This document shows positions 1 to 50,741 of a stretch of 50,741 nt of DNA, in pieces (within the stretch, counting starts at the first letter, position 1; each line of letters opens with the position of its first letter). This DNA comes from an uncultured Bacteroidota bacterium. GTDB lineage: Bacteria > Bacteroidota > Bacteroidia > AKYH767-A > OLB10. The notes under the pieces are model-generated. The model was not told the DNA's origin. It was given only the letters and a program-made list of their open reading frames with translations, and ran no database searches. The stretch is from positions 1 to 50,741 of the forward strand of contig CAADHD010000002.1 in the NCBI GenBank assembly GCA_900696575.1, written 5' to 3'. Both the position numbers and the translations under genes were made by a program.

Positions 1-329
1 ATTCTATTATTCAATGTGGCATCATGATTATTTTAAAAATGATGATGTAAAGATGACAAAGAATAATTTAATTCCAAATACGAAAAACGGATGTTTTTTT
101 TACAATGGTATCAATGTGAAAAGGGGGGTGGTAGGATAACGGAATTTGAATGTTTTGCAAGTAATCATCAGTTCTTAGGATCTTATCAAACCGTTAATGT
201 CATAATTGACCGGCCAACACTCATTTAATATTCTATATTTGCGACCCTTTTACAGAAAGCTATCTAAACATATCTAAATAAAATAAACAACATACATCTC
301 TAACTATTTAAAAATCAACAATCAACAAA
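1..329. other. AT-rich intergenic region and rpsA leader
   Basis: No recognisable gene. One plus-strand frame stays open from base 2 to a TAA near 136, with Asn/Lys-rich composition that resembles no family I know; it could be the end of an upstream gene or chance in AT-rich sequence. From about 242 to 329 lies an A-rich, apparently unstructured rpsA leader with a tandem near-repeat at 261-270 and 271-280 (TATCTAAACA, TATCTAAATA). Confidence 0.5.
234..241 (+). promoter_or_regulatory. Promoter -7 box for rpsA
   Basis: TATATTTG matches the Bacteroidota -7 consensus TAnnTTTG exactly. A TTG at 206-208 could be the upstream element, although the spacing is a little long. Transcription would begin a few bases downstream, giving a leader of about 85 nt. 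Confidence 0.6.
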
Positions 330-2153
330 ATGACATCTGAAAATCAAAACAAACCCGTATTCATTACTCCAACCGAAGAATTCGATTGGGATAATACAGG
401 TAAAGGCAACGATGCCTACAAACCCGAAGAAAAGAAAAAATTAGAAGAGCTTTATAGTACCGACATTAACCCAATAGCCGACCATCAGGTTATCATGGGT
501 ACCATTATCGGTTTTACGGGAAAGGAAGCCATCATTAACATTGGCTATAAAAGTGACGGATTGGTGCCGCTTACCGAATTGCGTTACAACCCCGATTTTA
601 AAGTAGGCGACCAGATTGAAGTTTTTGTAGAAGCTACCGAAGATAAAACCGGACAGTTAGTACTATCTCATAAACGTGCCCGTGCTCTTAAGTCGTGGGA
701 GCGTGTAAACGAAGCGCTGGAGAAAGATGAAATCATCAAAGGCTTTGTAAAATGCCGTACCAAAGGCGGATTGATTGTGGATATTTTCGGCATTGAAGCA
801 TTCCTTCCCGGTTCTCAGATTGATGTTAAGCCTATCCGCGATTTTGATGTGTTTGTAGGTAAAACCATGGAATTCAAAGTAGTTAAAATCAATAATGATT
901 TTAAGAATGTAGTGGTTTCGCATAAAGTACTGATTGAAGAAGAACTTGAATCGCAGAAGACAGAAATCATGTCCAAACTTGAAAAAGGACAGGTTCTCGA
1001 AGCAACCGTAAAGAATATAACGTCTTATGGTGTGTTTATGGATTTAGGCGGAGTGGACGGTCTGCTGCACATTACCGATATTTCCTGGGGACGTATTTCG
1101 CATCCCGAAGAAGTGCTTCAACTCGATCAGAAACTCAATGTAGTTATTCTTGATTTTGACGAAGAGAAGAAACGTATTGCTCTTGGCTTAAAACAGCTTA
1201 CTCCGCAACCATGGGATTCGCTTGATGCAAACCTCAAAGCCGGTGATAAGGTGAAAGGCAAAGTGGTGGTGATTGCAGATTACGGAGCGTTTATTGAAGT
1301 GATTCCCGGAGTGGAAGGGTTAATACACGTTTCGGAAATGTCATGGTCGCAGCACCTGCGCAGCCCTCAGGATTTTTTGAAAGTAGGAGATGAAATTGAA
1401 ACCGTAGTATTGAATATAGACCGCGAAGAGCGCAAAATTTCTCTCGGCCTCAAGCAGCTTAAACCCGATCCCTGGGCTACTATTCTTGAAAAATATCCGG
1501 TGGGCAGCAAGCACAAAGGCAAAGTGCGCAACTTTACTCACTTCGGTATTTTTGTTGAACTGGAAGAAGGAATTGACGGATTGCTTCACATTTCCGATTT
1601 GTCATGGACCAAGAAGTTCAAACATCCCAGCGAGTTTGCCAAAGCTAACGATGAGATTGATGTTGTAGTACTTGAAGTTGACAGCGAAAACCGCAAACTC
1701 AGCCTCGGCCATAAGCAGTTGCAGGAAAATCCCTGGGATACTTACGAAACCATCTTTAAGCCCGATGCCATTATTGAAGGCGTTGTTGGCAAAGTAACCG
1801 ACAAAGGTGCTTCGGTTATGTTTCCGCAGTATGGCATTGAAGGATTTGCCCCTTACCGCCATTTGCTTAAGGAAAACGGAGCTACTGCCCGTCAGGATGA
1901 AAAACTTGCTTTCAAAGTGATTGAGTTTTCTAAAGACACACAGAAAATTATGCTCTCTCATACCCGCACCTTCCAGGATATGGCGTATGAAAAGAAAGCC
2001 TCTGAAGCCAGCGAGAAGGAGAAAGAAGCAGAATCAACCCGCAGTTCGCTCAAAAAGATTAAAGACAACATTGAGAAAACCACCCTGGGCGATCTGGGTG
2101 CCCTTTCCTCATTGAAATCTGATCTCGAAAGAAAAGAAGGCGAAAACAAGTAA
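330..2153 (+). CDS. rpsA: 30S ribosomal protein S1
   Basis: RNA-binding protein of the small ribosomal subunit that helps load mRNA, particularly important where Shine-Dalgarno sequences are weak as in Bacteroidota. The 607-residue protein has six S1 (OB-fold) repeats at about residues 50-115, 133-200, 220-290, 305-375, 390-460 and 475-545. Repeats three to five carry the typical GVFMDLGGVDGLLHITDISW-like core and end in ISLGLKQL-type strands. Length and repeat number fit the family in this phylum. The C-terminus is a charged Lys/Glu tail. The gene is monocistronic: it has its own -7 box at 234-241 and a perfect hairpin terminator 20 bases past the stop. Confidence 0.97.
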   Translation: MTSENQNKPVFITPTEEFDWDNTGKGNDAYKPEEKKKLEELYSTDINPIADHQVIMGTIIGFTGKEAIINIGYKSDGLVPLTELRYNPDFKVGDQIEVFVEATEDKTGQLVLSHKRARALKSWERVNEALEKDEIIKGFVKCRTKGGLIVDIFGIEAFLPGSQIDVKPIRDFDVFVGKTMEFKVVKINNDFKNVVVSHKVLIEEELESQKTEIMSKLEKGQVLEATVKNITSYGVFMDLGGVDGLLHITDISWGRISHPEEVLQLDQKLNVVILDFDEEKKRIALGLKQLTPQPWDSLDANLKAGDKVKGKVVVIADYGAFIEVIPGVEGLIHVSEMSWSQHLRSPQDFLKVGDEIETVVLNIDREERKISLGLKQLKPDPWATILEKYPVGSKHKGKVRNFTHFGIFVELEEGIDGLLHISDLSWTKKFKHPSEFAKANDEIDVVVLEVDSENRKLSLGHKQLQENPWDTYETIFKPDAIIEGVVGKVTDKGASVMFPQYGIEGFAPYRHLLKENGATARQDEKLAFKVIEFSKDTQKIMLSHTRTFQDMAYEKKASEASEKEKEAESTRSSLKKIKDNIEKTTLGDLGALSSLKSDLERKEGENK

Positions 2154-2172
2154 TTGAGTTTTTGAGTTTGAT

Positions 2173-2205
2173 AAAACGCAGGCCTCATTGCCTGCGTTTT
2201 TATTT
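2173..2205 (+). terminator. Rho-independent terminator of rpsA
   Basis: Perfect 11-bp stem (2173-2183 with 2190-2200, core ACGCAGGC/GCCTGCGT), a 6-nt loop and a T-rich tail. Any start codon for the next gene upstream of about 2205 would lie inside this hairpin. Confidence 0.92.
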
Positions 2206-2208
2206 TTA
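2201..2208 (+). promoter_or_regulatory. Degenerate -7 box before the 2H phosphoesterase
   Basis: TATTTTTA matches TAnnTTTG at all but the last base. It overlaps the T-tail of the rpsA terminator and stands 4 nt before the GTG at 2213, the same spacing as seven other genes in this window. Confidence 0.4.
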
Positions 2209-2212
2209 CAGG

Positions 2213-2749
2213 GTGTTAAATCTTTATTTCGTTGCATTGGTTATTCCTCCACCGTTTCAGCAATGGATGGATGAAATCAGAATGGAAATGGCAGATAAGT
2301 TTAACTGCCGCCATGCACTTAAAACCGTTCCGCACATTACGCTGCAGCCTCCGTTTAAAAGCGAATCAGCCGGTACAGAAATTCTGAACTGCCTGAAACC
2401 ATTGTCAGAAATGAATCATCCGCTTTGCGTTTCAACTACAGGCTTTGATTCATTTGATAACCGGGTGGCTTTTATTGATGTGAAGGTAACCGATGAGCTG
2501 AAGAATACTCAACGGTACACCCATCAGTTACTGGCCGAAAGGAAAATTGTTCCGTTGAATTGCCGTCCGTTCCATCCTCATATTACCCTTGCTCACCGCG
2601 ATTTGAATCCTGTGTTTCTTCCTGAGATAAAACATCTGGTTGAACAAAAGGAAATTAAATGGATGTTTGAAGTGAATGCAGTTACATTACTCATTCATCA
2701 AAACGGAAAATGGCAGAGCACAGGGGAAGTAAGTTTGGTTGAAAGCTGA
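2213..2749 (+). CDS. 2'-5' RNA ligase / 2H phosphoesterase family protein
   Basis: Member of the 2H phosphoesterase superfamily (LigT/ThpR-like), which opens or forms 2',3'-cyclic or 2'-5' RNA phosphodiester bonds; the substrate here is unknown. Both catalytic H-x-T motifs are present: HIT at residues 41-43 (VPHITLQPP) and HIT at 123-125 (HPHITLAH). The 178-residue length is normal for the family. I place the start at GTG 2213, because the in-frame ATG at 2162 lies before the rpsA terminator and would add residues encoded by the hairpin, whereas from 2213 the protein begins directly with the conserved first strand (LYFVALVIPP). The 3' end overlaps any upstream start of the next gene by a few bases. 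Confidence 0.85.
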   Translation: MLNLYFVALVIPPPFQQWMDEIRMEMADKFNCRHALKTVPHITLQPPFKSESAGTEILNCLKPLSEMNHPLCVSTTGFDSFDNRVAFIDVKVTDELKNTQRYTHQLLAERKIVPLNCRPFHPHITLAHRDLNPVFLPEIKHLVEQKEIKWMFEVNAVTLLIHQNGKWQSTGEVSLVES

Positions 2750-2776
2750 ATGCAAAACAGAAAATCCCATTTCCCC

Positions 2777-2784
2777 TAAATTCG
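2777..2784 (+). promoter_or_regulatory. Putative -7 box for the CCG-domain gene
   Basis: TAAATTCG fits the TAnnTT(T/C)G pattern seen elsewhere in the window, 17 nt before the ATG at 2802. Confidence 0.45.
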
Positions 2785-2801
2785 CACACAAACTTTTTAT
2801 A

Positions 2802-3581
2802 ATGCAGGTAAAAACAATGGCAGAATTTGCTGCTTCGGGTCAGCAGCCGGAAGTGTTGTTCTGGGTTGGATGTGCTGGCAGTTTTGACGAGCGTGCGCAG
2901 AAAATAACGCGCGATGTATGTTTTCTGCTCGAAAAGGCCGGTGTGAGTTTTGCCGTGCTGGGTACTGAAGAATCTTGCACAGGCGATCCTGCCAAACGTG
3001 CCGGCAATGAATTTCTTTTTCAGATGCAGGCCATGTCCAACATTCAGGTGCTGAATGGATATGAGATTAAAAAAATAGTTACCGCCTGTCCGCATTGTTT
3101 TAACACCTTGAAGAACGAATACCCTGAACTCGGTGGCAATTACGAAGTGATGCATCACAGCATGCTGCTTCAGCAGTTGATTAACGATGGACGATTGAAA
3201 ATTGAAGGCGGGAAATTTCTCGGAAAAAAAATTGTTTACCACGATCCGTGTTATCTCGGCCGGGCCAATGATGTTTTTGAAGCGCCACGCCAGTTGATGA
3301 TGAAACTCGATGCTGAACTTACCGAAATGAAACGCAGCCGTCAGCATGGTTTATGCTGCGGTGCCGGTGGCGCTCAAATGTTTAAAGAACCCGAAAAAGG
3401 AAACAAGGACATAAACATTGAAAGAACCGAAGAAGCGCTATCCCTCAATCCCGGTTTCATTGCTGTGGCCTGTCCCTTCTGCATGACCATGATGACTGAC
3501 GGGGTTAAGCATTTCAACAAAGAATCCGAAGTAAAAGTGATGGATGTGGCAGAACTGCTGGCAAGAAATTTTAACCAATGA
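2802..3581 (+). CDS. CCG-domain (Fe-S) oxidoreductase subunit
   Basis: Protein of 259 residues with two cysteine-rich CCG domains, the type found in heterodisulfide reductase subunit B, GlpC and LutA. The first domain has VGCAGSFD, then a Cys in EESCTGDP, then CPHC; the second has HDPCYLGR, then CCGAGG, then CPFC. Such domains bind a non-cubane [4Fe-4S] cluster and usually work in electron transfer with flavin or ferredoxin partners. No partner subunit is adjacent, which is unusual for this class. The start at ATG 2802 (or ATG 2817) fits the family better than the upstream ATG at 2739, which would overlap the previous gene and precede a -7-like box. The exact reaction is unknown. Confidence 0.85.
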   Translation: MQVKTMAEFAASGQQPEVLFWVGCAGSFDERAQKITRDVCFLLEKAGVSFAVLGTEESCTGDPAKRAGNEFLFQMQAMSNIQVLNGYEIKKIVTACPHCFNTLKNEYPELGGNYEVMHHSMLLQQLINDGRLKIEGGKFLGKKIVYHDPCYLGRANDVFEAPRQLMMKLDAELTEMKRSRQHGLCCGAGGAQMFKEPEKGNKDINIERTEEALSLNPGFIAVACPFCMTMMTDGVKHFNKESEVKVMDVAELLARNFNQ

Positions 3582-3609
3582 GGGTTATTTGTAAACTCAG
3601 TATCAGGCA

Positions 3610-4767
3610 ATGATTAGAAAACGGATCCTTGTACTTTCATTTCTAGTTTCAGCATTCCCTTCTTTTTCGCAAAGTGCAGTCGAAGTAATTCAGAAATGCA
3701 TTTCGGCAAATACTCAAATTCAAAACGGAGTTTATACAGCCGTTGCGGGAGTTAAGTTTATTACTCGCACGGATACAGCAATTATTTCAGGTCAGGTACG
3801 ATTCGAAAAAAGCATACGCGATTCTGCTCTGGGATATTTATTCGACATTTCTGCCGGCAACGAAAGGTATCTGTATGACGGCCGGTTTCTTACCTCGGCT
3901 TATCTTAAAGACTCTTTGAAGGTGATTCAAGACCGGTGGATTTATCCTCCTGATATGAAAGGCAAAATGCAGTACCGGCTCATCAGCGATTACTGGATGG
4001 GAAAAACAGCATTCCTCAAAGAAATTCTCGATAGTTATTCCACCAAAAAAGAATTGAGAAAAGACACTTTGATTGGAAATACGATCTGCTTTGCCATTGA
4101 GGTTAGCCCTCCCGAAAACGAGAATGCCCAAAACCGGTTGCAGCGATTGTTTATTTCGAAAAACGATTTTTTTCTGATGGGCCAAACGCTTTCGTATGAT
4201 TACCTCAACAAAACGCATTATCAGTTTCTTTTTATTCGGGATGTGGAAATGAACCTTGCCCGTCCCGATAAAAATTATTCGCATGATAAAATTCAGAAAT
4301 CATTTTTCACAAAGAGGTATGCGCCCGAAGAAGTCGAAAGGTTATTGCCTGCGGGAACCGATATGCCCCCTTTTACATTAACAGATACCGAAGGAAAATT
4401 TTTTTACAGCACAGAGGCCTCCGGAAAAATAGTTGTGCTTTACTTCTGGCACATGTTTTCGCCTGAATCAAGAAATTTTCTTTCGGTGATGGAAAGATTG
4501 TGTAAAGACCATGATGGAATGGGGGTGATGTTTCTGGGTATGAATGTGAAGGAGCCCAATCCCGAAGGCTTGAAACGGATATTGAAACGGAGAAACATCA
4601 CTTTCCGCCAGTTGCTTAATGCACGCATAACGGCCATGAAGTATAATGTGAATGATTATCCGGCATTTTATGTCATTGGAAGAAACGGAAAAGTGATTGA
4701 AAGTTTTTATGATTTTAAGAATGCCGAAAGCCGAATTACTCTTGCCATCAAAAAAAACCTTAACTGA
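3610..4767 (+). CDS. Exported thioredoxin-fold (TlpA/AhpC-like) protein lacking the CXXC cysteines
   Basis: Protein of 385 residues with a signal peptide (about residues 1-20, ending PSFSQ), an N-terminal region of about 220 residues resembling lipoprotein-carrier or outer-membrane sorting domains, and a C-terminal thioredoxin fold at about 247-375. The fold keeps the PAGTDMPPFTLTD entry strand, the YFW strand and the cis-proline (DYPAFYVI, Pro351). Where TlpA/ResA proteins have WCPPC, this one has SPES (284-287), so both redox cysteines are serines. It is therefore unlikely to be a disulfide reductase; a binding or scaffold role is possible. The next gene begins 1 nt after its stop, so the two are probably co-transcribed. 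Confidence 0.8.
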   Translation: MIRKRILVLSFLVSAFPSFSQSAVEVIQKCISANTQIQNGVYTAVAGVKFITRTDTAIISGQVRFEKSIRDSALGYLFDISAGNERYLYDGRFLTSAYLKDSLKVIQDRWIYPPDMKGKMQYRLISDYWMGKTAFLKEILDSYSTKKELRKDTLIGNTICFAIEVSPPENENAQNRLQRLFISKNDFFLMGQTLSYDYLNKTHYQFLFIRDVEMNLARPDKNYSHDKIQKSFFTKRYAPEEVERLLPAGTDMPPFTLTDTEGKFFYSTEASGKIVVLYFWHMFSPESRNFLSVMERLCKDHDGMGVMFLGMNVKEPNPEGLKRILKRRNITFRQLLNARITAMKYNVNDYPAFYVIGRNGKVIESFYDFKNAESRITLAIKKNLN

Positions 4768-4768
4768 T

Positions 4769-5245
4769 ATGCTTATACCATTTGAACAACTGCCCGGCAC
4801 TTCACGCATCTGGATTTTTCAATCGGATAAAAAACTGGAACATAAAACCATTGACCTCATTCTGCAGAAAGCCGGTTTATTTCTCGAAAACTGGACCGCC
4901 CACAATAATGAACTTCATGCAGGAGCCGCTGTATTGCATCATCATTTTCTGATCCTTGCCGTAGATGAAAATAAAAACGATGCAAGCGGATGCAGTATTG
5001 ATAAAGCCTTCCGTTTTATTCAGTCTTTGGAGAAGGAACTGAACATTTCTCTGCTTAACAGGTTGAAAGTTGCCGTGATGAATGACGGAGAAATCTCTGT
5101 TGTGAATGTTTCAGACCTAAGAAGTCAACTTGAAAAAGGCGGGTTCAGCGAAGCTGGAATTTTCAATAACCTGATTCATCGAAAATCCGAACTGGATAAT
5201 AACTGGGTGATACCGGTAAAAAACAGTTGGTTAGCCACGGCATAG
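4769..5245 (+). CDS. Conserved Bacteroidota protein of unknown function
   Basis: A 158-residue soluble protein. I recognise the WTAHNNELHAGA and DASGCSIDKA motifs of a small family common in Bacteroidota that is often mislabelled ABC transporter ATPase; it has no Walker A motif, so that label is not supported. No signal peptide or membrane segment. The ATG at 4769, 1 nt after the stop of the preceding gene, gives the family N-terminus (MLIPFEQLPGTSRIWIFQ); the upstream ATG at 4697 would overlap that gene by 71 bases. Function unknown. Confidence 0.8.
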   Translation: MLIPFEQLPGTSRIWIFQSDKKLEHKTIDLILQKAGLFLENWTAHNNELHAGAAVLHHHFLILAVDENKNDASGCSIDKAFRFIQSLEKELNISLLNRLKVAVMNDGEISVVNVSDLRSQLEKGGFSEAGIFNNLIHRKSELDNNWVIPVKNSWLATA

Positions 5246-5308
5246 CATACGGGTTTGCAGTTCAATGTAAAATTCTACTTTAGCTGCTCAAACAAAAAGC
5301 CCAACGCT

Positions 5309-7969
5309 ATGAAAAATCTCTTTACGCTCATTGCAGTTTTATGCTATTCCCAACTTCAGGCTTCTTCCGGTTGCTCGGTGGCCGGAACCGCATCAGCCAC
5401 GGCTGATTCCATTTGTGAAAATTCTTCCACCACTTTAATTCTGACCGGCTATGTCGGCTCTATTCAATGGCAGGGTTTTGATGGATCAACCTGGATCAAT
5501 GAAACCGGTACCGGCTCTACCACAGACAGCTATACGGTTACGCTTCCGGCCAGTAAATCTTTCCGGGCTATTGTTACCGATGGCGCTTGTCCGCCTGATA
5601 CTTCAAACATCATTTCAATTACTGTGGGTATTCTTCCCAATCCTTCCGTTACCGGTGCAACGCGCTGCGGATACGGACAGGTTACTTTAAGCGCCAGTGG
5701 TGTAGGTTTGCAACGCTGGTTTGATGTACCCACCGGTGGCAATCCTCTCTTTGTCGGAAATAATTTCACCACCAATGTTGCACAAACAACCACCTTTTAT
5801 GTAGAAAGCAGCAGCAGTGCCGGTGGTGGCGCTGCCGTAATTCCACAACCGGCACAGGTAAGTTCTTTCAATCCATGGGTGAGGGGTTTCTCCTTTACTG
5901 CTCCGGTTGATTTTACCATTACTCAGTTGTTTGTAACGGGTACAGGCAACCAGAGCATTGCCGTTGTTAAATTTATTCCACCGCAACCTCCGCCTGCTTA
6001 TCCTGCTACTACCAATGCTTTTGTTACACTTTTTGTAACGCAAAATAATCCGTCAACTACTCCCATTCCGGTCAATATTCAGATTGCAGCCGGTGAGGTG
6101 ATTGCCGTGATGGGCCAACGCGGTGGCACAGTTCCTTATGGTCCTGCCGGGCAGTATGTTTCTTCCATTGCCGGCCAGCCTGTAACGCTTACGCGCATGG
6201 GAATGCAGTATCCGCTTGATACAACCCTTCCTAAGGAGTTATGGGAAGAAGTGGGAGGAAGCATGCCGTTGATTCAGGTAACTTATGAAGAAGGTTGTAC
6301 CAGTGCCCGTGTACCGGTTGTAGCTACTGTTACACCTGCCCCTGCCGTTACCATTAATGCAGGAGCCAATGCTCTTTGTCTTGGTCAATCAACTACCTTG
6401 ACAGCAAACAGCAGCAACCCGAATTACACGTATCAATGGTCACCTTCAACCGGATTAAGCGGAACAACCGGAGCCACCGTTACGGCTCAGCCAACTACAA
6501 CGGTCACTTACACCGTAGTGGGAACTGACGGAGCCTGTGCCAACATAGACAGCATCACCATCAGCGTAGGCCCGGCATCGCAATCAGGAACAGCCGCTAT
6601 TTCATCAGACACTATTTGTTCAGGAACTCCTCTTATTGTTTCATTGACCGGTGCAGTCGGTACCATTCAATGGCAAAGCAACACCGGCAGCGGCTGGATT
6701 AATGAAACAGGGCCGGGAAGCAATTCACCTTCTTATACAGTTAATCCAACCATCAGTACCAGCTATCAGGCTGTTGTTACCAGCGGAGGCTGCGCACCCT
6801 CAACCAGTGCAACGGTATCTGTATTTGTAATTATTGTTCCTGATCCTGTTACCGTGAATGATACATTGTGCGGACCCGGCATCGCAAATCTGATTGCTAA
6901 CGGAACAGGAACTATCAACTGGTACACATCGCAATCCGGGGGAACACCCATTGCTACCGGGGGAACTTACAATCCTAATGTTACTGCAACTACAACCTAT
7001 TATGTGGAAGCAATTTCCGGTGGAGGAACTTTCAGCGTTCCGCCAGCTAATCCCGGAATGGGAACACAAAACTTAAATTCTTCTTTCGATTACGGACTTT
7101 CCTTTGATTGTATTCAACAAGCTACGCTTGAAAAAGTAACTATAGAACCGGCACAAACAGGTAATGTAACCATTAACCTCAGGCAGATACAAGGCGGGCC
7201 AATACTCAATACACTGACTGTTCAGGTAACTGCCTTTCAGCAAAACGTAATCAACCTTGGTTTTATCATCAATCCCGGAACAGGTTACAGGCTTGAAATG
7301 GCAAGCGGAAGTGTTCAGTGTTATTACAACAGCACCGGTGCGGTTTATCCTTATACCGCTCCGAACTGCCCCATCACCATTACCGGTTATCTCAATCCGG
7401 CACCAACTACAGGACCCATTTATTATTATTTCTACAACTGGCAGGTTTCGCAGGGTTGCCGCAGCAACATTGTTCCTGTTACCGCTGTAGTTCATCCTGC
7501 CGTACCGACTCCTACCATTAATCAGAATGGGAACCAGCTTACCTCCTCATCACCGGTCAACAATCAATGGTATCTGAATGGCAATCCTATTCCCGGTGCA
7601 ACCGGACAAACGCATAATGTAACTCAGGCAGGAACTTACACTGTTGTGGTTACCGATCCTGTAACAGGTTGTTCGGCTACATCGGCTCCTGTTATCATGA
7701 CAGGCATTGGTACTGAACCTTTACCTGCTTCCATCGCATTGTTCCCTAATCCTGCTAAAGACAAATTCTTTGTTTCAACCGATGGATTGATTTCAGGAAA
7801 GGCAACTTTGAATGTGAAAGATGTGGCCGGAAGAATTTTACAAACGCAGGAACTGAATCTTGTAACCGGAAAATCAACAGAGGTAAACATGCCATATTCT
7901 TCAGGAGTTTATTTTATTGAAATCATTACTGCTGAAAAATCATACCTCACTAAACTTGTAAAGGAGTAA
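5309..7969 (+). CDS. Large secreted T9SS cargo with duplicated Ig-like repeats
   Basis: Protein of 886 residues with a signal peptide (MKNLFTLIAVLC..., cleavage near residue 18) and a C-terminal type A T9SS sorting domain in roughly the last 75 residues (ALFPNPAKDKF ... YLTKLVKE). Between them lie Ig-like CHU_C-type repeats. The order appears to be A-B-C, a single PKD-like Ig repeat D, then A'-B'-C' and a final Ig repeat: the A copies share IQWQ ... WINETG.GS ... SYTV, and the B copies share the TTFYVES/TTYYVEA end. C and C' are non-homologous-looking beta-rich inserts placed between the VEA strand and the closing GC-S-R-VPV-A-V strand of an Ig domain. No catalytic domain is evident, so adhesion or surface display is the best guess. 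ATG 5309 supplies the signal peptide; an upstream TTG at 5255 does not. Confidence 0.85.
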   Translation: MKNLFTLIAVLCYSQLQASSGCSVAGTASATADSICENSSTTLILTGYVGSIQWQGFDGSTWINETGTGSTTDSYTVTLPASKSFRAIVTDGACPPDTSNIISITVGILPNPSVTGATRCGYGQVTLSASGVGLQRWFDVPTGGNPLFVGNNFTTNVAQTTTFYVESSSSAGGGAAVIPQPAQVSSFNPWVRGFSFTAPVDFTITQLFVTGTGNQSIAVVKFIPPQPPPAYPATTNAFVTLFVTQNNPSTTPIPVNIQIAAGEVIAVMGQRGGTVPYGPAGQYVSSIAGQPVTLTRMGMQYPLDTTLPKELWEEVGGSMPLIQVTYEEGCTSARVPVVATVTPAPAVTINAGANALCLGQSTTLTANSSNPNYTYQWSPSTGLSGTTGATVTAQPTTTVTYTVVGTDGACANIDSITISVGPASQSGTAAISSDTICSGTPLIVSLTGAVGTIQWQSNTGSGWINETGPGSNSPSYTVNPTISTSYQAVVTSGGCAPSTSATVSVFVIIVPDPVTVNDTLCGPGIANLIANGTGTINWYTSQSGGTPIATGGTYNPNVTATTTYYVEAISGGGTFSVPPANPGMGTQNLNSSFDYGLSFDCIQQATLEKVTIEPAQTGNVTINLRQIQGGPILNTLTVQVTAFQQNVINLGFIINPGTGYRLEMASGSVQCYYNSTGAVYPYTAPNCPITITGYLNPAPTTGPIYYYFYNWQVSQGCRSNIVPVTAVVHPAVPTPTINQNGNQLTSSSPVNNQWYLNGNPIPGATGQTHNVTQAGTYTVVVTDPVTGCSATSAPVIMTGIGTEPLPASIALFPNPAKDKFFVSTDGLISGKATLNVKDVAGRILQTQELNLVTGKSTEVNMPYSSGVYFIEIITAEKSYLTKLVKE

Positions 7970-7996
7970 TTTCATTCTTAATCTAATCTTACGGGC

Positions 7997-9751
7997 ATGA
8001 AAAAACTGCTGATTACCGCATTCGTTATCCTTAATTTTCATTTTGCTAACGCTCAATGCACCATTGATTATAGTCAGACCGATCCGGGCGTTTATCCCGA
8101 TACGCTTTCAACGGCAACGGTTAATCAGCCTTACTCACAGGATATCACCTTCGTGCTGATTACTGATACGCTTGGATTAACCATTAACAATTTTCAGATT
8201 GCATCTATCACCGGTTTACCGGTTGGCATCACCTGGCAATGCAACAACTTTGCAAACGGTTGCAATTACAATCCGGCTGTTTCGGTGTATGGTTGCATCG
8301 GATTAAGCGGCACTCCGCTTATTGCCGGCACCTACAATCCTGTGGTTACGGTTATTGCCAATGTTCAGATTGTAGGTAACCAAACCATCACTTACAGTTT
8401 GCCATTAGTGGTACTTCCCGATTCTTCAAGTAATCCCGGTTTCAGTATGAGTGCCAGCACAGGCTGCGAACCGCTTACGGTTACTTTTACTAACAACAAT
8501 CCCGGACAGGCAGCTTATCAGTGGGATTTTGGTGATGGACTACAGAGCAATCTCGAAAATCCTCCGCCTCATACTTACACAACTGCCGGCACATACGTGG
8601 TTACACAAACAGTAACACCCAATGGCAGTCCGCAATATTTTCTTACCGGCATCACCGTAACAAGTATTCCTGATAATTACGGAGCGCCTATTGATGTGCC
8701 CGATATGTACTTTTATATTTATGACCCGCAGGGAAACCAGATTTACGATTCGCATCCTGCCGTACTGAATACCAATCCTCCTCATTTCTGGCCTTTGCCC
8801 AACATTCCGCTGTCAAACGGCAACTACACCATATATGTATGGGATGAAGACGGTGGCCTGTTTGGCGCTGATGACGACCTCGGCTCTGTTACCTTTCCCG
8901 GTTGGAGCAGCAGCGGAACAGCAACAGGAACCATTCCCGGAGTTTCAGGATCGCTCAATATTAATTATGATATCCTCATTATTCCTGTTGTTCCTTTAAC
9001 AGCTACTGATACCATTACAGTTTATCCCACACCGGCTCAGCCTGTAATTACTGCCAGCGGACCGCTTGTGTTCTGTGAAAACGATTCTGTCATTCTCAGT
9101 TATACCGATACGCTGAATATTCAATGGTACAAAGACGGAGTAATTCTTACCGGTGCCACCCAACCTGATTTGACTGTTAGCCAAACCGGTGATTATTCTG
9201 CCATTGTTACCAACGCATTCGGATGTACGGCTGCTTCACAGATTTTTTCTGTTACCGTAAATCCTAATCCGCCCAAACCAAACTTCTTTATCATCGGAAA
9301 TACCTTTAACTGTACGTTGACAGGTTATATGCTGCAATGGTATCTGAACGGAGCTGCGCTGCCGGGCGAAACCAACATCACCTATACAGCGCTTGTGGCA
9401 GGAAATTATTTTGTAACAGCAACTGATAGCGTAACCGGTTGTATGAATGTTTCAGATACCTTGTTCTTTGTTCCGGTTTCCGTTTCAGAAGTTGAATTCC
9501 TCCATGATGTACATGTTTTCCCGAATCCATCGGAAGGGAATTTTAATATTGAAATGTACAGCACAGGCGATGTTGAGGGAACGCTTACCGTTACCGACCT
9601 TGCCGGAAGAATGGTTCATTCGCAAACCATCGGAATTAAAAACCGGATGAACCGTTTTGAAATAAATCTCCCTGCTAATTCAGAAGGAGTTTTCCTGATG
9701 TGCATCAAAACGGGAATACAGACGGTGATGAAAAGACTGGTGGTGGAGTAG
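7997..9751 (+). CDS. Secreted T9SS cargo with PKD and Ig-like domains
   Basis: Protein of 584 residues with a signal peptide (MKKLLITAFVILNFHFANAQ), an N-terminal beta-rich region, a PKD domain at about 150-215 (GCEPLTVTFTNNN ... YQWDFGDG ... HTYTTAGTYVVT), a middle region that contains an Asp/Gly-rich WDEDGGLFGADDDLG stretch (possible calcium loop), Ig-like repeats near 350-490 and a type A T9SS sorting domain at the C-terminus (HVFPNPSEGNFNIEM ... MKRLVVE). It lies 27 bases after another T9SS cargo gene on the same strand and is probably co-transcribed with it. No enzyme domain is recognisable. Probable outer-membrane or extracellular surface protein. Confidence 0.83.
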   Translation: MKKLLITAFVILNFHFANAQCTIDYSQTDPGVYPDTLSTATVNQPYSQDITFVLITDTLGLTINNFQIASITGLPVGITWQCNNFANGCNYNPAVSVYGCIGLSGTPLIAGTYNPVVTVIANVQIVGNQTITYSLPLVVLPDSSSNPGFSMSASTGCEPLTVTFTNNNPGQAAYQWDFGDGLQSNLENPPPHTYTTAGTYVVTQTVTPNGSPQYFLTGITVTSIPDNYGAPIDVPDMYFYIYDPQGNQIYDSHPAVLNTNPPHFWPLPNIPLSNGNYTIYVWDEDGGLFGADDDLGSVTFPGWSSSGTATGTIPGVSGSLNINYDILIIPVVPLTATDTITVYPTPAQPVITASGPLVFCENDSVILSYTDTLNIQWYKDGVILTGATQPDLTVSQTGDYSAIVTNAFGCTAASQIFSVTVNPNPPKPNFFIIGNTFNCTLTGYMLQWYLNGAALPGETNITYTALVAGNYFVTATDSVTGCMNVSDTLFFVPVSVSEVEFLHDVHVFPNPSEGNFNIEMYSTGDVEGTLTVTDLAGRMVHSQTIGIKNRMNRFEINLPANSEGVFLMCIKTGIQTVMKRLVVE

Positions 9752-9842
9752 TGCTTTGTATGTGACAAAAAGGAAACACCCGTAATGACAAACAGGTCAG
9801 GAGCAGAAAGTGAGTTTCTAATGGTTTAAAAAATCAAATATC

Positions 9843-10232
9843 ATGGAAATTAAAAACAATCCTGTCGGCTGGTTTGAGTTGTATGTGGATGATATGAACC
9901 GCGCACGGAAATTTTACAGTGATGTGTTCGGTTATGAAATGCAGCAAGCGGAAGTGCCTGCCGGCATGAATGAAACGGAAATGGTATTCTTTCCATTCAA
10001 CCATACAGCTACGGGCTGTCAGGGAGCATTGGTAAGAATGGAAGGTGTTAAACCCGGAGGTGGCGGCATCATGATTTATTTCAGTTGCGAAGACTGTGCG
10101 GCAGAAGAATCGCGTGTTGAAAAGGCAGGTGGAAAGGTAATACGCAGCAAGTTTGCTATTGGCGATTACGGATTCTGCTCCTTAATTACCGATTCGGAAG
10201 GCAATACGGTTGGCCTGCACTCCATGAAGTAA
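9843..10232 (+). CDS. VOC (glyoxalase/bleomycin-resistance) family protein
   Basis: A 129-residue protein with the paired beta-alpha-beta-beta-beta units of the vicinal oxygen chelate fold: VGWFELYVDDMNRARKFYSD begins unit one and GGGGIMIYFSCEDCAAEESR begins unit two, ending ITDSEGNTVGLHS. Proteins of this size and pattern in Bacteroidota are single-domain VOC proteins of unassigned substrate. Glu in WFELY and Glu in SEGN could be metal ligands. It sits 18 bases before the MFS transporter gene, so the two may be co-transcribed, but I see no functional reason for the pairing. Confidence 0.85.
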   Translation: MEIKNNPVGWFELYVDDMNRARKFYSDVFGYEMQQAEVPAGMNETEMVFFPFNHTATGCQGALVRMEGVKPGGGGIMIYFSCEDCAAEESRVEKAGGKVIRSKFAIGDYGFCSLITDSEGNTVGLHSMK

Positions 10233-10250
10233 ACTATTTGAAGCTGTTCA

Positions 10251-11615
10251 ATGAATAACCAACCCAATTACCGCTCTTCGTTAGCGGTGTTAATCACCTT
10301 GTTTTTCATGTGGGGATTTATCACCTGCCTGAATGACATTCTGATTCCCTACCTCAAAAGTGTTTTTGATTTGATGCACTGGCAGGCTATGCTGGTGCAG
10401 TTTGCTTTTTTCGGGGCATACTTTATCGGCTCTTTGATTTACTTCATTATTTCTGCCGTGCATGGCGACCCTATCAACCGCATGGGTTACAAAAAAGGAA
10501 TCATAGCCGGCTTATTTGTTTCGGCATCGGGAACGGCTTTGTTTTTTCCGGCTGCACAGTTTCAGAGTTATGCATTTTTTCTTTCGGCATTATTCATCCT
10601 CGGATTAGGATTTACGCTTCTGCAGATTGCAGCCAATCCCTATGTAGCCATTCTCGGAAGTCCTGAAACGGCATCGGGACGGTTAAATCTGGCGCAGGCA
10701 TTCAATTCATTCGGAACTTTCATCGCCCCGCTCGTTGGCGGATTTTTGATTTATGAGTTCTTCGGCAACAGCCCCGATGCAAGCTCCGTACGCTATCCAT
10801 ACCTGTTTTTTTCATTGCTCTTTCTGCTCATTGCATTACTCATCTTCAAATCAAAACTTCCGCGTTTCGAAAATCTGGAAACGATTGAGAAAGGAATGGG
10901 GGCTTTGAAATTTCCGCAGCTTTGGCTCGGCATCATTGCCATCTTTATGTATGTAGGTGCAGAGGTTTCCATCGGCAGCATCATGACTGCTTTTCTCGGC
11001 CTGCCCGAAATAGCAGGATTAACACATGAAGAAGCTCCGGTATTCATTTCGCTTTACTGGGGCGGTTTGATGATTGGCCGCTTCACTGGCTCCTTTGCAC
11101 TCGGCAATCTCAATCAGCGCCTGCGCTACATTTTGATTTTACTTATTCCGGTTATTGCCTTTCTGTTTATCGCTCTGGTTTTTCACCTGCGCGGATTTGA
11201 CATCAGTCAGTTGAAATACTATGTGCTGCCGTTAATCATCTGCATTCTCGCTTTTTACAACGGCCGTACAAAACCTGCATTTACACTGATGTTGTTTGCA
11301 CTCATTGCCGTTGCCATGCTCATCACAGCCTTAATAACTGACGGGTTAACAGCAATGTTTGCCGTAATCGGTATCGGCCTTTTTAACAGCATCATGTGGT
11401 CGAACATTTTTTCGCTTTCCATTCATGGTTTGGGAAAATACACTTCGCAGGGGTCATCGCTTCTCGTGATGGCCATACTTGGCGGAGCGTTAGTTCCTCC
11501 TCTGCAAGGTTATGCTGCCGACCTTCACGGTGTGCATCAGTCGTTTATCATTCCGCTGGTTTGTTATGCCTATCTGATTTTTTACGGATGGAGGATGAAC
11601 AGAAGGAGGGTGTAA
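10251..11615 (+). CDS. FucP-type sugar MFS transporter
   Basis: A 454-residue integral inner-membrane protein with about 12 hydrophobic helices. The opening LITLFFMWGFITCLNDILIP and the segment AANPYVAILG..ETASGRLNLAQ followed by FNSFGTFIAP are hallmarks of the fucose/glucose-galactose:H+ symporter family (FucP, GluP, NagP). It probably imports a hexose or N-acetylhexosamine with protons. No sugar catabolic gene or regulator is nearby to narrow the substrate. It follows the VOC gene by 18 bases. Confidence 0.88.
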   Translation: MNNQPNYRSSLAVLITLFFMWGFITCLNDILIPYLKSVFDLMHWQAMLVQFAFFGAYFIGSLIYFIISAVHGDPINRMGYKKGIIAGLFVSASGTALFFPAAQFQSYAFFLSALFILGLGFTLLQIAANPYVAILGSPETASGRLNLAQAFNSFGTFIAPLVGGFLIYEFFGNSPDASSVRYPYLFFSLLFLLIALLIFKSKLPRFENLETIEKGMGALKFPQLWLGIIAIFMYVGAEVSIGSIMTAFLGLPEIAGLTHEEAPVFISLYWGGLMIGRFTGSFALGNLNQRLRYILILLIPVIAFLFIALVFHLRGFDISQLKYYVLPLIICILAFYNGRTKPAFTLMLFALIAVAMLITALITDGLTAMFAVIGIGLFNSIMWSNIFSLSIHGLGKYTSQGSSLLVMAILGGALVPPLQGYAADLHGVHQSFIIPLVCYAYLIFYGWRMNRRRV

Positions 11616-11697
11616 TCCGGATGTTTTTAAATGAAACCTGCTTCCGGTTGATGTTTATTTGCCATCCTTTAAAATAACCACACTATCTTAATAGAAT

Positions 11698-11705
11698 TAC
11701 CTTTG
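11698..11705 (+). promoter_or_regulatory. Promoter -7 box for aconitase
   Basis: TACCTTTG matches TAnnTTTG exactly, 21 nt before the ATG at 11727. A possible TTG start at 11703 falls inside this box, which argues against the longer reading frame. Confidence 0.65.
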
Positions 11706-11726
11706 CCGCCTGAAAAGTTATTTCCC

Positions 11727-13991
11727 ATGGCATTCGATATTGAAATGATTAAAAACGTGTATGCCGGCATGGCATCGCGTATTGAAATAGCAAGGAAGGT
11801 GGTTAACCGTCCGCTTACGTTATCCGAAAAAATTCTGTTTGCTCATCTGCATCCCCATCAGGAGATGAAGGATTTTGAGCGCGGCAAATCGTATGTTGAA
11901 TTTGCTCCTGACCGTGTAGCCATGCAGGATGCTACTGCACAGATGGCGCTGCTGCAGTTTATGCAGGCCGGACGGCCCAGGGTAGCTGTACCCAGCACTG
12001 TTCACTGCGACCATTTAATTGTTGCCAAATCAGGAGCGAAAGAAGACCTTGAAACTGCCATTAACGAAAGCCGCGAAGTGTTTGATTTTCTTTCTTCGGT
12101 TTCCAACAAATACGGAATCGGTTTCTGGAAACCCGGAGCAGGCATTATTCACCAGATTGTATTGGAGAATTATGCCTTTCCGGGTGGAATGATGATAGGT
12201 ACTGATTCGCATACCGTTAATGCAGGCGGATTGGGAATGATAGCCATCGGAGTAGGCGGTGCCGATGCATGTGATGTAATGGCCGGTTTGCCCTGGGAAT
12301 TGAAATGGCCTAAACTCATTGGTATAAAACTTACCGGCAGGCTTAGCGGGTGGACTTCGCCCAAGGATGTCATCAACAAAGTAGCCGGCATCCTTACCGT
12401 TAAAGGCGGCACCGGTTGTATTGTCGAATACTTTGGCGAGGGGGCAGTAACCATGAGTTGTACCGGCAAGGGAACCATCTGCAACATGGGTGCAGAAATT
12501 GGTGCAACTACCTCCACATTCGGTTATGATGATGCTATGGAACGTTACCTGCGTGCCACTGAAAGGGCTGAGGTGGCAGCGTTGGCCAACAGCATTCGTC
12601 AGCATTTAACAGGCGATAAAGAAGTGTATGCCAATCCTGAAAAGTATTTTGATCAGGTTATCGAAATCAATCTTTCTGAATTAGAGCCGCATATAAACGG
12701 TCCATTCTCTCCTGATGTGGCTACTCCGGTTTCGAAAATGAAAGAAACGGCTGATAATAACGGATGGCCGCGCAAAGTCGAAGTAGGGTTGATAGGTTCC
12801 TGTACCAATTCTTCTTATGAAGACATTTCGCGTGCTGCATCACTGGCTAAACAGGCAGCCGAAAAGCATCTTATTCCTAAGGCAGAATTTACCATTACCC
12901 CCGGCTCGGAACAAATCCGCTACACCATAGAGCGTGACGGCCTGATTGATACCTTCAATAAAATAGGAGCCAAGGTTTTTGCCAATGCCTGCGGACCATG
13001 CATAGGCATGTGGTCGCGTATGGGCGCTGAGAAGAAAGAAAAGAATACCATTATCCATTCGTTTAACCGCAACTTTCAATCAAGAAATGACGGTAACCCC
13101 AATACGTATGCATTTGTAGCTTCGCCCGAAATTGTAACAGCAATTGCTATTGCCGGAGATCTGGGCTTTAATCCGATAACCGATACCCTTACCAACAGTA
13201 AAGGCGAGCAGGTCAGATTAGATGAACCCTCAGGCGATGAACTCCCTAACAGAGGTTTTGATGTGGCTGATGCCGGCTATCAGGCTCCGGCTGCTGACGG
13301 CAGTTCGGTGAAAGTCGAAGTATCGCCAACCTCAAACCGCCTGCAGTTGCTCGAGCCATTTGCTGCCTGGGAAGGAACCGATTTGAAAGGCCTGCGCCTG
13401 CTCATTAAAGCCAAAGGCAAATGCACTACAGACCATATCAGCATGGCAGGGCCATGGCTTCGCTTCAGAGGGCATCTGGATAACATTTCCAACAATCTGC
13501 TGATTGGCGCTACCAATTTTTTCAACGGCAAAACCAATTCGGTCAAAAATCAGCTTACCGGTGAGTATGATGAAGTGCCCAAGGTGCAGCGTGCCTACAA
13601 AGCTGCAGGCATTGGCAGTATTGTGGTAGGTGATGAAAATTATGGCGAAGGTTCTTCGCGCGAACATGCCGCTATGGAACCGCGTTTTCTGGGCGTACGC
13701 GCTATTCTGGTAAAATCATTTGCACGCATACACGAAACCAATCTTAAAAAACAGGGTATGCTCGCCCTGACCTTTGCCAATAAAAACGATTACGATAAAA
13801 TTCAGGAAGATGATGTGTTTGATATTACCGGGCTTATCTCCTTTACTCCCGGAACTCCTTTAAAATTGGTTATCCATCACAGCAACGGTACTTCCGAAAT
13901 AATTACCGTTAACCACTCCTACAATGAAAACCAGATTGAATGGTTCAAGGCAGGAGCAGCTTTGAATATCATCAGAAGGGAATTGGCGTAA
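11727..13991 (+). CDS. acn: Aconitate hydratase (mitochondrial-type)
   Basis: TCA-cycle enzyme that isomerises citrate to isocitrate via cis-aconitate using a [4Fe-4S] cluster. The 754-residue protein contains the cluster cysteines in [13 protein letters not shown] and ACGPCIGMW, the active-site stretch [13 protein letters not shown], and the swivelling C-terminal domain with [14 protein letters not shown]. Length and sequence resemble the eukaryotic mitochondrial form used by many Bacteroidota. Translation from ATG 11727 ([14 protein letters not shown]) is the family start. The gene has its own promoter and stands alone; no other TCA gene is in the window. Confidence 0.96.
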
Positions 13992-14129
13992 TGAGCTGCT
14001 AAAATGTATTCTTTAAATGAAGAATCGTTTGTGAAAACAAAAACGATGGCGGAAAAAACTACCGCTACGAAGAGGAAAAATAAACCCCTGCGAAGCTGAA
14101 TTTAGCGCAAATCAACATCGGTATAAAAA

Positions 14130-14480
14130 CTACTTTTTAGCGGAAGTGTATTTTATTACTTCCGCCTTTTCAATGGTTATCAATCCACCTGAATTGGCGG
14201 TTTCAAAAAGTTGTTCAACGGTTTTTACAAACTCGCGGATTTTCTCTTCTGTATCTACTATTTCAACCACCACAGGCAGGTCTGACGAGAGTTCAAAAAG
14301 CTTGGCGGTATGAATTTTTGAATTGGCTCCAAATCCCATAATGCCCCGTGTAACGGTAGCTCCCGAAAGGCCGGCTTTCTTAGCTTCAAAAACTAATTTC
14401 TCATAAAGGGTTTCCTGCCCGGTCTTGTCCGATTCTTCGATGAAAATCCTGAGCAGTTTGGCATTGGGATTATTTATCAT
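14130..14480 (-). CDS. DUF190 family protein (CrcB-associated)
   Basis: A 116-residue soluble protein of the DUF190 family: AKLLRIFIEESDKTGQETLY, AGLSGATVTRGIMGFG and LPVVVEIVDTEEKI are its conserved segments. The fold is ferredoxin-like, related to PII-type signalling proteins, and the gene commonly accompanies crcB. It begins 2 bases after the crcB stop, so it is the last gene of the operon. The start is ATG at 14480; a much longer reading frame upstream is only crcB read in another frame. Its role in fluoride handling is inferred from linkage. Confidence 0.88.
   Translation of the reverse strand: MINNPNAKLLRIFIEESDKTGQETLYEKLVFEAKKAGLSGATVTRGIMGFGANSKIHTAKLFELSSDLPVVVEIVDTEEKIREFVKTVEQLFETANSGGLITIEKAEVIKYTSAKK
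14140..14170 (+). terminator. Possible terminator of aconitase, inside the 3' end of the DUF190 gene
   Basis: An 8-bp inverted repeat (GCGGAAGT at 14140-14147, ACTTCCGC at 14158-14165) followed on the plus strand by CTTTT. The loop is 10 nt and the T-tract short, so this is only a candidate stop for aconitase transcription. Confidence 0.3.
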
Positions 14481-14482
14481 AA

Positions 14483-14854
14483 TCAGATAAGTTTTAACAA
14501 CGAATACCCTGTAAAGGTGGCTGCCAGTCCGGTTACAATACTGATAACCACATAAGTTCCGGCATAAATCCATTGTCCATCGCGCATTAGTGACAGCGTT
14601 TCGTTTGAGAAGGCCGAAAACGTAGTAAAGCCTCCGCAGATGCCGGTAGCCAGAAACATGCGCCAGTCGGCATTCAATCCGCCACGCTCGCTCCATGAAA
14701 GGATGATTCCGATTAACAGGCAGCCTATTATGTTAACCGATAATGTGCCATACGGAAATACGGTTTCAAATTTTTCCTGAACCGATCTGGCAATGAGATA
14801 ACGGAAAATACTTCCTATAAACCCGCCTGTTCCGATAATCAGTAATGTTCTCAT
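14483..14854 (-). CDS. crcB: Fluoride channel CrcB/Fluc
   Basis: A 123-residue membrane protein with four hydrophobic helices that forms a dual-topology dimer exporting fluoride. Conserved motifs are GGFIGSIFRYLI at the N-terminus, GTLSVNIIGCLLIG in helix two, and GGFTTFSAFSNE, the break in helix three that lines the pore. The start overlaps the stop of the enoyl-CoA hydratase gene by 4 bases (ATGA), implying translational coupling. I found no room for a fluoride riboswitch directly upstream. Confidence 0.95.
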   Translation of the reverse strand: MRTLLIIGTGGFIGSIFRYLIARSVQEKFETVFPYGTLSVNIIGCLLIGIILSWSERGGLNADWRMFLATGICGGFTTFSAFSNETLSLMRDGQWIYAGTYVVISIVTGLAATFTGYSLLKLI

Positions 14855-15609
14855 TTACTTTTAAACTTAGCGATGGCATTGCGGGTGAAATCAGAAAGAA
14901 CCAGATGGCCGCTCATGCCGGCACGCTCTTTCAGCAATTCATCCCAGTGATTGGTTCCTTCCCAGAAAACTTTTTTAAGCATGGCCATAGCTTCGGGATT
15001 GCAAGCAGCCAAAGTGAAAGCAAGTTTATTCACGGCTTCTTCCAGTGATTCGAAGCTGTTATGCAGTTCGGCAAACAAACCGTTTTGATATGCCCATTCG
15101 GCACTTCGCCATGATGAAGCATCAATGGTCATTGCTGTAAATGCCGCTTTCCCCATTTTGCGTTCAACAGCGGGGCCAACTACAAAAGGGCCGATGCCAA
15201 CGGCCAGTTCACTCAGTTTTACCGAAGCCGATTCATGAGCAATGGCATAATCGGCAGCAGCGGCAAGGCCTACACCTCCGCCAACGCATTTTCCCTGTAT
15301 GCGGGCAATAACAAAAACCTGTGCTTTGCGCATGGCATTGATTACCGAAGCAAACCCGCTGAAGAATTGCAGGCCTTCTTCTTTGTTTTTAATGGAAACC
15401 AGTTCATCAAAAGAAGCGCCAGCGCAAAAAGCTTTTTCGCCCCGGCTTTGAAGGATGATAACTTTTACGGTATCGTTGTTAGAAGCCTGTTCAATTTCGG
15501 AGGCTAATTTCCGGAGCAATTCACCGGGAAGCGAGTTGCTTTGCGGATGGAAAAAAGTGATGCGGGCTATTCCGTTTTCTATGTGTGTTTCTGCAGTTTC
15601 CCGGCTCAT
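14851..15609 (-). CDS. Enoyl-CoA hydratase/isomerase family protein
   Basis: A 252-residue crotonase-fold protein. The oxyanion-hole segments are present (AFCAGASFDEL and IQGKCVGGGVGLAAAADYAIA), and a Glu in KLSELAVGIGP lies near the usual first catalytic glutamate. The second catalytic glutamate of classical hydratases is not evident, since the region reads GPFVVGPAVERKMG; a methylglutaconyl-CoA hydratase-like or other specificity is possible. It starts on the last base of the stop of the preceding gene (TAATG) and overlaps crcB by 4 bases, so it is firmly inside the operon. Confidence 0.85.
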   Translation of the reverse strand: MSRETAETHIENGIARITFFHPQSNSLPGELLRKLASEIEQASNNDTVKVIILQSRGEKAFCAGASFDELVSIKNKEEGLQFFSGFASVINAMRKAQVFVIARIQGKCVGGGVGLAAAADYAIAHESASVKLSELAVGIGPFVVGPAVERKMGKAAFTAMTIDASSWRSAEWAYQNGLFAELHNSFESLEEAVNKLAFTLAACNPEAMAMLKKVFWEGTNHWDELLKERAGMSGHLVLSDFTRNAIAKFKSK

Positions 15610-16193
15610 TATCCTAACACCTGTTGTTTCTGAAAATTAAATTCTTCTTCGGTAAGTATTCCTTTTTCGCGCAGCTTGCTCAGCCTTTCCAGTTGTTCTA
15701 ATTTCGATTCCACATTTCGGATGCCTGATGGTGAAGCAGCGGTTTTGCTGCCGGAAGGAGCAGCTTCAAAATTGCTTTTTGATTTTTTCTTGCCGAGGTT
15801 TCTTACAAACCAAACCAGAGTAACCAGTAGCAGAAAACCAACAATCGAATTGAAAATAATCAGAATGCGGTTGCTTTGATCGAGTTTAAGGTTTTGGCCG
15901 CGATAGGTTTCTAATTCTTTGGTCAGTTCGGCAATTTCTGCTTTCTGTTTGTTTGCCAAAGAATCGAGGGCTGTAATGGTAACATCTCTGTTTTCAATCT
16001 TTTTATTCAAGGCGGTAATTTGTGTTTGCTGGCTAATCGTTACTAAGGTGAGGCTGTCAGTTTCGCTTTGCGCTTTTTTCAGTTGGTTTAATGGCACATA
16101 ACCCGGGGGGCGTTGTTGTGCCATAACATTTACTGCCATAATCATGGCAAGCACCATGCAGCTTAAAATAATTTTGATTTTGTGGCTGGTCAT
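15609..16193 (-). CDS. Membrane-anchored coiled-coil protein with SHOCT domain
   Basis: A 194-residue protein with a signal peptide (residues 1-25, ending NVMAQ), a coiled coil at about 40-105 (heptads through QTQITALNKKIENRDVT and AEIAELTKELET), one transmembrane helix near 109-128 (ILIIFNSIVGFLLLVTLVWF), a low-complexity basic linker and a C-terminal SHOCT motif (LEQLERLSKLREKGILTEEE). SHOCT domains are short two-helix oligomerisation modules often at protein ends. The topology suggests a periplasmic coiled coil with a cytoplasmic SHOCT tail. It lies 9 bases downstream of sppA; a role linked to the protease is possible but unproven. Confidence 0.75.
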   Translation of the reverse strand: MTSHKIKIILSCMVLAMIMAVNVMAQQRPPGYVPLNQLKKAQSETDSLTLVTISQQTQITALNKKIENRDVTITALDSLANKQKAEIAELTKELETYRGQNLKLDQSNRILIIFNSIVGFLLLVTLVWFVRNLGKKKSKSNFEAAPSGSKTAASPSGIRNVESKLEQLERLSKLREKGILTEEEFNFQKQQVLG

Positions 16194-16202
16194 ATTGTTG
16201 GT

Positions 16203-17969
16203 TTAATGAATCTCAAATTTAACGGGAAGCACGGTTTGTGCTCCGCTTGACGGAACATAACACTTCAACAGTTTGATATATTCTTTTTCTTCTTTACTGA
16301 ATCCTGAAAAGAATAAGGATGCTTCCGTTTTCATGCTTTCCAGCATTTCCTGAAACGGGTCTTTCTGTTCGGGGAGTTGGGTAATTTTATATTCGGATAA
16401 ACCGGCCATGCGTTTGGCGCATTCAATGGCTTCATATAATCCGCCTTGTTTATCAATCAGCCCGATTCGAGCTGCATCAATGCCGCTCCATACTCTTCCC
16501 TGTCCGATGCTGTCAACTTCATGCTGTTCCATTTTTCTTCCATCGGCAACCTTTTTTGTAAAGTCGTCATAGATAAATTCAATCAGGTTTTGTAAAACTC
16601 TGCGTTCGGTGTCAGTCATTTTATGATTGGCATATCCGAGGTTAGCTAAATGTGCGGTTTTGTAACCGTCCATGGTAATACCCAATTTGTTTTTCAGAAA
16701 ATTCTCAAAATTCATAATCAACCCGATTACGCCAATAGAACCGGTAATCGTATTCGGCATACAGAAAATACTGTCAGAAGCACAACTGATGTAATAACCG
16801 CCTGATGCCGCTACATCGCCCATGCTTACTACCACGGGCTTTTTTTCTCTCGTCAGTTTTATTTCGCGCCAGATAACATCAGAAGCCAAGGCGCTGCCGC
16901 CTCCTGAATTCACACGGAATACAATGGCCTTTATTTTTTCATCCAACCTCGCTTTGCGGATGGCAGCAGCTGTTGTTTCAGAGCCGATTTTTTCATCATC
17001 GCCTTCGCCCACATCAATACCTCCGGTGGCAAAAATTACGGCTATGCGGTTTTTTACATATTTCAAATCCTTTGGAGGAATTTTATAATACTTGCCAATG
17101 GAAATCAAAGCCGGTTCTTCTGTTTCTTTCTTTCCGGTTTCGCGTTTTAAGATGTCGAGTACTTCATCTTCAAAAACCAGCCGGTCGGCCAGGCCTGAAG
17201 CAAGAGCAGTTTTCGGATTCAAACCTGCAGCGCTGTCGGCAATTTGCTGAATAGCTTCAGCATTCAGATTTCTTGAAGAAGCCAGGTTGCTTTTCGCATG
17301 AACCCAGAAACCATCCAGCATTTCTTTCCATTGCAGTTTGTTTTCAGGGCTCATTTTAAACTCGGTAAACGATTCGGCTGCGCTTTTAAACTTGCCATGT
17401 CTGATAAGCTGAGGTTCGATTTCAAGTTTATCAAGCGTACCGCGGAAAAACATCAGTTCGGCCAGGTAACCGCGCAGGTCTATCAATCCCTGAGGATGTA
17501 AAAACAGGGTATCGGCAACCGTAGCTAAATAATAAGCACCCTGATCATAAGCATCGGCATAACTGATGATAAATTTTCCGGATGATTTGAAGCGGAGCAA
17601 GGCATTCCTGATTTCTTCAATAGATGCTAATCCACCGTTAAGCGATGTATTGTGAAGATAAATTCCCTTGATGTTTTCATCGCTGGCCGCCTTATCAATT
17701 CCGGTTATAATGTCATACAGGCCGGGTTGGCTGGATGATTTTAGCGTAACCGGATCCAGATTCTGAAAAGGATTTTTCGAAGTGCGTTCTTTAATTTCAT
17801 CATTCAGTTTAATTTCCAGAATATGGGCAGTCTTAAGCGGTGCTGCGGTTTCGGAACCGAAGGAATTGGCTATTACTGATAAAATTCCGATCAGAATAAA
17901 GAACAGCAGAATACTGCCGGCTATTACTCCCAGAACGGAAGCGAAAAAGAATTTGAAGAATTGTTTCAT
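16203..17969 (-). CDS. sppA: Signal peptide peptidase SppA, 67K type
   Basis: A 588-residue inner-membrane serine protease that degrades cleaved signal peptides. An N-terminal membrane anchor (about 8-35) is followed by two tandem SppA domains. The Ser/Lys dyad is visible: Lys195 in FKSAAESF of the first domain and Ser389 in VAASGGYYIS of the second, matching the long E. coli-type enzyme. Length is typical. First gene of a minus-strand operon continuing into the SHOCT protein, enoyl-CoA hydratase, crcB and DUF190 genes. Its promoter box (18016-18023) lies back to back with that of folK. Confidence 0.94.
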   Translation of the reverse strand: MKQFFKFFFASVLGVIAGSILLFFILIGILSVIANSFGSETAAPLKTAHILEIKLNDEIKERTSKNPFQNLDPVTLKSSSQPGLYDIITGIDKAASDENIKGIYLHNTSLNGGLASIEEIRNALLRFKSSGKFIISYADAYDQGAYYLATVADTLFLHPQGLIDLRGYLAELMFFRGTLDKLEIEPQLIRHGKFKSAAESFTEFKMSPENKLQWKEMLDGFWVHAKSNLASSRNLNAEAIQQIADSAAGLNPKTALASGLADRLVFEDEVLDILKRETGKKETEEPALISIGKYYKIPPKDLKYVKNRIAVIFATGGIDVGEGDDEKIGSETTAAAIRKARLDEKIKAIVFRVNSGGGSALASDVIWREIKLTREKKPVVVSMGDVAASGGYYISCASDSIFCMPNTITGSIGVIGLIMNFENFLKNKLGITMDGYKTAHLANLGYANHKMTDTERRVLQNLIEFIYDDFTKKVADGRKMEQHEVDSIGQGRVWSGIDAARIGLIDKQGGLYEAIECAKRMAGLSEYKITQLPEQKDPFQEMLESMKTEASLFFSGFSKEEKEYIKLLKCYVPSSGAQTVLPVKFEIH

Positions 17970-18015
17970 AAAGTATGAATAGATGAAGAAAGGGGATGGA
18001 TATAAATTTCCTTTG

Positions 18016-18023
18016 CAAACTTA
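18016..18023 (-). promoter_or_regulatory. Promoter -7 box for the sppA operon
   Basis: TAAGTTTG on the minus strand, an exact TAnnTTTG match, about 46 nt before the sppA ATG. Confidence 0.6.
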
Positions 18024-18050
18024 TCAAAATAACGAATGGAACGGGCTAGG

Positions 18051-18058
18051 TACTTTTG
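18051..18058 (+). promoter_or_regulatory. Promoter -7 box for folK
   Basis: TACTTTTG, an exact TAnnTTTG match, 4 nt before the GTG at 18063. An upstream ATG at 18036 would precede the promoter. Confidence 0.65.
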
Positions 18059-18062
18059 TCCT

Positions 18063-18575
18063 GTGAAAAAATTACATCATCAGGTTGTTTTGTCGGTGGG
18101 TTGCAATATGGGCGATTGCAGTAAAACATTTCTGAGAGCAACATCAGCTATAGAAAAGGAAGGCATAATGATAACCTGTAAATCATCGTTGTACATAACC
18201 CAGGCATGGGGCAATACGGAGCAAAACGATTTTTTGAATCAGGTCTGGGTTGCTGAAACAACCTTGAAACCTTTGGAGGTGTTATCAAAATTAAAATCAG
18301 TTGAAAAACTTTCGGGAAGATGGACACATGAAAAATGGCAACCCCGCCCGCTGGATATGGATATTCTGTTTTATGACGATTTGGTTTTTAATGATCAAGA
18401 ACTTAAAGTTCCTCACCCTTATTTAGCTGAGCGGAAATTTGTGTTGGTTCCGCTGGCCGAAATACTTCCCGGAATGATTCATCCTCAAAACCAAAAAACG
18501 GTGATTCAAATACTGCGCGAATGCAGGGATAATTCAACCATAACACTCCTTACAAGCCATGCAGAATCCGATTAA
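18063..18575 (+). CDS. folK: 2-amino-4-hydroxy-6-hydroxymethyldihydropteridine diphosphokinase (HPPK)
   Basis: Transfers pyrophosphate from ATP to hydroxymethyl-dihydropterin in folate biosynthesis. The 170-residue protein shows the HPPK order: VVLSVGCNMGD, SSLYITQAWG, QNDFLNQV, the RWTHEKWQPRPLDMDILFYDD signature with its two metal-binding aspartates, and VPHPYLAERKFVLVPLAEI. I choose GTG 18063 because the ATG at 18036 sits upstream of the -7 box and adds a tail not expected in HPPK. The 3' end overlaps the deoxynucleoside kinase gene by 17 bases, so the two are probably co-transcribed. Confidence 0.9.
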   Translation: MKKLHHQVVLSVGCNMGDCSKTFLRATSAIEKEGIMITCKSSLYITQAWGNTEQNDFLNQVWVAETTLKPLEVLSKLKSVEKLSGRWTHEKWQPRPLDMDILFYDDLVFNDQELKVPHPYLAERKFVLVPLAEILPGMIHPQNQKTVIQILRECRDNSTITLLTSHAESD

Positions 18576-19191
18576 ACCGGGAAGTTATATCGTTATTGAA
18601 GGAAACATCGGGGCCGGAAAAACCAGCCTTGCTCAGATGATGTCGGTAAAATTTAATACTGAACTGATTCTTGAATCGTTTGCAGAAAACACATTTCTTC
18701 CTCAGTTTTATAAACAGCCTGATCGGTTTGCTTTTCCATTGGAGATGTCATTCATGGCCGAGCGTTACCGTCAGCTTACAGAATTGTTCAGTAATAGAAA
18801 GCCGGAAAGAAGTATTATTTCCGATTATTATTTCGGCAAATGTCTTTTGTTTTCAAAAGTCAATTTAAAGAGTGATGAGTTTAAACTGTATAGCGAGTTT
18901 TTTGAATTACTCGAAAGCCGTATTCCAAAGCCTGATTTAGTGGTTTTTTTGAAAAAGGAAGTGGATGTACTTCAGTCAAACATTGCAAAAAGAGGCAGAT
19001 CTTTCGAAAGAGGCATTGCCCGCACCTACCTACAGGCTCTCAATACAGCTTATGAAGGCCTGATGGATGACTTATCACGCAATTCTATACTTACTTTAAC
19101 CATTGATACCAGCCGCCTCGATTTTGTAAATGATCCCCTTGCTTACAATCGCTTACTGACCTTGATTGGAAATCAACTTAATTCGTGTTGA
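18559..19191 (+). CDS. Deoxynucleoside kinase
   Basis: A 210-residue salvage kinase that phosphorylates deoxynucleosides to monophosphates. The Walker A loop GNIGAGKT is at residues 15-22; the ERYRQLTELF helix, the SDYYFGKCLLF stretch (DRS-like region) and a basic lid segment RGRSFERGI follow. This is the dCK/dGK-like family (substrate dA, dG or dC not assignable). Overlap with folK is common in Bacteroidota and links folate and nucleotide supply. Confidence 0.9.
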   Translation: MQNPIKPGSYIVIEGNIGAGKTSLAQMMSVKFNTELILESFAENTFLPQFYKQPDRFAFPLEMSFMAERYRQLTELFSNRKPERSIISDYYFGKCLLFSKVNLKSDEFKLYSEFFELLESRIPKPDLVVFLKKEVDVLQSNIAKRGRSFERGIARTYLQALNTAYEGLMDDLSRNSILTLTIDTSRLDFVNDPLAYNRLLTLIGNQLNSC

Positions 19192-19242
19192 TAATTCATA
19201 TTGAGGCAACTAAAATTTTTTTTTTATCCGAAGGACATTAAT

Positions 19243-19250
19243 TATACTTG
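19243..19250 (+). promoter_or_regulatory. Promoter -7 box for the OmpA-family gene
   Basis: TATACTTG differs from TAnnTTTG at one position, 27 nt before the ATG at 19278. A run of T lies a short distance upstream (around 19216-19226). A TTG at 19248, which could be read as a start, is part of this box. Confidence 0.5.
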
Positions 19251-19277
19251 CACCCATTAAAACCAAAACATTTACAC

Positions 19278-20732
19278 ATGAAATTAAAAATTGCACTGTT
19301 TTCATTAATCACGCTTCTGCTTTCTGAGAGCGCTTTTGCACAAAGCAGTTCCTCATCACGTTATGGATTGCCCAACCGAAAAGACTTCGACAAGTGGTCG
19401 GTAGGCGTACATGTTGGTCCTAATTATTTTCAGGCTGACGTTGAAAAAAATTCTCAGAATAACAACAGCCTTAAAGATTTACCATTCGATCTGATGTATG
19501 GTGCACATGTAGCCTATCAGTTTACTCACACCACTGCCATAAGACTGGGAGGTTCGTTAGGTAAATTTTCGGCCGAAAGCGAGGAAGCAATTCGTTCCGG
19601 AGCCAAAGAATATCTATATCAATACGAAAGCCCTATTCGTGAAGTGTTTCTTGATTTTGTATTCACTTCAGGAAATATCAGTTTCCTGAAAAGAAATAAG
19701 AAATTCCATTTGTTAGGATCTGTAGGAGTAGGGGTATTCAATTTTGACGGAGAATTAAAAAACATTGATCCCAAAGTAGGGGCTTCGCCAAGCAACCCGT
19801 TTGTACAGGTTAAAACCGGCAATGTGGCTGAGGGTATGATGACTTTAGGCCTTGGTTTTAAATACCGTTTGGGAAAACGCTTTGATGCAGGGGTAACTTA
19901 TGATTTTCGTAAAACATTTACCGATAAAGTAGATGGAATCAATAAACCAACCACCGAGTCTGACAATTATTCTATTATAAATCTGAACATCAACTACACC
20001 TTCGGCAAAAAGAATCAACAGCTTGAATGGGTTAATCCGGTTGAAATTGTTTACAACGATATGGCAGAGTTGAAAGACAAGATGGATCTTTTATCAGGTG
20101 ATAAAGACAAGGACGGTGTTGCCGATATTTTTGATAAGGACAATTCGACCCCCGAAGGAGCTAAAGTTTATGGAGACGGCACATCAGTAGATACGGATGG
20201 TGATGGTATTCCTGACCATTTAGATTCTGATCCGTACAGTACTAAGGGCGCTAAAGTAGATGCCAATGGTGCCGAAATTGATTCGGACGGTGACGGAGTT
20301 CCTGACAGCCGCGATCTTGAACCCAATACTCCGAAAGGATCATTGGTTAACTTCCAGGGAATCAACATTGGAGAGAACTTAGGTGCAGGTTCATCAGCTT
20401 CAGCAACCGGCTGGATGCCTTCCATATTTTTCGATACTGATAAAGCTTCCATCCGTGCAAACCAGCAGGATAGAATACTGGTAGTTGCCCGTATGCTTAA
20501 GAAGAATGATAAATTAAAATTGAATGTGGTTGGACACACTGATACTGATGCAGGGGAATCTTACAACGACAAGCTTGGTCAACGCAGAGCAGATGCCGTT
20601 AAAGATCATCTGGTTAAAGTTTACGGTATTGATGGTTCACGTTTAACAACAGAATCGCGTGGTAAAAAAGAACAATTTGCCAAAGGAGTTAAGTCTATGA
20701 ATCGCAGGGTTGATTTTGAAGTAGTGAAGTAA
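19278..20732 (+). CDS. OmpA-family outer-membrane protein with thrombospondin type 3 repeats
   Basis: A 484-residue protein. Signal peptide 1-21 (ending ESAFAQ); N-terminal eight-stranded beta-barrel-like domain at about 30-245; calcium-binding thrombospondin type 3 repeats at about 265-345 (DKDKDGVADIFDKD, DTDGDGIPDHLDSD, DSDGDGVPDSRDLE); C-terminal OmpA peptidoglycan-binding domain at about 375-484 (NVVGHTDTDAGESYNDKLGQ then RRADAVKDHL). It anchors the outer membrane to peptidoglycan. The strong terminator after the gene and the upstream AT tract suggest high expression. ATG 19278 is the only start that gives a clean signal peptide. Confidence 0.92.
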   Translation: MKLKIALFSLITLLLSESAFAQSSSSSRYGLPNRKDFDKWSVGVHVGPNYFQADVEKNSQNNNSLKDLPFDLMYGAHVAYQFTHTTAIRLGGSLGKFSAESEEAIRSGAKEYLYQYESPIREVFLDFVFTSGNISFLKRNKKFHLLGSVGVGVFNFDGELKNIDPKVGASPSNPFVQVKTGNVAEGMMTLGLGFKYRLGKRFDAGVTYDFRKTFTDKVDGINKPTTESDNYSIINLNINYTFGKKNQQLEWVNPVEIVYNDMAELKDKMDLLSGDKDKDGVADIFDKDNSTPEGAKVYGDGTSVDTDGDGIPDHLDSDPYSTKGAKVDANGAEIDSDGDGVPDSRDLEPNTPKGSLVNFQGINIGENLGAGSSASATGWMPSIFFDTDKASIRANQQDRILVVARMLKKNDKLKLNVVGHTDTDAGESYNDKLGQRRADAVKDHLVKVYGIDGSRLTTESRGKKEQFAKGVKSMNRRVDFEVVK

Positions 20733-20753
20733 ACATTCAGCGAAGGCTTCAAT

Positions 20754-20789
20754 AAAAAAATCCCTCCCGGTTAAGGAGGGATTTTTTTT
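20754..20789. terminator. Bidirectional terminator between the OmpA gene and trxB
   Basis: Perfect inverted repeat TCCCTCC/GGAGGGA extended by seven A-T pairs on each side, 7-nt loop (20768-20774). The flanking A7 and T8 make it work on both strands, ending the OmpA gene (plus) and trxB (minus). Confidence 0.93.
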
Positions 20790-20814
20790 ACAGGTATTTT
20801 TCAGCTAACAAGTA

Positions 20815-21759
20815 TCAGATTTTTTCCTGCGAAGCTAACCAGCGTTCTGCATCAATGGCGGCCATGCAGCCTGTTCCGGCTGCTGTTACTGCCTGCCTGT
20901 AAATATGATCCTGCACATCGCCAGCAGCAAAAACACCGGGTATGCCGGTATAAGTAGAACCGGGTTTGGTTTTAATGTATCCGTTTTCGTCTAACTCAAG
21001 CCAATCTTTAAAAATAGCAGTGTTGGGAGAATGACCGATGGCAACAAAAAATCCTGTAACATGTAAAACTTTAGTTTCTCCGGTTTGAACATTTTTAATC
21101 TTCACCCCTGAAACGGTTTTTTCACCAATCACTTCAACAGTTTCGCTGTTCCAGTGTATTTCAATGTTGGGAGTATTCATAACGCGATGCTGCATAGCTT
21201 TAGAAGCCCGCATTTCACTGCGTCTTACAATCATATAAACCTTGTTGCAGAGTTTGGCGAGGTATGTGGCTTCTTCCGCAGCCGTATCACCGGCTCCTAC
21301 AATTGCCACATCCTGTTTGCGGAAGAAATATCCATCACAAGTTGCGCAGGCAGAAACTCCGAATCCATTTAAGCGTTGTTCCGATTCCAAACCAAGCCAT
21401 TTGGCAGAAGCACCTGTGGCAATAATTACAGCCTCGGCTTCTATTGTTTTTTCACCGTCAATAACCACTTTATGTATTGGCCCCGTAAAATCAACGGCAG
21501 TAGCATATCCAAAGCGAATATCAGTTCCGAACCGTTCTGCCTGTTTGCGGAAATCTTCCATCATTTCAGGCCCCATGGTTCCTTCGGGATAACCGGGGTA
21601 ATTTTCTACTTCTGTAGTAATGGTAAGTTGACCTCCCGGTTGTAATCCCTGGTATAACACAGGCTTTAAATCAGCACGGGCAGCATATATTGCAGCCGTA
21701 TAGCCGGCAGGGCCGCTGCCAATAATCAGTACTTTTACTTTCTCTGTTGAATGGCTCAT
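20815..21759 (-). CDS. trxB: Thioredoxin-disulfide reductase
   Basis: NADPH-dependent FAD enzyme that reduces thioredoxin. The 314-residue protein has the FAD-binding GSGPAGYTAAIYAAR near the N-terminus, the redox pair Cys138-Ala-Thr-Cys141 (SACATCDGYFF), the NADPH-binding GAGDTAAEEATYL and the C-terminal FAD motif GVFAAGDVQDHIYRQ. Length fits the bacterial low-molecular-weight class. Transcribed alone from a box at 21780-21787. Confidence 0.97.
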   Translation of the reverse strand: MSHSTEKVKVLIIGSGPAGYTAAIYAARADLKPVLYQGLQPGGQLTITTEVENYPGYPEGTMGPEMMEDFRKQAERFGTDIRFGYATAVDFTGPIHKVVIDGEKTIEAEAVIIATGASAKWLGLESEQRLNGFGVSACATCDGYFFRKQDVAIVGAGDTAAEEATYLAKLCNKVYMIVRRSEMRASKAMQHRVMNTPNIEIHWNSETVEVIGEKTVSGVKIKNVQTGETKVLHVTGFFVAIGHSPNTAIFKDWLELDENGYIKTKPGSTYTGIPGVFAAGDVQDHIYRQAVTAAGTGCMAAIDAERWLASQEKI

Positions 21760-21779
21760 TCTCTTATGGTAAAGGAGCG

Positions 21780-21787
21780 CAAATATA
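21780..21787 (-). promoter_or_regulatory. Promoter -7 box for trxB
   Basis: TATATTTG on the minus strand, exact TAnnTTTG, 20 nt before the trxB ATG. Confidence 0.65.
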
Positions 21788-21915
21788 GGGATGCCTGTTT
21801 CTCACTAATTCAAAATGCAGAATCAAAAGGCAGGAATAACAAATGCAACAGAGGGTTAATTTTCAATTTGAAAAACATGCATTAATTGTTCGCCTCTGGC
21901 AGATTAACTAGTTGC

Positions 21916-22773
21916 TCAGTCTTTGCTGGCCACGATAGTCAAAAAGCTTGGAGTGTATGCTTCAAAAATTCCTATACCTCCGTTGATATTGGAAGGAATA
22001 TAATTCACTGCAGAAAACGGATTTCCGTTAGAAGATTGCTGGTCTTCGGCAGCACGCCAGAAATCGTAAGTTGCCTGTCCGGCTGTACAGAATTTAATAA
22101 CGATGGTATCGCCTACTTTAAAATATCCTTCTTCTTCGTTGTTGTCATCATCTGCCGTAGAGTTGGGGTACTTGCCGCGGTTGTATGCAAATTCAAAACT
22201 GGTGCCGTTTATAAACCGGTCAGTGAATACAGAGCCGATGGGGGCAATGAAATCCTGGTCTTTACCCAGCCGTTTGGCAAACCATCGGTAAAAATTTCCA
22301 AGGGTGTCCGGTTCGGTAAGGCGGGCCCATGCCCAACCGAGCGAATCTTTGCCGGGTTGAACTTTAAACCAGGCACTGTCTAACGCAACGGGAGGATAAC
22401 AATAGGTGGTGGATGTAAGCTCGCGGCCTTCTTCGGTTTTGATGTAAAGAGAATAGGTTCTGCCAATTGTACCGGTTAGGTTTTGAGAAATATAAATGTA
22501 GCCGATAGATGCAGCAGGAGCAAAGAGCGTATCGCAGGTAAAGCCATCGCAAATTACCACCACAGCATTTTTTACGGCATACTGGGTTACCGAAGCCGAA
22601 TCGAAAGGAGCGAAATAGCCGGTGCTTTTTGAAATCAATACGTACGGATTTCGGCCTTCTTCAATGTATCCTTCTACCACAATTTTTTCTTCCCCTTCCG
22701 GTAAATCAACGGAAATGTCTTTTTCGCAGGAAGTCAAAAGGAAAGCAAAAAAAAGTAAGCCTGTTGTTCTCAT
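21916..22773 (-). CDS. DUF4249 family lipoprotein
   Basis: A 285-residue protein with a lipoprotein signal peptide and lipobox LLTSC (Cys near residue 15), followed by EKDISVDLPEGEEKIVVEGYIEEG, typical of DUF4249 proteins of Bacteroidota. These are often near TonB-dependent receptors, but none is adjacent here. The start at ATG 22773 gives the short lipoprotein signal; a start at 22815 would precede the -7 box at 22780-22787. Function unknown; probably on the periplasmic or outer surface. Confidence 0.82.
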   Translation of the reverse strand: MRTTGLLFFAFLLTSCEKDISVDLPEGEEKIVVEGYIEEGRNPYVLISKSTGYFAPFDSASVTQYAVKNAVVVICDGFTCDTLFAPAASIGYIYISQNLTGTIGRTYSLYIKTEEGRELTSTTYCYPPVALDSAWFKVQPGKDSLGWAWARLTEPDTLGNFYRWFAKRLGKDQDFIAPIGSVFTDRFINGTSFEFAYNRGKYPNSTADDDNNEEEGYFKVGDTIVIKFCTAGQATYDFWRAAEDQQSSNGNPFSAVNYIPSNINGGIGIFEAYTPSFLTIVASKD

Positions 22774-22779
22774 GCGGGG

Positions 22780-22787
22780 CAAAAGTA
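22780..22787 (-). promoter_or_regulatory. Promoter -7 box for the DUF4249 gene
   Basis: TACTTTTG on the minus strand, exact match, 6 nt before the ATG at 22773. Confidence 0.6.
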
Positions 22788-22818
22788 TTTCCGGAAAATT
22801 AATAGTCAAGATCATGGG

Positions 22819-23844
22819 TTATTTAAATCCGGAAATGACCCCAAACAATCCATCATTACCGCTGAGAAAAATAGCATTTCCTTTTATGGCTTTTCTTACC
22901 GTATGGAATCCGGTATCAGAAACTTTTTTCCAGTTATTACCTCCGTCACGCGACCATTCTGTTCCGTTTGGGCCGGTGATAATCATTGAAGTTTGTGAAA
23001 TGTACTCTATACACGAGCGGTAACCCCCCGGCAAACTTAAAGGCGCTTTCCAGCTTCGGCCGGCATTAAAGGTCAGAAAGCAATTATCAGTGCTGTCATT
23101 TTCTGCCTGATAATCGCCACCGGTAATTACCCCGGTACGCGAATCTTTAAATGCGATGGAAAAAATACCACTGCTTGCTTTTCCTCTTTTAATAGGAGCA
23201 GAATTTTTTTTCCATGATTTTCCGTAGTCGGATGAAGTAAATAAATGCGCGGAGCGGCCACCGGAAGCAATAAAAGCATATCCATCTTTTACACAGCGTA
23301 TGGAAGTTCCGCTGGCAGCAAAACCGTTTTCTCCTTCCTGTGCAATGGGTAAGTCTTTAAAGCCTACCTCTTTCCACGAACGGCCGCCATCTTCGGTTCT
23401 TATCACAACGAGTTTTCCATCTATGGCATCACCAAAGGCAAGGCCGCGCTTCTCATCCCAGAAATCCATACCGTTAAAAAAAGCGTTCTTATGCTCATTT
23501 TTATAAACCAGCTTCCATCGCTGGCCACCATCACTGGTACGCAGAAAAATAGCGGGCGAGCCAACTGCCATTACCACTGCATTTCGGTCATCAAATGCTT
23601 CAATGTCTCTGAAATCCTTATCATGAAATCCGGGAATCCGGAGTGTATCAAATGTTTGCCCTCCATCAAGCGACCGGCATACATAACCGTTGTTTCCGCT
23701 AAGCCAGATGATCTGGTCATTCACTACACTCAGTCCACGCAATGATGAGTTAATTTTTATACGGAAAGTATCTAAAGCAAGGTCTTTTTGAGAGTAAGCG
23801 TCTGTTGTTACAACAAGAAGAGCAGCTAAAAGCAAACGGTGCAT
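22819..23844 (-). CDS. Secreted BNR/Asp-box (YCF48-like) beta-propeller protein
   Basis: A 341-residue protein with a signal peptide (residues 1-19, ending TTDAYSQ) and repeated Asp-box motifs: SLDGGQTFD, TSDGGQRWK, TEDGGRSWK, SSDYGKSWK, TFNAGRSWK and SRDGGNNWK, one per propeller blade. The arrangement resembles YCF48/photosystem II stability-factor propellers and sialidase-like BNR repeats, but no sialidase catalytic residues are apparent. Probably a structural or binding protein in the periplasm. The ATG is 4 nt from the promoter box. The DUF4249 gene follows but has its own box. Confidence 0.82.
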   Translation of the reverse strand: MHRLLLAALLVVTTDAYSQKDLALDTFRIKINSSLRGLSVVNDQIIWLSGNNGYVCRSLDGGQTFDTLRIPGFHDKDFRDIEAFDDRNAVVMAVGSPAIFLRTSDGGQRWKLVYKNEHKNAFFNGMDFWDEKRGLAFGDAIDGKLVVIRTEDGGRSWKEVGFKDLPIAQEGENGFAASGTSIRCVKDGYAFIASGGRSAHLFTSSDYGKSWKKNSAPIKRGKASSGIFSIAFKDSRTGVITGGDYQAENDSTDNCFLTFNAGRSWKAPLSLPGGYRSCIEYISQTSMIITGPNGTEWSRDGGNNWKKVSDTGFHTVRKAIKGNAIFLSGNDGLFGVISGFK

Positions 23845-23848
23845 AAAG

Positions 23849-23856
23849 CAAAAATA
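23849..23856 (-). promoter_or_regulatory. Promoter -7 box for the BNR propeller gene
   Basis: TATTTTTG on the minus strand, exact match, 4 nt before the ATG at 23844. Confidence 0.6.
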
Positions 23857-23916
23857 ATTGCCAATGTCAAATGTAGCATGAAGTTGTAACTGCGGAATTT
23901 GGTCATAAGGGCGAGA

Positions 23917-25179
23917 TCAATGAGGCAGATGGCCGGTTACATTTGTTTTGCTTTGACCTTTATGCTCTTTATGCGGCTCATGCGGATGCCATCCTAAAGC
24001 GAGAATTAAGACAGCAAACCCAATGACATAGCCGATGATAACGTGCCAGCCATTCTTTAACCATGCGGAAACTGACTTAGCCTGAGGAAAAATTCCTGAA
24101 ATAGCAACACCGGCTGATGAACCAAACCAGATCATACTGCCGCCATAACCAACAGCATAAGCAAGCACACCCCAATCATAGCCTCCCTGATCAAGCGCAA
24201 GTTTGGTTAGCGGGATATTGTCAAAAACAGAAGATACAAACCCGAGTACCAAAGTAGATTGCCATGAAGCAACAGGCAATTCACTTACCGGCATCATAGA
24301 AGCGCTAAGCACCAATGAAAGGAGGAATAAACTTCCTGAAATGGCATGAGGCAAATCGTTCCAGTTGGTTTTGCGAATGAACATACCGATAAGAATGGCA
24401 GCCCAAACGCCTATGGCAGGAAAGTCAAGTAAAACATTGGTTGCAATGGTGCCTGCCAGTATTAAACAAACAATTAAAATTCTTCCCCAGTCAATTTGTT
24501 TCAGCACACTGTCTTCTTTCATTATTGGCTGAAGTTTCTGCTGTTGCATAGCCCCGAAGAAGCTGAAGAAGGCGAATGCACCAAAAGAGCCGGCAAAGGC
24601 ATGAAGTACATCCAGCGGACTAACACCGTCAATCCACATCATGGTGGTAGTAGTATCACCCAAAACAGAACCGGCCCCGCCAGCATTACTTGCCGCTACG
24701 ATAGCTGCCAGAAATCCAACATGCACCTTTCCTTTGTAAATTACATGAGCTAATGATGCTCCGATTATGGCCGCGGCTATATTGTCTAAAAAGGAAGAGA
24801 AGAAAAAAACAATCAGAAGCAGTACCCAGCCACCCCGCCATCCGGATGGCAGTATTCCGGGTAAGTGTTCAGGCAAATGCGAATCTTCAAAATGCCGGGC
24901 AAGAATAGCAAAACCGGTTAGCAAGCCGAACAGGTTTAGAATTACATGCCATTCGCCCTGATGGGTATTATCGCCCAGGATATGGTGAAGTACATCAAAT
25001 TGGCAAAAAACAATTTTGTAAAAGAGTATGACCATTAACCCTCCAAGCGCGATTTTTAAAGTATGATGATGAAATAATGCGACCCCAATGAGCGTAATAC
25101 CGAAAAGAAAAAATTCAAGAGCAATTCCGTAAATATGAATGCCCGATGCGGCATCGAGCATTACAGAGACGAGAGGCAT
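23917..25179 (-). CDS. NhaD/ArsB-superfamily membrane transporter
   Basis: A 420-residue inner-membrane protein with about 11 hydrophobic helices. The segments SSFLDNIAAAIIGASLAHV and SNAGGAGSVLGDTTTTMMW, plus SVFDNIPLTKLAL in the second half, are the paired re-entrant motifs of the ion transporter superfamily (NhaD Na+/H+ antiporters and citrate-type permeases). Na+/H+ antiport is the best guess; the substrate is not provable from sequence. The C-terminal tail is His-rich (GWHPHEPHKEHKG...), possibly metal-responsive. It has its own -7-like box at 25198-25205. Confidence 0.8.
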   Translation of the reverse strand: MPLVSVMLDAASGIHIYGIALEFFLFGITLIGVALFHHHTLKIALGGLMVILFYKIVFCQFDVLHHILGDNTHQGEWHVILNLFGLLTGFAILARHFEDSHLPEHLPGILPSGWRGGWVLLLIVFFFSSFLDNIAAAIIGASLAHVIYKGKVHVGFLAAIVAASNAGGAGSVLGDTTTTMMWIDGVSPLDVLHAFAGSFGAFAFFSFFGAMQQQKLQPIMKEDSVLKQIDWGRILIVCLILAGTIATNVLLDFPAIGVWAAILIGMFIRKTNWNDLPHAISGSLFLLSLVLSASMMPVSELPVASWQSTLVLGFVSSVFDNIPLTKLALDQGGYDWGVLAYAVGYGGSMIWFGSSAGVAISGIFPQAKSVSAWLKNGWHVIIGYVIGFAVLILALGWHPHEPHKEHKGQSKTNVTGHLPH

Positions 25180-25197
25180 ACCAATATGTTTAAGGGG

Positions 25198-25205
25198 CGA
25201 ATTTA
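25198..25205 (-). promoter_or_regulatory. Putative -7 box for the NhaD-like gene
   Basis: TAAATTCG on the minus strand, TTCG variant of the box, 18 nt before the ATG. Confidence 0.45.
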
Positions 25206-25304
25206 TTATTTCTGAAGTACTGTAACGCTGATGCCGTAATGTTCTTGAAAGGTTTGTTCCATCAATCGTTAAGTAAGCGTGATTAAAAAATCGTGTGATT
25301 CAGA

Positions 25305-27125
25305 TTACTTCGATTCCCTGATAAGGTTCAATTGCTGCCGCAGGCGCAATAACTCTCCTTTTGCTTTACTGATTTTATCCTCAAAGTCTTTTTTAATCTG
25401 ATCGGCATTTTTCGATTTGGCAAAAAATCCAAGGTTATTTTCCAGGGTATTCAGTTCATTATTGATGTGAGAAATTTTGTTGCTAAGCACACGCTCTTCC
25501 TCCCGCATTTTCTGCTTTCCGTCTGGCGAAGTTTTTAAATGATCAAGGCGGTCTTTAAATCGGAGTTCTGCGCGTTCCATTTCGCTGAGCCTCATTTTAT
25601 CAAACAATGCATCAATGGCATTTTTGTAGCGGTTATAGATATCGTTCTTTTTTGCAAAAGGAACCAGACCGGTATCAGACCATTCATGCTGAAAATTTTT
25701 GAGGGCTTCAAAATCAGCTTTCCGTTCTCCGGATAACTGAAAATTTTCAATTCTGGAAATCAGGTCAAGCTTTTTCTCAAGATTTGCATCGAGTTCCTTA
25801 TCTGTTTCGGCAAAATGGTTTTGGCGCATTTCAAAAACGGCCTGATTGGCTTTACGGAACCGGTCCCATACTTTATCAGCTAATTTACCGGGAACAAACC
25901 CTACCTTTTTCCACTCTTCATTCAACTTCCGCATTTCGGCTGCTGCCGATTTCCAGTCTAAGGAATTAACCAGAGCTTCAGCACGGCTGCAGATGTCATT
26001 TTTCTTCTGCAGGTTGGTTTGAAATTCTTTTTTACGCTGATCGAAGAATGCCTTACGTTTTTTGAAAATAACATCGTTTGCTTTCCGGAAGCGTTGCCAT
26101 AATTCTTCGTTTATATTCTTTTCTGCTCTGCCCGATTTTTTCCATCGTTCCCAAAGCTGATCAACCGTCTCACTTATTTTTTTCCAGTCATTGAAAGAAA
26201 CCTTTTCGGGAATTTCGATTTTTTCAACCTCTTCGCAAATGGCTGTTTTCAGTTTTGCATTTTGTTCCTGCTGCTCCTTGAGTTTTTCAATCTGTTCTTT
26301 TCGTCTGGAATAAACTGCCTCAGCAGCTTTTTTAAAGCGTTCAATTATTTCGGTACGATGATCGCGGTGAACCGGTCCGGTTTCATGCCACTTGGATTGA
26401 AGCATGGCTAATTTATCAAGCGCAGATTTAACTGAAGTTGCAAACATCAGCGCTTCGGCCTCTTCGCATAATCCTATTTTCAGTTCCAGATTTTTTTTCC
26501 AGTCTAAATCCTGAAGCTCGCGGTTAATTTTTATGTACTCGTAAAATCTATCGGTGAAATGGCGGTAATTCAACTGCAGGTCTTTGGCTTCGTTAAAGGG
26601 AACAATGCCCGTGTTTCGCCATTTTTCCTGTATATCATGAAATGCATTGAATGCCCGCTGAAGGTTTTCTTCATTCTGTATAATGTGTTTCAGCTTTTCA
26701 ATTAACTCGCGCTTAATGGTCAGGTTTGCTTCTTTCTGTTGCTCCTGTGCTATGGTAAAATCATGTTTTTTCTTTTTGATGATTTTTTGCGCTGCATAAA
26801 ACCGGTCAGTCAGGGCATCGGTTTTTTTCTCCCGTATTTCGTTATCCTCCTCTGTTGCGGCTTCATTATCGGCCTGCGCTTTTTCATCCTGAACAATTTG
26901 ATGAAATGCCGCTTCAACAGCATTAATACGCTCGCGCACAGACATGACTTCCTCGCTGCCGGCCAATAATTCGTATTCTTCAACTAACTGTTGCTTGCTA
27001 AGCTGCTTGTAATTTTCAAGATGTTCTGCTTCTTCATCATGGTGGCTTGCTTCCAATACATGGGTTTCGTGATGAGGCAATAATTCATCCTGATGATTAC
27101 TCAAGTCTTCGCTGTTCTGATTCAT
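25305..27125 (-). CDS. DUF349 repeat protein
   Basis: A 606-residue, highly charged, almost wholly helical protein made of tandem DUF349 repeats. Each repeat has a core like WKETG.V.....D.LW.RFRKANDAVF; clear copies begin at KWRNTGIVPFNEAK, KWHETGPVHRDHRT, RWKKSGRAEKNINE, EWKKVGFVPGKLAD and EWSDTGLVPFAKKN. The N-terminus is acidic and His-rich; the C-terminus is a coiled coil. No signal peptide. DUF349 proteins are widespread in Bacteroidota; their biochemical role is not established. Confidence 0.87.
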   Translation of the reverse strand: MNQNSEDLSNHQDELLPHHETHVLEASHHDEEAEHLENYKQLSKQQLVEEYELLAGSEEVMSVRERINAVEAAFHQIVQDEKAQADNEAATEEDNEIREKKTDALTDRFYAAQKIIKKKKHDFTIAQEQQKEANLTIKRELIEKLKHIIQNEENLQRAFNAFHDIQEKWRNTGIVPFNEAKDLQLNYRHFTDRFYEYIKINRELQDLDWKKNLELKIGLCEEAEALMFATSVKSALDKLAMLQSKWHETGPVHRDHRTEIIERFKKAAEAVYSRRKEQIEKLKEQQEQNAKLKTAICEEVEKIEIPEKVSFNDWKKISETVDQLWERWKKSGRAEKNINEELWQRFRKANDVIFKKRKAFFDQRKKEFQTNLQKKNDICSRAEALVNSLDWKSAAAEMRKLNEEWKKVGFVPGKLADKVWDRFRKANQAVFEMRQNHFAETDKELDANLEKKLDLISRIENFQLSGERKADFEALKNFQHEWSDTGLVPFAKKNDIYNRYKNAIDALFDKMRLSEMERAELRFKDRLDHLKTSPDGKQKMREEERVLSNKISHINNELNTLENNLGFFAKSKNADQIKKDFEDKISKAKGELLRLRQQLNLIRESK

Positions 27126-27143
27126 GCAAAAAGGGTTTCAATT

Positions 27144-27151
27144 CAAAAATA
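27144..27151 (-). promoter_or_regulatory. Putative -7 box for the DUF349 gene
   Basis: TATTTTTG on the minus strand, exact match, 18 nt before the ATG at 27125. Confidence 0.5.
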
Positions 27152-27273
27152 AAATTTTAAAGGGAATTCGGGTTAATGCAGCAAAAATATAACACGCAAA
27201 ATAAGTTTGTCAAGCCAAAAAATTAGTCTTTTGATAACAATCCCTTTTCCTACTATTGAACACAAAATCAGGT

Positions 27274-28860
27274 ATGGAAATTATTAAATACTGGCGAACC
27301 GGCATAATTCTCCTGTTTCTCTCTTTTGTGTTTTATGGCCGGTCGTTAAACTATGATTTTGTTTGGGATGATGAGCGTGCCCACCTTACCCGGCATGAAA
27401 ACTTTATGTCAGGAAACCTGAAAGCCATCTGGAGTTCAAAGGGATTTTTGTATATCCCGTTCAGTTACACTGCATGGTATGCCATAAAGAAAATCGCTGA
27501 GGATAAGAACGGAAACATCAAACCCTTCCCTTTTCGTTTTACAAACCTTTTGCTTCATGGAATGAACGCATGGCTGGTTTTTTTGATATTGCTGACAGTA
27601 ATGAAGAACGGTTCATCATCTTTTTTCGGAAGCTTGGTTTTTTTAATCCATCCATTGCAGGTAGAAAGTGTAGTCTGGATATCAGAGTTTCGTGGATTGT
27701 TAGCATCATTCCTTGCATATTCATCGCTGGTAATTTTTATGAATGAGATCGAAAAAAATGATAGTGCCCGAAAAATCAGAAACTCAACCGGTTATCTTGT
27801 TTCAACATTGTTGTTTCTGCTTTCTGTTTTAAGCAAGCCATCTGTTATTGTTCTGCCTATGGCAATTGCAGCGCTTGTATGGTTTTTCTATCGCGATAGA
27901 ATGAAAGCATGCATTCGTTCGCTTGTATTATGGCTGCTTATTTTAATTCCTCTGGCGCTGATTACCGGAGCAACACCGGCTCCTGAGTTAAAATTTGTTT
28001 CTGTTTCGACATGGTTCAATCCTCTTATCGCTGCCTACAGCACAGGTTTTTATTTTTTGAAAATTGTATTTCCGTTTGGTTTATCGCCTTGTTATGGAGT
28101 TACCCCCGTTGATTTGATGAATACGGCATGGCCTTTCATTGCCCTTGCCTTGTGTATCGTTTCAGCATTTTTAATTTTTAAGAATCGGAATAAACAATCG
28201 GTCATAATAGCCGGAATTATTTTTCTGCTGATTGCCCTGCTTCCGGTTTCAGGGCTGCGGAGTTTCGATTATCAGCGGTTTTCTGTTGTGGCCGACCGTT
28301 ATGTTTATTTCGGAATGTTAGGTGTTGCCATGGTGGTTACTAAGTTGTGGTTTACAGGAAACCGGGTTATTTGGATGAAGTACTTATTGACAGGTTTTTT
28401 ACTTTTTTTCATGGTGCAGAATTTCCGCCAGGTTCCTGTTTGGAAAAACGAATTCGCTTTATGGCAGGCAGCTCACCAAAGCAACCCGAAACAGTGGACA
28501 GCCAACTACAATCTCGGAGTTCATTACATGAATCAGAACCAGCCGGGGAAAGCCGTAGCATATTACTCAGCCGCCATAGCAGCCAATCCTTATGAAAAAA
28601 CTGTTCTGACGAACCGTGCCAATTCCCTGGCCCGGCTAAAAAGATTTAATGAGGCTCTGGCTGATTATGATGCTGCCATTGCTCTGGATGAAAAAGACGG
28701 CAGCATTTTTTACAACCGTGCATTAACCTATTACAACATGGGCGAACTTTTAAAATGTCTTGATGACCTTGAGGCAGCTAAAAAAAGAAGTTTTCCTTTT
28801 GATGAAAGCATTCTCCGTTCTGTCAGAAACGAATTACATAAAAAACAGAGTGCCGAATAA
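27274..28860 (+). CDS. TMTC-like multispanning membrane protein with C-terminal TPRs
   Basis: A 528-residue protein with about 10 membrane helices and C-terminal tetratricopeptide repeats from about residue 405 (ANYNLGVHYMNQNQPGKAVA, ALADYDAAIALDEKDGSIFY). The first loop has the FVWDDERAHLTRHENF pattern and a later loop HPLQVESVVWISE, which mark GT-C-fold O-mannosyltransferase-like proteins (TMTC/PMT relatives) that use lipid-linked sugars. A protein glycosyltransferase role is inferred by family. ATG 27274 is preferred to the start 18 bases upstream because it is closer to the first helix; both are possible. It abuts the next, convergent gene with no gap. Confidence 0.78.
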   Translation: MEIIKYWRTGIILLFLSFVFYGRSLNYDFVWDDERAHLTRHENFMSGNLKAIWSSKGFLYIPFSYTAWYAIKKIAEDKNGNIKPFPFRFTNLLLHGMNAWLVFLILLTVMKNGSSSFFGSLVFLIHPLQVESVVWISEFRGLLASFLAYSSLVIFMNEIEKNDSARKIRNSTGYLVSTLLFLLSVLSKPSVIVLPMAIAALVWFFYRDRMKACIRSLVLWLLILIPLALITGATPAPELKFVSVSTWFNPLIAAYSTGFYFLKIVFPFGLSPCYGVTPVDLMNTAWPFIALALCIVSAFLIFKNRNKQSVIIAGIIFLLIALLPVSGLRSFDYQRFSVVADRYVYFGMLGVAMVVTKLWFTGNRVIWMKYLLTGFLLFFMVQNFRQVPVWKNEFALWQAAHQSNPKQWTANYNLGVHYMNQNQPGKAVAYYSAAIAANPYEKTVLTNRANSLARLKRFNEALADYDAAIALDEKDGSIFYNRALTYYNMGELLKCLDDLEAAKKRSFPFDESILRSVRNELHKKQSAE

Positions 28861-29265
28861 TTATTTAATAACCACTCCGGGCTGATTCATAACCGGTACA
28901 GTAGTCAGGTATTCATCGCTGATGGTTTCAGGGAGAAAAAGGAATTTGCGCTCGAAAATCTGACTGCCGATATAAAAACTTACCCAGTACTCATTGTTCA
29001 AGCCGAAAACAGTTTCAATGATGGGTTCTATTTTTTCATATCCCTGAGGTGGAATAACCTCTATAAAATGACGCAGGGTTGAAGTTTTTACTTCTTCTCC
29101 TTCATGCCTGCCATAACCTTTACTGGTAATCAGAACATTTTCAATCGCCACGTCTTTTAAATTGATGATATAAACCCCCCATTCGCGTTCTCCTATTTCG
29201 TTTTCAGAAGGCAGAATGGCAATAGCGATGTTCTCTACTAAATACTCAGGAATGTCTTTCAGCAT
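28861..29265 (-). CDS. Conserved hypothetical protein
   Basis: A 134-residue soluble protein, predicted mostly beta, with no signal peptide. Segments such as REWGVYIINLKDVAIENVLI and SKGYGRHEGEEVKTSTLRHF look like a small conserved Bacteroidota family of unknown function; the last residues are hydrophobic. Convergent with the TMTC-like gene, whose stop is directly adjacent. A one-mismatch -7 box (GAAATTTG, minus strand) is 7 nt before the ATG. No function is proposed. Confidence 0.7.
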   Translation of the reverse strand: MLKDIPEYLVENIAIAILPSENEIGEREWGVYIINLKDVAIENVLITSKGYGRHEGEEVKTSTLRHFIEVIPPQGYEKIEPIIETVFGLNNEYWVSFYIGSQIFERKFLFLPETISDEYLTTVPVMNQPGVVIK

Positions 29266-29311
29266 GATAGCGCAAATTTCAAATTCTTTTAATAAATGAA
29301 AGATTAATTCT

Positions 29312-30442
29312 TTACAGGTTAATCATCTTTAATGTTTCACGGATGTAAACCGGAACATCACGAAGGTTGCCCTCATCATCTTTATCACGCTGATGACCAA
29401 GCCTCACAATGATCATTTTTTCTTTGGGCAGTACAAGGAGGTACTGGCCTAAAATGCCACGTGCATAAAAAACTTTGCGACCTGAGAATTCTCCAATCCA
29501 CCATTGATAGCCGTATTCTTTATTTGGCTGCCCTTTGTCTGATAGAGCGGCAGGTGAAATGGAATTAAGCACATATTTTTCCGAAACAATCTGCTGTCCA
29601 CTCCATCTTCCGGAATCAAGATAAAGTTTTCCGATACGCGCAAAATCTCTTGCATTGCTGTAAATGCAACAGTAAGCTTTTTCAATGCCATTGCTATGAT
29701 CAAGGCTCCAACGGGCTTCTCTTTCGGCACCGATTGGTTTCCATAATTTTTCTGAAGCATAATCAGAAAGTTTTTTACCGGTTGCCTGCTCAATGACCAT
29801 GGCAAGCAGTTGCGTACAGGAACTTTGGTAGTTAAAATTCGCTCCGGGCGTTCCAACAGTTTTTAGTCTGAGGATTTGCTTACGAAGGTTTTTTCCATAA
29901 TAAGCTTCCGTAGTTTCGGAGGTAAGGCTGCTGTAGCTTTCATCCCAGTTCAGTTCAGCGCTCATGGTAAGCAGATGATAAATGGTTAACTGATTATTGG
30001 GCGGATTTCGGAATTCATGTATAAAATCTCCTACGGGCTGATCAAGGTTTTTAATTTTTCCCTCATCCAGAGCAATGCCGGTTAATATTCCTACCACACT
30101 TTTAGCCATGCTGAATGAATTGGAAAAGGATTGGGCTGAATAATTTTCCCAATAATGTTCCGTCAGAATGGAATCATCTTTTATTACCAGAAAGGCTACT
30201 GTTTTAAAATCTTCCAATTCTTTTCTCAGCGAACCGGTGAGAGGAATTTTATTATAGGATGATGACAGCGGCCAGGGCTGAGGCCGACCTGCTTCTATGG
30301 TGCGATAAGGGAAAAGTTCAAGGTCATCAATGTTTACATAGTTATAAAAGATGGCTTTCCAGTAGTAAAATTTACCGGCTGCAAGCAGACCTGCATTAAG
30401 AGCAATAAAAAAAATAAAGAACCACCTGATAAATTTTTTCAT
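29312..30442 (-). CDS. Serine hydrolase, beta-lactamase class C/esterase family
   Basis: A 376-residue protein with an N-terminal membrane anchor or signal (MKKFIRWFFIFFIALNAGLLA). The penicillin-binding/class C fold shows SMAK (Ser111-Lys114) as the S-x-x-K nucleophile motif and YQS near 205-207 in place of Y-x-N. Family members are peptidases, esterases or lactamases; the substrate is unknown. It starts by a 4-base overlap with the lipB stop, so it is translationally coupled to lipB, although a functional link is not obvious. Confidence 0.83.
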   Translation of the reverse strand: MKKFIRWFFIFFIALNAGLLAAGKFYYWKAIFYNYVNIDDLELFPYRTIEAGRPQPWPLSSSYNKIPLTGSLRKELEDFKTVAFLVIKDDSILTEHYWENYSAQSFSNSFSMAKSVVGILTGIALDEGKIKNLDQPVGDFIHEFRNPPNNQLTIYHLLTMSAELNWDESYSSLTSETTEAYYGKNLRKQILRLKTVGTPGANFNYQSSCTQLLAMVIEQATGKKLSDYASEKLWKPIGAEREARWSLDHSNGIEKAYCCIYSNARDFARIGKLYLDSGRWSGQQIVSEKYVLNSISPAALSDKGQPNKEYGYQWWIGEFSGRKVFYARGILGQYLLVLPKEKMIIVRLGHQRDKDDEGNLRDVPVYIRETLKMINL

Positions 30443-31152
30443 CGGGATGAATTTACGTTTTCCGTCATCAGGAGTTTTGCATCAAACACCTTTTCAAAAT
30501 TTTGGCAGATGGAAAGTTCCACATCCTTCATGTTTAACGTGCAACCAAGTTCTTTTTCCATGCTTGTTACCTGTTTATCCTGTATTCCGCAGGGTACAAT
30601 CATATGGAAGTAGTTCAGATCGGTATTTACATTGAGCGCAAAGCCATGCATGGTAACCCAGCGTGAACAACGTACACCGAAAGCGCATATTTTTTTTGCT
30701 TTATATGGATGGTTTTCGTCTATCCACACACCGGTTTGTCCTTCAATTCTGCCGGCTTTTAAGTTAAAATCTGCCAGTGTCTGAATAATTACCTCTTCCA
30801 GCGAACGCATGTACCGGTGAATATCATGGTAGAAAAAATCAAGATCAAGAATAGGATAGCCTACCCATTGTTCCGGCCCGTGAAACGTAATATCGCCACC
30901 GCGGTTAATGCGGAAAAATTCAATTCCTTTCTTTTTTAAAATTTCGGCAGAAGCCAGCAGATGATTTTCTTTTCCGCTTTTGCCCAGTGTAAAAACAGGC
31001 GGATGCTGGCAAAGCAGGAAATGATGAACAGGTTCTGCCGGACTGATACCCGCTTTTTTTCTGTCTGCTATTTCAGCTAACAGCGCCTCCTGCAACTGCC
31101 ATGCTTCACTGAACGCTATGACACCTAAATTTCTGAAGTTAATTTGCTGCAC
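30439..31152 (-). CDS. lipB: Lipoyl(octanoyl) transferase
   Basis: Transfers octanoyl from octanoyl-ACP to lipoyl domains of 2-oxoacid dehydrogenases and the glycine cleavage system. The 237-residue protein carries RGGDITFHGPEQWVGYPI, the KKICAFGVRCSRWVTMHGFA segment with the catalytic lysine region, and IVPCGI with the catalytic cysteine. The start is taken as GTG 31152: it lies 4 nt after an exact -7 box, and the in-frame ATG at 31173 is upstream of that box. Coupled to the downstream serine hydrolase gene. Confidence 0.92.
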   Translation of the reverse strand: MQQINFRNLGVIAFSEAWQLQEALLAEIADRKKAGISPAEPVHHFLLCQHPPVFTLGKSGKENHLLASAEILKKKGIEFFRINRGGDITFHGPEQWVGYPILDLDFFYHDIHRYMRSLEEVIIQTLADFNLKAGRIEGQTGVWIDENHPYKAKKICAFGVRCSRWVTMHGFALNVNTDLNYFHMIVPCGIQDKQVTSMEKELGCTLNMKDVELSICQNFEKVFDAKLLMTENVNSSR

Positions 31153-31156
31153 GGAG

Positions 31157-31164
31157 CAAAGGTA
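31157..31164 (-). promoter_or_regulatory. Promoter -7 box for lipB
   Basis: TACCTTTG on the minus strand, exact match, followed by CTCC and the GTG start. Confidence 0.65.
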
Positions 31165-31241
31165 CTCCAGCATTTATCTTTTTAATTGGTTCAGAACATC
31201 ATCCTTCCAAAGAGCTTGATATTATTTTAATAAAGCAAGAA

Positions 31242-31657
31242 TTACCCCAGTACATCACTCGTTTTGTGCGCTCCGTCACAAAATGGCTTGTTTTTCGATA
31301 ATCCGCAACGGCAAAGAGCAATGTTTCCTTCCTTTACAGATTCGTTACCCTGTTCATCCACAAAAAGGAATTTTCCTTTAACAAGGTATGGGCCTTTATT
31401 GGCCACCTGAATTCGGGTTTCAGTAACTGAAGTTTGTTTCTGGTTTTCCATTTGATATGATAATGCTCCGAAGGGCATTTTTTTATTTGTTCAATAATAA
31501 TCTCTGTATCTGCATTTTCAGGTTTTATCCACGGTCTTTTCTTCGGATTGAATACGGCCGGCAGTCCTTTTGCACAAATTCCTGAATGGATGCAAAGAGA
31601 GGGCTTCCAGATAAATTTAAGCCCTCCCTTGTAATAATTTTTGGTTATTTCCCTCAG
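31242..31657 (-). pseudogene. Frameshifted YjdI-CDGSH iron-sulfur protein gene
   Basis: Two pieces of one gene. Reading from about 31657, the minus strand encodes a YjdI-type mono-cluster [4Fe-4S] domain: REITKNYYKGGLKFIWKP, then CIHSGIC, LPAVFNPKKRPWIKPENAD and IKKCPS. In another frame, from 31478 to 31242, it encodes the family continuation GALSYQMEN and a CDGSH domain with the ligand motif CRCGLSKNKPFCDGAH. Intact homologues read CPSGALSY without a break; here one base is missing near 31470. The first half also has no ATG, GTG or TTG start; the family start position is CTG at 31657. This could be a pseudogene, a sequencing error or rare recoding. The CDGSH half could be translated alone from ATG 31451 or 31478. 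Confidence 0.75.
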
Positions 31658-31662
31658 AAAAA

Positions 31663-32274
31663 TCAGTTAGGAACTGCAGTTAAGTCAACACTCAAGGTGA
31701 AATCATCATAAATCAGTTTATCACCTAAGTTGTCAAAGAATTTTCCGCTTCCGTAACGAACGTCAAACTCGGAGCGGTCAATTTTGATATCGGCTTTTGC
31801 GGTAATCATTCGATCTGTAACAGTCATAACTGCAGGAAATGAAATTTCTTTTGTAATTCCTTTGATGGTGAGATCACCTTTAATAGTGTAATTAGCCTCC
31901 CCGGCTCTTGATCCTGCTACCGGAGTAAAAGATTTTATTTTCAATGTTGCTTCCGGATATTTGGCGACACTGAAAAAATCATCAGACTTCAGGTGACCTA
32001 CTAACTTGGCATTATAACCGGCATCTTTTAAATCGGTACAGGTAATGCTGGTCATGTCAATCACAAATTCACCGCGAGAAGGAGCATGATGATCAACTAA
32101 TATGCTGCCTGATTTTATTTTAACATTACCCATGTGTTCGCCTGTTACTTTTTTGGCATGCCAGCCTACAGTTGATTTTTCAAGATCAGGACGGTAAGTC
32201 ATGGTTCCATGGGGTTTGAATGAGAAGAATAAAATGCTTGCTAAGGCGGTGATAAGAAGAAGTGTTTTTTTCAT
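31663..32274 (-). CDS. YceI-family secreted lipid-binding protein
   Basis: A 203-residue protein with a signal peptide (MKKTLLLITALASILFFSF) and the YceI lipocalin-like domain: DLEKSTVGWHAKKVTGEHMGNV, then GEFVIDMTSITCTDL, SDDFFSVAKYPEATLKIKSF, GDLTIKGITKEISFP and DRSEFDVRYGSGKFF. YceI proteins are periplasmic beta-barrels that bind isoprenoid or other lipids. The start is ATG 32274; the reading frame up to 32301 adds only a basic tail. Its stop is 6 bases from the head of the frameshifted Fe-S gene. Confidence 0.92.
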   Translation of the reverse strand: MKKTLLLITALASILFFSFKPHGTMTYRPDLEKSTVGWHAKKVTGEHMGNVKIKSGSILVDHHAPSRGEFVIDMTSITCTDLKDAGYNAKLVGHLKSDDFFSVAKYPEATLKIKSFTPVAGSRAGEANYTIKGDLTIKGITKEISFPAVMTVTDRMITAKADIKIDRSEFDVRYGSGKFFDNLGDKLIYDDFTLSVDLTAVPN

Positions 32275-32308
32275 TTTGTTTTTTGATTTGATGGTTAACA
32301 ACTGCGTA

Positions 32309-32316
32309 CGAAAATA
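32309..32316 (-). promoter_or_regulatory. Putative -7 box for the YceI gene
   Basis: TATTTTCG on the minus strand, TTCG variant, about 34 nt before the ATG. Confidence 0.45.
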
Positions 32317-32370
32317 GTTTTTGAAAAATTAAGATTCACTGTAGTGATAAAGAGAACACGTAAGTCTGCC

Positions 32371-32378
32371 TAATTTCG
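32371..32378 (+). promoter_or_regulatory. Putative -7 box for the alpha/beta hydrolase-like gene
   Basis: TAATTTCG, TTCG variant, 6 nt before GTG 32385 and 9 nt before ATG 32388. Confidence 0.45.
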
Positions 32379-32384
32379 CCCACC

Positions 32385-33386
32385 GTGATGAAAGCAAAAG
32401 AGGCAAGATTGTTTTTTATTTTTCTGCTTGCAATTGTTGCGGCATATCTTGCTGTTCCGACCGTTACCGTTACCGAATTGGTTTATCCCATACGGAAGGA
32501 TTCCGTTTTCTTAAGAAACCAACAGGTTTTGCTCGAATCAAAGAATACTTCGGATGAAGAGGCTGTAAAAAAATTTTTGTACAACCCCGGCCAGCTTGGA
32601 TTGGCATACCGCGATATTACCACGGCTGCTTCTGATGGGGATTCTTTACGGTGGTGGGTAATTAATGACTCTGTTTTTACGACCGGCTATCATTTGCTTG
32701 TTATACCCGATATGAATGAAAGCCGCCTTGATTATATTGAGTTTGCCGATGAAGCAACCGGCCGCGGATTAACGGTTTCTGTAGCTGATATGCGCGGACA
32801 GGGATCAAGCGGAGGAAAAAAATATATTCCCGGCAGGGAGGCAGTTTCTGATATAAGTCTGATTATTGATTCGCTAAAATCGTTTTTTTCATTGGAAGAA
32901 ATTGCTGTATTTGGTACAGGGACAGGAGCAGCCATTGCTATTCAGGCCGCTCAGCGCGATAAACGCATTGGCGCTGTTGTTCTTGAAAATCCATTCATCA
33001 GTATTAACCGGTTTTTAAATGAATACACCCGCAAAAAATACAGATGGGCTTCTTTCCTGTTTCAAAAACGCATGAAAAAAGAATATTTCAGGGAAACAGG
33101 AATTCATCCCGATTCATTGGATATTGAAAAAATGATTTCTCAATATGAACAGCCTGTCATGTTCATCAGCCGCATTTCTGAAAAGAATCTCGATTACAAA
33201 ACGGAACAGCGTTTATTCAGAGTTTCGCCATCAAAAGGAAAAAGATGGATGGCGTTGCTCACCTTTGATGAAACTCCTGACCGTGAGGCGGCTCTTAAAA
33301 AGTATTTCGACCGGTTGGCTACTTTTGTAAATGTTAGTCTGCCTAAGCCGGTTAAAACAAAACCCCGTTACAAGCGCGTTGCCTGA
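32385..33386 (+). CDS. Alpha/beta-hydrolase-fold protein with Thr in place of the nucleophile Ser
   Basis: A 333-residue protein (332 from ATG 32388) with an N-terminal signal anchor near residues 9-26. The alpha/beta hydrolase core is visible: ADMRGQGSSGG (the D-x-R-G-x-G-x-S strand-loop), the nucleophile elbow VFGTGTGAAIA at 175-185 and VVLENPF after it. The elbow reads G177-T-G-T-G181, with Thr180 where GxSxG has serine, so classical serine esterase chemistry is doubtful. A late conserved acid and histidine are not obvious. The stop overlaps the dnaG start (TGATG), making the pair co-translated. Confidence 0.75.
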   Translation: MMKAKEARLFFIFLLAIVAAYLAVPTVTVTELVYPIRKDSVFLRNQQVLLESKNTSDEEAVKKFLYNPGQLGLAYRDITTAASDGDSLRWWVINDSVFTTGYHLLVIPDMNESRLDYIEFADEATGRGLTVSVADMRGQGSSGGKKYIPGREAVSDISLIIDSLKSFFSLEEIAVFGTGTGAAIAIQAAQRDKRIGAVVLENPFISINRFLNEYTRKKYRWASFLFQKRMKKEYFRETGIHPDSLDIEKMISQYEQPVMFISRISEKNLDYKTEQRLFRVSPSKGKRWMALLTFDETPDREAALKKYFDRLATFVNVSLPKPVKTKPRYKRVA

Positions 33387-35338
33387 TGATTTCGAAAGAT
33401 ACCATTGACCGTATTATTGAGACTGCCCGCATTGAGGAGGTAGTGGGCGATTTTATTACACTTAAAAAACGAGGATCTAATTTGCTCGGACTTTGTCCGT
33501 TTCACAATGAAAAAACGCCCTCGTTCAATGTTTCTCCGTCAAGAAACATTTACAAATGTTTCGGCTGCGGTAAAGCCGGTAATGCAGTTTCATTTGTTAT
33601 GGAGCATGAGCATTACAGCTTTCCTGAAGCGCTGAAATTCCTTGCGGCCAAATACGGAATTGAGGTGGAAGAAACTCAGGAGGATCAACCGGACAAGCAG
33701 GCAGAACTTGAGCGCGAAAGCCTCTTTATCGTAAATCAGTTTGCCCAGCAGTTTTATTCGGATTACCTTTTTAATTCTGAAGAAGGCCGGGCAATAGGAC
33801 TTGCCTATTTTACCGAACGCAGATTTGATGAGGCAACCATCCGAAAATTTCAGCTTGGATTTGCTCCTGAAAATTGGGATGCCTTATTGAATGCAGCCCT
33901 TGCTAAAGGATACAGCCGTGAAGTACTTCTCAAAGCCGGATTAATATCCGAAAAGCAAAATGAAAATTTAGGTGAGAACAAAGCCTATGATCGTTTCCGT
34001 AACCGCGTTATTTTTCCTATTCACAACCTTACCGGAAAAGTAATTGCGTTCGGAGCGCGCATTCTTAAACCCGACCCGAAAGCGCCCAAGTATCTTAACT
34101 CTCCCGAAACAGAAATCTATCATAAAAGCAAAATTCTTTACGGAATTTTTATCGCTAAAAAATCCATCATTGAAAAAGACGAGTGTTTTCTAACCGAAGG
34201 TTATACCGATGTTATAGCGTTGAACCGTGAAGGAATTGAAAATGTGGTAGCCTCTTCAGGCACTGCGCTTACGGTGGAACAGATCAGGCTAATTGCCCGT
34301 TACACTAAAAATATCACTATCCTTTATGATGGCGATGCTGCAGGAATTAAAGCTTCACTTCGCGGAATTGACCTTATTCTTGAACAAGGATTAAATGTCC
34401 GTGTGGTATTATTTCCCGATGGTGAAGACCCCGATTCGTATGCACGTAAGCACAGCCGCAACGAAATTCAGGAGTTTATCCGTTCCGGCAGAAAAGATTT
34501 CATCACGTTCAAAACCGGATTGCTGATTAAAGAAGCAGATAATGATCCGATATCTCGGGCATCATTAATTCGTGAAATTGTAGAAAGCATTTCCAAAGTG
34601 CCTGATACCATATCACGCGAAATGTATGTAAGACAATGTTCGGCCTTGCTGAACGTAACAGAGCAGACCTTGATTTTTGAAATAAATAAAATCAAAAGAA
34701 AGCAGATTGAGAAAACGCTGGAACGGGATGTGAAACAGGAAGCAGAAATTATCATTCCTGAAGAATTTAATGCAGAACAGGAGATTGCCGACAGCAATAG
34801 CGCTGTTTGGCAAGAGGCGGAAATCATCAGGCTGCTGGTGAACTATTTTGATGAACAGATTTCTGTTTCTCAATCTACTGATGAAGGGTATAAAGAATAC
34901 AAATTCAGAGCCGGTGAGTTTATATTAACTCAACTGCAGGCTGATGAAATTGAGTTCGAAAACGGATTATACAACCAAATGTTCGAAATAATCTGCAGTT
35001 ATGGCGCAGGATTTCAGGCTTCCGTTTTTGTTTCGCATGAGGATCAGCAAATCCGCGAAGCAGCTACCAACATGATGACTGACCGTTATGGTCTTGCCAA
35101 ATGGAAAGAATGGACAAATATTGAAGTGAAAACGGAAAAGGAAGTATTGAGCAGGCAGGTTCTGAGTGCTGTTTATATGTTAAAAACCAGAAAACTTATC
35201 TCCCTCATCCGTGAAAATAATCTTAAAATAAAAGATGCTGCCGAATCAGAAGTAGAAGAATTGATAAAAGAGAGAATGGAACTGGAAGAAATGAAAAAAG
35301 AATTGGCAGGCCTGCTTGGAATTGTAGTGCTGAAATAA
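33386..35338 (+). CDS. dnaG: DNA primase
   Basis: Synthesises RNA primers for replication. The 650-residue protein has the CHC2 zinc finger (Cys37, His40, Cys58, Cys61), the catalytic core with the TOPRIM motifs EGYTDVIAL and LYDGDAAGIKASLRG, and a long C-terminal helical region that would contact the replicative helicase DnaB. Length is normal. The start codon shares a base with the preceding stop. A small methyltransferase gene follows 20 bases later. Confidence 0.96.
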   Translation: MISKDTIDRIIETARIEEVVGDFITLKKRGSNLLGLCPFHNEKTPSFNVSPSRNIYKCFGCGKAGNAVSFVMEHEHYSFPEALKFLAAKYGIEVEETQEDQPDKQAELERESLFIVNQFAQQFYSDYLFNSEEGRAIGLAYFTERRFDEATIRKFQLGFAPENWDALLNAALAKGYSREVLLKAGLISEKQNENLGENKAYDRFRNRVIFPIHNLTGKVIAFGARILKPDPKAPKYLNSPETEIYHKSKILYGIFIAKKSIIEKDECFLTEGYTDVIALNREGIENVVASSGTALTVEQIRLIARYTKNITILYDGDAAGIKASLRGIDLILEQGLNVRVVLFPDGEDPDSYARKHSRNEIQEFIRSGRKDFITFKTGLLIKEADNDPISRASLIREIVESISKVPDTISREMYVRQCSALLNVTEQTLIFEINKIKRKQIEKTLERDVKQEAEIIIPEEFNAEQEIADSNSAVWQEAEIIRLLVNYFDEQISVSQSTDEGYKEYKFRAGEFILTQLQADEIEFENGLYNQMFEIICSYGAGFQASVFVSHEDQQIREAATNMMTDRYGLAKWKEWTNIEVKTEKEVLSRQVLSAVYMLKTRKLISLIRENNLKIKDAAESEVEELIKERMELEEMKKELAGLLGIVVLK

Positions 35339-35357
35339 ATTTCCGACTCAGTCATTA

Positions 35358-36137
35358 ATGAACCTTGCACTTCTGTTTGATTATCTGCATTACTTAACCG
35401 TTTCTGTAACTGAACATGGAATTCATTCTCCTTTTGTTTTTAAACTGACAACAGAAGCAATCCGTACTGAAATTCCGGTAAGCAGGCAGCAGGTAATAGA
35501 AGCCTGCCGCAGAAAACAACTCCAAAGCAAATCATCCATCGAAGTAACCGACCTTGGAACTGCATATGGCGGAAAGCGTCATTACACACGCAGCATAGCT
35601 TCTATTGCCAAACATTCTTCCAAACCTTTAAAATATGCCGAATTGCTGTTCAGGCTTTCTTCTTTTTTAAAACCCGGTTGCATACTCGAACTCGGAACTT
35701 CTTTCGGTTACAGTACTATGTACCTTTCGGCCGGACAAGCCTTAGCCAAAGTCATCACCATTGAAGGCTGCCCGAATACAGCCGCCATTGCCCGAAAGAA
35801 TTTTTCGGAATGCGGTTTTACACAGATTGATTCGCGCATCGGAAACTTTGATGACCTGCTTCCCGAAATTTTAAAAAGCATCAAACCCGGACTGGTTTAC
35901 CTTGACGGCAATCATCAGTACGAAGCTACCCTTCGTTACTTCAGCACTTTCCTCAGCCATGCCGATGAAAATACGGTGCTCATATTTGATGACATTTACT
36001 GGAGTGAAGGAATGAAAAAAGCATGGATGGAAATTCAAATGCATCCTCAGGTCAGTGCATCCGTTGATGTATTCATGTTCGGATTGGTTTTCTTCAGAAA
36101 GGGAATGTCAAAGCAGCATTTTAAAGTGAGGTATTAA
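35358..36137 (+). CDS. Class I SAM-dependent methyltransferase
   Basis: A 259-residue protein with the Rossmann methyltransferase fold. Motif I is ILELGTSFGYSTMYLS; the acidic strand-end residue is in VITIEGCPNTAAIA; later strands give LVYLDGNHQYEATLRY and VLIFDDIYWSEGM, the D-x-N-H-x-Y and DD-x-Y-W signatures of the O-methyltransferase-3-like/TylF-like class. Substrate unknown. Starts 20 bases after dnaG and may be transcribed with it. Confidence 0.86.
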   Translation: MNLALLFDYLHYLTVSVTEHGIHSPFVFKLTTEAIRTEIPVSRQQVIEACRRKQLQSKSSIEVTDLGTAYGGKRHYTRSIASIAKHSSKPLKYAELLFRLSSFLKPGCILELGTSFGYSTMYLSAGQALAKVITIEGCPNTAAIARKNFSECGFTQIDSRIGNFDDLLPEILKSIKPGLVYLDGNHQYEATLRYFSTFLSHADENTVLIFDDIYWSEGMKKAWMEIQMHPQVSASVDVFMFGLVFFRKGMSKQHFKVRY

Positions 36138-36176
36138 ACCATCAGCATAAAATCATCCGTCTTACCCGCCTTTGAT

Positions 36177-36184
36177 TACATTTG
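36177..36184 (+). promoter_or_regulatory. Promoter -7 box for tRNA-Leu and tig
   Basis: TACATTTG, exact match, 23 nt before the tRNA 5' end. Confidence 0.6.
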
Positions 36185-36207
36185 CGCTCCTTTCAAAAAA
36201 AACCACT

Positions 36208-36289
36208 GCGGGTGTGGCGAAATTGGCAGACGCACCAGACTTAGGATCTGGCGCTTAACGGCATGGGGGTTCGAGTCCCTCCACCCGCA
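36208..36289 (+). tRNA. tRNA-Leu (anticodon TAG)
   Basis: Class II tRNA with a 7-bp acceptor stem (GCGGGTG 36208-36214 with CACCCGC 36282-36288), discriminator A at 36289, an anticodon stem CCAGA/TCTGG and loop CTTAGGA giving anticodon TAG at 36242-36244, a long variable arm and a T-loop GTTCGAGTCC. The 3' CCA is not encoded. It lies 16 bases upstream of tig. Confidence 0.97.
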
Positions 36290-36305
36290 CAGAAAACACT
36301 GATCA

Positions 36306-37667
36306 ATGAACATTACCAAAGAAGTTATTGCCGATAATAACGAACTGCTTCGCATTCAATTAAAGCCTGAAGATTACAACCCTGTTATCAATAAAGAAAT
36401 AAAAAAAACAGCTAAAACGGTTCAAATCCCCGGCTTCCGTCCCGGCCATGTACCTGAACAATTAGTCAGAAGCCGTTACGGTAAGGCTATTCTGGTTGAT
36501 GAAGTAAACCGCATGGTGATTGATGCTCTTTACAAGTATTTTGAAGATAACAAGATGGATGTAATCGGGCAACCCTTGCCGGTTCACTCCGAAAATGGAA
36601 AGAATAGTTTTGATAATCCCGGTGATTTTGAGTTTACCTTTGAAATCGGGTTAAAACCCAAATTTGAAATCCCATTGCCACCCAAAAAAGCTGTTGATTT
36701 CTTTGTGATTAAAGTAAACGAGAATGAGGTTGATAAGGAAATGGAAAGGCTTCGGGAAAGGTATGGAGAAGTTACCAATCCTGAAACGGCCGATGAGCAA
36801 TGCTACCTGCAGTTTGCCTTTACTTCTTCGGATGAGAATGGAAATGCAGAAGAGAATCCGGTTCAGTCAACAGCATGGATAAAAGCTGATGCCATAAAAG
36901 ATAATACCATCCGTAATAAAATTCTTGCCCTTAAAAAAGGAGAAAGTATTACCGTTAATCTGCTTCAAGCTGCCGGTTCTTTTGCAGAAGTATCAGCTCT
37001 TATCAATAAAAAAATGGAAGAAATAGAAAACCGCAGTCCGTTTTACCATGCCGAATTAAAAGTGATTGAGAAAACCAAACCGGCTGAATTAAACCAGGAG
37101 TTGTTCGATAAAATTTACGGCAAAGATGTGGTTACCAATGTGGAATCGCTTCGTGAAAAAATTTCGGAAGCCATAGCCCGCGAATACCGTTCGGAGTCGG
37201 AACATAAATTTCATCATGACATAAAAGATGTTTTGGTTGAGGAGTGCAATATCACCCTGCCCGATTCCTTTCTGAAAAAATGGATTGCCGGAAATTCTGA
37301 AAAACCTGTTTCGCCCGATGACATTGAAAAGCATTACCGCCATTATGCTTACGACATGAAGTGGATGCTTATCCGCAATGAATTGACAGCCACAAACAAT
37401 ATCACCGTAACAGAAGAAGAGCTGAAAAACTATGCGCGCCATTATGTAATGCGCATGTTCATGCAATACGGCCTTACCAGTTTCGATAATGTTAATCTTG
37501 AACCCATGGCTGATCGTTATTTGCAGGATGAGAAAAACCGGAATGATGCCGAAAACAACCTCATAGAAAGAAAAGTATTTGAACTGCTGGCTCAGAAAGT
37601 TAATAAAAATGAGAAGCAGGTAACGCTTGATGAATTCCTTGAAATAGTAAAAAATCATCATCACTGA
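36306..37667 (+). CDS. tig: Trigger factor
   Basis: Ribosome-bound chaperone that meets nascent chains. The 453-residue protein has the N-terminal ribosome-binding loop with the signature IPGFRPGHVPEQLV, a diverged peptidyl-prolyl isomerase-like middle domain (about 160-260) and a long helical C-terminal chaperone domain. Length is normal for the family. Followed by clpP and clpX, the usual tig-clpP-clpX order. It is preceded at 16 bases by tRNA-Leu and has no separate promoter box, so it probably shares the tRNA transcript. Confidence 0.93.
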   Translation: MNITKEVIADNNELLRIQLKPEDYNPVINKEIKKTAKTVQIPGFRPGHVPEQLVRSRYGKAILVDEVNRMVIDALYKYFEDNKMDVIGQPLPVHSENGKNSFDNPGDFEFTFEIGLKPKFEIPLPPKKAVDFFVIKVNENEVDKEMERLRERYGEVTNPETADEQCYLQFAFTSSDENGNAEENPVQSTAWIKADAIKDNTIRNKILALKKGESITVNLLQAAGSFAEVSALINKKMEEIENRSPFYHAELKVIEKTKPAELNQELFDKIYGKDVVTNVESLREKISEAIAREYRSESEHKFHHDIKDVLVEECNITLPDSFLKKWIAGNSEKPVSPDDIEKHYRHYAYDMKWMLIRNELTATNNITVTEEELKNYARHYVMRMFMQYGLTSFDNVNLEPMADRYLQDEKNRNDAENNLIERKVFELLAQKVNKNEKQVTLDEFLEIVKNHHH

Positions 37668-37729
37668 GAAATAACTCATTAACAACGGTCTGCTTAGAAG
37701 TCGGTTCCGTTCCTTTGGTTCAGCATGTT

Positions 37730-37737
37730 TATTTTTG
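37730..37737 (+). promoter_or_regulatory. Promoter -7 box for clpP-clpX
   Basis: TATTTTTG, exact match, 38 nt before the ATG at 37776. An upstream ATG at 37725 would precede it. Confidence 0.6.
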
Positions 37738-37775
37738 CTGATATTCGTCCGCACTTATCAGAAACGAAACAACTT

Positions 37776-38462
37776 ATGAATACAGAAAAAGACTTTTTGC
37801 GCTATGCCGTAAAAGACCGCGGCATCAGCAGCATGACACTTCACCGGGTGATGAGCGCAGTAAATGCCAACTACATTTCGCCTACCATTATTGAAGAGCG
37901 GCAATTGAATGTTGCCAGCATGGATGTGTTTTCACGCCTGATGATGGACCGCATAATTTTTCTCGGTGTCCCTATTAATGATTATGTAGCCAATGTCATT
38001 CAGGCGCAACTGCTCTACCTCGAATCGGCCGATGCCAAAAAGGATATTCAGATATACATCAACTCCCCCGGAGGCTCAGTGTATGCAGGCCTGGGTATTT
38101 ATGATACCATGCAGTATATCAATCCCGATGTTTCGACCATCTGCACGGGCATGGCTGCTTCTATGGCTGCTGTGCTGCTGTGTGCCGGTACTAAAGGAAA
38201 GCGAACCGGATTGCCTCATGCACGCGTGATGATCCATCAGCCAATGGGCGGAGCCGAAGGGCAGGCTTCCGATATTGAAATCACAGCCCGCGAAATCGTG
38301 AAACTTAAAAAAGAATTGTATGAAATCATTGCCAAGCATACAAGCAAGGATTACAATACTATTTACAAAGATTCAGACCGCGATTACTGGATGATAGCTC
38401 AGGAAGCCAAAGATTATGGCATGATTGACGAAGTGCTGGAACGTAACAAACCGGCACGTTAA
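37776..38462 (+). CDS. clpP: ATP-dependent Clp protease proteolytic subunit
   Basis: Barrel-forming serine protease core partnered by ClpX. In the 228-residue protein, Ser129 is the nucleophile (GMAASMAAVLL) and His154 the general base (VMIHQPMGG). The oxyanion loop INSPGGSVYAG is conserved. ATG 37776 is chosen because the ATG at 37725 lies upstream of the -7 box. Followed by clpX at 16 bases. Confidence 0.96.
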   Translation: MNTEKDFLRYAVKDRGISSMTLHRVMSAVNANYISPTIIEERQLNVASMDVFSRLMMDRIIFLGVPINDYVANVIQAQLLYLESADAKKDIQIYINSPGGSVYAGLGIYDTMQYINPDVSTICTGMAASMAAVLLCAGTKGKRTGLPHARVMIHQPMGGAEGQASDIEITAREIVKLKKELYEIIAKHTSKDYNTIYKDSDRDYWMIAQEAKDYGMIDEVLERNKPAR

Positions 38463-38478
38463 TCGTTTTACATAAACC

Positions 38479-39711
38479 ATGAAAACCAAAAACGAAATAC
38501 GCTGCTCCTTTTGCGGAAAAGATAAAAGCGCCACGCAGGTGCTGGTAGCCGGTATTAATGCCCACATCTGCGATGCCTGCATCCGTCAGGCACAATCCAT
38601 AGTGGATGAAGAGCTTTCCGATCAGTTCAGAAAGTCGTTGTCAAAAAACCTCAGCCTTCTTCGTCCGCCCGAAATCAAAGCCTTTCTTGATCAGTATGTA
38701 ATAGGACAGGATGATGCCAAAAAAGTAATGTCGGTCGCTGTGTATAATCATTACAAGCGGTTAGTGCATCAAACCAAAAATGATGAAGAAATTGAAATTG
38801 AAAAATCAAACATCATTATGGTTGGCCAGACAGGAACCGGCAAAACATTATTGGCCAGAACCATTGCTAAAATGCTGAATGTTCCCTTCTGCATTGCCGA
38901 TGCCACGGTACTTACCGAAGCCGGTTATGTGGGCGAGGATGTGGAAAGTGTTCTCACCCGTTTATTGCAGGCAGCCAATTACGATGTAGCGGCTGCAGAG
39001 CGCGGTATTGTGTATATTGATGAGATTGATAAAATTGCCCGTAAAGGAGATAATCCTTCCATTACCCGCGATGTATCGGGCGAAGGCGTACAACAAGGGC
39101 TTCTTAAAATGCTGGAGAATACCATTGTGAATGTACCTCCGCAAGGCGGAAGAAAACATCCGGAGCAGAAGATGATTGCCGTTAATACGCAGAACATCCT
39201 GTTCATCTGCGGTGGAGCTTTTGATGGTATTGAAAAAATAATTGCCCGCAGAGTGCAGAAACAAACCATAGGGTATTCGGCCAAGTCGGATAATATTGAC
39301 AAGGAAAACCTGATGCAATACATAGCACCTGCCGATTTAAAATCGTTTGGTTTGATTCCTGAATTAATCGGAAGGTTGCCTGTTATTACCCATCTTGACC
39401 CGCTGGACCGTGATGCCCTTCGCAGAATTTTAACTGAACCTAAGAACGCACTGGTACTCCAGTATCAGAAACTGTTTGAAATGGAAGGCATCAAACTTAC
39501 TTTCGAACCGGCTGTGCTCGATTTTATTGTTGACAAAGCCATTGAATTTAAACTGGGCGCACGCGGCCTACGCTCCATCTGCGAAGCCATCATGCTTGAT
39601 CTGATGTACTCCATCCCGGCCGATAAAAAGCATAAACAGATAGAAGTTACCTTGGAGTATGCTACCGGTCAGCTTGATAAATCTAAAGTTAACAGACTGA
39701 GGGTAGCTTAA
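38479..39711 (+). CDS. clpX: ATP-dependent Clp protease ATP-binding subunit ClpX
   Basis: AAA+ unfoldase that feeds substrates to ClpP. The 410-residue protein has the N-terminal C4 zinc domain ([12 protein letters not shown] and CDACI), Walker A GQTGTGKT, Walker [12 protein letters not shown], an arginine/sensor stretch DVSGEGVQQ and the C-terminal small AAA+ domain ending in [15 protein letters not shown]. Ends 2 bases before folA, which is convergent, with no hairpin between them. Confidence 0.97.
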
Positions 39712-39713
39712 TT

Positions 39714-40196
39714 TCACTTTACACGCACATAATCCACAAACGCATACCGGTAAGGATTTTTTTCATCAGGATTGTGCATTTCGGTCTTTTCAATTTTCCA
39801 TTCGCGTTCATCAATCTCCGGAAAAAAAGCATCGCCTTCAAACGAATGATAAATGCGGGTGAGGAAAATTCTGTCAGCTAACCTCAGGCTTTGCGCATAA
39901 ATCTCAGCTCCGCCAATTATAAAAACATCATGGCCTGCAAATTTTTTCAGCGCTTCTTCCAGTGAACCGACAGTGATAACTCCGGCTGCCCTGAAACCGG
40001 AATTTCTTGTAATCACCACATTCTCTCTGCCGGGTAACGGCCTGCCGATAGACTCAAACGTTTTCCTTCCCATGATGACCGGATGCCCCATAGTAAGCAC
40101 TTTAAACCGTTTTAAATCGGCCGAAAGATGCCATAGCAGTTTATTGCTGCCACCTATAAGATTGTTGTCGGCAACGGCAACGATGATGGAAATCAT
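39714..40196 (-). CDS. folA: Dihydrofolate reductase
   Basis: Reduces dihydrofolate to tetrahydrofolate with NADPH. The 160-residue protein has the DHFR pattern: IIVAVADNNLIGGSNKLLWH, with the DLKRFKVLTMGHPVIMGRKT segment, FESIGRPLPGRENVVITR, and VFIIGGAEIYAQSL. Convergent with clpX. The start ATG is 4 nt after a TTCG-variant box. thyA, also in the window, produces the dihydrofolate it consumes. Confidence 0.95.
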   Translation of the reverse strand: MISIIVAVADNNLIGGSNKLLWHLSADLKRFKVLTMGHPVIMGRKTFESIGRPLPGRENVVITRNSGFRAAGVITVGSLEEALKKFAGHDVFIIGGAEIYAQSLRLADRIFLTRIYHSFEGDAFFPEIDEREWKIEKTEMHNPDEKNPYRYAFVDYVRVK

Positions 40197-40200
40197 GGGG

Positions 40201-40208
40201 CGAACGTA
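40201..40208 (-). promoter_or_regulatory. Putative -7 box for folA
   Basis: TACGTTCG on the minus strand, TTCG variant, then CCCC and the ATG. Confidence 0.5.
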
Positions 40209-40265
40209 ATGAAGTTTCGTTTGAAAACTTTACCTGTTCATCACACAATTTAAACCATATCCCAT

Positions 40266-40273
40266 TATTTTTG
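40266..40273 (+). promoter_or_regulatory. Promoter -7 box for the small lipoprotein gene
   Basis: TATTTTTG, exact match, 21 nt before ATG 40295. Divergent from the folA box. A possible TTG start at 40271 lies within it. Confidence 0.6.
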
Positions 40274-40294
40274 TTCACAGTTAAAATCTATTCC

Positions 40295-40690
40295 ATGAAC
40301 CGCATTTTACTGATTGCCGCCTCCATTTTGATATTCACCTCCTGTAAAAAGGAAAAGCCCGGTTTGGGAGGCAATGTTTCAATTATTCTTAAACCCCAGC
40401 ATCACGGCAAACCAATTTACAATCAAACCGACTACCGCGATTCGGTGTTCATTAAGTTCGGACAGGCTGAATTTCCGGGCGATAATGCTTCGCTATATGA
40501 TTACATCAAAGCCGGTGTACCGGGCGATGATTTTGTGAGAGTTGATGGATTAAAGAAAGGCCAGTATTACATATTCATGGCCGGATTTGATACCTCTATT
40601 TTTCAGCGCGCAGCAGGCGGCATTCCTTACAAAATCACACAGGATGCCGGTGAAATACAGTTGGTTGTTCCGATTACCGAAGTTCACTGA
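40295..40690 (+). CDS. Small lipoprotein, function unknown
   Basis: A 131-residue protein with a lipoprotein signal peptide (MNRILLIAASILIFTSCKKE; lipobox FTSC). The mature part looks like a small beta-sandwich (GGNVSIILKPQHHGKPIYN, DSVFIKFGQAEFPG, VDGLKKGQYYIFMAGFD). I do not recognise a named family. The first ATG after the -7 box gives the lipobox. 214 bases of apparently empty sequence follow before the next gene. Confidence 0.75.
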   Translation: MNRILLIAASILIFTSCKKEKPGLGGNVSIILKPQHHGKPIYNQTDYRDSVFIKFGQAEFPGDNASLYDYIKAGVPGDDFVRVDGLKKGQYYIFMAGFDTSIFQRAAGGIPYKITQDAGEIQLVVPITEVH

Positions 40691-40904
40691 AGTGCCTGAA
40701 TAAAAGTAAACCTGATTTTATCTGCCATCGCGTACCCGTTACCCTGAAGGATTCCGGCAGTCAATGCTGTCTGTGGCGGATTTGAGATGAGCATAAATAA
40801 CCATTCATGGAAATGTAGATTGATCAAGATAGTATATGCTGAAAAAATAGAAGTGAGAAGGCACCCTTCATGGATACGTAGTCGCTTGGGATGAAAAGAA
40901 TAAA

Positions 40905-41933
40905 TTATTTCAGGCTGATTACTTCCTTTATTTTTTCCATCACCTCATGCACTTCAATCAGGTTTATGCAGGGATGATCGGGTTGCACACAATGTACCTG
41001 ATCGCAGGGATTGCATTTTAACTGATGATGAATGTAGGTTGCTTTTTTTCCAAATGGAGAGAAGGTGTGCGGTTCGCCAGGCCCGAATAACCCTACTACC
41101 GGAATTTTCATGGCAGCAGCAATGTGCATAGGCCCGCTTTCATTGCCCACAAAACAATCTGCTTTTGAAGCCAGCGCTGCAAAATCGGTAAGTGAATAAC
41201 CGGTAAACGAAAATGTTTTAAACGGAATGAGCGATTGCAGCTTTTCTATCTCGGGCAATTCTTCACTAGTTCCGGCAATCACCGTATCCCAACCGTATTT
41301 TTCTTTGAGCAAAGAGGCAAGCATGGAAAATTTTTTTGACGGCCATTGCCTTAATTTTTTGCGCGCCCCCGTATGAAGCAAAACGAAATCGGAAATGCTG
41401 TTTGACAACAAATACTCATCAGCCTTCCTGTAGTTCTCTTCGTTCAGGTAAAGATTCAATTCAGGTTCCTGCGGAATTTGACCAATGACAGGCATTATGA
41501 TTTGAAGATTGGCGAGCACTTCATGCGGATGCTGCGGCAACGCAAATTTATTTTTGAAACGTACGGTTCCGCGGTCGAGCCGGTAATACGGACCATGCTT
41601 AAGTGCATAGCCGATGGTCTCAAAATTTCCGCGCAGGTCAACTATCAAATCGTATTTTCTTTTCAGCTCGCTTTTCGAAACGGCAATATGACTTATGGCA
41701 GGATGGTTTTCGATTAACGGTTTGGTTAGCGGATAGCACCATACCGAAATTTGTGATTCCGGAAATTTTTTCATCAACGCATCAAAAACAGGGAGCGCAG
41801 TTATCATGTCGCCTATTTCGTCATGCCTGATGACAAGGATGTTTCTGAAGTTTTTTCCTGAAGGATTTTTAAAACGGTTAATCAGCAGGGAGGCAAGCCA
41901 TGAAAAAAAATAAATGACTTTCCAGCGGTACAT
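40905..41933 (-). CDS. Glycosyltransferase family 9 (heptosyltransferase-like)
   Basis: A 342-residue protein of the LPS heptosyltransferase family. Motifs: NILVIRHDEIGDMITALPVF at the N-terminal donor/acceptor domain, LLHTGARKKLRQWP after it, and VGNESGPMHIAAAMKIPVVG, then LFGPGEPHTFSPFG. The C-terminal CNPCDQVHC...PCI cysteines are common in this family. Likely adds a sugar to LPS core or another envelope glycan at the inner membrane. No LPS cluster surrounds it. The ATG is 4 nt after its -7 box. Confidence 0.88.
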   Translation of the reverse strand: MYRWKVIYFFSWLASLLINRFKNPSGKNFRNILVIRHDEIGDMITALPVFDALMKKFPESQISVWCYPLTKPLIENHPAISHIAVSKSELKRKYDLIVDLRGNFETIGYALKHGPYYRLDRGTVRFKNKFALPQHPHEVLANLQIIMPVIGQIPQEPELNLYLNEENYRKADEYLLSNSISDFVLLHTGARKKLRQWPSKKFSMLASLLKEKYGWDTVIAGTSEELPEIEKLQSLIPFKTFSFTGYSLTDFAALASKADCFVGNESGPMHIAAAMKIPVVGLFGPGEPHTFSPFGKKATYIHHQLKCNPCDQVHCVQPDHPCINLIEVHEVMEKIKEVISLK

Positions 41934-41937
41934 TGGG

Positions 41938-41945
41938 CAAAGCTA
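41938..41945 (-). promoter_or_regulatory. Promoter -7 box for the GT9 gene
   Basis: TAGCTTTG on the minus strand, exact match, then CCCA and the ATG. Confidence 0.62.
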
Positions 41946-42022
41946 AACATAGCCCATAAAGCAGGGGGAAGTCCATCCGGTAAGAATTTGCATGGTTAGC
42001 CCTCTGAGTTCAAAAAATCGTG

Positions 42023-42030
42023 TAGGTTTA
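42023..42030 (+). promoter_or_regulatory. Putative -7 box for the DUF2807 gene
   Basis: TAGGTTTA, one mismatch at the last base, 17 nt before ATG 42048. Confidence 0.4.
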
Positions 42031-42047
42031 CCCGAAAATTTTCTGAC

Positions 42048-42755
42048 ATGAAACGAATCCTGTTTTTACTGCCCGCTTTCTTAATCCTGATTTTAATGAA
42101 TGGCTGTTTCTTCTGCGAAGAAGGCAGCGGCCCATTTCAGACCGAACAGCGTAAGCATAATGAGTTCAGAAGTATTGATGTAAGCCTTAATGCCGATGTA
42201 ACCATTCGCAGCGGAAAAGACTATTCAATATCAGTTTCTGCTGAAGAAAACCTGCTGGAACGAATCCGATCGAGGGTAAGAGGAAAAAAATTGGTGATTG
42301 AATCAAAAGGATGCCTGAAACCGAATAAGGATATTAAAATTGAAATTGTTGTTCCTGAACTGGAAGAAATTCAGCTCAGTGGTTCAGGTAATGTTTTCAT
42401 TCCCGATACCATGCATTTTAAAAACCTGCTTTTAAAGGTGAACGGCTCCGGTGATATGGATGTAAAACTGACGGCTGCATCGCTCACCAGTTCCATTAAT
42501 GGTTCAGGTAATATCATTTTGCAGGGCTCAGCCAACAGTCATGATATTAAAATTAACGGCTCCGGTGATGTAGATGCCCGTGAAATGCCCTGCAACCAGT
42601 CAACCGTAAGAGTAAATGGCAGTGGCAATGTAAAAGTGTATGTAATACGGCAAATGAATGTGCATGTAAACGGAAGCGGCAGCGTTTATTACAAGGGCAA
42701 GCCAAAACTCAGCACACGCATAAATGGTTCAGGAAAGGTGGTGGATGAGAACTGA
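42048..42755 (+). CDS. DUF2807 (head GIN domain) lipoprotein
   Basis: A 235-residue lipoprotein: signal peptide and lipobox LMNGC at about residues 16-20, then the FRSIDVSLNADVTIRSG opening of the head GIN/DUF2807 domain. It has seven (S/N)GSG turns (LSGSGNV, VNGSGDM, INGSGNI, INGSGDV, VNGSGNV, VNGSGSV, INGSGKV), spaced about 17-23 residues, as in a right-handed beta-helix. These proteins are thought to be adhesins or surface-associated; the role is unknown. Its stop overlaps the mutY start by one base. Confidence 0.87.
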   Translation: MKRILFLLPAFLILILMNGCFFCEEGSGPFQTEQRKHNEFRSIDVSLNADVTIRSGKDYSISVSAEENLLERIRSRVRGKKLVIESKGCLKPNKDIKIEIVVPELEEIQLSGSGNVFIPDTMHFKNLLLKVNGSGDMDVKLTAASLTSSINGSGNIILQGSANSHDIKINGSGDVDAREMPCNQSTVRVNGSGNVKVYVIRQMNVHVNGSGSVYYKGKPKLSTRINGSGKVVDEN

Positions 42756-43825
42756 TGCCCCTTTTGATTTCAGAAAAATTAGTTACCTGGTATCTGCAGG
42801 CACACCGTAATCTGCCCTGGCGTAAAACAAAAGACCCATATAAAATCTGGATTTCGGAAGTAATCCTTCAGCAAACGCGCGTTGAACAGGGTTTGCCATA
42901 CTACCATTCATTCATTAAAAAATATCCGAACGTAAAATCGCTTGCTACCGCACCACTGCAGAAAGTATTGAAACAATGGCAGGGACTGGGATATTATTCA
43001 AGAGCGCGAAACCTGCATCAGGCTGCCAAACAGATTGTAGAAGAGAATAAAGGAAAATTTCCCACAGAGTTTGATGACTTGCTTAAACTGAAAGGTATCG
43101 GGCAATACACGGCTGCGGCCATAGCTTCCTTTGCCTTTGATAAACCTCAGGCTGTGGTTGACGGCAATGTAATGCGTGTATTGTCGCGTTTGTTTGCTGT
43201 TTCATTACCGGTTAATTCAACAGCCGGAATAAATTTTTTCAGGAAGAAAGCGGATGCTGTTCTTGATATGACCAAACCTTCGCTTCACAATCAGGCCATG
43301 ATGGAACTCGGGGCACTTATCTGCAAACCGGTAAATCCTCTTTGTGTTGAATGCGTGTTGAACAAAGACTGCAAAGCATTTCAGACAGGTAAAGTTAGCC
43401 GCTTTCCGGTGAAAGAAAAAAAATCACCGCCTGAAGTCATCAGCCTGCATTTTCTCATCATAACCAAAAGCGATGAACTGATGATTTATCAGCGAAACGG
43501 AAAAGGAATATGGAAAGGGCTTTTTGAATTTCCATCGCTTGAAAAAAAGGGGAAAGTAAAATGGAAGGCGGCAGAAGCCAGGTCAAAACTGCTGGAAATC
43601 GGAATTTCCAAATTCAGCATTAAAACAAATCATGATGAAATTAACCATCTGCTCTCGCACCGTACAATCTGGGCTTCCTTTTCTTTCGTTAATGCTTCAC
43701 AAGTAAATTTGAAGAAAGCAGAATCAGCAGGATATAAACTGATCAGAAAAAAAGATTTGAAAAAATATCCCATACACAGGTTGATGGAAAAAATAGTCAG
43801 CCTTGCAGGTATAGAAATTAATTAA
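42755..43825 (+). CDS. mutY: A/G-specific adenine glycosylase
   Basis: Removes adenine paired with 8-oxoguanine. The 356-residue protein has the HhH-GPD fold: catalytic Glu35 in [10 protein letters not shown], the [10 protein letters not shown] helix-hairpin-helix, catalytic Asp136 in [10 protein letters not shown], the [4Fe-4S] cluster cysteines in [18 protein letters not shown], and a C-terminal NUDIX-like domain for 8-oxoG recognition ([20 protein letters not shown]). It is coupled to the DUF2807 gene by a one-base overlap. The stop overlaps the convergent thyA stop by 4 bases. Confidence 0.93.
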
Positions 43826-44649
43826 ACGGCTACCGGAGCTTTAATAGCCGGATGGCATTGATAGTTTGTTAATTCAAAATCTTGGTACCTAAAACCGAAA
43901 ATATCTTTTGCCTCAGGGTTGAGTTTCATCACCGGAAGAGGGTAGGGGCTGCGGGTTAACTGCAACTGTGCCTGCTCAACATGATTGGAATAAATATGCA
44001 CATCGCCAAAAGTGTGAATGAATTCATACGGATGCAGATCGCAAACCTGAGCTACCATCATCAGAAGCAGGCTGTACGAAGCAATGTTAAACGGCACACC
44101 AAGAAACAAATCAGCGCTGCGCTGGTAAAGCTGGCAGGAGAGGTTTCCTTTTATTCTATTTTGTTTTTGTTCGTCAGATGGCGGAGTAACATAAAATTGA
44201 AACAATACATGGCAGGGCGGAAGTTTCATGCGGTCAATATCGGCCACATTCCATGCACTTACAATCAATCTCCGCGAATCGGGTTTAGTTTTAATCTGAT
44301 GAATCAGGTTGGAAATCTGGTCAATGGTTTTTCCGTTGCCTGCAGGCCATGAACGCCATTGATGGCCGTAAACCGGGCCGAGGTTTCCGTTTTCATCCGC
44401 CCATTCATCCCAAATGGAAACTCCGTTTTCTTTCAGGTAAGCAATGTTGGTATCGCCCTTCAGAAACCACAGCAATTCATGAATGATGGAACGAACATGC
44501 AGTTTTTTGGTTGTAACCAGCGGAAAACCATCATTCAGATTAAAGCGCATCTGATAACCAAATACAGAGTGCGTACCGGTTCCTGTGCGGTCGCTTTTAT
44601 CCGTTCCGTTATCAAGAACATGTTTAAGAAGGTCGAGATATGCTTTCAT
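43822..44649 (-). CDS. thyA: Thymidylate synthase
   Basis: Makes dTMP from dUMP using methylene-tetrahydrofolate. The 275-residue protein has [16 protein letters not shown] near the N-terminus, the catalytic Cys in [13 protein letters not shown], the [20 protein letters not shown] substrate-binding block and the C-terminal PAIKAPVAV tail. The start is ATG 44649; a reading frame to 44823 overlaps the ygiD-like gene and adds unrelated residues. It is 26 bases from the dioxygenase gene and may also have its own weak box. Confidence 0.95.
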
Positions 44650-44654
44650 AAGCG

Positions 44655-44662
44655 CAAAGTAA
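44655..44662 (-). promoter_or_regulatory. Weak -7 box for thyA
   Basis: TTACTTTG on the minus strand, one mismatch, 5 nt before the ATG. Confidence 0.35.
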
Positions 44663-44675
44663 ACGGCTGGAAGGT

Positions 44676-45554
44676 TTATCGGGCGGCAATTACTGAAGTC
44701 ATGGAAATACTGCCCATCGTAACACTGTCGTTGTAAAACCGGAATGAATCTTTGGTATCCGTCAATCCAAGGGTATAAATAAGCGGGTAATAATGATCGG
44801 GAGTGGGGATGGCCAGTTTCCATGATGGGCCGTTTATTTCATAATCAAACAGCGATTGGAAGTTACGCTGGTCTATCAGTTTCTTAAATGTGTGATTCAT
44901 TTCTGCAGCCCAGTCAAAAGCAAAGCCTTCCGGTTTATTCCAGGCAATCTTTCCCAGATTGTGCACCATGTTGCCGCTTCCTATAATCAGAATGTTTTTC
45001 TTTCGGAGCAATTTTAGTTCTATGGCCAGCGCAAAATGCCATGCAGCCGGTTTTGCATAATCAATGCTTAGTTGCAATACAGGAATGTTTGCATCAGGAT
45101 ACATGTGCCTGAGGATCGTCCAGCATCCATGGTCAAGACCCCAGTCGTGATCCAATCCAACCGAAGTTTTGGCAATGTTGTTTTTTATTTCTGCCGCAAG
45201 TTTCGGATTTCCGTATGCCGGATATTGAACTTTGAAGAGCTCATCAGGAAAGCCCCCGAAATCATGAATTGTTTTCGGTTTGTCCATTGCAGTTACATAG
45301 GTTCCGCTTGTTAACCAGTGAGCCGAAATACAAACAACAGCATCAGGCTGAGGAATTATTTTACTCCATTCCTTCCACGTACGGCTGTAAGCATTATCCT
45401 GAATGCCGTTCATGGGCGAACCATGGCCAACAAAAATCACAGGCATTATTTTATCATTAACAGGAAATGCTTCTGCGAATTTTTTCAGTGAGCCAAGGGT
45501 TTCCATTCCTGATATGATAATTCCGGCATTCCGTAAAAACTTCCTGCGGTTCAT
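44676..45554 (-). CDS. 4,5-DOPA-extradiol-dioxygenase-like (YgiD/LigB) protein with Tat-like leader
   Basis: A 292-residue protein of the LigB class III extradiol dioxygenase superfamily, YgiD type. Candidate metal ligands are His in [17 protein letters not shown] and LDHGCWTIL, with HYYPL near the C-terminus (TPDHYYPL). The N-terminus [16 protein letters not shown] has a twin-arginine-type RRKFL motif and hydrophobic stretch, suggesting export by the Tat pathway, unusual for a YgiD-type enzyme. The substrate is not known. ATG 45554 lies 4 nt after the -7 box; the ATG at 45569 does not. Confidence 0.84.
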
Positions 45555-45558
45555 TTGG

Positions 45559-45566
45559 CAAAGATA
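45559..45566 (-). promoter_or_regulatory. Promoter -7 box for the YgiD-like gene
   Basis: TATCTTTG on the minus strand, exact match, then CCAA and the ATG. Confidence 0.62.
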
Positions 45567-45656
45567 CACGGCATGATGAAGCCCGGAAGCAGAGTAATTA
45601 AATTCAGGTTACTCATAAATCAGACAATTGCCCTTATTTCTGAAGTATTTGATATC

Positions 45657-45664
45657 TATCTTTG
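45657..45664 (+). promoter_or_regulatory. Unassigned -7-like box upstream of the phoB-like gene
   Basis: TATCTTTG on the plus strand, exact match, about 97 nt before the phoB-like ATG with no reading frame between. It could be a second promoter or a chance match. Confidence 0.35.
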
Positions 45665-45707
45665 CCTTTAAGAAGCTACCGGAATCAATAAGAATGCAGT
45701 AACCCGT

Positions 45708-45726
45708 GCTTAACAATTTCATAACA
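45708..45726 (+). promoter_or_regulatory. Pho-box-like element upstream of the phoB-like gene
   Basis: GCTTAACAATTTCATAACA holds two 7-mers, CTTAACA and CATAACA, spaced 4 bp apart (11-bp period), as in PhoB/PhoP sites. It ends 9 bp before the -7 box at 45736, over the -33 region, where a class II activator would sit. The first 12 bases recur exactly at 48683-48694. Confidence 0.45.
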
Positions 45727-45735
45727 TAGTGCCGG

Positions 45736-45743
45736 TAGTTTTG
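45736..45743 (+). promoter_or_regulatory. Promoter -7 box for the phoB-phoR-like operon
   Basis: TAGTTTTG, exact match, 17 nt before ATG 45761. Confidence 0.6.
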
Positions 45744-45760
45744 GCATCAACAAAATTTGA

Positions 45761-46438
45761 ATGAGTAAGAAGATTAAAATACTTTTAGTTGATGATGAGC
45801 CGGATATCCTTGAGTTCATGGAGTATAACCTTATTAAGGAAGGTTATGATGTAATTCTGGGCAAGAACGGTAAAGAAGCTGTTGATCTCGCAAGGCTTGA
45901 AAAACCTGATTTGATTATTCTGGATATTATGATGCCGGTAATGGATGGAATTGAGGCTTGCCGTCAAATCAGAAATACCCCCGGATTAAAAGATGTGCTT
46001 ATTGCATTTCTGACAGCCCGCAATGAAGATTATTCGCAGATTGCAGGATTTGATGTTGGCGCTGATGATTATATCGGCAAACCCATCAAACCGCGTGTTA
46101 TGCTCAGTCGTATTAAAGCGCTGCTCCGAAGACTAAACGGTGTGCATTCAGAAGTTACCACCAAAATAGGAGGTATTGAAATTGACCGTGAAAAATATCT
46201 TGCTTTCCGTGATGGGAATGCCATCTCCTTTCCGCGCAAGGAATTTGAATTGCTTGCCCTGCTTACTTCCAAACCCGGTAAAGTTTTTACCCGCGATGAC
46301 ATTTTAGCACGCGTTTGGGGCAATGATGTAGTGGTTGGCGACCGTACTATTGATGTACACATCCGCAAAATCCGTGAAAAGTTAGGTGATGAATCTATAA
46401 AAACAGTTAAAGGTATTGGCTACAAGTTCGATATCTGA
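45761..46438 (+). CDS. phoB: OmpR/PhoB-family response regulator
   Basis: A 225-residue transcription factor: receiver domain (acidic pocket Asp11/Asp12, phospho-acceptor Asp55 in LILDIMMPVMDG, Lys in IGKPIKPR) and C-terminal winged-helix DNA-binding domain (FPRKEFELLALLTSKPGKVF ... RTIDVHIRKIREKLG ... VKGIGYKFDI). The overall form is that of PhoB in Bacteroidota, and the next gene is the cognate-type kinase. A Pho-box-like repeat just upstream suggests autoregulation. The name phoB is by resemblance, not proof of phosphate control. Confidence 0.85.
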   Translation: MSKKIKILLVDDEPDILEFMEYNLIKEGYDVILGKNGKEAVDLARLEKPDLIILDIMMPVMDGIEACRQIRNTPGLKDVLIAFLTARNEDYSQIAGFDVGADDYIGKPIKPRVMLSRIKALLRRLNGVHSEVTTKIGGIEIDREKYLAFRDGNAISFPRKEFELLALLTSKPGKVFTRDDILARVWGNDVVVGDRTIDVHIRKIREKLGDESIKTVKGIGYKFDI

Positions 46439-46485
46439 CCTGATAGGTTCTGATTGGTTTTCTTTGCTGCTGATTAGCATGAACC

Positions 46486-47523
46486 ATGAAAGATGCCGGA
46501 AAACTTATTTATAAATCCGGGTTTGCTTTTTCAATTTCATTATTTGTAGTTCTGCTATTATTATCATTCCGGTTTTTCACTCATATCCCGATCAGCCTAT
46601 TACATATTTTCATCTCCTCGGTTTCTGTTTTTCTGATAACTTTTATGCTTCAGGACTTTTTTACAAAAAAAATTCACCGCGAACTCAAAACGGTTTATCA
46701 GAATATTTTGAGAATTACCTCCCACCAATCCATCGGTAAAAAAATAAGGGATGAGGAAATTATTCCTGAAATAAACCGCATGCTCGAAGAGTGGGAAAAA
46801 AACAAAGAGGATGAAATTGTACAACTGAAAAAATTAGAAACCTTCCGCAAAGAATTTTTAAGCAATGTTTCGCACGAATTGAAAACACCCATCTTCAGCG
46901 TGCAGGGTTATATTCATACATTGATTGACGGAGGCATTGACGACCCGGACGTAAACATCCATTACCTGAACAAAGCATCGCGCAGCCTCGACCGCCTTAT
47001 AGCCATTGTTGAAGATCTTGAATCCATTTCAAAGTTTGAGTCAGGAAATCTGAATCTTGAAGTGAGAATTTTTGACATTTGCGATTTATGCCGCGATGTA
47101 ATGGACTCGCTCGAACTGAAAGCTCAGGAAAGAAAAATTACCTTTCAAACAAGCCCCGGCCTGAATAAGCAGGTTTATGTTAATGCCGATAAAGAGCGTA
47201 TCAGGCAGGTGCTTGTTAACCTCGCGGTTAATTCCATTAAATATGGAAAAGAAGGAGGTAAGACCATCATTTCTGTTGATGACAGCGCTGACCCGGTAAT
47301 TGTACATGTTGAAGATGATGGCATAGGCATAGGCAAAGAACATCTTCCCAGATTGTTCGAGCGATTTTATAGAGTTGACAAATCACGTTCCCGCGAGCAG
47401 GGAGGAACCGGACTCGGGCTGGCCATCGTTAAGCATATTATGGAAGCCCATAACCAAAAAGTAAGTGTTACCAGCGAGCCGGGCAAAGGCAGCATCTTTT
47501 CCTTTACGCTGGCAAAAGGCTAA
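46486..47523 (+). CDS. phoR: PhoR-like sensor histidine kinase
   Basis: A 345-residue kinase with two N-terminal membrane helices (about 10-27 and 33-55) separated by a very short loop, so sensing is probably within the membrane or cytoplasm rather than periplasmic. The H-box is FLSNVSHELKTPIFSVQGY with phospho-acceptor His130. The ATPase domain shows N-box VNLAVNSIKYG, G1 VEDDGIGIG, F-box LFERFYRVDKSRS and G2 GGTGLGLAIVKHI. It follows the response regulator by 47 bases. The name is by resemblance and position. Confidence 0.85.
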   Translation: MKDAGKLIYKSGFAFSISLFVVLLLLSFRFFTHIPISLLHIFISSVSVFLITFMLQDFFTKKIHRELKTVYQNILRITSHQSIGKKIRDEEIIPEINRMLEEWEKNKEDEIVQLKKLETFRKEFLSNVSHELKTPIFSVQGYIHTLIDGGIDDPDVNIHYLNKASRSLDRLIAIVEDLESISKFESGNLNLEVRIFDICDLCRDVMDSLELKAQERKITFQTSPGLNKQVYVNADKERIRQVLVNLAVNSIKYGKEGGKTIISVDDSADPVIVHVEDDGIGIGKEHLPRLFERFYRVDKSRSREQGGTGLGLAIVKHIMEAHNQKVSVTSEPGKGSIFSFTLAKG

Positions 47524-47544
47524 ACACTGAAGTTTTACTTGCGT

Positions 47545-47552
47545 TACTTTTA
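47545..47552 (+). promoter_or_regulatory. Putative -7 box for nuoD
   Basis: TACTTTTA, one mismatch at the last base, 12 nt before ATG 47565. Confidence 0.4.
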
Positions 47553-47564
47553 CCGCCTCAAATT

Positions 47565-48680
47565 ATGCTTCAGGAAATTGGTACAACCGGTCAGGGCGAT
47601 CTTATCATCAATGTAGGGCCGCAGCACCCTTCAACACATGGAGTGTTGCATCTGGTAATAACTCTGAATGGCGAAACCGTAAAAAAAGTAGAACCGCACT
47701 TAGGATATATCCATCGCTCAATCGAAAAGATGTGTGAAAGTTTAACCTACCGGCAATTCATCTATTCAACCAGCCGGATGGATTACCTTTCTTCTCATAT
47801 AAATAATCATGGATGCGCATTGTGTGTGGAGAAAGGTTTGCAACTCGAAATTCCGGAGCGCGCAAAAGTGATTCGTGTACTGATGGATGAACTTACGCGA
47901 ATGGCATCGCACTGCCTGTGGTGGGGTGCTTTGGCAATGGATGTTGGCGCTATCACTCCTTTCTTTCATGCATTCCGCGAACGCGAAATGCTCAACGACC
48001 TGATGGAAGAAACCTGCGGAGCAAGACTTACCATGAATTACATGGTTCCGGGCGGAGTCATGTTCGATTTACATCCCAATTTTCAGAAACGTGTGCATGA
48101 ATTCATCAAACTATTTAAATCAAAGATTGATGAGTACGATGAACTGGTAACCTTTAATCCCATATTTATTCAGCGGATGAAAGGTATTGGCTTCCTTTCA
48201 AAAGAAGAGGCCATTTCTTATGGTTGCAGCGGCCCGACTGCCAGAGCAAGCGGAGTGCAATGTGACATCCGCAAACTCTATCCTTACGAAGTGTATGACA
48301 AAGTTCAGTTTGATGAAATTATTGAGACCGATGGCGATTGTTATGCCCGTTATCTTGTGCGCATGAAAGAACTGAAGCAGTCGCTTAGCATTGTTGAACA
48401 GTTGATTGACAATATACCCGAAGGCGATTTTCAGGCAAAAACCAAAGCTGTACTCAAATTACCCAAAGGTGAGTTTTACACCCGCGTGGAAACAGCACGT
48501 GGCGAATTCGGGGTTTACATTGTGAGCGAAGGCGGGACCACTCCTTACAGAATCAAATTCCGTTCACCGGGATTTTCCAATCTCTCCGCCCTGGATCACA
48601 TGACCCGTGGGCAGAAAATTGGTGACCTCGTTGCCATAATGGGTACACTCGACCTTGTGATTCCCGACATTGACCGCTGA
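47565..48680 (+). CDS. nuoD: NADH-quinone oxidoreductase subunit D (49-kDa), solitary
   Basis: Quinone-site subunit of complex I. The 371-residue protein has VGPQHPSTHGVLHL, HLGYIHRSIEKM, SRMDYLSSHINNHG, ITPFFHAFREREM, SGPTARASGVQCDIRK and ends in DLVIPDIDR, all subunit D signatures. The C-terminal DPCxxC of [NiFe] hydrogenases is absent; a CALC (in HGCALCVEK) sits where NuoD has the YAMAVE segment, not at the hydrogenase ligand position. No other nuo gene lies in the window; its neighbours are phoR and a receiver protein. It has a plausible promoter of its own. Confidence 0.92.
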   Translation: MLQEIGTTGQGDLIINVGPQHPSTHGVLHLVITLNGETVKKVEPHLGYIHRSIEKMCESLTYRQFIYSTSRMDYLSSHINNHGCALCVEKGLQLEIPERAKVIRVLMDELTRMASHCLWWGALAMDVGAITPFFHAFREREMLNDLMEETCGARLTMNYMVPGGVMFDLHPNFQKRVHEFIKLFKSKIDEYDELVTFNPIFIQRMKGIGFLSKEEAISYGCSGPTARASGVQCDIRKLYPYEVYDKVQFDEIIETDGDCYARYLVRMKELKQSLSIVEQLIDNIPEGDFQAKTKAVLKLPKGEFYTRVETARGEFGVYIVSEGGTTPYRIKFRSPGFSNLSALDHMTRGQKIGDLVAIMGTLDLVIPDIDR

Positions 48681-48682
48681 TC

Positions 48683-48701
48683 GCTTAACAATTTGTTAAT
48701 C
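48683..48701 (+). promoter_or_regulatory. Second copy of the phoB upstream element, palindromic
   Basis: GCTTAACAATTTGTTAATC shares its first 12 bases with 45708-45719. Here TTAACAA-T-TTGTTAA (48685-48699) is a perfect inverted repeat. It lies 57 bases before the receiver gene start. A box-like ATACTTG near 48734-48740 could be the promoter. Confidence 0.4.
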
Positions 48702-48757
48702 TGCCAGTAATTCCAGCGAAACCTTCTGTCGGCATACTTGCAAAAATCTTATCAGGT

Positions 48758-49159
48758 ATGGCAGAGTCGAAGCGTTTTAAAGTTCTGGTTGTTGATGATG
48801 AACCTGAAATACTTGAACTGCTTCAATACAATTTCAACAAGAAAGGCCTCGAAGTAGCTGTTGCCCGCAATGGCCAGGAAGGTCTCGAAATGATTGAGCA
48901 GGATCCGCCTCAGATTATTGTCCTTGACATTATGATGCCTGTAATGAACGGTATTGAAATGTGCAGGCAATTACGGCAGCATGAACAGTTCAGAAGTATC
49001 CCCATTCTTTTTCTTAGTGCAACCAATGATGATATGCTGATTCTTTCAGCCATGAGCGCTGGTGGAAATCATTTCGTTTCGAAACCCATCCGCTTAAATT
49101 TGCTTTTCGAATTGGTGAGCAACCTTTACAATGAATTTAAAAACCGCGGAGCAGCCTGA
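48758..49159 (+). CDS. Stand-alone response-regulator receiver protein
   Basis: A 133-residue single receiver domain with acidic pocket Asp13/Asp14, phospho-acceptor Asp57 (VLDIMMPVMNG), Ser/Thr of LSATNDD and Lys in VSKPIRLN. No output domain. It closely resembles the receiver half of the phoB-like protein (shared VDDEP, VLDIMMPVMNGIEMCRQLR-type segments), 3 kb upstream. The stop shares a base with the sixA start (TGATG), so the two are co-translated. Possibly a phosphorelay intermediate. Confidence 0.88.
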   Translation: MAESKRFKVLVVDDEPEILELLQYNFNKKGLEVAVARNGQEGLEMIEQDPPQIIVLDIMMPVMNGIEMCRQLRQHEQFRSIPILFLSATNDDMLILSAMSAGGNHFVSKPIRLNLLFELVSNLYNEFKNRGAA

Positions 49160-49662
49160 TGAATAAACTTTATTTGGTACGTCATGCTAAATCTTCAAAA
49201 TCAATTCCTGAATTAAAGGACATTGACCGCCCGCTTACCGAAAGGGGTTATCATGATGCCCGTAATACCGCAAAGCAACTGGCACAGAAAAAAATCAAAC
49301 CCGATTTGATGATATCAAGCCCTGCCGTACGTGCCATTACTACTTCGCTCATCTTCGCTCAGGAATTAAAGTATCCTTATGCCGAAATCAGGTTGAATGA
49401 AGATTTATACAGTGATGACTTTAAGAAAATTATCAAAGTCATTGAATCCATCAAACCGGAGTATAAAAACGTTTTCATATTTGGCCATAATCCGGCTTTT
49501 GAAAACTTGGCTAAACATATCTCATCAATAAAAATTGCTGAAATTAAAACTTCCGATGTTTTATGTTTTGAATTGGGCGATCAAATCAAGCTGTCTAAAA
49601 AGAAGCATAAACTTATAGCTTCCTTTTCAGCCGAAAAATCTGCTGCCAAAATGAAAAAATAA
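49159..49662 (+). CDS. sixA: SixA-type phosphohistidine phosphatase
   Basis: A 167-residue histidine-phosphatase-superfamily protein. The RHG motif is LVRHAKSS (His9), followed by DRPLTERGYHDARN, SSPAVRAITTS, and the second catalytic histidine FGHNPAFEN (His110). SixA removes phosphate from histidine phosphotransfer domains in phosphorelays. Its coupling to a stand-alone receiver gene (overlap of one base) fits a signalling role. C-terminal tail is Lys-rich. Confidence 0.86.
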   Translation: MNKLYLVRHAKSSKSIPELKDIDRPLTERGYHDARNTAKQLAQKKIKPDLMISSPAVRAITTSLIFAQELKYPYAEIRLNEDLYSDDFKKIIKVIESIKPEYKNVFIFGHNPAFENLAKHISSIKIAEIKTSDVLCFELGDQIKLSKKKHKLIASFSAEKSAAKMKK

Positions 49663-49679
49663 ATTTCAGGTTTTTACTG

Positions 49680-50456
49680 TTACGGAATGCATCCTGCTAT
49701 CAGTCGCGCTATTTCCGGAAAACAGTTTTTCATAATTTCAGCAGCGTTATTGCTGTCTGAGGGAAATGTGGACATAGCATAACTTCCTGCTAATTGTTTT
49801 CCTTTGTAATCATATACCGAAAAATGAATCATCAGCTCGCGCTGATATACTTTATTGGCTATATCAAGGCAGTTTTTATAATTCGTTTTAATTTCAAACT
49901 GATTTAAAAAAACAAATATATCTGTTCCGTAGGTTGAAAACAGCCTCTCTAAAATTTCCGGCTTGTTGATTACCGCATTCATATACCTTGCATCGGGTGG
50001 TACAACATGATAATTATGTGCAGTTCTCGAATCGGTATTCTCTTTACTTAACTTTTTCAATGCTTTGTTAACCGAATCAGCACGCTCTTTCTGAACCGGC
50101 AGCGGCATGGCTTTTTCATATCGGTAACCTGTTTTACTGTAAGCCATCATCAGCGCTTCTTTTAATTCAGGCAATGAATCGGCATCATTCAACAAAGAAA
50201 TACACGACCTGAATGAACCTATAGCATGTTGAACATACAAATCAACCGTTTTGCGAAACGACTCTCGCACCTTCTGAGGTTCTTGCCGTGTGGCTTCCAT
50301 GATGTCATGATCAGCGTCCGACAAATAAAACTGCGGATCATACGGAATTATCATGATGCGATGTGTTAGGCCGCTGTCCGGTGGCGCTGAAAAACAAGTT
50401 GCCGCAACCGGCATACTGAAAGTTAATGTTAAAGCAAAGAATGAAAAAATTCTCAT
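49680..50456 (-). CDS. Secreted protein of unknown function
   Basis: A 258-residue protein with a signal peptide (MRIFSFFALTLTFSMPVAATCFS). I do not recognise a named domain. It has a hydrophobic start to the mature part (HRIMIIPYDPQFYLSDADHD), a central helical region with acidic and basic stretches, and IFVFLNQFEIKTNY, MIHFSVYDYKGKQLAG near the end, resembling a beta-strand-rich C-terminal half. It is convergent with sixA. The ATG is 4 nt after an exact -7 box. Confidence 0.7.
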   Translation of the reverse strand: MRIFSFFALTLTFSMPVAATCFSAPPDSGLTHRIMIIPYDPQFYLSDADHDIMEATRQEPQKVRESFRKTVDLYVQHAIGSFRSCISLLNDADSLPELKEALMMAYSKTGYRYEKAMPLPVQKERADSVNKALKKLSKENTDSRTAHNYHVVPPDARYMNAVINKPEILERLFSTYGTDIFVFLNQFEIKTNYKNCLDIANKVYQRELMIHFSVYDYKGKQLAGSYAMSTFPSDSNNAAEIMKNCFPEIARLIAGCIP

Positions 50457-50460
50457 TTTA

Positions 50461-50468
50461 CAAAGGTA
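50461..50468 (-). promoter_or_regulatory. Promoter -7 box for the secreted unknown gene
   Basis: TACCTTTG on the minus strand, exact match, then TAAA and the ATG at 50456. Confidence 0.62.
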
Positions 50469-50550
50469 TTTTTATACAAAGGGTATTCAGATGCTTTGAT
50501 TCAGCAGATTATCAACAATTCATTGATTGATACTTTTCAGTTTGGCAATA

Positions 50551-50593
50551 AAACAAAACCCCCTCCCGATTTTCCGGGAGGGGGTTTTGTTTT
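50551..50593 (-). terminator. Strong terminator of the right-hand T9SS gene
   Basis: An 18-bp perfect stem (50551-50568 with 50575-50592, core CCCCCTCCCG/CGGGAGGGGG), 6-nt loop. The A-rich 5' arm becomes the T-tail when read on the minus strand; the plus strand also has a T-rich tail, so it may be bidirectional. Confidence 0.92.
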
Positions 50594-50610
50594 AAATTAT
50601 TGACCGTAGA

Positions 50611-50741
50611 TTACTCTACAATCAGCTTCTGTACTTCTGTTCCTGAATTGGAGCGAAGCTCAATCAGGTACATGCCTTTGGCAAGGTCGTTCAGGTTTAC
50701 ATCCATCTGATGTACGCCTGACCGGGCTGTTGTTACCATGC
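50611..50741 (-). CDS. C-terminal end of a T9SS cargo protein (partial)
   Basis: The minus strand from the window edge encodes the end of a type A sorting domain: SGVHQMDVNLNDLAKGMYLI followed by ELRSNSGTEVQKLIVE and a TAA stop at 50613-50611. The pattern (V-N-L-x-x-L-x-x-G-x-Y ... x-K-L-x-V-x at the very end) is the T9SS C-terminal signal. The rest of the gene lies beyond the window. The strong terminator follows 18 bases later. Confidence 0.85.
   Translation of the reverse strand, partial: MVTTARSGVHQMDVNLNDLAKGMYLIELRSNSGTEVQKLIVE

Follow-up and report, generated by a model that had tools for sequence, protein, structure and literature searches.

Proteins in which a YjdI iron-sulfur domain is fused to a CDGSH domain are already known from the literature. 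Type 7 CDGSH proteins of subtype DC consist of a DUF1271 domain followed by one CDGSH, and types 7 and 4 are named together for the Bacteroidetes, in the part of the text of PMC3174974 available to us; the available part of PMC5859297 records the occurrence of Fer4_19 with CDGSH in archaea and bacteria. Our literature searches returned the pairing with CDGSH under the name DUF1271 and none under the name YjdI, and no report of a CDGSH frameshift in Bacteroidetes.

Here we describe a locus of this family in an uncultured Bacteroidota bacterium (contig CAADHD010000002.1 of assembly GCA_900696575.1), analysed within a stretch of 50,741 nucleotides that we call the window. The locus carries the same two domains as subtype DC, in the same order and on one strand, but where the type 7 protein, as far as the consulted sections of PMC3174974 describe it, is one polypeptide, the window has its domains in different frames, the first without a standard start. 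Taken alone, the CDGSH half has the layout of the type 4 single-motif proteins outlined in those sections, being a complete ORF with its own ATG and one CDGSH motif (three Cys and one His), as type 4 requires; its best matches, however, are the CDGSH halves of fusions. The YjdI half is the same domain as the stand-alone YjdI / Fer4_19 of 34 out of 71 relatives, from which it differs by the absent ATG, GTG or TTG start and by an out-of-frame tail. On balance, we regard the locus as a recently broken member of this known two-domain iron-sulfur family, in which the CDGSH half survives intact as a gene of its own. The locus most likely represents ordinary gene decay and no new mechanism.

Organization of the locus

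The order on the minus strand is yceI (32301-31663), coding for a YceI-like protein (Pfam PF04264, E 1.5e-30), the YjdI/Fer4_19 (DUF1271) frame (31657-31334; PF06902, E 8.7e-20), the CDGSH [2Fe-2S] frame (31478-31242; zf-CDGSH, PF09360, E 6.4e-19) and lipB (31173-30439), an intact lipoyl(octanoyl) transferase gene that scores above the cut-off of NCBIfam NF010925 (PRK14345). The open YjdI frame extends from 31666 to 31334, with a conserved part at about 31469-31657 and an out-of-frame tail at 31334-31468, and five bases separate the end of the yceI TGA stop from its CTG. Open from 31490 to 31242, the CDGSH frame has ATGs at 31478 and 31451 (MENQ), giving a complete product of 78 or 69 aa, respectively, that contains CRCGLSKNKPFCDGAH.

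Relative to YjdI, CDGSH is read in the -1 frame. The two frames meet within the motif CPSGALSY (31466-31484, together with an A7 run at 31484-31478), where IEQIKKCPS in the YjdI frame gives way to GALSYQMENQ in the -1 frame; nearly all relatives have CPSGAL or a close variant in a single frame. The sequence-only reading had placed the two domains in adjacent frames joined inside this motif, which the ORF analysis and the Pfam matches bear out, and had foreseen that an ORF caller would miss the first half: the standard ORF list indeed gives only a lone CDGSH protein.

Fused and separate forms among relatives

A search of 61 genomes found Fer4_19 in 21, that of the window included, and a further search for relatives gave 51 loci, which lean towards the window because its own domain was the query. 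This produced 74 loci besides that of the window, 71 of them with a YjdI match to its domain; the other three (L022, L023 and L024) have no such match and enter no count. One locus, L025, agrees with L003 in both length and protein and was treated as a duplicate of that contig; it is excluded from the conservation and hairpin counts (n = 70) and included in the fusion, A7 and start-codon counts (n = 71).

YjdI and CDGSH share one open frame in 35 of the 71 relatives, no CDGSH match is present in the fetched stretch in 34, and CDGSH lies in another frame in the remaining two. One of these, L013, has two adjacent separate genes, the first closed by a stop and the second opened by an ATG; the other, from a Cytophagales draft genome (L026:2998-3404), is a YjdI-CDGSH fusion whose frame break is elsewhere, further downstream. 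Fused and separate forms thus both exist and the fusion is not universal, so that the alternative of domains that are always separate genes does not hold.

The YjdI frame

No ATG, GTG or TTG occurs within the conserved part of the YjdI frame, as had been claimed from the sequence. The CTG at 31657-31655 occupies the codon that is ATG in 38 of 71 relatives, and 64 of the 71 have an ATG within the interval from 7 codons before to 4 codons after this position. Only two relatives are without a standard start: L021, where the match lacks the N-terminal part, and L067, where bases are undetermined. All three conserved YjdI cysteines precede the frameshift, and each of the 13 columns that are at least 90% conserved among 70 relatives is retained in the window, so any loss of YjdI must be recent. 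The YjdI half is pseudogene-like in that its reading frame is disrupted relative to intact relatives.

From the trees (62 and 69 columns) only end branches were used, the window being unplaced (in no starred set). Its YjdI end branch (0.63) exceeds the median of 0.17; this is weak evidence, because intact fusions also show long branches (L015, 0.48; L012, 0.58; L017, 0.65). The CDGSH end branch is 0, against a median of 0.15, in a tree whose rows are the CDGSH parts of loci found through YjdI (L013, L026 and L067 omitted), with separate CDGSH genes elsewhere lying outside it. In codon usage the YjdI part scores a neutral +1.0 over 63 codons, the CDGSH frame +6.7 over 78 codons, and the other frames across YjdI about -17, stops counted; for the YjdI part the score is uninformative.

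A hairpin in the YjdI frame

A hairpin of 12 bp (six G-C pairs, one G-U; 31595-31630, minus strand) begins at the 33rd base past the yceI stop, 28 bases into the YjdI frame. In 756 kb of this genome, with 90 aa as the minimum ORF length, hairpins with 12 bp or more and at least six G-C pairs number 0 inside ORFs (702 kb) and 15 elsewhere (about 54 kb), that of the window included, the YjdI frame being scored as elsewhere because it has no standard start. At 11 bp and five G-C pairs there are 12 inside ORFs and 28 elsewhere, and at this laxer setting none is found in the YjdI domains of the 70 relatives. Nine of the other 14 strong hairpins start 6 to 30 bases from the stop codon of a neighbouring ORF, as read from the list. 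The hairpin of the window has no good T run and is missing from the output of the terminator scan, in which loop length is restricted to 3-8. Since the T run is poor and the test was done after the hairpin had been noticed, we take the hairpin as supporting and not decisive.

The 5' arm of the hairpin codes for KGGL, unlike the relatives. It is nearly the reverse complement of the arm coding for the commoner KPSL, a pattern such as a template-switch mutation might leave.

The CDGSH half

The Met at 31451 lies 46 residues ahead of the CDGSH motif. In separate CDGSH genes the distance from start to motif is 47 (L081), 40 (L080), 41 (L083) and 38 (L094) residues, and in the nearest fused relatives an internal Met lies 43 (L077), 41 (L078), 42 (L079) and 46 (L084 and L085) residues ahead of it. 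Some Met is present in the linker of 30 of the 35 fused relatives, and because it is so common the linker Met by itself is weak evidence for a separate start. Neither the closeness of this ATG to the starts of separate genes nor the hairpin had been seen in the sequence-only reading. Among the 61 genomes, the closest CDGSH matches are fusion halves (80% in G025, 72% in G038 and 76% in G028), and separate CDGSH genes rank after them (71% in G031, 65% in G009).

Frame integrity elsewhere in the genome

To set the frameshift in the context of the whole genome, we aligned ORFs from 621 kb of G001, the sole other genome of the same genus compared, to 756 kb of this genome at 45% identity or more. 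Across the 121 G001 ORFs that matched (124 kb aligned) no frame change was found, and two were flagged for a stop codon near the beginning of the alignment (columns 19 and 27). The reverse comparison flagged four of 122 G001 genes, one for a frame change. The comparison recovered 86 of 121 simulated one-base losses, and 15 of 21 for proteins below 200 aa. The broken gene of the window is itself outside this set, because G001 lacks the gene. With no frame change in 121 genes, it is unlikely that a single 0.4-kb gene would be hit by a chance frameshift.

This comparison replaced a codon-usage scan for frame switches, which returned none in 359 kb of this genome, because the scan recovered no more than 6 of 60 losses simulated in ORFs of 150 aa or longer. 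A one-contig comparison had flagged three of the 13 G001 ORFs that match the window. One of these genes is not broken, since the apparent stop lies upstream of the true ATG at 36306 and the gene is whole; the other two overlap longer G001 ORFs in other frames and are presumably chance ORFs.

Probable recent decay and alternative explanations

Under the reading that we favour, the locus would have begun as a YjdI-CDGSH gene of type 7 (subtype DC), downstream of yceI and in the same orientation. Its YjdI half would recently have lost the start codon and gained a one-base frameshift, and is probably no longer made as a working protein; the YjdI DNA would now be 3' sequence of yceI, carrying a strong hairpin that may act in the RNA. 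The CDGSH half is probably still made, as a one-domain protein translated from its own ATG at 31451 or 31478. We favour this decay because the start is absent and the frame broken within the same 190-base domain, an ATG is present close to that position in 64 of 71 relatives, and none of 121 other genes changes frame relative to the same-genus genome. It is further favoured by the absence of strong hairpins from ORFs and from the YjdI domains of 70 relatives, by the distance from Met 31451 to the motif (46), which is near that of separate genes (38-47), by the long YjdI end branch (0.63) beside a CDGSH branch of 0, and by the occurrence of yceI followed by CDGSH without YjdI in G009, G056 and G048. 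The retention of all 13 conserved YjdI columns counts against decay and fits only a recent loss; also against it are the long branches of intact fusions, the post hoc hairpin without a good T run, the neutral YjdI codon usage and the commonness of the linker Met.

The same retained columns, and the position of the three cysteines ahead of the frameshift, are what one would expect if YjdI were still made from CTG 31657 by ribosomes just finishing yceI, with a new tail of 44 residues, and CDGSH were made separately, as a working gene fission; CTG 31666, ATT 31663 and ATA 31648 are other near-cognate starts for such a product. It is common for YjdI to occur with no CDGSH close by (34 of 71), the two domains are adjacent genes in L013, and the CTG coincides exactly with the codon that is ATG in 38 of 71 relatives, with the yceI stop five bases off. 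CUG is, however, a poor start, being inefficiently initiated by wild-type or variant initiator tRNA in the available text of PMC11497404; moreover, the 12-bp hairpin starts 28 bases into the frame and the tail is unlike the ends of any relatives compared, so we consider two working genes unlikely. Slightly less likely still is a one-base consensus or assembly error in an intact fusion gene that starts with CTG, or a pair of errors. The genome is a draft in 35 contigs and the conserved residues are otherwise retained, as an error would have it, but no frame change was seen in the 121 compared genes, the join is not itself a long homopolymer (though the A7 run is a few bases upstream), and the missing start adds a further defect to the domain that holds the frameshift.

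The A7 run also offers a candidate slippery site, since A AAA AAA is in phase with the YjdI codons and a shift to -1 at this point leads into the CDGSH frame with no intervening stop, so that a programmed -1 frameshift or transcript slippage before the join could yield the fusion. Yet A7 is at the same place in 14 of 71 relatives, five of which (L009, L027, L054, L055 and L057) are in-frame fusions that need no shift, and the shifted product, KKMPFGALSY, would lose the third YjdI cysteine. The downstream RNA, assessed for structures without pseudoknots, folds no better than shuffles (z 1.03 over 80 nt, -0.30 over 120 nt), the split is not conserved at the site (35 of 71 are in frame, and the other shifted relative, L026, breaks elsewhere), and the missing start is left unexplained. 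Recoding is thus highly improbable, and of the three origins that the sequence-only reading had proposed, a recent lesion explains the locus best, an assembly error being less likely; the slippery run that it suggested looking for is present, and a downstream structure, pseudoknots aside, is not. It is also conceivable, if improbable, that the YjdI half has become the 3' region of yceI, the hairpin having arisen in a still readable domain and now ending or protecting the yceI transcript, with CDGSH as a free gene. If true, the locus would show a coding domain in decay, caught on its way to becoming an RNA control element.

Recent decay with survival of the CDGSH half would matter little beyond annotation, where an ORF list hides that the lone CDGSH protein is the remainder of a two-domain iron-sulfur gene. 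If true, it would mean that a fused pair can revert to a single CDGSH gene via a linker ATG kept by many fused relatives.

Gene neighbourhood in related genomes

The whole genome of this bacterium holds no second Fer4_19 match, and G001 has no match to YjdI, to CDGSH or to the YceI of the window. In G001 (L108) lipB directly adjoins the gene preceding dnaG, and we therefore regard the block of the window as accessory. The yceI-YjdI-CDGSH block (31174-32384) as a whole is absent from this same-genus genome. In G009, G056 and G048 yceI is followed by CDGSH with no intervening YjdI. In G009, which belongs to the same family, the CDGSH gene comes directly after yceI (L081:1495-2376) and a lone YjdI gene is found on a different contig (L011).
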